DNA of 35,347 bases, from assembly GCA_025356055.1 (NCBI GenBank), contig JANXUU010000018.1, positions 1 to 35,347 on the forward strand. Direction: 5' to 3'. The stretch's first letter is position 1. Each line of letters starts with the position of its first letter. This document shows positions 1 through 35,347 of this stretch, in pieces. The translations under genes were made by a program, and so were the position numbers. The notes below the pieces were generated by a model that saw only the letters and a list, made by a program, of their open reading frames with translations, searched no databases and was not told the DNA's origin. This stretch comes from Sphingomonas sp. (lineage in GTDB: Bacteria; Pseudomonadota; Alphaproteobacteria; Sphingomonadales; Sphingomonadaceae).

Positions 1-54
1 TGCCACCTTCGCCTTGAATGCCGGGCTGTGGTTCCGGCGCGTTCGCTTCGTCAT
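1..54 (-). CDS. IS3-family transposase OrfA, N-terminal fragment cut by window edge
   Basis: Read on the minus strand, the 18 codons from the ATG at 54 give a peptide starting MTKRTRRNHSPAFKAKVA. This is the typical N-terminus of OrfA (helix-turn-helix subunit) of IS3-family transposases, where a basic start leads into an S-x-x-F-K motif. An AGGAG ribosome-binding sequence lies five bases upstream of this ATG; a second ATG directly before it (57) is too close. The rest of the element lies outside the window. The family call rests on the motif only; the subgroup cannot be set from 18 residues. Confidence 0.75.
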   Translation of the reverse strand, partial: MTKRTRRNHSPAFKAKVA

Positions 55-145
55 CATCTCTCCTGTTCGACAGCCATCCTGGCCACCTTCAGGCAGAAAC
101 TCCACTTAACGCACTGTCCAGATTTGCCGAGCCACCTCTGGATAA
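1..145 (-). mobile_element. IS3-family insertion sequence, one end only
   Basis: The orfA start at 54 implies that the terminal region of an IS3-family element runs rightwards from there. The non-coding leader (about 58-145) is the kind of short stretch found between orfA and the terminal inverted repeat. The exact end cannot be set because the other terminus and any target duplication are outside the window; 145 is an estimate. Immediately beyond lies a decayed dehydrogenase fragment, so this is a junction where insertion and gene loss took place. Confidence 0.45.
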
Positions 146-269
146 GTGACGACCGCGTGCCAAGCCTCCCCGCGCGGCGGGCGGAAAAGCTTCGGCGGCG
201 ACAAACGATGTCATCAGCACCAACGCCTGGAACGAAGTTTTCACCACGAGTGAATGCAATCATGGCTAA

Positions 270-500
270 CTCGGCGTGCTCGCGAACGACGCCGGGATCG
301 TAACCCCCAAGCCGTTAAGTGAGTTCAAAGATGCCGACTGGATTCGCCAGCTCGACGTAAATTTGAACAGTGTCACTTATGGCACCCAGCGCGCCGTTGC
401 CCTAGTGCGAAAGATCGGCAAAGGCGGCTTGACCTTCAATATCTCGTCGGTCGTCAGAATTTCTGGCGCGCGTCAAAATGGCAGCCAATATCAACCAGTT
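270..500 (+). pseudogene. Short-chain dehydrogenase/reductase (SDR) remnant
   Basis: About 70 codons encode the middle of a classical SDR. An N-D-A-G-I segment corresponds to the NNAG motif, followed by the P-L-S-E-F-x-D-A-D-W and V-N-L-x-x-V stretch and then an N-I-S-S-V segment leading to the catalytic Ser region. The N-terminal Rossmann glycine motif and the YxxxK active site are missing. NNAG has become ANDAG. The frame runs without a stop into the signal peptide of the next gene, so an ORF caller may fuse the two; the fused N-terminus should not be trusted. Decay beside an IS end suggests disruption by insertion followed by deletion. Confidence 0.7.
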
Positions 501-518
501 TCAAACGGGGGAGTATCG

Positions 519-1328
519 ATGGGTTTTCGTTTAGCCGGCTTGGCCTTGCTATTTGCCACCACCGCCTCTCACCTTAACGCTGCGCCCGAACTCACCGCCG
601 CCGAACTCGTTGCGAAAAATCTTTCGGCGCGGGGCGGGGCGACGGCGCTGGCAGCGATCCGCACGCTCGATTTCAATGGCAAATTCATTGCGCCGGGAGA
701 CTTCCAGCTGACTTATCACGGCACCCGCGCTCGCAACCCCGGCGGAGATCGGATGCGCGACGACCTGACCGTCCAAGGCCTGACCATCGTTCAGGCTTTT
801 GACGGCCGTTTGGCGTGGAAGATCAATCCGTTCCAGGGCCGCAAGGATGCCGAGCGAATGTCAGCCGACGAATCGCGAGCGCAGGCCGATGCCAGCCTGA
901 TCGACGGCGTGCTGCTCGCATCGCTCCACGATGGCTCGAATGTCCGATACCTTGGTCGCGAGGATTTCGACGGCACCGAAGCCTACAAGCTGCAGGTCCG
1001 CCAGAAGGACGGCGACCAATATGATTATCTGCTCGACCCTGACACTTTCCTCGAAATCCGGTCGACCGAAACACGTCAGGTGCGCGGGGCGCAGACGGTC
1101 ACCGATTATGAATATGGCGATTACGAAAAGGTCGGCGGGGTCTATTTTCCGATGGCGATCGACAGCTGGCAGCCAGCACACCCCGATCAGCGCGTGCGCA
1201 CCCTGATTGCTTCGGCCGCAGCCAACTCGCCGCTCGATCCATCGAGCTTCGCCCAGCCCGGCGCACCAGTTGCTACGGTCCCTGCAGCCATGCCCACGTC
1301 CACCCCCACGCCTACGTCGGCACGTTGA
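519..1328 (+). CDS. Exported LolA-like / outer-membrane lipoprotein-sorting-type protein
   Basis: The 269-residue protein begins with a signal peptide (MGFRLAGLALLFATTASHLNAAPE, cleavage probably after the A-x-A near residue 20). The mature part starts with the E-L-V-A-K-N-L-x-A-R-G-G motif seen in many small periplasmic proteins related to LolA, then predicted beta-strand-rich sequence (for example YEYGDYEKVGGVYFP), and ends in a Pro/Thr-rich tail. The ATG at 519 is chosen because GGGGGAG lies just upstream and the signal peptide follows at once; the longer in-frame ORF only adds the SDR remnant. The stop at 1328 is followed within 15 bases by the next gene, so the two are probably co-transcribed. 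The substrate is unknown and the family call is by resemblance. Confidence 0.7.
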   Translation: MGFRLAGLALLFATTASHLNAAPELTAAELVAKNLSARGGATALAAIRTLDFNGKFIAPGDFQLTYHGTRARNPGGDRMRDDLTVQGLTIVQAFDGRLAWKINPFQGRKDAERMSADESRAQADASLIDGVLLASLHDGSNVRYLGREDFDGTEAYKLQVRQKDGDQYDYLLDPDTFLEIRSTETRQVRGAQTVTDYEYGDYEKVGGVYFPMAIDSWQPAHPDQRVRTLIASAAANSPLDPSSFAQPGAPVATVPAAMPTSTPTPTSAR

Positions 1329-1342
1329 GAAGGATGACCGCC

Positions 1343-4300
1343 ATGCGCAACTCGTCGATTGCCCTGCTCCTCATCGCCGTCAGCCCTGCAGCACTGGCCG
1401 CTTCCGCGCCCTCGACCGCGCCCGTCGTGGACAGTGGCTCTGTGTCGGGCCTGGGCATCCGCAACATTGGCTCGGCAACCATGTCGGGCCGTATCGCCGC
1501 ACTTGCCGGCATCCGGAGCCGGACGGCAAGGTCACCCTGTTTGTCGGCGCCGCGTCCGGCGGCGTTTGGAAATCGGAAGATAGCGGGACGACTTTCCACC
1601 CCGTGTTCGACAAGGCTGGCTCCCAATCGATTGGCGCCCTGGCGATCGATCCTAAGGACCCCAAGACGATCTGGGCCGGCACCGGCGAGGGCTGGACCCG
1701 AAACTCGGTCTCGGTCGGAGACGGCATCTGGAAATCGACAGACGGTGGCGAGAATTGGACTCGAAGGGGCTTGGCCAAAACAGAGCGCATCACCAAGATC
1801 GTCGTAGACCCGTCAAATAGCCAGATCGTCTACGCCTGCGCACCAGGCGCGTTGTGGAGCGACAGCGCCGACCGCGGACTTTATCGTACGACCGATGGCG
1901 GCGCGATCTGGAGCCAGATACTCAAGGGCTCGAATCTCTCGACCGGCTGTTCAGGCGTTACGCTTGACCCGTCAAACTCGCGTCACCTGCTTGCCGGGCT
2001 TTGGGATTTCCGCCGTAAGGGCTGGACCTTCCGCTCGGGCGGCGACGGCCCGACCGCGCCTTCGGGCAGCCGGATGATGGAGAGCAATGATGGCGGCACC
2101 AGCTGGACTCCCCTCGATGCCGCCACCCGCAGCGGCCTCCCCAAGGGCCCATGGGGCCGGGTCGAGGTAGTGTTCGCGCCGTCCAACCCGAAGATGGTCT
2201 ATGCCTTCATCGAGAATGTCCGCTCGGCGCTCTATGCCTCGGCAGACGGCGGGAGGACGTGGGAGGAGCGCGACCGCAGCCAGGGCATGGTGTGGCGTCC
2301 GTTCTACTTCAGCCACCTGGTGGTCGATCCCAGGGACGACCAGAAAATCTACAAGATGGGTGGTTCGGTGATCGCCTCGGAAGACGGCGGCAAGAGCTTC
2401 GCCAACGCCGTCGGCGCCAGCCATGGCGACTGGCACGACGTCTGGATTAATCCAACGAACAGCAAGGAAATGGTCGGCGCAGACGATGGCGGTCTGTGGT
2501 TCAGCCACGACGGCGCCAACAAATGGTGGAAGGGCTACAACCTTCCGATCAGCCAATTCTATCATGTCAGCGTCGATGACCGCGATCCCTATCAGGTCTA
2601 TGGTGGGCTGCAGGACAATTCGAGCTGGGTCGGCGACCAGGAATATCCCGGCGGGATCACCAATTCGCGGTGGGAGAATCTGTACGGCGGAGATGGCATG
2701 TGGATCTTCTCCGATCCAACTGACGCCGATTATGTCTATGCTGAATATCAGGGTGGGACGATCTCCCGGATCAACCGCAAGACCCACGACGGCCCGTCGA
2801 TCCAGCCGTTGCCCGGCTACAAGGAAAAATTGCGCTTCAACTGGAATACGCCGATCGCGCTGTCGCCGACCGACAAGACCGCGCTCTACATCGGGTCGCA
2901 ATATCTGTTCCGCAGTCATGATCATGGCACAACCTGGGATCGCATTTCGCCCGACCTCACCACCAACGACCCGATGCGCCAGAAGCAGGAGCAGTCGGGC
3001 GGCATAACCGTCGACAATAGCGCGGCCGAAACCAATGCGACGATCTACTCGATCTCCGAAAGCCCGGTCGCCGCGAACCAGATCTGGGTCGGCACCGACG
3101 ACGGCAATCTCCAGCTGACCCGCGACGGCGGCGCACATTGGACCAACCTCACACGCAACCTGCGCGTCGCTGGGGGAAGCTGGGTGTCGTGGGTCGAGGC
3201 TAGCCGTACCGACGCGGCGGTCGCCTATGCCGCGATTGACCGCCACACCTATGGCGACTTCGCACCCTATGTCTTCCGCACCGCTGACTATGGCCGCAGC
3301 TGGCAGCCGATTGTCGGCCCCGCAACCGCCGCGGTGACGGGCTACGCCTGGGTTATCAAGGAAGACCCCAAGAACCGTAACATTCTGTTTCTCGGCACCG
3401 AAAAGGGTCTGTTCACCTCGCTTGATCGCGGCGCAAGCTGGGCGCGGTTCCGTCCGACCGGCTTCCCCGACGTGGCGGTGCGCGACATCGTCTTTCAGAC
3501 GCGCGACGACGACATGGTGCTGGCAACCCACGGCCGCGGCATCTGGATCGTCGACGACATCTCGCCCTTGCGCAGCCTCGACAGCACGACGCTTGCAAGC
3601 GACCTCAGGCTGATCCCGTCCCGCCCGATCGAACAGCGCATCCGCGGCAATGGCGGCTGGGCCGAGGGCGACGCGACCTACGCCGGGCAGAACCCTCCGG
3701 CCGGCGCGCAGATCAGCTATTATCAGCGCACCCGCCACGTCATCGGCCGGATGAAGGTCGAGGTGCTTGACCCGAACGGCGCCCTCGTCGACGAACTGCC
3801 TGCCTCGCGGCGCAAGGGACTCAACCGGATCAGCTGGTCGATGCTGACCAAGCCGCCCCAGGTTCCCCCGGCGGCCTCGCTCGCCGGCGCCTCGACCCAG
3901 GGTCAGCGGGTCATGCCCGGCCGTTACACGGTGCGGATCACCAAGAATGGCGCCGTCCAAACGATGCCGCTCGACGTGATCCTCGATCGTCGCGTGACCT
4001 ACACGCTGGCCGACCGAACGGCGCAATTTGTCGCTGCCGAGCGAACGAAAGCATTGTTCTCCCGGATGAGCACCCTTGCCGCCAGGATCGCCACGGCTCG
4101 CGAACGTGCGGAGAAAATTGCAGACGAGAAGACCACAACGCCAGCGACCCGCGCCCTGGCTGAAAAGGTTGCGTCACGCGGCGATGTGCTTCGCAAGAAG
4201 ATCGCCGCGACGACCGAGGGCGGAGCGATCACCGGCGAGGAACGGCTGCGCGAGCATACCGACACCGTCTACGGCGCGATAACAGGAAGCGAGACTGCGC

Positions 4301-4569
4301 CGACCAATTATCAGCTAGCGCGGGTCGCGGCGCTCGAACGCGAGCTGACGGATGTCGAGGCCGAGTTCGCTGCGCTCCAGTCGAGCGATCTCAAGGCGCT
4401 TAACGCGGCACTGGAACGCGGTGGCAAGCCCGCGATCAACGTCACCGCAATCAATTTTGCTCCCGATAAAGCGCATGGTGGACAGATGAATGCAATTGCT
4501 TCGAGCCTGCTGGGCATGCGGTTGCTTGGCAATGCCGATTCGCTAAAGCCCGCTGGTGAACGCGACTGA
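1343..4569 (+). CDS. Exported BNR/Asp-box repeat (sortilin/VPS10-like beta-propeller) protein, frameshifted
   Basis: The start at 1343 gives a signal peptide (MRNSSIALLLIAVSPAALAA) and then an I-R-N-I-G-S-A-T-M-S-G-R-I-A stretch that opens this family. At about 1513 the frame breaks: the downstream protein (D-G-K-V-T-L-F-V-G-A-A-S-G-G-V-W-K-S onwards) is in another frame. One extra base in the ATCCGG run would join them, and the total would then be exactly 1076 codons. At least nine Asp-box (S/T-x-D-x-G-x-x-W) motifs are visible, such as STDGGENW, SNDGGTSW, SADGGRTW and SHDHGTTW, implying two seven-bladed propellers. The C-terminal third has an Ig-like region and a helical R/E/A-rich tail. 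It is likely periplasmic or secreted, function unknown. The open frame extending upstream to 1207 is not coding. AGAAGGA precedes the start; an alternative ATG is at 1334. Confidence 0.8.
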
Positions 4570-4659
4570 ACATTCGCTTCGACCTTGAGATAGAAGTCCG
4601 CTCCGGTTTGCGAAGGGATTGCGCGCCTGACGGCAGCCACAAGAGCGTGGCCAGACCAT

Positions 4660-4696
4660 AAAATGCCCCGGAAACGCTTTCGTTTCCGGGCATTTT
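4660..4696. terminator. Bidirectional intrinsic terminator
   Basis: A near-perfect inverted repeat (left arm 4660-4676, right arm 4681-4696) has GC-rich stems flanked by AAAA on one side and TTTT on the other, so it can end transcription from both strands. It sits between the convergent BNR-repeat gene and the PepSY gene. One unpaired C in the left arm is the only irregularity. Confidence 0.9.
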
Positions 4697-4710
4697 CAGA
4701 TTTCATGCGA

Positions 4711-5034
4711 TCAATCGGGGTTCTTGCCCTCTTTCTTGTTCTCGAGCACTGCGCCGGACTTCGCGTCGACACCGACTTCGAACGTCTTCCCGCCGCTGGC
4801 GATGTCGAACGAGTAACGAAGTCCGCTGCCCCCGCCTTCGTTCTCGAGCTCCTTGTCGGTGACCCGGCCCGGATGCGCCTTCAGGGCGATCGCAGTGGCT
4901 TGGGCCATCGTGACCTTTGCCTTGGCGGCAAGCTTCTGGCCGACATAGGCATGGGTAGCAGGGGCAGCCGCAAGCGCGGAGCCGCCGACGATTGCCAGCG
5001 ACGCGATGGTTGCCAGATTGAGAATGGTTTTCAT
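4711..5034 (-). CDS. Secreted PepSY-domain protein
   Basis: The 107-residue protein has a signal peptide (MKTILNLATIASLAIVGGSALAA) and one PepSY domain. This shows the M-A-Q-A-x-A-I-A-L-K-A-H-P-G-x-V helix, then a Y-S-F-D-I strand, K-T-F-E-V-G-V-D-A-K-S-G-A-V-L and a charged tail. PepSY domains are small periplasmic modules often linked to protease inhibition or envelope sensing. The start at 5034 is preceded by GGAG; the longer frame from 5085 adds a stretch without export character. It is transcribed divergently from an OmpR-type regulator and kinase, an arrangement that suggests it is regulated by, or signals to, that system. That link is inferred from position. Confidence 0.88.
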   Translation of the reverse strand: MKTILNLATIASLAIVGGSALAAAPATHAYVGQKLAAKAKVTMAQATAIALKAHPGRVTDKELENEGGGSGLRYSFDIASGGKTFEVGVDAKSGAVLENKKEGKNPD

Positions 5035-5188
5035 GACGCAACTCCGAAGGCGGAATGCCTTGGACAAGGTCAATAGGCGCTTCACGATCAGCCCATCGTG
5101 GCCTCAACCTAATTTATTCCCAACTTGCCCGCGAGGTAGGATGGCGCGTTAAGGGCACATACCCTGACTGCATAATAGGAGCAGACCG

Positions 5189-5866
5189 TTGAAGATCCTG
5201 CTCCTCGAAGATGATACCGCAACCCGCGAGTATATCGTGCGAAGCCTTGCCCAGGCAGGGCATGTCGTGGATGCCTGCAGCGAAGGCCGCGATGCCATTT
5301 TCCATGCCACCGGCGAATCGTATAGCGTAATGATCATCGATCGCATGGTCCCGGCGATCGACGGGCTGAGCGTGGTCAAAGCAGTCCGCGCCGCCGGAGT
5401 CCGCACCCCGGTGCTCTTCCTGACCGCGATGGACGGGGTCGATGATCGCGTCGAAGGGTTGGAGGCGGGCGGTGACGACTATCTGGTCAAACCGTTCGCA
5501 ATGACCGAACTGCTTGCTCGCGTGAACGCGCTCGGCCGGCGTCCGCCGCTCGGTGGCGACGTGACGACGTTGCGGGTTGGCGATCTCGAACTCGATCGGC
5601 TCAAGCGGTCCGCCACCCGGGCGGGTCAACGCATCGAGTTGCAGGCGCAGGAATATAAGCTCCTCGAATATTTGATGCAGCACGCTGGCCAGATCGTGAC
5701 GCGAACGATGCTACTTGAAAATGTCTGGTCGTTTCATTTCGACCCGCGCACCAACGTAATCGAAAGCCATATTAGCCGCCTGCGCTCGAAGGTGGACCGC
5801 GGGTTTGCGAGCGAACTGATCCATACCGTGCGCGGATCGGGTTACCGGATCGACGCGGGTGAATAG
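5189..5866 (+). CDS. OmpR-family response regulator
   Basis: This 225-residue two-domain regulator has a receiver domain (1-115) with acidic residues D8/D9, phospho-acceptor D51, T79 and K101, followed by a winged-helix DNA-binding domain (about 125-222) with the Q-E-Y-K-L-L-E-Y-L and D-P-R-T-N-V-I-E-S-H-I-S-R-L-R-x-K motifs. The start codon is TTG, placed by the good ribosome-binding site TAGGAG ten bases upstream and by the fit of MKILLLEDD to the family N-terminus. The stop overlaps the kinase start by eight bases, so the pair is translationally coupled. Likely targets are the divergent PepSY gene and its own operon; no binding repeats were identified with confidence. Confidence 0.95.
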   Translation: MKILLLEDDTATREYIVRSLAQAGHVVDACSEGRDAIFHATGESYSVMIIDRMVPAIDGLSVVKAVRAAGVRTPVLFLTAMDGVDDRVEGLEAGGDDYLVKPFAMTELLARVNALGRRPPLGGDVTTLRVGDLELDRLKRSATRAGQRIELQAQEYKLLEYLMQHAGQIVTRTMLLENVWSFHFDPRTNVIESHISRLRSKVDRGFASELIHTVRGSGYRIDAGE

Positions 5867-7205
5867 CATATTTCGCAGTGGCGCGTTCAGGCTGGCGCTG
5901 TTCTTCGCGGCGGTGTTCGCGGTCGGCGGGATTGCGCTGGTGGTCGCTGTCGATGCCGCGGTTTCACGCTATGCCGAACAGGTCACGACCGATACGCTAG
6001 TGACCGAGGCGACCCGGCTCCAGAGCGAGGATCGGCGGGAGGGCCGTCGTGCGGTCGTCGATGTGATTCGCGGGGCAACCGGCGTTGAGCGCGAATTTCG
6101 CTATGCGCTGACCGATCGCGGGGGCAACCGGATCGCCGGCGACTTGCCGTCAGCCCCAATCGGATGGGGCGAAGTGAAAATCGCCGAGCGCGCAAGCCCA
6201 GGCGACCCACCCGATGCCACAGTGGAAATGCGAACCTATGGCGTCGCACTTCGCGATCGATCGTTGCTGGCGGTGGGTTCGAACAGTTTCGATGTCGCTG
6301 AACTGCGCGACTGGCTCGACATGGTCGCGCTGTGGAGCGGCTTCGGGATCACCCTGCTCGCGCTCGGAGCAGGCTATCTGATTGCCGCGATATTCGTCCG
6401 ACGCCTCGACCGGATCAACGTCGCCGCCAATGTCGTGATGGCAGGCCACCTCTCCGAACGGCTGCCCGTAATGGGCATGGGTCCCGAATTTGACCGCCTG
6501 TCCGCCAATCTCAACCTCATGCTCGAACGGATCGAGGCGCTGGTCATCGGGATGCGCCAGGTTTCGACCGACATCGCGCATGACCTGCGCACGCCGCTGA
6601 CACGGCTTCGGCAACGGCTCGAAGCCATCCGGGCAAGCCCGTCGCTTGAAACGCATCGGCAAGCGATCGATGACGCCACCAGCCAGGTCGACGAAGTCCT
6701 CGGAATGTTCCGTGCGCTGCTACGGATCGGGTCACTCGAGGCTGGAATTGGGAACGACCGGTTTGAGCGGGTCGATCTTTGCGACGTGCTCGAGCGCGTG
6801 GCGTTGGCGTATCAACCCGCGATCGAGGATCAGGCGAAAGCGTTGCGGCTGTCGATCGAGCCCGACATCGCGATTGAAGGTGATGCGGAATTGCTGGCGC
6901 AGATGTTCAACAACCTCGTCGAAAATGCGCTGGTTCACACCCCGCCGCATAGCTTGATCACCATCGCTCTCCATCGCGAGCCGGAAGCGATTATTGCCGT
7001 CGTAGCGGACAATGGTCTGGGCATTCCGGCGGCGGAATGGACGAAGGTTCTTCAGCGTTTCTATAGGCTCGAACGAAGCCGCGCGTTGCCGGGGTCGGGA
7101 CTGGGTTTGTCGCTCGCGGCAGCGGTTGCCCGCCTCCACCACGCGAAGCTGTCCATCGCCGACCACCATCCCGGAGTTGCGGTCTCCGTTCGATTTCGAC
7201 TCTAG
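5859..7205 (+). CDS. Sensor histidine kinase
   Basis: The 448-residue inner-membrane kinase has TM1 at about 10-32, a periplasmic region of about 120 residues, TM2 at about 157-180, HAMP at about 180-232, and HisKA with the phospho-acceptor in STDIAHDLRTPLTRL (H241). The ATPase domain shows the N box NNLVENA (351-357), G1 DNGLGIP (384-390) and G2 GSGLGLSL (412-419), so all catalytic motifs are present. The GTG start overlaps the regulator stop, so the two form a coupled pair. The periplasmic domain does not match a sensor type I can name, so the stimulus is unknown; the neighbouring PepSY and DUF347 genes hint at an envelope or metal signal. Confidence 0.94.
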   Translation: MNSIFRSGAFRLALFFAAVFAVGGIALVVAVDAAVSRYAEQVTTDTLVTEATRLQSEDRREGRRAVVDVIRGATGVEREFRYALTDRGGNRIAGDLPSAPIGWGEVKIAERASPGDPPDATVEMRTYGVALRDRSLLAVGSNSFDVAELRDWLDMVALWSGFGITLLALGAGYLIAAIFVRRLDRINVAANVVMAGHLSERLPVMGMGPEFDRLSANLNLMLERIEALVIGMRQVSTDIAHDLRTPLTRLRQRLEAIRASPSLETHRQAIDDATSQVDEVLGMFRALLRIGSLEAGIGNDRFERVDLCDVLERVALAYQPAIEDQAKALRLSIEPDIAIEGDAELLAQMFNNLVENALVHTPPHSLITIALHREPEAIIAVVADNGLGIPAAEWTKVLQRFYRLERSRALPGSGLGLSLAAAVARLHHAKLSIADHHPGVAVSVRFRL

Positions 7206-7297
7206 CCATGCGCGTCGGCGGAGCCATCATGGTCACGCTGGCGTTGGCTCGGTTCGCCAAGTTCGGCGCCTGAGCGCGCACTCAGAAGGAAAAAAGA

Positions 7298-8107
7298 ATG
7301 GTGCGAAACGATATTCAGGACACGCTGAGCAAGGTGCCGGCGATCACGCTGGGCTTCTGGCTAATAAAGATCCTCGCCACGACGCTAGGCGAGACCGCGG
7401 GCGATACGCTTAGCATGACCTGGCTAGGCGAGACCACTCCGCATGCGACCCAGTCGTGGCTCAGCGGCTACCTCATCGGCACGGCGGTGCTCGGGCTGAT
7501 CCTCGCGGTGCTGGTGTGGATCCAGATAAAAACGAGCCGCTTTAATCCCTGGCTCTACTGGGCGACGATCATCGCTTCGACCACCGCGGGCACGACGCTC
7601 GCCGACTTCGCCGATCGTTCGCTCGGGATCGGTTACTCAGGGGGGTCGCTGCTGCTGCTCGCCTGCGTCCTCATCTCGCTGTTCACCTGGCACCGATCGC
7701 TCGGCACGGTCGATGTCAACACTGTCACCAGTCCGAAGGCGGAGACCTTCTACTGGATCACGATCACCTTCTCACAGACGCTCGGTACCGCGCTTGGCGA
7801 CTGGGTCGCCGATTCAGGTCCGGGCTATGCCGGTGGCGCGCTGATCTTCGGCGCGGCGCTGATGTTGCTGGTGATGCTTTATTATGCGACCGGCGTCAGT
7901 CGCGTGGCCCTGTTCTGGGGTGCCTTCATACTCACCCGCCCGCTCGGCGCGACGGTCGGCGATTTCCTCGACAAGCCAGTTGCCAAGGGTGGGCTCGAGT
8001 TCAGCCGGCCTCTCGCGTCGGCGGTGCTCGCGGTGGCGATCATCGTGCTGGTGCTCGTCATCCCGCAGCGCGCAGGACAACACGCTGGCAAGGCGGCAGC
8101 GACCTGA
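7298..8107 (+). CDS. DUF347-repeat membrane protein (COG4705-like)
   Basis: The 269-residue integral membrane protein is built from four repeats of two membrane segments each. The repeats share an aromatic residue or W, then T-T-x-G-x-T/A-x-x-D: KILATTLGETAGD near 24-36, IIASTTAGTTLADF near 90-103, ITFSQTLGTALGDWV near 152-166 and FILTRPLGATVGDFLD near 207-222. This fits the four-repeat architecture of DUF347. Conserved Asp and Thr inside membranes suggest transport, but the substrate is not established for the family. AGAAGG lies eight bases before the start. It lies 92 bases downstream of the histidine kinase on the same strand and is probably in the same operon. Confidence 0.85.
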   Translation: MVRNDIQDTLSKVPAITLGFWLIKILATTLGETAGDTLSMTWLGETTPHATQSWLSGYLIGTAVLGLILAVLVWIQIKTSRFNPWLYWATIIASTTAGTTLADFADRSLGIGYSGGSLLLLACVLISLFTWHRSLGTVDVNTVTSPKAETFYWITITFSQTLGTALGDWVADSGPGYAGGALIFGAALMLLVMLYYATGVSRVALFWGAFILTRPLGATVGDFLDKPVAKGGLEFSRPLASAVLAVAIIVLVLVIPQRAGQHAGKAAAT

Positions 8108-8265
8108 TCCATCGACCGGCGGTTGAGTCCGGCACCTGTAGTCGCGATGAATCGTGCATGATTTCGGCCTCGGCGTTGCCGTTCACGAGGAGGTCACCCA
8201 CATCGATAATCCTGTTCGATCGCAATCGGTGTTACGCCGCTAGACCGCATTGGATCGCATTTTCT

Positions 8266-8282
8266 GACAATTGGTAATTGTC
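8266..8282. promoter_or_regulatory. Perfect 7-bp inverted repeat, possible operator of ivd
   Basis: GACAATT-GGT-AATTGTC lies about 60 bases before the isovaleryl-CoA dehydrogenase start, in the 236-base gap 8108-8343. It resembles a small-regulator operator; leucine and branched-chain catabolic genes in proteobacteria are often controlled by MerR- or TetR-type repressors. No such regulator gene is in the window and the motif has not been matched to a known one. The rest of the gap shows nothing recognisable. Confidence 0.35.
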
Positions 8283-8343
8283 GGGTAGCCGAGTATTAGC
8301 CGACGGCTACAACCAACCAGCACCAAAGTCTTCGGGAGTGGAC

Positions 8344-9498
8344 ATGGAATTCGACTTTGCACTGGGCGAGATGGCCGACACGATCCGAGAAACGACCCAG
8401 CGCTTTGCGGCCGACAAGATCGCCCCCCTCGCTGCCGAGATCGACGCCGCCGACCGCTTTCCGATCGAGCTGTGGCCGCAGATGGGCGAGCTCGGGCTCC
8501 ACGGCATCACCGTTGAGGAGGAATGGGGCGGCCTCGGCCTCGGCTACCTCGAACATGTCGTCGCGCAGGAGGAAATCGCGCGCGCCTCTGCCTCGGTCGG
8601 GCTCTCCTACGGCGCCCACTCGAACCTGTGCGTCAACCAGGTCCGCCGCTGGGCCAATGACGACCAGAAGCGCAAATATCTTCCCAAGCTGATCTCGGGC
8701 AAACATGTCGGCGCGCTGGCGATGAGCGAGGCTGGCGCCGGCTCCGACGTCGTCTCGATGAAGCTCAAGGCCGAGAAATCGGGAAACGGCTATCGCCTCA
8801 ATGGCACGAAGTTCTGGATCACTAACGGCGCCTATGCCGATGTGCTGGTGGTCTATGCCAAGACCGGCGGGCCGGACGCCAAGGCCAGCCGCGCCATCAC
8901 CACCTTCCTCATCGAAAAAGGCACCCCCGGCTTCTCGATCGGCCAGAAGATCGACAAGATGGGGATGCGCGGCTCACCGACGTCGGAGCTGGTGTTCGAC
9001 GACTGCTTCGTCTCCGACGACCAAATCATGGGACCCGAGAATGGCGGCGTCGGTGTGCTGATGAGCGGGCTCGATTACGAGCGCACCGTCCTCGCCGGAA
9101 TCCAGCTCGGCATCATGCAGGCGTGCCTCGACGTCGTCCTGCCCTACGTCCGAGAGCGCAAGCAATTCGGCTCGGCAATCGGAAGCTTTCAGCTTATCCA
9201 GGCAAAGATCGCCGACATGTACGTTGCCCTCAATTCCGCCCGAGCCTACGTTTACGCCGTTGCGCGCAGTTGCGATGCGGGCAAGACCACCCGCTTCGAT
9301 GCTGCGGGCGCGATCCTGCTCGCCAGCGAATCCGCCTTCAAGGTCGCCGGCGAAGCGGTGCAAGCCCTCGGCGGCGCGGGCTACACCAAGGACTGGCCGG
9401 TCGAACGCTTCCTGCGCGACGCCAAGCTGCTCGACATCGGCGCCGGAACCAACGAAATCCGCCGCATGCTGATCGGCCGCGAGCTGATCGGGGCTTAA
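8344..9498 (+). CDS. ivd: Isovaleryl-CoA dehydrogenase
   Basis: This acyl-CoA dehydrogenase flavoenzyme converts isovaleryl-CoA to 3-methylcrotonyl-CoA in leucine degradation. The 384-residue frame has the family's usual length. It shows A-M-S-E-A-G-A-G-S-D-V (FAD/substrate loop), K-F-W-I-T-N-G, and the C-terminal Q-A-L-G-G-A-G-Y-T and L-D-I-G-A-G-T-N-E-I-R-R signatures. The catalytic base lies in GLDYERTVLAG (E246), the helix-G position that distinguishes isovaleryl-CoA dehydrogenases from most relatives, where the Glu is near the C-terminus. The ATG at 8344 follows CGGGAG; a GTG two codons earlier is possible. Methylcrotonyl-CoA carboxylase genes lie 2 kb downstream, supporting the role. 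Confidence 0.93.
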   Translation: MEFDFALGEMADTIRETTQRFAADKIAPLAAEIDAADRFPIELWPQMGELGLHGITVEEEWGGLGLGYLEHVVAQEEIARASASVGLSYGAHSNLCVNQVRRWANDDQKRKYLPKLISGKHVGALAMSEAGAGSDVVSMKLKAEKSGNGYRLNGTKFWITNGAYADVLVVYAKTGGPDAKASRAITTFLIEKGTPGFSIGQKIDKMGMRGSPTSELVFDDCFVSDDQIMGPENGGVGVLMSGLDYERTVLAGIQLGIMQACLDVVLPYVRERKQFGSAIGSFQLIQAKIADMYVALNSARAYVYAVARSCDAGKTTRFDAAGAILLASESAFKVAGEAVQALGGAGYTKDWPVERFLRDAKLLDIGAGTNEIRRMLIGRELIGA

Positions 9499-9499
9499 C

Positions 9500-11578
9500 T
9501 CACCAAACGTGGACCCGCTTGTCCGGCGCAAGATACAGCTTGTCGCCCGGCTTGACCCCGAACGCATCGTACCACGCGTCGAGATTGCGCACTGTCAGCG
9601 CGCGATACTGGTCCGGCGAGTGGCCATCGGTGGCAATGCGGCTGCGGACCGCCTCCTCGCGCGCCTTGTCGGCCCACGCCTGGGCATAGGCGATGAAGAA
9701 ACGCTGGTCGCCGGTGAAGCCGTCGATGACCGGCGCCGGCTTCCCGCCGAGCGATACCTTGTAGGCATCGAGCGCTGCGGACAGGCCGGCGACGTCGGCG
9801 ATGTTCTCGCTCAGCGTCAGCGGGCCGTTGACGTGAACTCCGGGGTAGGGGCTGTACTGGTCATACTGGTCGGCAAGCGCCTTCCCCGACTGGGTGAAGT
9901 GGGTGAAATCGGCCGGGGTCCACCAGTTGCGCATGACTCCGGTCGAATCGAACAGCGCGCCATTATTGTCGAAGCTGTGACTGATCTCGTGGCCGATCAC
10001 CGCGCCGATCGCGCCATAGTTGAAGGCCGCGTCGGCATTGGGGTCGAAGAACGGCTTGACCAGGATCGCCGCCGGGAAGTTGAGCGCGTTCTGGACCGGC
10101 AGATTGACCGCGTTGACGAGTTGCGGCGGCATCCACCATTCGGCGCGATCCATTGGCTTGCCGACCTTGGCGCGTTGGACCCTGGTCTTGGCGAGGCTCG
10201 CAGCTTTCGCATTGGCATAAGCGTCGGTCGGGCTGATCGAGAGTCCGCTGTCGTCGCGCCACTGGTTGGGGTAGCCGACGCCGACAATGATCGAGCTGAC
10301 CTTCTTGATCGCCTCGGCCTTGGTGGCGGGAGCCATCCACGTCAGCGCGTCGACCCGTTTGGCGAACGCAGCCTTGATGCCCTCGGCCATCTTCTCGATC
10401 TCAGCCTTGGCGGCGGCCGGGAAATATTTGGCAACATAAGCCTTTCCGACGGCGTCCTCGAGCGCGCTGCTGGTGGCGTTCATCGCCAGCTTTTCGCGCG
10501 GGCGCTGCTGCGGAATGCCGTTGATCGCCGTGCCGGTGAAGGCGAAGCTTGCGTCCCGGATCGCCGCCGGGAGGACCGATGCGCGTTCATTGAGGGTATG
10601 GAAGGCAAGCCAGTCCTTCCACGCGTCGAGCGGCTCCGAGCCCACGAGCGCTGCAAGCCTCGGGATCGCGGCGGCGTGATAGGCTTCGAATTTCGGCGCG
10701 GAGCCAAGCTTGGCGGCGTCGAGCAGCGCACTCCAGTCGATGCCCGGAGCCTTGGCTTGCAAGTCGGCAGGGGTCCACACTTCGGCGGCCTTGGTGAAAT
10801 CCTCGCTGTCGGCGCGGCTCTCGTGCGCCTGGGCAATCTTGGTCTCGAGCGCGATGACGCGGGCGGCGGCGGCGGCCGGATCGGGAACGCCGGCGGCCTT
10901 CATCACCGTTTCGACATAGGTCCGATATTTCGCGCGCAGCCCCGCCATCTTGGCGTCGCCCGAAAGATAATATTCGCGTTCGGGCATGCCGAGCCCGCCC
11001 TGGAGCAGGTAGGGAAGCGTCTCGCCCGGGGTCTTGAGCCCTTGCGTGACGAACAGCCCGAACAGATGGTCCGTCTTGTAGTTGGTCGAATTGAACGGAT
11101 CGACGTCGGCGCGCAGCGTTCCGCCGATCGCGCTCGCCAGCGCGCGCTTGTCCGCAATCGCGGCAATCGCATCGAGGTCCCCCCTAGCCGGTGCCATCCC
11201 CGCCTTGTCGATCGCGGCGGTGTCGAGATAGGCCTTGTAGTAATTGACGATCCGCCCCTCGTCGCTGTCCGTCGCTGGGTTCGACTTGAGTAGCGCGTCC
11301 ATCATTTCGCGCGTGTTCTTCTCGCGCTGTTGGTCGGCGATGTAGAAGCCCCCAACCGACGAGCGGTCGGCCGGGATGACGGTACGCTTGACCCAGTTGC
11401 CGTTGGCATAGGCGAAGAAGTCGTCACCCGGCTTGACGCTCTTGTCGAGGCTGGAGAGGTCGATACCGGAGACGCTCCCGGGCTTGATTTGCTGGGTCGC
11501 CGCATCGTTGCCGCCGTTGTTGCTGCACGCGGCCATGGCCAGGCTCGACACGCACAGCAGCAGGATGGAGCGCTTCAT
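9500..11578 (-). CDS. M13-family (neprilysin/PepO-like) zinc metallopeptidase lipoprotein
   Basis: The 692-residue endopeptidase starts with a lipoprotein signal peptide (MKRSILLLCVSSLAMAACSNN, lipobox A-M-A-A-C, Cys17 lipidated), so it is probably anchored in the envelope facing the periplasm or outside. The long N-terminal Peptidase_M13_N part is followed by the catalytic domain with HEISH (H530, E531, H534) and the third ligand in ENIADVAGL (E591, D595), the spacing expected for M13. The C-terminus ends in V-H-V-W, matching the family's R-V-W end. It is convergent with ivd (one base apart) and divergent from the carboxylase genes. It interrupts the leucine pathway but has no obvious functional link to it. 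Confidence 0.93.
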   Translation of the reverse strand: MKRSILLLCVSSLAMAACSNNGGNDAATQQIKPGSVSGIDLSSLDKSVKPGDDFFAYANGNWVKRTVIPADRSSVGGFYIADQQREKNTREMMDALLKSNPATDSDEGRIVNYYKAYLDTAAIDKAGMAPARGDLDAIAAIADKRALASAIGGTLRADVDPFNSTNYKTDHLFGLFVTQGLKTPGETLPYLLQGGLGMPEREYYLSGDAKMAGLRAKYRTYVETVMKAAGVPDPAAAAARVIALETKIAQAHESRADSEDFTKAAEVWTPADLQAKAPGIDWSALLDAAKLGSAPKFEAYHAAAIPRLAALVGSEPLDAWKDWLAFHTLNERASVLPAAIRDASFAFTGTAINGIPQQRPREKLAMNATSSALEDAVGKAYVAKYFPAAAKAEIEKMAEGIKAAFAKRVDALTWMAPATKAEAIKKVSSIIVGVGYPNQWRDDSGLSISPTDAYANAKAASLAKTRVQRAKVGKPMDRAEWWMPPQLVNAVNLPVQNALNFPAAILVKPFFDPNADAAFNYGAIGAVIGHEISHSFDNNGALFDSTGVMRNWWTPADFTHFTQSGKALADQYDQYSPYPGVHVNGPLTLSENIADVAGLSAALDAYKVSLGGKPAPVIDGFTGDQRFFIAYAQAWADKAREEAVRSRIATDGHSPDQYRALTVRNLDAWYDAFGVKPGDKLYLAPDKRVHVW

Positions 11579-11705
11579 CGGACATTCCTCTCGATCATGA
11601 TCTTGTGGCTTCGCTATGGCGCGGATCGGGCGCCGCTTTCAATGGCTAAGCGGAGCGGCTAGTCGCGCATCAACGATTGTTTCGACCAACGGGAAGATGC
11701 CGCCG

Positions 11706-13304
11706 ATGAGCGCACCGCGCCTCGACTCCAAGATCGACCTGAGCTCGCCCGAAGCGACTGCCCGCGGCGCGCATAATCGCGCGCTTGCCGAACGATTGCG
11801 CGCGGACGTCGCTCAGGCGGCGCTCGGCGGAACCGAGAAGGCGCGCGACCGTCACACCGCGCGCGGCAAGCTGCTCCCGCGCGACCGCGTCGAACGCCTC
11901 CTCGACCCCGGCTCGCCGTTCCTCGAGATCGGCCAACTCGCCGCTAACGATTTGTATGACGGCGAAGTCCCCGGTGCGGGACTGATTACGGGCATCGGGC
12001 GGGTGTCCGGACGGCAGGTGATGATCGTCTGCAACGACGCGACGGTGAAGGGCGGGACCTATTATCCGCTGACGGTCAAGAAGCACCTGCGCGCTCAGGA
12101 AATCGCCGAGGCCAACCGTCTGCCGTGCGTCTATCTTGTCGACAGCGGCGGCGCCAACCTGCCACATCAGGCCGAAGTCTTCCCCGACCGCGACCATTTC
12201 GGCCGCATCTTCTACAACCAGGCGCAGATGAGCTCGCAGGGCATCGCCCAGATCGCGTGCGTCATGGGGAGCTGCACGGCTGGCGGCGCCTATGTCCCCG
12301 CCATGTCCGACGAGAGCGTGATCGTCCGCGAACAAGGCACGATCTTTCTCGCTGGCCCGCCGTTGGTGAAGGCGGCAACGGGCGAAGAGATCAGCGCGGA
12401 AGAACTCGGCGGCGGCGACCTCCATGCGCGCAAGTCGGGCGTCGTTGATCACCTCGCCGAAAATGACGAGCACGCGTTGACCATCGTCCGCGACATCGTC
12501 TCGACGCTGCCCGCTTCGACCACCGCGATCGACACCCGCGAACCCCGGCCGCCGCTGTTTGACCCGGACGAATTGTACGGTCTCATCCCGGAGGACGTGC
12601 GCGCGCCCTACGACGTCCACGAAGTCATCGCCCGCCTCGTCGACGGGTCGGAATTCCACGAGTTCAAGGCGCTTTATGGGACCAGCCTCGTCTGCGGCTT
12701 CGCCCACATCTGGGGAATGCCGGTCGCGATTCTCGCCAACAACGGCATCCTGTTCAGCGAAAGCGCGCAGAAGGGCGCCCATTTCATCGAGCTTGCCTGC
12801 CAGCGCCGCATCCCCTTGCTGTTCCTGCAGAACATTTCGGGCTTCATGGTCGGCGGCAAATATGAGGCGGAAGGGATCGCCAAGCATGGCGCGAAACTCG
12901 TAACCGCCGTCGCCACCGCGCAGGTGCCCAAGATCACCATCCTCATCGGCGGCAGCTTTGGCGCGGGCAATTATGGCATGTGCGGCCGGGCTTACTCCCC
13001 GCGTTTTCTGTTCAGCTGGCCGAACAGCCGCATCAGCGTGATGGGCGGCGAGCAGGCGGCGTCGGTGCTGGCGACCGTCCACCGCGACGCCGATACTTGG
13101 ACTCCCGAGCAAGCCGAAGCTTTCAAGCAACCGATCCGCGAGGATTATGAAGCGCAAGGCAGCCCGTGGCACGCGACCGCGCGCCTGTGGGACGACGGCA
13201 TCATCGACCCCGCCCAAACCCGCGACGTCCTCGGCCTCGCTCTCGCCGCCACCCTCAACGCCCCCATCCCCGAACGCGCGTCGTTCGGGGTGTTCCGGAT
13301 GTAG
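11706..13304 (+). CDS. mccB: Methylcrotonyl-CoA carboxylase, carboxyltransferase (beta) subunit
   Basis: The 532-residue subunit transfers CO2 from biotin to 3-methylcrotonyl-CoA, the second step shown here of leucine breakdown. Family signatures include [25 protein letters not shown], the oxyanion/CoA segment [11 protein letters not shown], and [16 protein letters not shown] with [14 protein letters not shown], characteristic of methylcrotonyl/geranyl-CoA carboxylases. The start at 11706 has GGGAAG nine bases upstream; ATGs at 11697 and 11616 are less likely. The alpha subunit begins six bases after the stop. Geranyl-CoA carboxylase is the main alternative; the nearby ivd favours leucine degradation. 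Confidence 0.92.
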
Positions 13305-13310
13305 CGCGCA

Positions 13311-15203
13311 ATGCTGAAGTCCCTCCTAATCGCTAATCGCGGAGAGATCGCGTGCCGCATTATCCGCACCGCGCGCCGGATGGGCATTCGCACGGTCGCG
13401 GTCTACTCCAATGCCGACGCCAAGGCGCTGCATGTCCGTATGGCCGACGAGGCGGTGCACATTGGGCCATCCCCCGCACGCGAATCCTATCTTGTCGGCG
13501 ACAAGATCATCGCCGCCGCGAAGGCGAACAATGCCGAGGCGATCCACCCCGGCTATGGCTTCCTGTCCGAGAACGCCGACTTCGCGCAGGCCGTGCTCGC
13601 CGCCGGGCTGATCTGGGTCGGCCCGCGCCCCGACTCGATCCGCGCGATGGGCCTCAAGGACGCCGCCAAGCAGCGCATGATCGACGCTGGCGTACCCGTC
13701 ACTCCGGGCTATCTCGGCGCCGACCAGTCCTCCGCGCCCCTCGCCGCCGAAGCGGGCAAGATCGGCTATCCGATCCTCATCAAGGCGGTCGCCGGTGGCG
13801 GCGGCAAGGGGATGCGCCGGGTCGAGGCCCCCGCCGACTTCGCCGACGCGCTCGCCTCGTGCCAGCGCGAGGCCGCCTCCTCGTTCGGCGACGACCGCGT
13901 GCTCCTCGAAAAATACATCCTTTCGCCGCGCCACATCGAAGTGCAGGTGTTCGGCGACACCCACGGCAATGTCGTCCATTTGTTTGAGCGCGACTGCTCG
14001 CTCCAGCGTCGCCACCAGAAAGTCATCGAAGAAGCCCCCGCGCCCGGCATGGACGAGGCGACGCGCGCGGCGCTGTGCGAGACCGCGGTGAAGGCCGCGA
14101 AGGCCGTCGACTATGTCGGCGCAGGCACGATCGAGTTCATCGCCGACGCCAGTGACGGCCTGCGCGCCGACCGCATCTGGTTCATGGAAATGAACACGAG
14201 GCTTCAGGTCGAGCACCCGGTCACCGAGGAGATCACCGGCCAAGACCTCGTCGAATGGCAGCTCCGCATCGCCAGCGGCGAGCCGCTACCCAAGCAACAG
14301 GACGACCTGAGCATCAACGGCCACGCCATCGAAGCTCGCCTTTACGCCGAAGACCCAGCGCGCGACTTCCTTCCCTCCACCGGCCTCCTCGACCATTTCG
14401 ATCTCGGCGAAGAAGGCCGCATCGAAACCGGCGTCGAGGAAGGTGACACTATCTCGCCCTTCTATGACCCGATGATCGCGAAGCTGATCGCCCACGGCGA
14501 CGACCGTAAAGAAGCCATCGGCGCGCTCGCTGCCATCCTCGGCGAAGTGGAAGTCTGGCCTGTCCGGACCAACGCCGGCTTCCTGTTCAATGCGCTCCTC
14601 CATCACGCCTTCGAAGCCTCGGAGATCGACACCGGCTTCATCGAGCGCGAACTCGACGTACTTGTCCCCGACCCCGATCCCGACGACAGCATCTGGCGCG
14701 CCGCCGCAGTGGTCGCACTCACCGAGGACGACGACGACGAAGAACCCTTTGCATGGCTCGCCGGCTTCCGCCTTAATGCCCCGGTTAGCCACCGCGTCGC
14801 CCTCGGCCGCGGCGGCGGTTTCCGTTCAATCTCGCTCGACGATCCCGGCAACACTGCTCCGGCCTCGGGCTTCCGCGATGACGCCCGCGTCGTCGTCTTC
14901 CACGAAGGTCAGGCCCATGGCTTCGATTTCGCCGCGCGCGGTGACGTCGGCGCCACCGCATCCTCCGGCGCCATCCTCTCCCCCATGCCCGGCAAGGTCA
15001 CCGCCGTCGACGTCGCGCTGGGCGACACCGTCACCAAGGGCCAGCGCCTGCTCACGCTCGAAGCAATGAAGATGGAGCATGGCCTCGTCGCTCCGTTCGA
15101 CGGCACCGTCGGCGAACTGAACACATCTACCGGCGCGCAGGTGCAGGTCGATGCGCTTCTCGTCCGCATCGAACCCTCCGCCCACGCGCCGCTCGTCGCC
15201 TAA
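13311..15203 (+). CDS. mccA: Methylcrotonyl-CoA carboxylase, biotin-containing (alpha) subunit
   Basis: The 630-residue subunit has a biotin carboxylase domain (about 1-450: L-L-I-A-N-R-G-E-I-A start, ATP-grasp loop A-G-G-G-G-K-G-M, E-M-N-T-R-L-Q-V-E-H-P-V-T-E), a middle BT-like region (about 450-555) and a C-terminal biotinyl domain (about 560-630) with L-E-A-M-K-M-E-H, Lys587 being the biotin site. It carboxylates its own biotin with bicarbonate and ATP and passes CO2 to the beta subunit. The gene follows mccB by six bases, so the two are one operon. It overlaps the convergent penicillin-binding protein gene by four bases. Methylglutaconyl-CoA hydratase and HMG-CoA lyase genes do not follow. 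Confidence 0.93.
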   Translation: MLKSLLIANRGEIACRIIRTARRMGIRTVAVYSNADAKALHVRMADEAVHIGPSPARESYLVGDKIIAAAKANNAEAIHPGYGFLSENADFAQAVLAAGLIWVGPRPDSIRAMGLKDAAKQRMIDAGVPVTPGYLGADQSSAPLAAEAGKIGYPILIKAVAGGGGKGMRRVEAPADFADALASCQREAASSFGDDRVLLEKYILSPRHIEVQVFGDTHGNVVHLFERDCSLQRRHQKVIEEAPAPGMDEATRAALCETAVKAAKAVDYVGAGTIEFIADASDGLRADRIWFMEMNTRLQVEHPVTEEITGQDLVEWQLRIASGEPLPKQQDDLSINGHAIEARLYAEDPARDFLPSTGLLDHFDLGEEGRIETGVEEGDTISPFYDPMIAKLIAHGDDRKEAIGALAAILGEVEVWPVRTNAGFLFNALLHHAFEASEIDTGFIERELDVLVPDPDPDDSIWRAAAVVALTEDDDDEEPFAWLAGFRLNAPVSHRVALGRGGGFRSISLDDPGNTAPASGFRDDARVVVFHEGQAHGFDFAARGDVGATASSGAILSPMPGKVTAVDVALGDTVTKGQRLLTLEAMKMEHGLVAPFDGTVGELNTSTGAQVQVDALLVRIEPSAHAPLVA

Positions 15204-17176
15204 AGCCCCTTTAAAAACTCATCGACAGCGTCGGCAATGTCGCGGATCGCCTTCGACCCTTCGCTCCACTCCTGCGGCAGGGGCGACTCGTTCGGCGACG
15301 GCGGTGGAGCCACCGGTTCCGGCACATGGAACGCCTGCGGCAACACCGGCCCCGCGCGATGGTCGATCGCCAGTGCCGGCCCCATAAAGCTCTTCCAGAT
15401 CGCCGCGGGCAACGTCCCCCCGCTGACCTTGCCGAGCGACTTGTTGTCGTCGCGCCCGACCCACACCCCGACCACCAAGTCGCCTGCAAACCCGACAAAC
15501 AGCGCGTCACGATTTTCCTGAGTCGTGCCAGTCTTCCCGAACGTCGGCACGTTCAGCGCAGCCCGCCGCCCGGTCCCCTTGTTCGCCGCCGCCCACAGTA
15601 AGTCGAGCATCGGCGCCCAGTCACGGTTTGGATCGAGCCGTCCGCCGCGCTCAAGAATCCCGGAAAACATCGACTGCGGCGCCTCGCCCTTCGCCGGAAT
15701 CCCGCGCGCCGCCACCGGAAAGCGCCCCCCGGCAACTGCGGCATAAGCCGAAGTCAGTTCAATCAAGCTCACCCCGGATGCCCCCAGCGACAGGCTCGGC
15801 CGATCGGCCAACGGGCTGCTCACCCCAAGCTCCCGCGCCGCGCGGATGATATTCCCCCGCCCGACCCGCTCGGCCAACCGCACCGTCGCCGCATTCGACG
15901 ACCTTGCGAACGCCTCGCGCATCGTGATCCGTCCGCGATAAACCCCGTCGCTGTTGACCGGCTTCCACCCGTTGATCGTGATCGGCGTGTCCTCGATTAT
16001 CGTGTCAGGCGTATATCCCGCCCGAAGCGCGGCGAGATAAACGAACAATTTGAACGCCGATCCCGGCTGGCGTCGCGCCTGCGTCGCGCGGTTGAACGGG
16101 CTTTCCTTGTAGCTCCGCCCGCCGACCATCGCGACGACCTCGCCGGTTGGCCGCATGGCCACCAGCGCGACCTGAGCATCGCCTACCGACGCTCCCGCCA
16201 CTGCGCGCACCGCGAGACGCTGGAGGCCGGTATCGAGCGTCGTCGGCACCCGCGTCTGGCCATAATCGGCGGTGAAGCTCGTTGCCGCCGCCGGCGCCAC
16301 CCAATCGGCGAAATAGGTCCCGGTCGGCACCTTGCTGGCGACCCCGCTTGGCCGCGCGAGGACCGTCGCCTGAGCCCGCGCAGCGCTAATCTTCCTCGTC
16401 TCGACCATTTCGCGAAGCACCAACTGCGATCGCGCCTGCGCCGCAGCGAGATGCTGCGTCGGCGCCAACCGCGAAGGCGCCTGCACCATCCCCGCCAGCA
16501 TCGCCGATTGCGCTAGGCTTAGGTCCTCGGGCTCGCGCCCGAAATAATGATGCCCAGCAGCGCGCAGTCCATAGACGCCGTCGCCAAAATACACCGACGA
16601 CATATAGCGTGAGAGGATTTCCTGCTTTGTCAGCCACGCCTCGAGCCAGAACGCGATGATCACTTCGTGCGCCTTGCGGCTGATGCTTCGATCAGACGAC
16701 AGGAAGCTTGTCTTGGCCAGCTGCTGGGTTATCGTCGACCCGCCCTCGCGCACGCCCCCGGCTTGCATGTTTGCCACCATCGCACGCGCAATCCCCCGGG
16801 GATCGATCCCCCAGTGCGAGTAGAACCGCCGGTCCTCAATCGCCACGAACGCCGCCGGCGTCAGCGGGTTGAGCTTCGCCACCTCGACCGGCGCTTCCTT
16901 GACCGCCCCGCGCCGAGCGATCGGCTGGCCGTCCTCGGATAACAGCAGCATCGCCGGTGCCGGCAGCGGCTCGAGCGCGCGCGACAGCGGTGCGGTCACC
17001 ACCAGCCACAGGATCGTCGCCACCAACAGCGTAAACAAACCATAAGCGCCATATTTGACCAGCATCCGCCGCCGCCGCGGATTAGGGACGACCGGCGGAA
17101 CCCCCGGAGCGAGAGGATCAGGTAACTCCTCGACATTCACGCCACCGCGCTGCCAGATCTGGTCGCTGTCGGCCAT
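15200..17176 (-). CDS. Bifunctional penicillin-binding protein (class A; GT51 transglycosylase plus transpeptidase)
   Basis: The 658-residue protein builds peptidoglycan on the outer face of the inner membrane. It has a cytoplasmic Pro/Arg-rich head, one TM helix (about 42-62), a GT51 domain with catalytic Glu in IEDRRFYSHWGID (E114) and G-G-S-T-I-T-Q-Q-L-A-K-T, then a transpeptidase domain with QPGSAFK (S373, K376), SSN (426-428) and KTGTT (from K548). The tail is Pro-rich and ends in a short helix. The start at 17176 is chosen over 17188 because GAGGAG lies about six bases upstream. It is shorter than PBP1A of enteric bacteria and lacks the OB insertion. Divergent from the solute-binding gene; the gap 17177-17290 shows no recognisable operator. 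Confidence 0.92.
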   Translation of the reverse strand: MADSDQIWQRGGVNVEELPDPLAPGVPPVVPNPRRRRMLVKYGAYGLFTLLVATILWLVVTAPLSRALEPLPAPAMLLLSEDGQPIARRGAVKEAPVEVAKLNPLTPAAFVAIEDRRFYSHWGIDPRGIARAMVANMQAGGVREGGSTITQQLAKTSFLSSDRSISRKAHEVIIAFWLEAWLTKQEILSRYMSSVYFGDGVYGLRAAGHHYFGREPEDLSLAQSAMLAGMVQAPSRLAPTQHLAAAQARSQLVLREMVETRKISAARAQATVLARPSGVASKVPTGTYFADWVAPAAATSFTADYGQTRVPTTLDTGLQRLAVRAVAGASVGDAQVALVAMRPTGEVVAMVGGRSYKESPFNRATQARRQPGSAFKLFVYLAALRAGYTPDTIIEDTPITINGWKPVNSDGVYRGRITMREAFARSSNAATVRLAERVGRGNIIRAARELGVSSPLADRPSLSLGASGVSLIELTSAYAAVAGGRFPVAARGIPAKGEAPQSMFSGILERGGRLDPNRDWAPMLDLLWAAANKGTGRRAALNVPTFGKTGTTQENRDALFVGFAGDLVVGVWVGRDDNKSLGKVSGGTLPAAIWKSFMGPALAIDHRAGPVLPQAFHVPEPVAPPPSPNESPLPQEWSEGSKAIRDIADAVDEFLKGL

Positions 17177-17290
17177 TCGTCTCCTCAACGCATCAAGCGT
17201 GTCGCGCTACTGCCTTATCCTAGTAAAACACTTCGCTTCACCAATCCAGACGGTTTACGAACCGTGCACAGCCACTAAACCAATCGGATC

Positions 17291-18766
17291 ATGCGAGCGC
17301 TTTCTCATCACCGAGCGGGACTGATCATGGCGTGCGCCGCGACCCTCCTGGCCGGTGGCTGCCACCGCGCTAGGACCGGCTCACTCGACGTCACCGTTAT
17401 CGGCGATCGCCCCAAACTCACCGACCCCGCCGCCGGTCCGCTCTCTTCCGCCGATGCGCTCCTCCTCGAAAATGCCGCGCAGGGCCTCGTCCGCTTCGAC
17501 CCGCGCGGCCAGATCGAGGCCGGGCTGGCCGAGCGCTGGAATGTCAGCGACGACGGCCTTAGCTACATCTTCCGCCTCCAGTCGGGCAAATGGCCGTCGG
17601 GCCGCAAGATCGACGCTCGCGACGTTGTCCGCCTGCTCAACCGCGCCCGCCGCGAGACGAGCCTCGATCCGCTTAAGGACACGCTCGGCGCGATCGACGA
17701 GATTGTCGCGATGACCGACCGAGTGATCGAGATCCGTCTTTCCGCTCCCCGCCCCCACCTCCTTCAACTGCTCGCCCAGCCCGATTTCGCCATCCTTCGT
17801 GACGGCCAGAGCACCGGCCCCTTCACCCTCCTCCCGACCGGCGATACCGAACCGCTTCACTTGCGCCGCCTCATGCCCGGTGCCGACGGCGATACCGAGG
17901 TGCGCGAGGACGTTCGCCTCGCCGCCCTTCCGGCCCAGTCAGCCGTCGCCGCCTTCATCGCAGGCAGGAGCGACCTCCTTGTCGGCGGCACTTTTGCTGA
18001 CCTCGCCGTTGCGCTTCAGGCAAACCCGCCGCGCGGTTCGCTCCGCTTTGATCCGGTTGCAGGCCTGTTTGCGCTCATTCCCGGGCGCAAGGGCGGGCCG
18101 CTCGCTGACCGCGCGCTGCGTAGCCTCCTTAGCCGCGCGATCGACCGCGATATGCTGGTCGCCGCGCTGAGGGTCGACGCCCTCGCCCCGCGCTACACCC
18201 TGCTGCAGCCCGGGCTGGACGGCGTCAACGCGCTCCCCGCCCCGCCATGGTCCACCGTTCCCTTTGCCCGCCGCGCGTCGCCATTGGTGACCGAGGCCAA
18301 CCGCTTCTTCGGCCGCCGCCCTCACCCTGTGCTGACTATCAGCCTCCCTGCAGGCCCCGGCTCGACTCTTCTCTTCCATCGCCTCGCCGACGACCTCGCG
18401 CGCATCGGCCTGACCCTGCGACCGGCCGCTGCCGGCGATCCGGTCGATCTGCGTCTTATTGACGAGGTCGCTCCCTCGACGTCCCCTGCATGGTTCGTCC
18501 GCCGCCTGCGCTGCAATCGAGTCGCCATCTGCGACGCGCAAGTCGACGACCTCTCCGACGCCGCACGCTCCACCCAGTCGGCCGACCAGCGCGCGCAATT
18601 CCTCGTTGGCGCCGCCCGGCGTATCGACAGCGAATTCCTAATCATTCCGCTCACCGCCCCGGTCCGCTGGTCGCTTGTCGGCAACGATGCCCCCGGCTTT
18701 ACCGAGAACCGTTTCGCTCGCCACACGTTGATCGAACTCGGCCGAAAAGCGGCCAGCGAAAGGTAA
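17291..18766 (+). CDS. ABC-type solute-binding lipoprotein, family 5 (peptide/nickel type), orphan
   Basis: The 491-residue protein has a lipoprotein signal peptide (ending L-L-A-G-G-C, Cys24) and the layout of family 5 extracellular solute-binding proteins: E-N-A-A-Q-G-L-V-R-F-D near 60-70, A-G-L-A-E-R-W-N-V-S-D-D-G-L-S-Y-I-F-R-L, W-P-S-G-R-K-I-D-A-R-D-V-V, and a later L-L-S-R-A-I-D-R. These proteins bind oligopeptides or similar ligands for an ABC importer, but no permease or ATPase gene is nearby, so it may serve a remote transporter or act in sensing. The ribosome-binding site is weak; an ATG at 17327 would truncate the signal peptide. The next gene starts five bases after its stop, implying co-transcription. 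Confidence 0.85.
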   Translation: MRALSHHRAGLIMACAATLLAGGCHRARTGSLDVTVIGDRPKLTDPAAGPLSSADALLLENAAQGLVRFDPRGQIEAGLAERWNVSDDGLSYIFRLQSGKWPSGRKIDARDVVRLLNRARRETSLDPLKDTLGAIDEIVAMTDRVIEIRLSAPRPHLLQLLAQPDFAILRDGQSTGPFTLLPTGDTEPLHLRRLMPGADGDTEVREDVRLAALPAQSAVAAFIAGRSDLLVGGTFADLAVALQANPPRGSLRFDPVAGLFALIPGRKGGPLADRALRSLLSRAIDRDMLVAALRVDALAPRYTLLQPGLDGVNALPAPPWSTVPFARRASPLVTEANRFFGRRPHPVLTISLPAGPGSTLLFHRLADDLARIGLTLRPAAAGDPVDLRLIDEVAPSTSPAWFVRRLRCNRVAICDAQVDDLSDAARSTQSADQRAQFLVGAARRIDSEFLIIPLTAPVRWSLVGNDAPGFTENRFARHTLIELGRKAASER

Positions 18767-18771
18767 GATCC

Positions 18772-19170
18772 ATGACCCTTCCCGCAACTATCCGCGGCCT
18801 CAACACCTCCACCGATCCCGAATCGGTCCGCCAGCGCGTCGAGGCGCTCGAGCATTTGCTCGAAGGCCTGTTCACCATTCCCGGCACCAATCGCAAGATC
18901 GGGCTCGACGTCATCCTCGACCTCGTTCCCGTCGGCGGTGACGTTGTCGGCGCTGCGCTTGGCGGCTACATGATCTGGGAAGCGCGCAATCTTGGGCTGT
19001 CGAAATGGCAGATAAGCCGTATGGCGGGCAATGTCGGGATCGATTTCCTGCTCGGCTTGATCCCGTGGATCGGCGCTGTCCCCGACTTCCTGTTCCGTTC
19101 GAATAGCCGCAACCTCAAGATCATTAAAGGACAGCTCAATCGACGATTGTCGCCCGTCAACGAGGCATAG
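18772..19170 (+). CDS. DUF4112-domain protein
   Basis: The 132-residue protein carries the compact DUF4112 pattern: V-E-A-L-E-H-L-L-E near 22-31, P-G-T-N-R-K-I-G-L-D-V-I-L-D-L-V-P-V-G-G-D near 37-58, two hydrophobic glycine-rich segments (about 58-70 and 85-103, including G-L-I-P-W-I-G-A-V-P-D-F-L-F-R) and a basic C-terminus. It is probably membrane-associated; the family has no established function. The start at 18772 lies five bases after the solute-binding stop, and the longer frame upstream is a shadow of that gene. It converges with the polymerase-like gene, 24 bases away. Confidence 0.85.
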   Translation: MTLPATIRGLNTSTDPESVRQRVEALEHLLEGLFTIPGTNRKIGLDVILDLVPVGGDVVGAALGGYMIWEARNLGLSKWQISRMAGNVGIDFLLGLIPWIGAVPDFLFRSNSRNLKIIKGQLNRRLSPVNEA

Positions 19171-19194
19171 CTGGCGGAAAATGAACCGTGCCCG

Positions 19195-20715
19195 TCACAC
19201 TCGGTGGGAAAGAAAATTCCCGACAATCCGAAGACCAAAGAAAATCACCAGATTGAGAACAGCCGGCACCAGTATCGAGGCCACGAACTCTCCATCGAGA
19301 CTGACCCCCATACGGAAAGCAGCCATAACGAAAGGCAGCATGAACCAGTCGTCCATTCGCATCAGTTCGCGTGAAACGATTGTGATCAGTCCTGTGTAAA
19401 TCCCCATACCGAAGCCTAGAATCAGGCCTACCCAGCCTAAGTTCCAGTAAATGTCTGCAAAAACAGTCACGCCAATACTGTTAGTGCCTTGAAAACCCAT
19501 ACGATGATTGACCTGATCGCCGGTGGTAAGCACCGGTTTGTCCGGCCACAGGAAGCGCGGAACCAGGGCTGCCGCTGAATTTTCTATAGTGTCGATCTTG
19601 AAGCCCGAATCGTACTGATTCATCGCAAACGCCGCTGGAACCACATAATCCAGTCTTGAATTTGCCGAGTTGGGCTGTTCCGTCTGCTCTCGATGCAAAA
19701 AGTCCTGCGCCGAAATAGCCTCAATCTGCTCACCGACCGATATATCGCCGAGAGAACCATGTTGTTCGACGTGGTTTTCCCGAAGCTGGGTGACGATTGG
19801 TGCGATAAATATGAATAGACCCAAAACCGTAACCGAGCCTAGTGCAATTCTAGTAAAACTAGCCTTAATTGAAATGAAACCTAAAACTAACGCCAGAACT
19901 GGATAAAGAACTATAGTTTTGTTCATAAAAAACAATGAGAGCATAATCAAAGCGCCTATGCTTAGCGAAATCCAGATATAGGCGCTGATCTTATTAGAGG
20001 AAATTCTGGCCATCAGAAACATGCCGGATAACTGCAAAGCTAAAAATAAATTTGCGATTAAGTTTGGCAGAGTGTAAGAGGTCAGTATAAAAAAGACTGG
20101 AACGAAGCCGAATAACACCAGTGCCAAGGCAGTATTGAACGAAAAATGGGTTGCAAAAACCTTCGGACGTAATTGCATTCCGCTGAACAATTGTAGCGAT
20201 GCCAAAACGCCAATCAAGATGACGTCCATCCCGCCGAGCCACAGCATATTCACTCGCGCCGCTTCTTCGGGGCTAGTTACCATCATGTAATCGGCCGATG
20301 ACTGCGCGATCGCGGAAAGCCAGTTGTGCGACAAGGCGCCGATGCCAAACACAACAAGAGCGATCAGTCGGGTCGCGAACAGCGGCGTCAGCAAGGTGTT
20401 AGGGTCTTGACGGACCATATGAATATTGGCGATCCCCCCAACCACAAGCACGGTCGCGGGTGCCAGATAGTTCGCCGCATTAGCGTCTCCGCCGAAATAC
20501 AGCACGATGCAAACGATCGAACTGGCCAGCATCACCAAAATTTCGACGAACAAATTGCGGCTTTGTTGAAGGGCAAATTCGCGCACCTGGCTCGGTACGG
20601 CGGGGGATGCGGTGGCAGCTTGCTTGCCGCTAGCTACGGCCATACCGGGCATCGGCTTAATCTCCTCAATGGCTGCACGCATCTGATTCCATGCGCTAAA
20701 CAGGCCGTCCGACAT
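19195..20715 (-). CDS. O-antigen/oligosaccharide repeat-unit polymerase-like membrane protein
   Basis: The 506-residue protein has about a dozen predicted membrane segments from residue 55 onwards, one large extracytoplasmic loop (about 320-410), and a P-R-F-L-W-P-D-K-P motif followed by an N-x-G-x-x-G-L-I-L-G-F segment, a layout typical of Wzy-like polymerases and related polysaccharide proteins. The coding sequence is clearly AT-richer than its neighbours and uses codons such as AAA, ATA and TTA that are rare nearby, suggesting acquisition from another source, though polymerase genes often show this. The ATG at 20715 lies inside the last codons of nadA (20-base overlap, other frame) with a weak AGGG upstream. 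No other complete polysaccharide locus is present; a glycosyltransferase and an acyltransferase lie within 7 kb. Confidence 0.7.
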   Translation of the reverse strand: MSDGLFSAWNQMRAAIEEIKPMPGMAVASGKQAATASPAVPSQVREFALQQSRNLFVEILVMLASSIVCIVLYFGGDANAANYLAPATVLVVGGIANIHMVRQDPNTLLTPLFATRLIALVVFGIGALSHNWLSAIAQSSADYMMVTSPEEAARVNMLWLGGMDVILIGVLASLQLFSGMQLRPKVFATHFSFNTALALVLFGFVPVFFILTSYTLPNLIANLFLALQLSGMFLMARISSNKISAYIWISLSIGALIMLSLFFMNKTIVLYPVLALVLGFISIKASFTRIALGSVTVLGLFIFIAPIVTQLRENHVEQHGSLGDISVGEQIEAISAQDFLHREQTEQPNSANSRLDYVVPAAFAMNQYDSGFKIDTIENSAAALVPRFLWPDKPVLTTGDQVNHRMGFQGTNSIGVTVFADIYWNLGWVGLILGFGMGIYTGLITIVSRELMRMDDWFMLPFVMAAFRMGVSLDGEFVASILVPAVLNLVIFFGLRIVGNFLSHRV

Positions 20716-21682
20716 CACCCTGCCCGACGGTCCGCCCGGCCATTCCCAGCATCCGCTCAAGCGGCACCCGTGCCCGGTCCATCAATTCCGGCGCAAGTTC
20801 GATCCGCGGCTTTAGATCGCGCAACGCCACGTAAAGCTTCTCAAGCGTGTTCAACGCCATGTACGGGCACATGTTGCAATTGCAATTGCCGTCGCCGCCC
20901 GGCGCCCCAATGAACCGCTTGTGCGGCGCGGCCTTTTCCATCTGATGGATGATATGCGGCTCGGTCGCGACGATGATCGTCTGAGCATCCGAGGTCAGCG
21001 CAAAGTCGAGGATCGCCTTGGTCGATCCGACCAGCGTTGCATGATCGACGATCTGGGGCGGGCATTCGGGATGCGCCGCGACCGGCGCGCCGGGATGCTC
21101 GGCCATCAACTTGAGCAGCTCGGTCTCTGAAAATGCCTGGTGAACGATGCAGATCCCCGGCCACAGCAGCATCTCGCGCCCGCTCCGCCGCGACAGATAG
21201 CCGCCAAGGTGCCGATCCGGACCAAAGATGATCTTCTGCTCGGGTGGGATTTGTGACAGGATGATGTCCGCCGACGACGACGTCACGATGATGTCACTTA
21301 GGGCTTTCACCTCGGCCGAACAGTTGATGTAAGTCAGCGCGATATGGTCGGGGTGCGCCTCGCGGAACACCCTGAACTGGTCGGGCGGGCAGCTGTCCTC
21401 CAAGCTGCACCCGGCGTCCATGTCGGGCAGGATGACAATCTTTTCCGGCGACAAGATCTTCGCCGTCTCAGCCATGAACCGAACACCACAAAACGCGATC
21501 ACCTCGGCGTCGGTCGCTGCCGCCTTGCGTGACAGGTCGAGGCTGTCGCCGACGAAATCCGCGAGGTCCTGCAATTCGGGCCGCTGGTAATAATGCGCAA
21601 GGATGACCGCATTGCGCTCCTTCTTCAGGCGCGCGATCTCGTCGAGCAGGGCAGGTCCGCGAAGGATCGACTGGGCGGTCAT
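20696..21682 (-). CDS. nadA: Quinolinate synthase A
   Basis: The 328-residue enzyme condenses iminoaspartate with dihydroxyacetone phosphate to quinolinate in de novo NAD synthesis, using an oxygen-sensitive 4Fe-4S cluster. Diagnostic segments are V-I-L-A-H-Y-Y-Q-R-P-E-L-Q-D-L-A-D-F-V-G-D-S-L, F-C-G-V-R-F-M-A-E-T-A-K, Y-I-N-C-S-A-E-V-K, F-G-P-D-R-H-L-G and H-P-E-C-P-P. Probable cluster ligands are C121, C207 and C272 (in N-M-C-P-Y-M). The start at 21682 has GAGGAG upstream; the long N-terminal extension of the open frame is Arg-rich shadow sequence. nadB and nadC are not in the window. It is embedded in a minus-strand cluster, eleven bases after the DUF4230 gene. Confidence 0.95.
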   Translation of the reverse strand: MTAQSILRGPALLDEIARLKKERNAVILAHYYQRPELQDLADFVGDSLDLSRKAAATDAEVIAFCGVRFMAETAKILSPEKIVILPDMDAGCSLEDSCPPDQFRVFREAHPDHIALTYINCSAEVKALSDIIVTSSSADIILSQIPPEQKIIFGPDRHLGGYLSRRSGREMLLWPGICIVHQAFSETELLKLMAEHPGAPVAAHPECPPQIVDHATLVGSTKAILDFALTSDAQTIIVATEPHIIHQMEKAAPHKRFIGAPGGDGNCNCNMCPYMALNTLEKLYVALRDLKPRIELAPELMDRARVPLERMLGMAGRTVGQGDVGRPV

Positions 21683-21692
21683 GACATTCTCC

Positions 21693-22400
21693 TCACCGGC
21701 CCGACGGATTGGCCATGACCTCATTATACGACCGGGACCGATCGATGAAAGACGGGTCATCCCGCGCATCCGATGCGAACCGCGCCACGACCTTCGCGTC
21801 GCCGATCCCCGCCGCGCGCAACGGCAGCGCAAAACTCCGCTCGACCGCCTGCCGAGCCGCTTCCCGCGCCAGCCGCATCGGCGTCGCCGCCAGCGCCTGC
21901 TTGCGCAAGTCCGCCACCGCGCTCGCCCGGTTGGCCTCGTCGAGCGTGGTCCGCGCATCGGTCAATGCACCGAGCACCCCACCCCCGCCATATTCCCGAG
22001 CAGCGGCAAGATCGACTTCGGGCCCGGCGATTTCGATCTCGGGCAGCGTCACGCTCAGCACCTTGGTGCCGTCGTCCCACTTGACATCGCGCTCGCTCAG
22101 CTTGGCGAGATCGAGCTCATACCGCACGTCCCCCGGAAGCACCAACGTCCGCTCCGACGTAAACATCAGCTGAGATTGTTTCGACGTCACCACCGACACG
22201 TAGCGCGCCACAAACGGCACCAGCCGGTTCTGCGCCCGCATCGATTCGAGACTCGCGCGGGCGATGCTCGTGACGTCGCCACCGAATAATTTGCGTTTTA
22301 GATTAATCCCCCCGCCGATCGCCAGCCCGACGAGCAACGCGACGATGATTGCGACGACCATCAACGGTCCCAATCGGCTGCGGCTTACAGGCGTGTCCAT
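21693..22400 (-). CDS. DUF4230-domain membrane-anchored protein
   Basis: The 235-residue protein has a short cytoplasmic N-terminus, one TM helix (about 13-31) and an extracytoplasmic domain with the DUF4230 features: a strand-rich first half (for example R-Y-V-S-V-V-T-S-K-Q-S and V-L-P-G-D-V-R-Y-E-L-D-L-A-K-L, then L-S-V-T-L-P-E-I-E-I), and a helical second half ending in an A-R-E-A-A-R-Q-A-V-E-R-S-F segment. The function of this family is not established. Its start overlaps the end of the MBL-fold hydrolase gene by 16 bases, and nadA begins ten bases after its stop, so all three are probably co-translated. Confidence 0.82.
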   Translation of the reverse strand: MDTPVSRSRLGPLMVVAIIVALLVGLAIGGGINLKRKLFGGDVTSIARASLESMRAQNRLVPFVARYVSVVTSKQSQLMFTSERTLVLPGDVRYELDLAKLSERDVKWDDGTKVLSVTLPEIEIAGPEVDLAAAREYGGGGVLGALTDARTTLDEANRASAVADLRKQALAATPMRLAREAARQAVERSFALPLRAAGIGDAKVVARFASDARDDPSFIDRSRSYNEVMANPSGR

Positions 22401-23248
22401 GTCTCTCCCGAAGTTCGAACAATCCCGCGCCGCTCCAGGTCCACCAAATGCGCCAGCACCGTCCCCCCCGCCGCCGGCACCAGCCTTTGGTCGAGCCCCG
22501 GGTAGGCACCCGTGACGATCGCCGCGACCGTCTCCCGCCCCTCGCCGACCAGCCGCAGGATCTGCCGCTCGCGCTGCATCCGGTGCCCGATCATTCCGCG
22601 CACCAGTTGCTGGGGCTTGATCACCGCGGGCCCGTGCGCCGGATAGTAGATCCGGTCCTCGCGTCCGCGAAGCTTGTCGAGGCTCGCCATATAATCGGCC
22701 ATGTCGCCATCAGGCGGCACCACGACCGTCGTCGACCAGCCCATCACATGATCCCCGGTCAGCAGCGCGCCGCGATACGCATAGCAGAGATGGTTTGACG
22801 TATGCCCCGGCGTGGCCACCGCCGTCAGTTCGTGCCCGTCGACCACGATCCCCTCGCCATCGCTCAGCACCCGATCGGGCACATAGTCCCCGTCAAAACT
22901 CACATCCGCCCGTGGCCCGACCTCGTCCAGCGCGAGCGGCGCACAGCCAATGATCGGCGCGCCCGTCGCTTGCGCCAAGGGCCGCGCCGCCGGGCTGTGA
23001 TCGCGGTGCGTATGCGTGCAGACGATCGCCACGACGGGCCGCCCGCCGACTGCCGCGACCAGCGCCGCAACATGCTCGGCTTCGGCGGGCCCCGGATCGA
23101 TCACCGCAACCTCGGCGTCGCCAACCAAGTAGGATTGCGTCCCCGTATAGGTAAACGCCGACGGGTTGCGCGCCAGCACGCGCGCGATCCCCGGTTCGAC
23201 CGGGTCGAGGAGAGCATAGGGCTGGTCGGTTAAAATGGGGGCGTCCAC
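22385..23248 (-). CDS. MBL-fold metallo-hydrolase (LACTB2-like)
   Basis: The 287-residue protein has a metallo-beta-lactamase domain with the metal-binding T-H-T-H-R-D-H-S motif (H79, H81, D83, H84), later P-G-H-T-S-N-H, T-G-D-H-V-M-G and the closing P-A-H-G-P, followed by a C-terminal winged-helix-like tail (about 225-287). This resembles the LACTB2 branch, whose members include RNA- or thioester-hydrolysing enzymes; the substrate here is unknown. The start is a GTG at 23248 with AGGAG seven bases upstream; the nearby ATG is out of frame, and the longer open frame up to 23452 is a shadow of the preceding gene. It overlaps the DUF4230 start by 16 bases. Confidence 0.88.
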   Translation of the reverse strand: MDAPILTDQPYALLDPVEPGIARVLARNPSAFTYTGTQSYLVGDAEVAVIDPGPAEAEHVAALVAAVGGRPVVAIVCTHTHRDHSPAARPLAQATGAPIIGCAPLALDEVGPRADVSFDGDYVPDRVLSDGEGIVVDGHELTAVATPGHTSNHLCYAYRGALLTGDHVMGWSTTVVVPPDGDMADYMASLDKLRGREDRIYYPAHGPAVIKPQQLVRGMIGHRMQRERQILRLVGEGRETVAAIVTGAYPGLDQRLVPAAGGTVLAHLVDLERRGIVRTSGETWTRL

Positions 23249-23286
23249 GGGCGTGCTCCTGCCATGACCGCCCCCAAGAGTGTAGC

Positions 23287-23721
23287 CTATTTCGCGGGCT
23301 TGACCTCGGGCGCCGCGACCTTGGCCGCCGCGCCCGCCTCGATCCGCGCGATCTCGGCGTCGAGATCGGCGACGATCTTCGTCCGGCTCGCGTCCGGCAA
23401 TTGCGCCGTCCCCTTGATCGTCGTCGCCGCCTGCCGCAGTGACTTGACCCACATCGCGTCATCCTCGCCGGGCTTGGCGCACAGCTTGATCTTGGTCATC
23501 CGCTTTTGGCCCTGGTCCATCACTTCGGCGCTCGTCTCGAACCGGCGCTCGCCGCAACCGGCGATGATCGCCTTGGCCGCCGGATCGCCGCTGACCACCG
23601 TCCGCATCTTGCCGCTGGACGAAACCGTCTTGCGCACGACCACCTTGTGCACCGTCGTCGCCGCGCCAGCCGGCATTGCCAGCCCAAAGACGGCCACCGC
23701 TGCCATCAATCCGGTCCGCAT
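23287..23721 (-). CDS. Small secreted protein of unknown function
   Basis: The 144-residue protein has a clear signal peptide (MRTGLMAAVAVFGLAMPAGA, cleavage after A-G-A), a polar central region with two cysteines (G-C-G-E-R-R-F-E and L-C-A-K-P-G) that could form one disulfide, a helical region (I-V-A-D-L-D-A-E-I-A-R-I-E-A-G) and a Lys/Ala/Pro tail. I do not recognise the family. The start at 23721 has AGAGGAT upstream. It sits between the glycosyltransferase and the MBL hydrolase genes on the same strand, 29 bases after the reconstructed glycosyltransferase stop. Its product is probably periplasmic. Confidence 0.75.
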   Translation of the reverse strand: MRTGLMAAVAVFGLAMPAGAATTVHKVVVRKTVSSSGKMRTVVSGDPAAKAIIAGCGERRFETSAEVMDQGQKRMTKIKLCAKPGEDDAMWVKSLRQAATTIKGTAQLPDASRTKIVADLDAEIARIEAGAAAKVAAPEVKPAK

Positions 23722-23750
23722 CGTCGATCCTCTAAAAAAATCCGCCCCCA

Positions 23751-24949
23751 TCAGACGTGTGCGCGACTGAACCCGCGTTGAACATCGCCGCGCGCCGCCA
23801 TCGCCGCGGGATAGACCGTCTCGAACAGGCGCTCCATCGCCTTGTCCCAGCTCAGTGTCGCGGCATGCGCGCCGCCGCCCCGCGTATCGCTGCCCTCCCT
23901 GGATCGGCCAGCAGCGCGACGATATTCGCCGCCATCGCTTTCGCGTCGTCGACCGGCCCGAGCAGCCCCAGCCCGGCCGGCACCCGGTCGATCATCGCCC
24001 CCGCCGCGACGCCGACCACGGGCAGGCCCGCCGCCTGCGCCTCGATCACCGAAATGCCGAACGTCTCGTCGGCCATCCCCGACACATAAAGGTCCGCGCT
24101 CGCCAGCCACCGCGCCAGCAGCCCGCGATCGCGAATGAAGCCTGTGCAATGCACCCCCGACAGCCCGGCGAATTGTTTACGCAGCGGCCCATCCCCGATC
24201 AGCACCAGCTTTGCGCCAAGGTTAACCGGCAACCGCGCGAACGCCTCGATCACCGTCGCGGCTCGCTTCTCGCCGTCGAGGCGGCCGACATAGATCAGCA
24301 GCGGCGAGTTCCCGACGCAACCCGCCTCCGCGCGCAACACCTCGGCGCGCCCGGCTTCGCTGAACTCTTCGACATCGACCCCAAGCGGCGCGACGAACAC
24401 CCGTTCCACTCCGATCGAGCGAAGCTTGTTCGCCCCACCATGCTCGCTCAGCGCGATCACCGCATCGAACCGCCGGTAGAGCCCTGCGAGGTAGCGATAC
24501 GCCACTCTCGCCGCCGCGCTGCCGAACCGGTCGCCCGCCAGCCCGTCGCCGATCCGCTTTGTATAGGCAGTCGGAAAGTCGGTCATGAACGACGCCACCA
24601 ACGCACATTCTGGATGATCGCGCCGATATCGCAGCACCGCCCACGGCAGATTATAGGCGTCCTGGCACTCGATCAGGTCGGGCCGAAATCGTCGAAGCGC
24701 CTCGCGCACCGCGCCATTGCGCAGCAGCAGCCGATAATTCGGGCTTCCCGGCACCTTGGGCGAGCGCAGTGTTACCGTGATCGCGCGCGCCTCCTCGACT
24801 ACTTCATCGCGCCTGCCAGGGATGACGAGCAGATGTCGGTCCTGCGTACGTTCGAGAATGAAGCGCCGCTTGCGATTGAGATAGACGCGGATCCCACCGC
24901 CCTTCTCGGACCAGCTCTGGGTCACGTCGGCATAGAGCAGTCCGCTCAT
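23751..24949 (-). CDS. Glycosyltransferase family 4 protein, frameshifted near the C-terminus
   Basis: The start at 24949 gives MSGLLYADVTQSWSEKGGG, the acceptor-domain opening of a GT4 subfamily. The donor-binding half has Y-V-G-R-L-D-G-E-K-R and the E-x7-E motif in ADETFGISVIEAQAAGLPVV. The readable frame stops at 23852 after R-G-A-A-A-R. The family's expected end (H-A-A-T-L-S-W-D-K-A-M-E-R-L-F-E, then a tail to the stop at 23751) is in the next frame, and one added base in the GCGGCGGCGCGCAT stretch near 23870 would restore 399 residues exactly. It probably transfers a sugar from a nucleotide donor on the cytoplasmic side; the acceptor is unknown. It leads the cluster that runs to the polymerase-like gene. 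Confidence 0.82.
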
Positions 24950-25047
24950 CGCCGCGCCCCGCCGTCTTGTCGGGGAATTTGACGCTGCCCGACACCGCGC
25001 CGCCAGCCGCAACCGGAAATTTCTCTATCTTCCGCTGTTTTCTGCAA

Positions 25048-25064
25048 TTGGCACGGCGATTGCA
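25048..25064 (+). promoter_or_regulatory. Consensus sigma-54 (RpoN) promoter
   Basis: TTGGCACGGCGATTGCA matches the RpoN consensus TGGCACG-N4-TTGCW at every fixed position, with the -24 GG at 25050-25051 and -12 GC at 25062-25063 correctly spaced. The predicted start of transcription is about 25075, rightwards. No plus-strand gene follows for more than 3 kb; instead a terminator lies 70 bases downstream. An imperfect pair CGGAA (25014) and TTCCG (25030) lies just upstream, but no activator site can be named. Confidence 0.7.
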
Positions 25065-25074
25065 TCACTGGTAT

Positions 25075-25146
25075 TGTCCACTTGGTTCCACGACCAATGA
25101 AAGGGACGGTGCAGCGGTTTCTGGTCCCGCTCCACCGTCCCTTTTT
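25075..25146 (+). ncRNA. Candidate sigma-54-dependent small RNA
   Basis: Between the predicted RpoN start site and the run of T at 25142-25146 lie about 72 bases. They can fold into a short 5' hairpin (TTGGT 25082-25086 with ACCAA 25093-25097) and a long terminator hairpin (25100-25144), the two-stem layout common in trans-acting small RNAs. No convincing ribosome-binding site and reading frame lie within it; the ATG at 25098 opens a frame that only continues antisense to grxD. The call is inferred from promoter plus terminator; conservation and expression are unknown. Confidence 0.5.
25100..25146 (+). terminator. Strong intrinsic terminator hairpin
   Basis: The arm AAAGGGACGGTG (25100-25111) pairs with CACCGTCCCTTT (25133-25144), and inside it AGCGG pairs with CCGCT. 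A TTTTT run follows on the plus strand. On the minus strand the same hairpin comes 30 bases after the grxD stop and is followed by only TTT, so it may also end that operon. Confidence 0.85.
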
Positions 25147-25176
25147 CATCATCCACCTCTTGCGAGTGCGAGAAGA

Positions 25177-25500
25177 TCAAGCAGCGCTAGGCGCAGCGTT
25201 GACCAGTTCCTTAAGCTCGCCACTCTCGAACATCTCCATCATGATGTCCGATCCGCCGACGAATTCACCATGGATGTAAAGCTGCGGCACCGTCGGCCAG
25301 TCGCTATACGCCTTGATCCCTTGGCGCACCTCGGGATCGGCGAGCACGTCGACCGTCTCATAGCGCGCGCCGAGATGGTCGAGGATCGAGATCGCCCGGC
25401 TCGAGAAGCCGCATTGCGGAAACAGCGGCGTACCCTTCATGAACAGCAAGATATCATTCGTCTTCACCAGCGCGTCGATGCGCGTTTGGGGGTCGGTCAT
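25177..25500 (-). CDS. grxD: Monothiol glutaredoxin (CGFS type)
   Basis: The 107-residue Grx4 homolog has the K-G-T-P-x-x-P-Q-C-G-F-S active site (CGFS at about 30-33), W-P-T-V-P-Q-L-Y-I-H-G-E-F-V-G-G-S-D and the usual length. These proteins bind a 2Fe-2S cluster with glutathione and deliver it, often together with BolA proteins. The gene overlaps the upstream bolA-like gene by four bases (ATGA), so the two products are made together, consistent with their known complex. Confidence 0.95.
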   Translation of the reverse strand: MTDPQTRIDALVKTNDILLFMKGTPLFPQCGFSSRAISILDHLGARYETVDVLADPEVRQGIKAYSDWPTVPQLYIHGEFVGGSDIMMEMFESGELKELVNAAPSAA

Positions 25501-25742
25501 TCATGGTCTCCTGATGGCACAGCCGTTTCCAGCTGCAATGCATGAAGTTCGCCCCCCATTCGCCCGCCCAGCGCGGCATATACCGCCTGATGCTGCTTGA
25601 CCCGGTTCAGGCCGGCAAAGCTCGCCGACACGACCCGCGCCTTATAATGGTCGCCATCGCCGCGAAGGTCGGTGATCTCAATTCCCGCGTCGGGGATCGC
25701 AGTCCGGATCAGCGCTTCGATCTCGTCCGCCGCCATCACCAT
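25497..25742 (-). CDS. BolA-family protein
   Basis: The 81-residue protein shows the BolA fold signature: I-E-A-L-I-R-T-A-I-P-D-A, then I-T-D-L-R-G-D-G-D-H-Y-K-A-R-V-V-S, and the helix-strand part L-N-R-V-K-Q-H-Q-A-V-Y-A-A-L with a C-terminal H-A-L-Q-L. BolA proteins pair with CGFS glutaredoxins in iron-sulfur cluster handling and iron regulation; the A-L-x-x-x-M-G-G-E-L-H form is that of BolA2/IbaG-like members. The ATG at 25742 overlaps the TAA of the preceding gene; a second ATG at 25736 is possible. Confidence 0.92.
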   Translation of the reverse strand: MVMAADEIEALIRTAIPDAGIEITDLRGDGDHYKARVVSASFAGLNRVKQHQAVYAALGGRMGGELHALQLETAVPSGDHE

Positions 25743-26065
25743 TATTCGGTGCCCATCAGCTGGCGGCGGGCGTCGACTTCCTTGTGCGCCATTTCGCTGC
25801 GGATTTTCGCTTCGTCGGTTTCGACCCCCGCCGCGGTCAAGTCGCCAACTAATTTCCTCACGACATCCTCGTCGCCCGCTTCCTCGAATTCGGCGCGAAC
25901 GACTTCCTTGGCATAGGCATCGCCCTCGACCTCGGTCAGCCCCATCGCCCGCGCCGCCCATTCGCCGAGCAGGCGGTTGCGCCGCGCCAAGATACGGAAG
26001 GCCATCTCCTCGTCGCGGGCGAATTTGGTTTCGAACGCGCGCTCGCGGTCGTCGAAATTTGTCAT
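25742..26065 (-). CDS. DUF1476 protein (F1-ATPase inhibitor zeta-like)
   Basis: The 107-residue protein starts M-T-N-F-D-D-R-E-R-A-F-E-T-K-F-A-R-D-E-E and continues with F-R-I-L-A-R-R-N-R-L-L-G-E-W-A-A, the conserved DUF1476 N-terminus. In Paracoccus denitrificans this family is the zeta inhibitor subunit of the F1-ATPase; whether the Sphingomonas homolog strongly inhibits is not known. The start at 26065 has AGGAC upstream. It leads the three-gene coupled operon with bolA and grxD. Confidence 0.92.
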   Translation of the reverse strand: MTNFDDRERAFETKFARDEEMAFRILARRNRLLGEWAARAMGLTEVEGDAYAKEVVRAEFEEAGDEDVVRKLVGDLTAAGVETDEAKIRSEMAHKEVDARRQLMGTE

Positions 26066-26129
26066 GGCGGACGTCCTGTCTGATTGCGGAGCCCAGATAG
26101 GGTGCAGCGCCGGGCGGCGCAATGCGCGC

Positions 26130-27194
26130 TCAGCTAACCGCGGGCTCGCGCCGCCCCCCACCGCGTTTGACCAGCCTGGGCCGCAACCAGCGCCGAAGCG
26201 GCAGGTCGACCCGCCGCTCGAGCGCCAGCGCCGCAGCGACGATCACGAACACGAACAATATCCACAGCGGCAGCCGCGCCGCCGCCGGTTGGTTGACGAT
26301 CAGCCGTGCGGCGAAGGTCACGATCGGCAGGTGGATCGCATAGAGCGGGAAGGACAATTGCCCGAGCCACGTCATCGCCGCCGCCCAGCGTCCCGTCGGC
26401 CGCTGGTGGATCGCCACCACGACGATCGCCGGGAACACGAGGAACGTGATCACCGCTCCGCGCTCGACCGCCCACAGCGGCGGCAGCGGCCCGTGCAGCA
26501 CCGCGATCAGCACGATGATCGGCACGATCAGCGGAACCCGCCACTCGCCGACGGCGCCACCGCGGACGATGCGGTAAAGCAGTATTCCCACCACATAGCT
26601 GAACCCGATGCGAAAGAAGCCAACAACAAAGGTCCGCGTTTCCCACCCCAGGCTCGGGCTGGCAAAATGAATCATCGCCGCCAGCAGCGCCGCGCCCGAC
26701 AACAGCGCGATGACGGCCAGCCCCGCCCGACCGATCCGCCACAGCAGCGTCGCGTGCGCGAAGTTCGCGACGATCTCGAACGCCAGCGACCACACTGGCG
26801 TATCGAATGCGAAGGTCATCGTCGCGCCGCCGAGTAGCGTCGGCAGGAGGAGGAAATTGATCGCCGAGCCGGCATTGAAATTGCCGTCTCCGGCGATCAG
26901 CGACCAACTCGCCCCGAGCAGCAACCCGAGGAAAATCAGCGGGTAGAGCCGCACCAGCCGGATCGCCATGAACCGTCCGGCTCCCATTCCCTTTCCGACG
27001 GGCCCGTCCGCGAACCGCGGCTCATAAGCCTGCGCGATGACGAACCCGCTCAGCACGAAGAACAGGTCGACCGCGAGGAAGCCGAGCGGCGCGATCTGCG
27101 GATAGCCGCTCGCCAGCCCGATATGATGCGCCATCACCAGCAGCGCGGCGATCCCGCGCAACCCGTCGAGCGCGACGAAATGCTGCCGCGTCAC
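26130..27194 (-). CDS. Acyltransferase 3 family membrane protein (OafA/YrhL-like)
   Basis: The 354-residue protein has about ten membrane segments and the opening F-V-A-L-D-G-L-R-G-I-A-A-L-L-V-M-A-H-H, whose R and H-H are the conserved residues of family 3 acyltransferases, then G-F-L-A-V-D-L-F-F-V-L-S-G-F-V-I. Members transfer acetyl or other acyl groups to surface sugars or peptidoglycan. A GTG at 27194, ten bases after the stop of the quinone-reductase gene, is the best start; no good ribosome-binding site is seen and the longer frame to 27251 overlaps that gene. The tail is basic. The acceptor is unknown. Confidence 0.85.
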   Translation of the reverse strand: MTRQHFVALDGLRGIAALLVMAHHIGLASGYPQIAPLGFLAVDLFFVLSGFVIAQAYEPRFADGPVGKGMGAGRFMAIRLVRLYPLIFLGLLLGASWSLIAGDGNFNAGSAINFLLLPTLLGGATMTFAFDTPVWSLAFEIVANFAHATLLWRIGRAGLAVIALLSGAALLAAMIHFASPSLGWETRTFVVGFFRIGFSYVVGILLYRIVRGGAVGEWRVPLIVPIIVLIAVLHGPLPPLWAVERGAVITFLVFPAIVVVAIHQRPTGRWAAAMTWLGQLSFPLYAIHLPIVTFAARLIVNQPAAARLPLWILFVFVIVAAALALERRVDLPLRRWLRPRLVKRGGGRREPAVS

Positions 27195-27204
27195 GCTGCG
27201 CGCG

Positions 27205-28203
27205 TCAGTCGAGCGTGACGACAAGCTTGCCGATCGCATTCCTCGCCGCAAGGTCGGCGATCGCGTCCCCGCCGCGCTCCAGCGGGTAAGTCGCGCTCAC
27301 CACCGGCGCGATCCTGCCCTCGTCCCACAGCCGGAACAGCGTGGCGACATGCGCCGCGTTGGCCGCCGGATCGCGCGCCGCAAACGCGCCCCAGAACACA
27401 CCGCACACGTCACAGCTCTTGAGCAGGACGAGGTTAAGCGGCAGCTTCGGAATGCCAGCCGGAAAGCCGACGACGAGGTACCGCCCCTCCCACGCGATCG
27501 AGCGCAACGCCGGCGCGGCATAATCGCCCCCGACAGGGTCATAGATTACGTCGGCGCCGTTCTTGCCCACCGCCGCCTTGAACGCTTCCGCCAGCGCCTT
27601 TTGTCCGTCGCGGTCGAACGGTCCGCGCGGATAGACCATGGCCGCGTCCGCCCCGGCCTTGCTTGCCGCCGCGGCCTTCTCGTCGCTCGACACCGCCGCG
27701 ATCACCCGCGCGCCCTTGGCCTTGGCAAGCTCGATCGCCGCCAGCCCGACCCCTCCCGCCGCGCCGAGGATCAACACCGTCTCCCCAGCCTCGAGCCGCC
27801 CGCGATCGTACAGCGCATGGATCGAGGTCGCATAAGTCAGCAGCAGCGCCGCCCCTTCGATAAAGCTGCGATGGGCCGGCAACCGGAACGCCGACTTGGC
27901 CGAAATCGCTACCGACTGAGCCAACCCGCCATGCCCCGGAACCGCGATCAGTCGGTCGCCGACCGCCCAGCCCTCGACGCCCTCGCCGACCGCGCTTACT
28001 TCACCAGCGATTTCCCCGCCCGGGGAGAACGGCCGCGGCGGCTTGAACTGATATTTGTCCTCGATAATCAGCACGTCGGGATAGTTGGCCGCCGCCGCAT
28101 GGACGCGAACGACAAGTTCGCCCGGGCCGGGCAGGGGTTCGGGGAGCTCGTCGATGACGAGCGTGTCGGGACCGCCGGGGGCGTGGGAGCGAAGGGCTTT
28201 CAT
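27205..28203 (-). CDS. MDR-family NADPH:quinone oxidoreductase-like protein
   Basis: The 332-residue zinc-free medium-chain reductase has a GroES-like N-terminal domain (V-H-A-A-A-A-N-Y-P-D-V-L-I, P-G-G-E-I-A-G-E-V), then a Rossmann fold with V-L-I-L-G-A-A-G-G-V-G-L-A-A-I-E-L-A-K near 145-163 and Y-D-P-V-G-G-D. Relatives include quinone reductases and crotonyl-CoA-type reductases; the substrate cannot be told. The ATG at 28203 gives MKALRSHAPGGP, the usual start of the family. It is followed directly by the acyltransferase gene. Confidence 0.88.
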   Translation of the reverse strand: MKALRSHAPGGPDTLVIDELPEPLPGPGELVVRVHAAAANYPDVLIIEDKYQFKPPRPFSPGGEIAGEVSAVGEGVEGWAVGDRLIAVPGHGGLAQSVAISAKSAFRLPAHRSFIEGAALLLTYATSIHALYDRGRLEAGETVLILGAAGGVGLAAIELAKAKGARVIAAVSSDEKAAAASKAGADAAMVYPRGPFDRDGQKALAEAFKAAVGKNGADVIYDPVGGDYAAPALRSIAWEGRYLVVGFPAGIPKLPLNLVLLKSCDVCGVFWGAFAARDPAANAAHVATLFRLWDEGRIAPVVSATYPLERGGDAIADLAARNAIGKLVVTLD

Positions 28204-28236
28204 AACCGCAGGGCGTACAGCCGCCACTACGACATG

Positions 28237-28266
28237 AAAAGGGCCGCCTCCCGTAGGAAGCGGCCC
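28237..28266 (-). terminator. Intrinsic terminator of csbD
   Basis: On the minus strand GGGCCGC (28266-28260) pairs with GCGGCCC (28247-28241) and is followed by TTTT. It comes about 25 bases after the csbD stop and isolates csbD from the quinone-reductase gene. Confidence 0.85.
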
Positions 28267-28290
28267 ATCATTGAATCATGAGCGGCACGA

Positions 28291-28458
28291 TCAAAGATCG
28301 TTGATGGCCCCCTTGATCTTGCCCTTGGTGTTCTGAACGTCGCCTTTCAGTTCCTGACGCTCACCCTCGGCGCGGGTGTCGGGATTATCCGACTCCTGCT
28401 TGGCATTGCCGACAGCATTATTGATCGCGCCTTTGACCTTGTCAGTGAACTCACCCAT
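28291..28458 (-). CDS. CsbD-family stress protein
   Basis: The 55-residue protein opens MGEFTDKVKGAINNAVGNAK and ends K-G-K-I-K-G-A-I-N-D-L, the charged, low-complexity helical pattern of CsbD-like proteins, which accumulate in general stress responses. AGGAG precedes the ATG at 28458. It lies divergently from an exported protein with a general-stress promoter, but no matching EcfG element was found on its own side. Confidence 0.92.
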   Translation of the reverse strand: MGEFTDKVKGAINNAVGNAKQESDNPDTRAEGERQELKGDVQNTKGKIKGAINDL

Positions 28459-28518
28459 CTCGTTTCTCCTTCGGGGGTACAACGAACGAGCGTGGTTCCC
28501 GTTGCATCGGCGGATGGC

Positions 28519-28543
28519 GGAACGCTCCGCTCGCCCGCTCGTT
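28519..28543 (+). promoter_or_regulatory. EcfG-type general stress promoter
   Basis: GGAAC (28519-28523) and CGTT (28540-28543), separated by exactly 16 bases, match the alphaproteobacterial EcfG consensus. The expected transcript start is about ten bases downstream, leaving a short leader to the ATG at 28574. The neighbouring csbD gene supports a stress role for the locus. Confidence 0.7.
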
Positions 28544-28573
28544 GAAGAGCGATACCGTAACGGAGACGAAATC

Positions 28574-29194
28574 ATGACGTTCAAGCAAACTTTGGTCGCC
28601 GGCATCGCCGCTGCTGCGCTGCTCGCATTGCCCACGACGGCTTCGGCCGAGGGCAAGACCGACCAGGCGCGCAAGGCAATCGCCGCGGCGCAGGCCAAGA
28701 TCGACGCGGTCAACATCGTCGGCGCGGCGGGCGACGCCCCGCGGCTCCACGCCGAGGCAGTGAGAGCACTGCACATCGCGCAGGACGAACTCAACCATCA
28801 TGCCAAGCTCGACGCGGTGCGTGACGCGACGCGGGCGTCGGAACTTGCCGACCAGGCACTCGTCGCCTCGCAGCGCGCGCGGACCAACGAGCAGCACTCT
28901 GCGACTGACGCCGCGCAGGCCCAAGCCGCTAACGCCAATGAGCGTGCCGCCGATGCGCAGGCCGCCGCTGCCCGCGCCCAGGCCGACGCAGCGGCCGCGC
29001 GCGCCGCCCCTCCGGTCGTGGTCCAGACTCCCGCGCCCCCAGCTCCGACCACCACGACTGTAAGCACCACTACCACCGATGAAGCTGCGGCTGCGCCGGC
29101 TCACCGCCGCGTGGTTCGCAAGGCTGCCGCTCACCACCACCACCACCCGGCCCGCCACACGGTCCATACGACGGCAATCGTTACGACTCACTAG
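28574..29194 (+). CDS. Exported Ala-rich coiled-coil protein with His-rich tail
   Basis: The 206-residue protein has a signal peptide (MTFKQTLVAGIAAAALLALPTTASAE), a long helical Ala/Gln/Asp-rich region (about 28-145) resembling DUF4398-type proteins, with E-A-V-R-A-L-H-I-A-Q-D-E-L and repeated A-D-A-Q-A-A-A-A-R-A-Q, then a Pro/Thr linker and a C-terminus containing a run of five His and further His residues. It is probably periplasmic or envelope-associated; the His cluster could bind metal. GGAGACG precedes the ATG at 28574. The longer frame to 28376 is antisense to csbD. The function is unknown. Confidence 0.8.
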   Translation: MTFKQTLVAGIAAAALLALPTTASAEGKTDQARKAIAAAQAKIDAVNIVGAAGDAPRLHAEAVRALHIAQDELNHHAKLDAVRDATRASELADQALVASQRARTNEQHSATDAAQAQAANANERAADAQAAAARAQADAAAARAAPPVVVQTPAPPAPTTTTVSTTTTDEAAAAPAHRRVVRKAAAHHHHHPARHTVHTTAIVTTH

Positions 29195-29202
29195 GGGAAG
29201 AA

Positions 29203-29238
29203 TGGGTAGCCGTGCATGTGGCTGCCCACCCGTTTTTT
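29203..29238 (+). terminator. Intrinsic terminator
   Basis: TGGGTAGCC (29203-29211) pairs with GGCTGCCCA (29220-29228), with one G-T pair, and TTTTTT follows at 29233-29238. It ends the transcript of the exported Ala/His-rich protein and marks the left border of the accessory stretch. Confidence 0.88.
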
Positions 29239-29292
29239 CGGAGCGGCGGCTGGAAGGTCAGTCCGACGTCAGCCCCTGGCGGCTTGTCGGGG

Positions 29293-29451
29293 AGCCGCCC
29301 CGACCCCGCGAATGTTCCCAATGTTCACGGTGACGTCGCCATTGCGTCGAGGCGATTACGGGAGCGAGAAAGAGCGAGAGCAAGAACGAACGATTTCTGG
29401 CATCGACTATCTTACATGGGGGCAAGCCGTAGGACAGCGAAATCGACGTCG
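29293..29451 (+). repeat. Long direct repeat, copy 1
   Basis: This stretch aligns almost throughout with 32383-32541. It begins with an identical 20-base block (AGCCGCCCCGACCCCGCGAA) and ends in an identical block containing GTAGGACAGCGAAATCGACG; the middle differs by substitutions and a few small indels. It contains no convincing gene; open frames inside it are fortuitous. Confidence 0.85.
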
Positions 29452-29539
29452 GATTTAGGTGGTCATCGGTCTGACGGCCTCCGGACGTCGCAAGACGGCT
29501 AGCGGACTTTCTCGCCGCGACCTTGAAAGCCGCATTATG

Positions 29540-29565
29540 GATTTTGATTGAACTCGGTCAAAATC
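29540..29565. promoter_or_regulatory. 8-bp inverted repeat, possible operator
   Basis: GATTTTGA and TCAAAATC, separated by ten bases, form a perfect dyad about 70 bases before the FAD-oxidoreductase start. A regulator site for the oxidoreductase-transporter pair is plausible; no regulator gene is adjacent. The rest of 29452-29632 shows nothing recognisable. Confidence 0.35.
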
Positions 29566-29632
29566 GAACTCTGCCGCCAGTGTCGGCCTGCACCGCTTGT
29601 GTTCTTGCCGCCAGTCGTGAACATGCACACTC

Positions 29633-30997
29633 ATGACACGCGCCATTCTCGAACCGGCGCGTAGCGTCGACGTAATTCATGAAACCGAAGTGCTTGTGAT
29701 CGGATCCGGTCCTGGCGGTCTGGCGGCAGCGATGGCATCGGCGCGGGCGGGGGCGCAGACGACGCTGCTCGAACGCTAAGGTTGCTTCGGCGGCAACATC
29801 ACCCAGGTCGGCGTCGAGGGCTTCGCATGGTACCGGCACCCCGCGACCATCGACAGCGAGGGCATCGGACGCGAGTTCGAGGATCGGGCCAAAGCAATGG
29901 GAGCGGCGCTGCCCGAACCGCAATCGATCAGCCATGCGCTCGACGCCGAGGCGTTCAAGCATGTCGCCGACGTACTTGTCGAGGAAGCGGGGGTTCATCC
30001 GATGCTCCACCGCATGTTCGTGGCGCCGATCGTGGAATCGGGCATAATCCGCGGCGTCATCGTCGAGAGCAAGGCCGGGCGGGAAGCAATCCTGGCCGAA
30101 CGCGTGATCGATGCGACCGGCGACGCCGATGTCGTCGCCCGCTGTGGCGCACCGACCTTCTTCACGCCCAAGAGCGAGATGATGTCCGCCTCGGTCATGT
30201 TCTCGATGTGCGGCGTCAACAAGTCGCGCTTCATCGAGCAGGTCAAGGCCGATCCGCAGACCTACAAGGATTGGGCGGGCAATGGCGAATGGGACATTAC
30301 CACCGACGGCAAGGAGGACGACATGTTCTCGCCGTTCCTCAGAAAGCCGTTCAAGCAGGCGCTGGCGGCGGGCATCCTGCCCGCGAACCTGGCGACCATT
30401 GCGGGCACCTGGGGCACCGTGTCAGACCAGGGCGACCTGACCTATCTCAACATGGTTCACCTCAACGTCGATGGGACCGACCCGGACGATCTGACGCGGG
30501 GCGAAATGGCCGGGCGCCGACAGGCGATGCTGGCGGTCGCGGCACTGAAGGGCTTCATGCCCGGATGCGAGGACGCCAAGCTGCGCAACTTTGGAATGAC
30601 GCTTGGCATTCGCGATACGCGCAAGATCGACGCACATTATAATTTGCGCGAGGGCGACGTTCGCGGTGAGGGGCGCTTCGAGGATTCGATCGGTATCTTT
30701 CCCGAATTCATCGACGGCTACGGCCTTTTGATCCTGCCGACGACCGGGCGATATTTTCAGGTGCCATATGGGTCACTACTGCCGAAAGGGATCGGCAATC
30801 TGATCGTGGCTGGCCGGACGATCGGCGGCGACAAGACCAGCCATGCCGCGGTGCGCAACATGATGTGTTGCGCGGTTTCCGGGCAAGGCGCCGGGGTCGC
30901 AGCGGCCGTGTCCCTGAAATCGCGCGCTTCGTTCGAGACGGTCAACATCGCCCAAGTGCAAGCGGAACTGAGACGGCAGGGCGCACGGTTGCACTGA
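29633..30997 (+). pseudogene. FAD-dependent oxidoreductase (FAD_oxidored-like), interrupted by an in-frame stop
   Basis: From the ATG at 29633 the translation gives E-V-L-V-I-G-S-G-P-G-G-L-A-A-A-M-A-S-A-R-A-G-A, the dinucleotide-binding motif, then L-L-E-R, a TAA at 29777-29779 (codon 49) and G-C-F-G-G-N-I-T-Q-V-G in the same frame. Relatives have an aromatic residue, usually Tyr, at this place, so a TAC or TAT to TAA change explains it. The remaining 405 codons are intact, with V-I-D-A-T-G-D-A-D-V-V and near the end I-V-A-G-R-T-I-G-G-D-K-T-S-H-A. A restart at 29897 would lack the FAD motif, so it is probably inactive unless the stop is read through. The MFS gene follows 12 bases after the stop. 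Confidence 0.85.
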
Positions 30998-31009
30998 GCG
31001 AAGAAAGAC

Positions 31010-32293
31010 ATGTCGATCATGCAGGGAAAACTGAAATGGATCGTACTCGCCCTGGCCGCTTTCACGATCATGGGGAGCTACTACACCTACGATTCGATCG
31101 CCCCGATCGCTAACCTGCTGCGACAGCAGCGCGGCTTTAGCCAGCAACAGATCGGCTCGCTCAACGCGGTGTTCAGCCTGCCGAATATCCCGCTTGCGAT
31201 CGTCGGCGGGATCCTGATCGACCGCATCGGCGCGGCCCGCGCCGCGCTGGCGGCCACCGCGCTGTGCACGGTCGGCGCGGCGCTCACCGCGATCGGAGAT
31301 CCCTATGGGCTGATGGTCATCGGACGGCTGCTGTTCGGGCTGGGCAACGAGACGCTTTGCATCGCGCTGCTGGTCGGCATTTCCCAATGGTTTCATGCCG
31401 GGGGAGCAGCGCTTGCCATCGCCATATTCTTCAGTCTGGCGCGGGTCGGCTCCTACGCCGCCGATACGTCGACCCAATGGGCAGCATCGGCCTATGCCAT
31501 GGGATGGCAACCCCCGCTGTGGCTGGCGGCTGCGTTCACCGCGAGCGGCCTGGTAACGGCATTCGCCTGTTATGTGATCGACAGGCGCCATGCCGATCTG
31601 CGCGGCGCAGGCCAGCCTGCGGAGCGGTTCGACCCCCGTAGCCTGGTCGGCTTCGGGCGATCCTTCTGGCTCATCCTCTGGCTGAACGTCCTGTTCGCCT
31701 CGGTATTCTTTCCGTTCCGTTCCACCTTCTCGATCCAGTATTTCCAGGATGCAAAAGGGATCACACTGGCGCAGGCCGGCATCGCCAACAGCTGGGTGTT
31801 TTTCGCGGCAATCTTCGCGACCCCCATCGTCGGACTGATTGCCGACCGGTTCGGCAAACGCGCCTCCCTGTTGGCCGTCGGAGCGGCGCTGATGCCGCTC
31901 ACCTTCCTGATCCTGGTCACCACCGACTGGCCGCTATGGGTCTCGACAGCGCTGATGGGCGTGAGCTTCTCGGTCATTCCGGCCGTCATCTGGCCAGCCA
32001 CGGCAATGCTTGTCGAGCGTCGTCGGATCGGAACCGCGTTCGGCCTCGTCAATATGTTGCAGAGCCTCGGCCTCGCCCTCTCCAACTATGCCGCTGGATG
32101 GCTCAATGACCGGTTCAAGGCGGGACCGCTCAACGTCGGTGGGTATGACGGAATGCTGAGCTTTTTTGCAATCCTCAGCTGCGTGGCGTTCGTCTCCACC
32201 GTGGTGCTGCTTCTGCGCGAGCGACGAAGCGAGGGTGGCGGGATCGAGGCGCGAGCGGGGCATGCGCTTGACGCAACAAAACTGCGACATTGA
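31010..32293 (+). CDS. Major facilitator superfamily transporter
   Basis: The 427-residue protein has twelve predicted membrane helices. The loop 2-3 motif appears as G-G-I-L-I-D-R-I-G-A-A-R and is repeated in the second half as G-L-I-A-D-R-F-G-K-R, the mark of MFS. Near residue 55, N-A-V-F-S-L-P-N-I-P-L resembles the MFSD1-like branch, but this is only a weak pointer. The ATG at 31010 (or 31019) lies behind AAGAAAG. It is co-directional with the FAD oxidoreductase, 12 bases downstream, suggesting uptake of that enzyme's substrate or export of its product. The C-terminus is hydrophilic. Confidence 0.9.
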   Translation: MSIMQGKLKWIVLALAAFTIMGSYYTYDSIAPIANLLRQQRGFSQQQIGSLNAVFSLPNIPLAIVGGILIDRIGAARAALAATALCTVGAALTAIGDPYGLMVIGRLLFGLGNETLCIALLVGISQWFHAGGAALAIAIFFSLARVGSYAADTSTQWAASAYAMGWQPPLWLAAAFTASGLVTAFACYVIDRRHADLRGAGQPAERFDPRSLVGFGRSFWLILWLNVLFASVFFPFRSTFSIQYFQDAKGITLAQAGIANSWVFFAAIFATPIVGLIADRFGKRASLLAVGAALMPLTFLILVTTDWPLWVSTALMGVSFSVIPAVIWPATAMLVERRRIGTAFGLVNMLQSLGLALSNYAAGWLNDRFKAGPLNVGGYDGMLSFFAILSCVAFVSTVVLLLRERRSEGGGIEARAGHALDATKLRH

Positions 32294-32382
32294 GGCGGCA
32301 ATTGGGGGAAATAGGCATTCGAAGCTAACCCCTGCTCAGTCTTGACGGAGCGGATTTGGTGGTCACGTCGGCGATCGCGCGA

Positions 32383-32541
32383 AGCCGCCCCGACCCCGCG
32401 AACGTTCCCAATGTTTACGGTGCCGTCGCCGTTGCGTCGAGGGCGATTCCCGGAGCGAGAAAGAGCATGAAAAAGAGCGAACAGTTTCTGGCGCTGACGA
32501 TCTCACAGGGGGCAAGTTGTAGGACAGCGAAATCGACGTCG
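32383..32541 (+). repeat. Long direct repeat, copy 2
   Basis: This is the partner of 29293-29451, in the same orientation. The first 20 bases and a block from GTAGGACAGCGAAATCGACG onwards are identical to copy 1; between them there are scattered differences. Together they bracket the FAD-oxidoreductase and MFS genes. The gap 32294-32606 contains no other gene. Confidence 0.85.
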
Positions 32542-32606
32542 TCCGCTTTTGGTTGGAAAGCTGACATTCCCTTTGGCGGCGGCACTCGTCGTGTTAACGT
32601 CGCGCC

Positions 32607-33257
32607 ATGACGAGGATGGGTGAGAATATACACCGCGAGTGGGACAAGGAACCGCTCGCAGACGAACTTTGGGAGGCTCTTCAAAACCGTAAGCAAGATT
32701 GGGATTCGGGTTCGGCTAGGCTGACCTACCTTGCGGACCGTGGCTCTGCTTTAGCGATGATGTATCTCGGTCATGATTACGTTTCTAGCGGTGATCGCGA
32801 GGAAGCGATGCTAGGCGAGGATTGGCTGATAAAGTCTGCCAACGCTGGATCAATCGAAGGGCGTCTTCGACTTTCTCACTATTACGAGCGGCAGAAAAGT
32901 TGGGGAAAGGCATTGGCCGAGTTGAGGGCACTAACCGGGCAAGGTTATTCACCAGCGATGTATCATCTGGCGCGGCTACTTTATGGCGGCGAGTTGGGCT
33001 ACAAATCGGTTCCTGAAGCAGTGCTGCATCTCAGAACGGCAATAACCGCCGGACACGTGCCCTCAATGGGGTTGCTGTCGCAAATATACCGAAAAGAGAA
33101 ACTGGGTTTTACTCGGAAGATTGTGTCGCACTGGCTCTGCTTGAGGAAAATCCCTGCCTTCGTGAGATGTCTTCGGATTTATCCCAATAGCGACAGGTTA
33201 CGGCCGCATGGCCGTTATCCCGCGCTGGATCAGGCAAGGAACAGGCAAACGCACTAA
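32607..33257 (+). CDS. Sel1-like repeat protein
   Basis: The 216-residue soluble protein is composed of Sel1/TPR-like helical repeats, seen as A-M-M-Y-L-G-H-D-Y-V, W-L-I-K-S-A-N-A-G-S-I-E-G-R-L-R-L-S-H-Y-Y, A-M-Y-H-L-A-R-L-L-Y-G-G and H-L-R-T-A-I-T-A-G-H-V-P-S-M-G-L-L. No signal peptide is present. The last 55 residues are basic and could include a hydrophobic segment (H-W-L-C-L-R-K-I-P-A-F-V-R-C-L). Such proteins scaffold protein contacts; the partner is unknown. Base composition is lower in GC than the core genes around it. The ribosome-binding site is weak, and ATG at 32616 is an alternative. Confidence 0.72.
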   Translation: MTRMGENIHREWDKEPLADELWEALQNRKQDWDSGSARLTYLADRGSALAMMYLGHDYVSSGDREEAMLGEDWLIKSANAGSIEGRLRLSHYYERQKSWGKALAELRALTGQGYSPAMYHLARLLYGGELGYKSVPEAVLHLRTAITAGHVPSMGLLSQIYRKEKLGFTRKIVSHWLCLRKIPAFVRCLRIYPNSDRLRPHGRYPALDQARNRQTH

Positions 33258-33302
33258 TGTCCATAATGGGTCGGTAGCGGCCATCCGACGATTCAACGTC
33301 CG
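33258..33302. repeat. Degenerate interspersed repeat, related to sequence at 32541-32570
   Basis: The stretch after the Sel1-repeat gene contains TGTCCATAATGGGTCGG and ends in CGTCCGC, alignable with GTCCGCTTTTGGTTGG at 32541. Both look like decayed copies of a short intergenic repeat. It fills the space between the Sel1 and thiG genes. Confidence 0.4.
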
Positions 33303-33305
33303 CCG

Positions 33306-34097
33306 CTAAATCAGCCCCGCCAGCGGGCTGCTCGGATCGGCGTAGCGCCGCTTTGCCATTCGTCCGGCCCGATAGGCCAGACGCCCGGCTTCGACCGCGT
33401 GCCGCATCGCCTCGGCCATCAGCACCGGCTCCCTGGCTTCGGCGATGGCGGTGTTCATCAGCACCCCGGCACAGCCAAGTTCCATCGCCGCCGCGGCATC
33501 GCTCGCCGTGCCGACGCCGGCGTCGACCAGGACGGGGACCTTCGACTGTTCGACAATCAGCCGTATGGTGACCGGGTTCTGGACCCCCAACCCCGACCCG
33601 ATCGGCGCGCCGAGCGGCATCACCGCGACCGCGCCGGCATCCTCGCAGCGCTTCGTCATGATCGGATCGTCGGTGCAATAGACCATCACTTCGAATCCTT
33701 CCCTGGCGAGGAGCTCGGTCGCGCGGATGGTCTCGATCATGTCGGGATAGAGCGTCCTGGCCTCGGCCAGCACTTCCAGCTTGACGAGGTTCCACCCCCC
33801 CGCCTCGCGCGCCAGGCGGAGCGTGCGCATCGCATCCTCGGCGGTGAAACAACCGGCGGTATTGGGCAGGTAAACGATCTTTTTCGGATCGATGAAGTCG
33901 CTCAGCCGCGGCGCATTGGGATCGGTCACGTTGACCCGCCGCACGGCGACCGTGACGATTTCCGCCCCCGACGCAGCGACCGCGGCGGCGTTCTCCTCGA
34001 AGCTCTTGTACTTGCCGGTGCCGATGATCAGCCGCGACGAGAAGGTCCGGCCGGCGACGGTCCAGGTGTCGGCGGCAATCGCCGGATGCGCGTTCAA
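33306..34097 (-). CDS. thiG: Thiazole synthase
   Basis: The 263-residue enzyme forms the thiazole phosphate ring of thiamine from deoxyxylulose phosphate, a glycine- or tyrosine-derived imine, and the ThiS thiocarboxylate. Signature segments are [39 protein letters not shown] (probable Schiff-base Lys106), G-L-G-V-Q-N-P and [12 protein letters not shown]. The best start is the TTG at 34097, one base after the thiS stop; an ATG at about 34130 inside thiS is the alternative. It is the last gene of its unit. No other thiamine gene and no TPP riboswitch were seen. Confidence 0.92.
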
Positions 34098-34098
34098 C

Positions 34099-34317
34099 TC
34101 ACCCGCCGCCGACAAAGTGCACGATCTCATAATCGTCGCCATCCTCGACGCACAGGGTCGCGAAACTCGAGCGCGGGATAATCTCGAGGTTGCGCTCGAC
34201 CGCAACGCGGCCCGGGTCCTGCCCGATCGAGTTGATGAGTTCGGCCAGCGTCGTCCCTTCGGGGGCTCGCCGGTGCTCGCCGTTGATGCGGAGGGACAAG
34301 GTGAACTCGATCGTCAT
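34099..34317 (-). CDS. thiS: Sulfur-carrier protein ThiS
   Basis: The 72-residue ubiquitin-like carrier starts with [14 protein letters not shown] and ends in H-F-V-G-G-G; the C-terminal Gly-Gly is adenylated and converted to the thiocarboxylate that feeds ThiG. The internal T-L-A-E-L-I and [13 protein letters not shown] are typical. The ATG at 34317 has no strong ribosome-binding site. It is directly upstream of thiG and divergent from aroQ, 57 bases apart. Confidence 0.92.
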
Positions 34318-34374
34318 TGACTTAGACGAGATAGGTGGCGCAGTCCGGCGACGCAACTGACGATCGGCGGGGCG

Positions 34375-34809
34375 ATGAGCGAAACGATTTTTGTCCTCAA
34401 CGGGCCCAACCTCAACCTGCTGGGGTCGCGCGAGCCCGAAATCTATGGCCACGATACGCTCGACGACATCGGTGCGTCGCTGAGCGAACAGGCCGAACGG
34501 CTTGGCCTCGCAATCGACCTGCGCCAGTCGAACCACGAGGGTCACCTGATCGACTGGCTTCACGAGGCGCAGGCGGTGCGGGCCAAGGCGGTGCTTCTCA
34601 ACCCGGGCGGCTACACCCACACCTCGGTTGCGCTGCGCGATGCGGTCGCGGCCATCACGGTGCCGGTGATCGAGGTTCACCTGTCGAACCCCGACGCGCG
34701 CGAGGATTTCCGCCACAAGAGCCTAGTCGGCGCGGTATGCCGGGGGTCGATCCGCGGCTTCGGCGCGTCGAGCTATTCGCTCGCACTGGACGCGGCGGCG
34801 CGGCTCTGA
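34375..34809 (+). CDS. aroQ: 3-dehydroquinate dehydratase, type II
   Basis: The 144-residue shikimate-pathway enzyme removes water from 3-dehydroquinate. The family opening V-L-N-G-P-N-L-N-L-L-G-S-R-E-P-E-I-Y-G contains the active-site Arg and Tyr; L-R-Q-S-N-H-E-G, L-N-P-G-G-Y-T-H-T-S-V-A-L-R-D and V-I-E-V-H-L-S-N-P follow. The length is standard. The start at 34375 lies behind CGGCGGGG. It is followed by accB, an arrangement common in alphaproteobacteria. Confidence 0.96.
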   Translation: MSETIFVLNGPNLNLLGSREPEIYGHDTLDDIGASLSEQAERLGLAIDLRQSNHEGHLIDWLHEAQAVRAKAVLLNPGGYTHTSVALRDAVAAITVPVIEVHLSNPDAREDFRHKSLVGAVCRGSIRGFGASSYSLALDAAARL

Positions 34810-34843
34810 CAGGGAACCGCCTGATCTTGATAGGGATGTGACG

Positions 34844-35329
34844 ATGGCCGACGACAAGGCGAAGCCCGCCGAGGGCGGAATGCGGATCGACGCGGCGCTT
34901 GTGCGCGAACTCGCGGAGCTGCTTTCGGCGAACGAGCTGACCGAGATCGAGGTCGAGGACGGCGCGCGCAAGATTCGCGTCCGCCGCGAGGCTGCGCCCG
35001 TGCAAGTTGCGCATTATCCGCCGACCCCGTCGTTCGCTCCGGCGCCAACCGCCGCGGTTGCTGCTGCGGCGGAGGCGGCCCCTCCCGCGACCCCGCTCGA
35101 TGCGGTCAAGTCGCCGATGGTCGGCACGGCGTTCCTGTCGGCCGAACCCGGCGGCAAGGCGTTCGTGGCACCGGGCGATGCGGTCAAGGCGGGCGATACG
35201 CTGATGATCATCGAGGCGATGAAGGTGATGAACCCGATCCTCGCGCCCCGGGCCGGGACGGTTCGCCAGATGCTCGTCGCCGATGCCCAGCCGGTCGAAT
35301 ATGACCAGCCGCTGGTGGTGATCGACTAG
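34844..35329 (+). CDS. accB: Biotin carboxyl carrier protein of acetyl-CoA carboxylase
   Basis: The 161-residue protein has a helical N-terminus (L-V-R-E-L-A-E-L-L-S-A-N-E-L-T-E-I-E-V), an Ala/Pro-rich linker (about 50-85) and a biotinyl domain with I-I-E-A-M-K-V-M-N, Lys127 carrying biotin. It shuttles CO2 in the first step of fatty-acid synthesis. The ATG at 34844 has AGGGAT upstream; a GTG six bases earlier is possible. accC begins just after. Confidence 0.96.
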   Translation: MADDKAKPAEGGMRIDAALVRELAELLSANELTEIEVEDGARKIRVRREAAPVQVAHYPPTPSFAPAPTAAVAAAAEAAPPATPLDAVKSPMVGTAFLSAEPGGKAFVAPGDAVKAGDTLMIIEAMKVMNPILAPRAGTVRQMLVADAQPVEYDQPLVVID

Positions 35330-35330
35330 C

Positions 35331-35347
35331 ATGGCCATTACCAAGCT
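35331..35347 (+). CDS. accC: Acetyl-CoA carboxylase biotin carboxylase, first codons only
   Basis: An ATG one base after the accB stop opens M-A-I-T-K, matching the usual start of AccC, before the window ends. The call rests mostly on the accB-accC order. Confidence 0.7.

Follow-up and report, generated by a model that had tools for sequence, protein, structure and literature searches.

A predicted sigma-54-dependent small RNA gene linked to PrsK-PrsR in Sphingomonas

What does a consensus sigma-54 promoter transcribe if no gene follows it? The question is raised by a 35,347-nt stretch of DNA from Sphingomonas sp. (contig JANXUU010000018.1 of assembly GCA_025356055.1), the whole of which is referred to here as the window. 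Close to grxD, and facing it, a -24/-12 promoter is followed by two hairpins and a run of T residues, and the list of open reading frames shows no convincing plus-strand gene within 3 kb downstream, in agreement with what the first-pass annotation of this DNA had stated. That annotation read the arrangement as an RpoN-dependent small RNA, and this core reading is supported by genomic tests, with RpoN and the response regulator PrsR encoded in the genome and with promoter and hairpins conserved together. Judging from sequence comparison, the locus is probably a small non-coding RNA gene of the PrsK-PrsR regulon, which would be activated by PrsR and sigma-54 and whose product would most likely base-pair in trans. 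The features on which the argument turns are collected in Table 1.

Table 1. Features at and around the predicted small RNA gene (window coordinates)
Feature	Position	Strand	Basis or remark
GT4-type glycosyltransferase, divergent	23852..24949	-	start read at 24949; below the cut-off of the best equivalog
Activator box TGTCGGGGAATTTGACG, predicted PrsR-binding site	24968..24984	+	conservation and published motif 1
-24/-12 sigma-54 promoter TTGGCACGGCGATTGCA	25048..25064	+	consensus match and conservation in 55/55 genus loci
Predicted small RNA, about 71-74 nt	25076..25148	+	5' end inferred at 25075-25076 from conservation
Hairpin 1, UUCCAC in loop	25082..25097	+	fold
Hairpin 2, apical loop UUUCUGGUCCC, T-tail (T5 at 25142-25146); likely intrinsic terminator	25099..25146	+	fold, covariation
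grxD, Grx4-family monothiol glutaredoxin; conserved neighbour, outside the RNA	25177..25500	-	TIGR00365, 149.6 bits, cut-off 117.1

The promoter and the predicted RNA behind it

The promoter is the single zero-mismatch match to the pattern TGGCACGNNNNTTGCW in the window, and only this exact match stands out from shuffled sequence; if up to three mismatches are allowed, the window holds 56 matches against a shuffle mean of 56.7. The exact pattern TGGCACN5TTGCW occurs in three copies in the 2.52-Mb window genome, or about 0.04 per 35-kb window, which puts a chance match nearer to one in 25 than to the one in a hundred estimated at first. Genome-wide, sigma-54-like sites with at most one mismatch are not commoner than those of a reversed-pattern control (56 versus 53), and for this reason the promoter match alone is weak evidence; the case is settled by conservation, not by the match itself. 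When 55 genus loci were anchored on the 5' block of the RNA only, which avoids circularity, TGGCA-N7-TGC was found at the place of the promoter in every one of them, a one-base shift being allowed. The RpoN-consensus promoter picked out in the first-pass annotation, unique in the window as an exact match and with its bases kept in all 55 loci, is in this sense real. A sigma-70 reading, which had one overlapping 9/12 match, was set aside, the conserved feature being the -24/-12 bases at their fixed spacing.

Downstream of the promoter a GTCCAC block begins 12 nt past the -12 C in 48 of 51 genus loci and 11 nt past it in the other three, as counted with a pattern that itself required promoter bases and outside of which four of the 55 loci fall. 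Because this conserved block starts within a base or two of the sigma-54 start position, the +1 of the RNA is placed at about 25076, and the promoter would have its +1 at the RNA 5' end. The block, GUCCAC..UUGGUUCCAC, is nearly invariant in the genus. Behind it the two hairpins and the T-run that had been noticed from the sequence are recovered as folds at 25082-25097 and 25099-25145, the latter running into the T5, and the 86 plus-strand bases 25065-25150 fold at -37.4 kcal/mol (z -5.67), with none of 200 shuffles as good. Hairpin 1 has a 4-bp core that is paired in 96.9% of the cells of alignment A1 and undergoes no two-sided change; CUGG variants occur three times, with the matching CCAG in just one, and covariation lends the predicted hairpin weak support. 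In the terminal stem of hairpin 2 two-sided changes affect seven of 11 pairs of the same alignment, and 64 cells are changed on both sides, a figure that none of 500 shuffles reaches and that compares with 3 to 15 in slid controls. A strict and simple scan for intrinsic terminators was passed by 40 of the 55 genus loci and failed by 15.

A search of the surrounding 1.2 kb with 4227 Rfam models returned two chance-level matches (E 2.1 and 2.4), both far under their gathering scores and neither on the RNA; in 20 further loci every match was to a tRNA or overlapped one and lay outside the RNA. No conserved open reading frame was found within it, start and frame varying over the 55 genus loci. Conservation and folding together describe a conserved, structured, non-coding RNA with a predicted terminator.

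Within the genus this RNA is nearly ubiquitous. A blastn search with positions 25020-25180 matched 54 of 60 other genus genomes and, weakly and partially, two of 39 more distant ones. Fifty-two sequences went into the covariance model R1, which detects the RNA in 68 of the 71 genus genomes, among them all 53 good ones (it misses G004, G039 and G106), recovers it in five of the six genomes missed by blastn, and has one match in the window genome. Public records with the 5' block and loop of the RNA amounted to 28 stretches, of which 27 bear the name Sphingomonas or Sphingomicrobium (Sphingomonas rhizophila and Sphingomicrobium astaxanthinifaciens among them) and one is labelled only Pseudomonadota. 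The genus blocks align from the promoter through to the T-tail. Joint conservation of the -24/-12 bases and the hairpins had been suggested as a check on the first reading, and the two are indeed kept together, as seen in the 55 of 55 loci, in the reach of R1 and in the covarying stem.

An activator box and its likely regulator

Column conservation upstream of the promoter revealed a 17-base box that the first-pass annotation does not mention. Its genus consensus is TGTCGGN5TTKACR, of which the window copy is a variant ending TTTGACG; among the 55 genus loci 35 carry it exactly, 18 with one mismatch and two with two, whereas among 5500 shuffled upstream stretches 27 have it with two mismatches or fewer. 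In the window a spacer of 63 nt separates the box from the -24/-12 motif, which is itself 17 nt long. In the available text of Haft et al. 2006, the promoters of PEP-CTERM genes have upstream a 17-nt motif 1 ending TTTACA, then a spacer with a mean of 62.8 nt (range 32-92) and a 17-nt -24/-12 motif 2, and PrsR is proposed as the protein that binds motif 1 (PMC1569441). The predicted site in the window fits motif 1, as there described, by its length, by its end (a close variant) and by its spacing. Box, promoter, predicted RNA and hairpins are conserved together.

The window genome encodes RpoN and, besides PrsK (TIGR02916, 501 bits, cut-off 300), the response regulator PrsR (TIGR02915, 669 bits, cut-off 502.6); both the sigma factor and an enhancer-binding activator, which the first-pass annotation had asked to see confirmed, are hence present. 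Strong sigma-54 activators number four in this genome. By our own reading GAFTGA, the motif of sigma-54 activators, is present in PrsR and has a counterpart, GSFTGA, only in PspF, while a protein that we label NtrX-like and a fourth regulator have no motif of this type. The GAFTGA position of one response regulator with a sigma-54 activator domain (C119:23286 of the window genome G000; L060) reads GAFPGA, and the protein may for this reason not activate sigma-54. PspF as the activator was considered and is the less likely candidate: in the psp stretch examined, the 30-250 nt ahead of the psp promoter contain no box with up to two mismatches, and PrsR is preferred on this ground. The psp stretch itself (G000 C72:46739-47365; L058, L095) has PspF divergent to a gene that we label PspA-like, with a near-consensus -24/-12 site between them.

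The window genome holds six exact copies of the box, namely a pair at the start of prsK, the window copy, and one each on contigs C84, C125 and C140; for these last three no sigma-54 partner with at most two mismatches was found. In all 30 genus loci in which prsK was located by alignment the box stands at its start, 28 of them having a divergent pair and two a single box, and in the window genome the divergent pair lies at the very start of the gene (G000 C116:6140-6182; L094, L136). No good sigma-54 site was seen at the usual spacing from the prsK-start boxes, so that they tie the box to prsK without showing activation; perhaps they serve autoregulation, possibly of another type. The divergent glycosyltransferase gene starts 18 bases from the box in the window, and PrsR might on account of this proximity affect it too; of 73 genus rows, in which some genomes appear twice, 60 show the gene beside the RNA, and none of 62 family sites does. 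Between box and promoter, two A/T tracts about ten bases apart (25017-25031) are kept in the genus, and many sites of the family carry an GTTAACCAT-like stretch in the spacer; both are possibly bending or extra binding sites.

Experimental precedents come from PEP-CTERM systems. According to the available text of two reports, Aquincola pepA depends on RpoN1 and, by primer extension, has its start downstream of a promoter of this type (PMC9850573), and in a DNA-affinity assay the five PEP-CTERM targets predicted for the Desulfovibrio PEP-CTERM regulator DVUA0057 were enriched by it (PMC3333781).

Box and promoter across the Sphingomonadaceae

Defined as a box and a promoter 36-66 nt apart, the element occurs in 48 of 71 genus genomes, at 50 sites of which 45 have the RNA-type and five the small-protein length (length being the basis of this assignment), and in 137 of 249 family genomes, with reversed-pattern control columns of zero in genus and family genomes alike. 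The element goes with PrsR: it is found in 132 of 211 genomes with PrsR as against five of 38 without a PrsR-level match (Fisher p 1.8e-8, a value that ignores relatedness, many of the PrsR-less genomes being from shared genera). Four of these five are fragmented or incomplete, while G448 (5 contigs, 96%) is not. The presence of prsK is useless as a test inside the genus, because nearly every genome there has prsK and nearly every one has the RNA.

Seventy family loci holding 71 elements were viewed, 40 of them chosen by element length. Among the 62 elements of length 94-100, 42 face an antisense grxD within the flank, as against none of the nine of other lengths; judged by eye, eight of the 62 are followed by protein genes, PEP-CTERM-like or other, and the remaining 54 are sRNA-type sites. 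Their mean fold z is -3.58, with 47 of the 54 below -2, versus 0.10 at 17 protein-type sites, a contrast that is partly built in because a missing hairpin was one ground for the eight exclusions. The motif GGTCYC occurs at 42 of the 54 (10.6 expected in shuffles) and at none of the 17. Stem sequences differ strongly between genera, and it is therefore on promoter, place, hairpin and loop that the RNAs of other genera are called diverged homologues. Matches to R1 outside the genus were found in 38 of 368 genomes, all of them weak (best E 1.2e-6), and the two best (L236, L237) were dismissed as unrelated hairpins that have no box, promoter or grxD; the model thus has little power to detect the diverged RNAs. 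A weak R1 match (E 0.002) in G201 comes directly after the element. One family locus (L265; G560:C5:132065-132654) contains two tandem box-promoter-hairpin cassettes 492 bp apart, both facing grxD.

The elements of 75-77 nt have a different output. All eight that were viewed in the family (L241, L242, L250, L253, L259-L262) and three in the genus (L159, L178, L180) stand before the gene of a small membrane protein, conserved and about 77-112 amino acids long, of the form MFKKLRRLFLIKTKFEAYLIIYALALGAVERG..YPG.GGWLLFLACTGAVFMAGAKILD, which is encoded directly behind box and sigma-54 promoter and has no Pfam or NCBIfam name. The window genome has its own copy of this protein (G000 C82:4975-5395; L093), with one mismatch in the box.

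The gene on the far side of the RNA is a constant neighbour within the genus: of the 55 loci, each spanning about 3 kb, 54 have grxD, and the exception (L056) is cut by a contig end. On the minus strand we recognised grxD, bolA, DUF1476, an acyltransferase and an oxidoreductase, grxD being the one that was checked against a family library. The first-pass annotation had suggested that read-through would run antisense to grxD-bolA-DUF1476 and so might link the RNA to iron-sulfur metabolism. For the genus this is unsupported, the predicted RNA ending about 30 bases before grxD. In other genera an antisense link could exist, since a simple scan found an intrinsic terminator within 300 nt at 14 of the 54 sRNA-type family sites and none at 40.

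Mode of action and the output of PrsK-PrsR

In the mechanism that we propose, phosphorylated PrsR would bind the box and activate sigma-54 RNA polymerase at the promoter; transcription would start at about 25076 and stop at the hairpin and T5 near 25146, yielding an RNA of 71-74 nt. The RNA would most likely act in trans by base pairing, for which it offers two conserved stretches rich in C and U, UUCCAC and UCUGGUCC (in other genera GGUCYC), and such stretches could mask purine-rich ribosome-binding sites. PrsR binding, transcription, RNA ends and pairing are all steps that we infer from sequence. Seed duplexes with 29 prsK leaders and 55 glycosyltransferase leaders were no better than those with shuffles.

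The RNA may also be real and under PrsR control and yet work as a decoy or a protein-binding RNA instead of pairing with mRNA, in the manner of GlmY, which acts on RapZ. This is rather unlikely but has several observations on its side: from genus to genus the stems and flanks change, but stable hairpins that share a loop motif are retained, a UGGUC-type motif appears twice in several RNAs, the 40 family sites without a terminator lack the U-tail within 300 nt, and the small target test on the prsK and glycosyltransferase leaders gave nothing. The near-invariance of the 5' block in the genus, however, fits a seed, and no protein partner is indicated. The orientation towards grxD, seen at 42 of the 54 sRNA-type family sites and mirrored by the presence of grxD at the genus loci, would suit an action in cis, in which active PrsR would reduce grxD expression by way of transcription that runs antisense to grxD-bolA or collides with it, and so would the sites without a terminator. 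Collision alone, on the other hand, would not keep the internal sequence and the loops of the RNA, the predicted 3' end of the genus RNA lies some 30 nt short of the grxD stop codon, and 12 of the 54 sRNA-type sites have no grxD in the flank examined; we consider such an action improbable.

It is very improbable that the hairpin is a mere, perhaps bidirectional, terminator of the minus-strand grxD operon and that the -24/-12 match is due to chance or non-productive. The hairpin is indeed nearly symmetric and situated some 30 nt beyond the grxD stop codon, and in 25 of 63 distinct genus RNAs at least six T are found in the 9 nt past the stem on the minus strand too, compared with 42 on the plus strand. 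Counted after the outermost G-C pair, however, T residues favour the plus strand in 45 of the 63 and the minus strand in seven, with 11 equal, although a cruder count gives a slight bias (plus strand in 36 of 63, equal in six); promoter and box at fixed spacing in all 55 loci, together with a conserved 5' block outside the hairpin, are likewise at odds with a terminator and nothing else. That the RNA is a leader or a small mRNA for a short peptide is scarcely credible: an ATG at 25097 does open a 60-codon frame in the window, but in 26 of the 55 loci no frame opens with ATG or GTG at a distance of up to 60 nt from the RNA start, and the frames of the remaining loci differ in place, length and sequence.

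A trans-acting RNA under PrsR and sigma-54, the reading that we prefer, would be new as a family, in that no Rfam entry matches it, and of a kind already known, that of sigma-54 small RNAs under a response regulator. The Qrr RNAs of Vibrio are controlled by LuxO and sigma-54. The first-pass annotation had drawn the comparison with Qrr, and it holds for the layout, with a small RNA, a sigma-54 promoter and an NtrC-type response regulator, and fails at the level of the family, for which no Rfam match was found; the proposed activator is moreover PrsR, for which the LuxO model gives 303 bits (cut-off 800), and R1 has one match in the window genome. GlmY/GlmZ and CrcZ are sigma-54-dependent small RNAs linked to envelope or carbon control, from which the window RNA differs in that it has no Rfam sequence match and no RapZ- or Crc-type motif was identified in it. 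Rfam also holds a suhB family, and it is through the Rfam scan, in which no family overlaps the RNAs of the window and of the 20 further loci, that the present RNA is set apart from SuhB. In the available text on Sphingopyxis granuli TFA, SuhB is a short trans-acting sRNA of a sphingomonad, reported in carbon catabolite repression (PMC6563040), and in that on Desulfovibrio vulgaris the response regulator DVU0679, different from PrsR, also targets a small RNA (PMC3333781). No paper in the open-access literature searched was recognised as describing the present RNA, most subscription papers being outside the search.

PrsK-PrsR was named in 2006 after PEP-CTERM genes, and the signal was left open in the available text (PMC1569441). 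The window shares with the PEP-CTERM promoters there described the 17-nt motif 1, the spacer, the 17-nt motif 2 and the PrsK-PrsR pair, and differs in that its element stands before a predicted non-coding RNA instead of a PEP-CTERM gene in a genome with an exosortase; RpoN, PrsK and PrsR are present and a match to the exosortase model TIGR02602 was not found in the window genome. PrsK is over the cut-off in 67 of the 71 genus genomes, and TIGR02602 has matches in 23 (21 over the cut-off), or in 19 of the 53 good genomes, counts that refer to this one model, which could overlook sorting enzymes of divergent sequence. Read literally, the counts mean that PrsK-PrsR and the RNA are retained in genomes in which no sorting enzyme was found. 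Given the RNA in all 53 good genomes versus exosortase in 19, PrsK-PrsR might therefore serve as a general sensor of the envelope whose main route of action is RNA. We suggest tentatively, as a possibility somewhat short of even, that in the Sphingomonadaceae the small RNA, along with the small membrane protein, forms the core output of PrsK-PrsR, and that PEP-CTERM/exosortase sorting is an optional extra. The retention of the RNA where no exosortase was found suggests that PrsK-PrsR does more than supply PEP-CTERM proteins. Kept across the Sphingomonadaceae, also without exosortase, the RNA would provide a simple reporter of PrsR activity, and it would add a circuit of response regulator, sigma-54 and small RNA in the Alphaproteobacteria.
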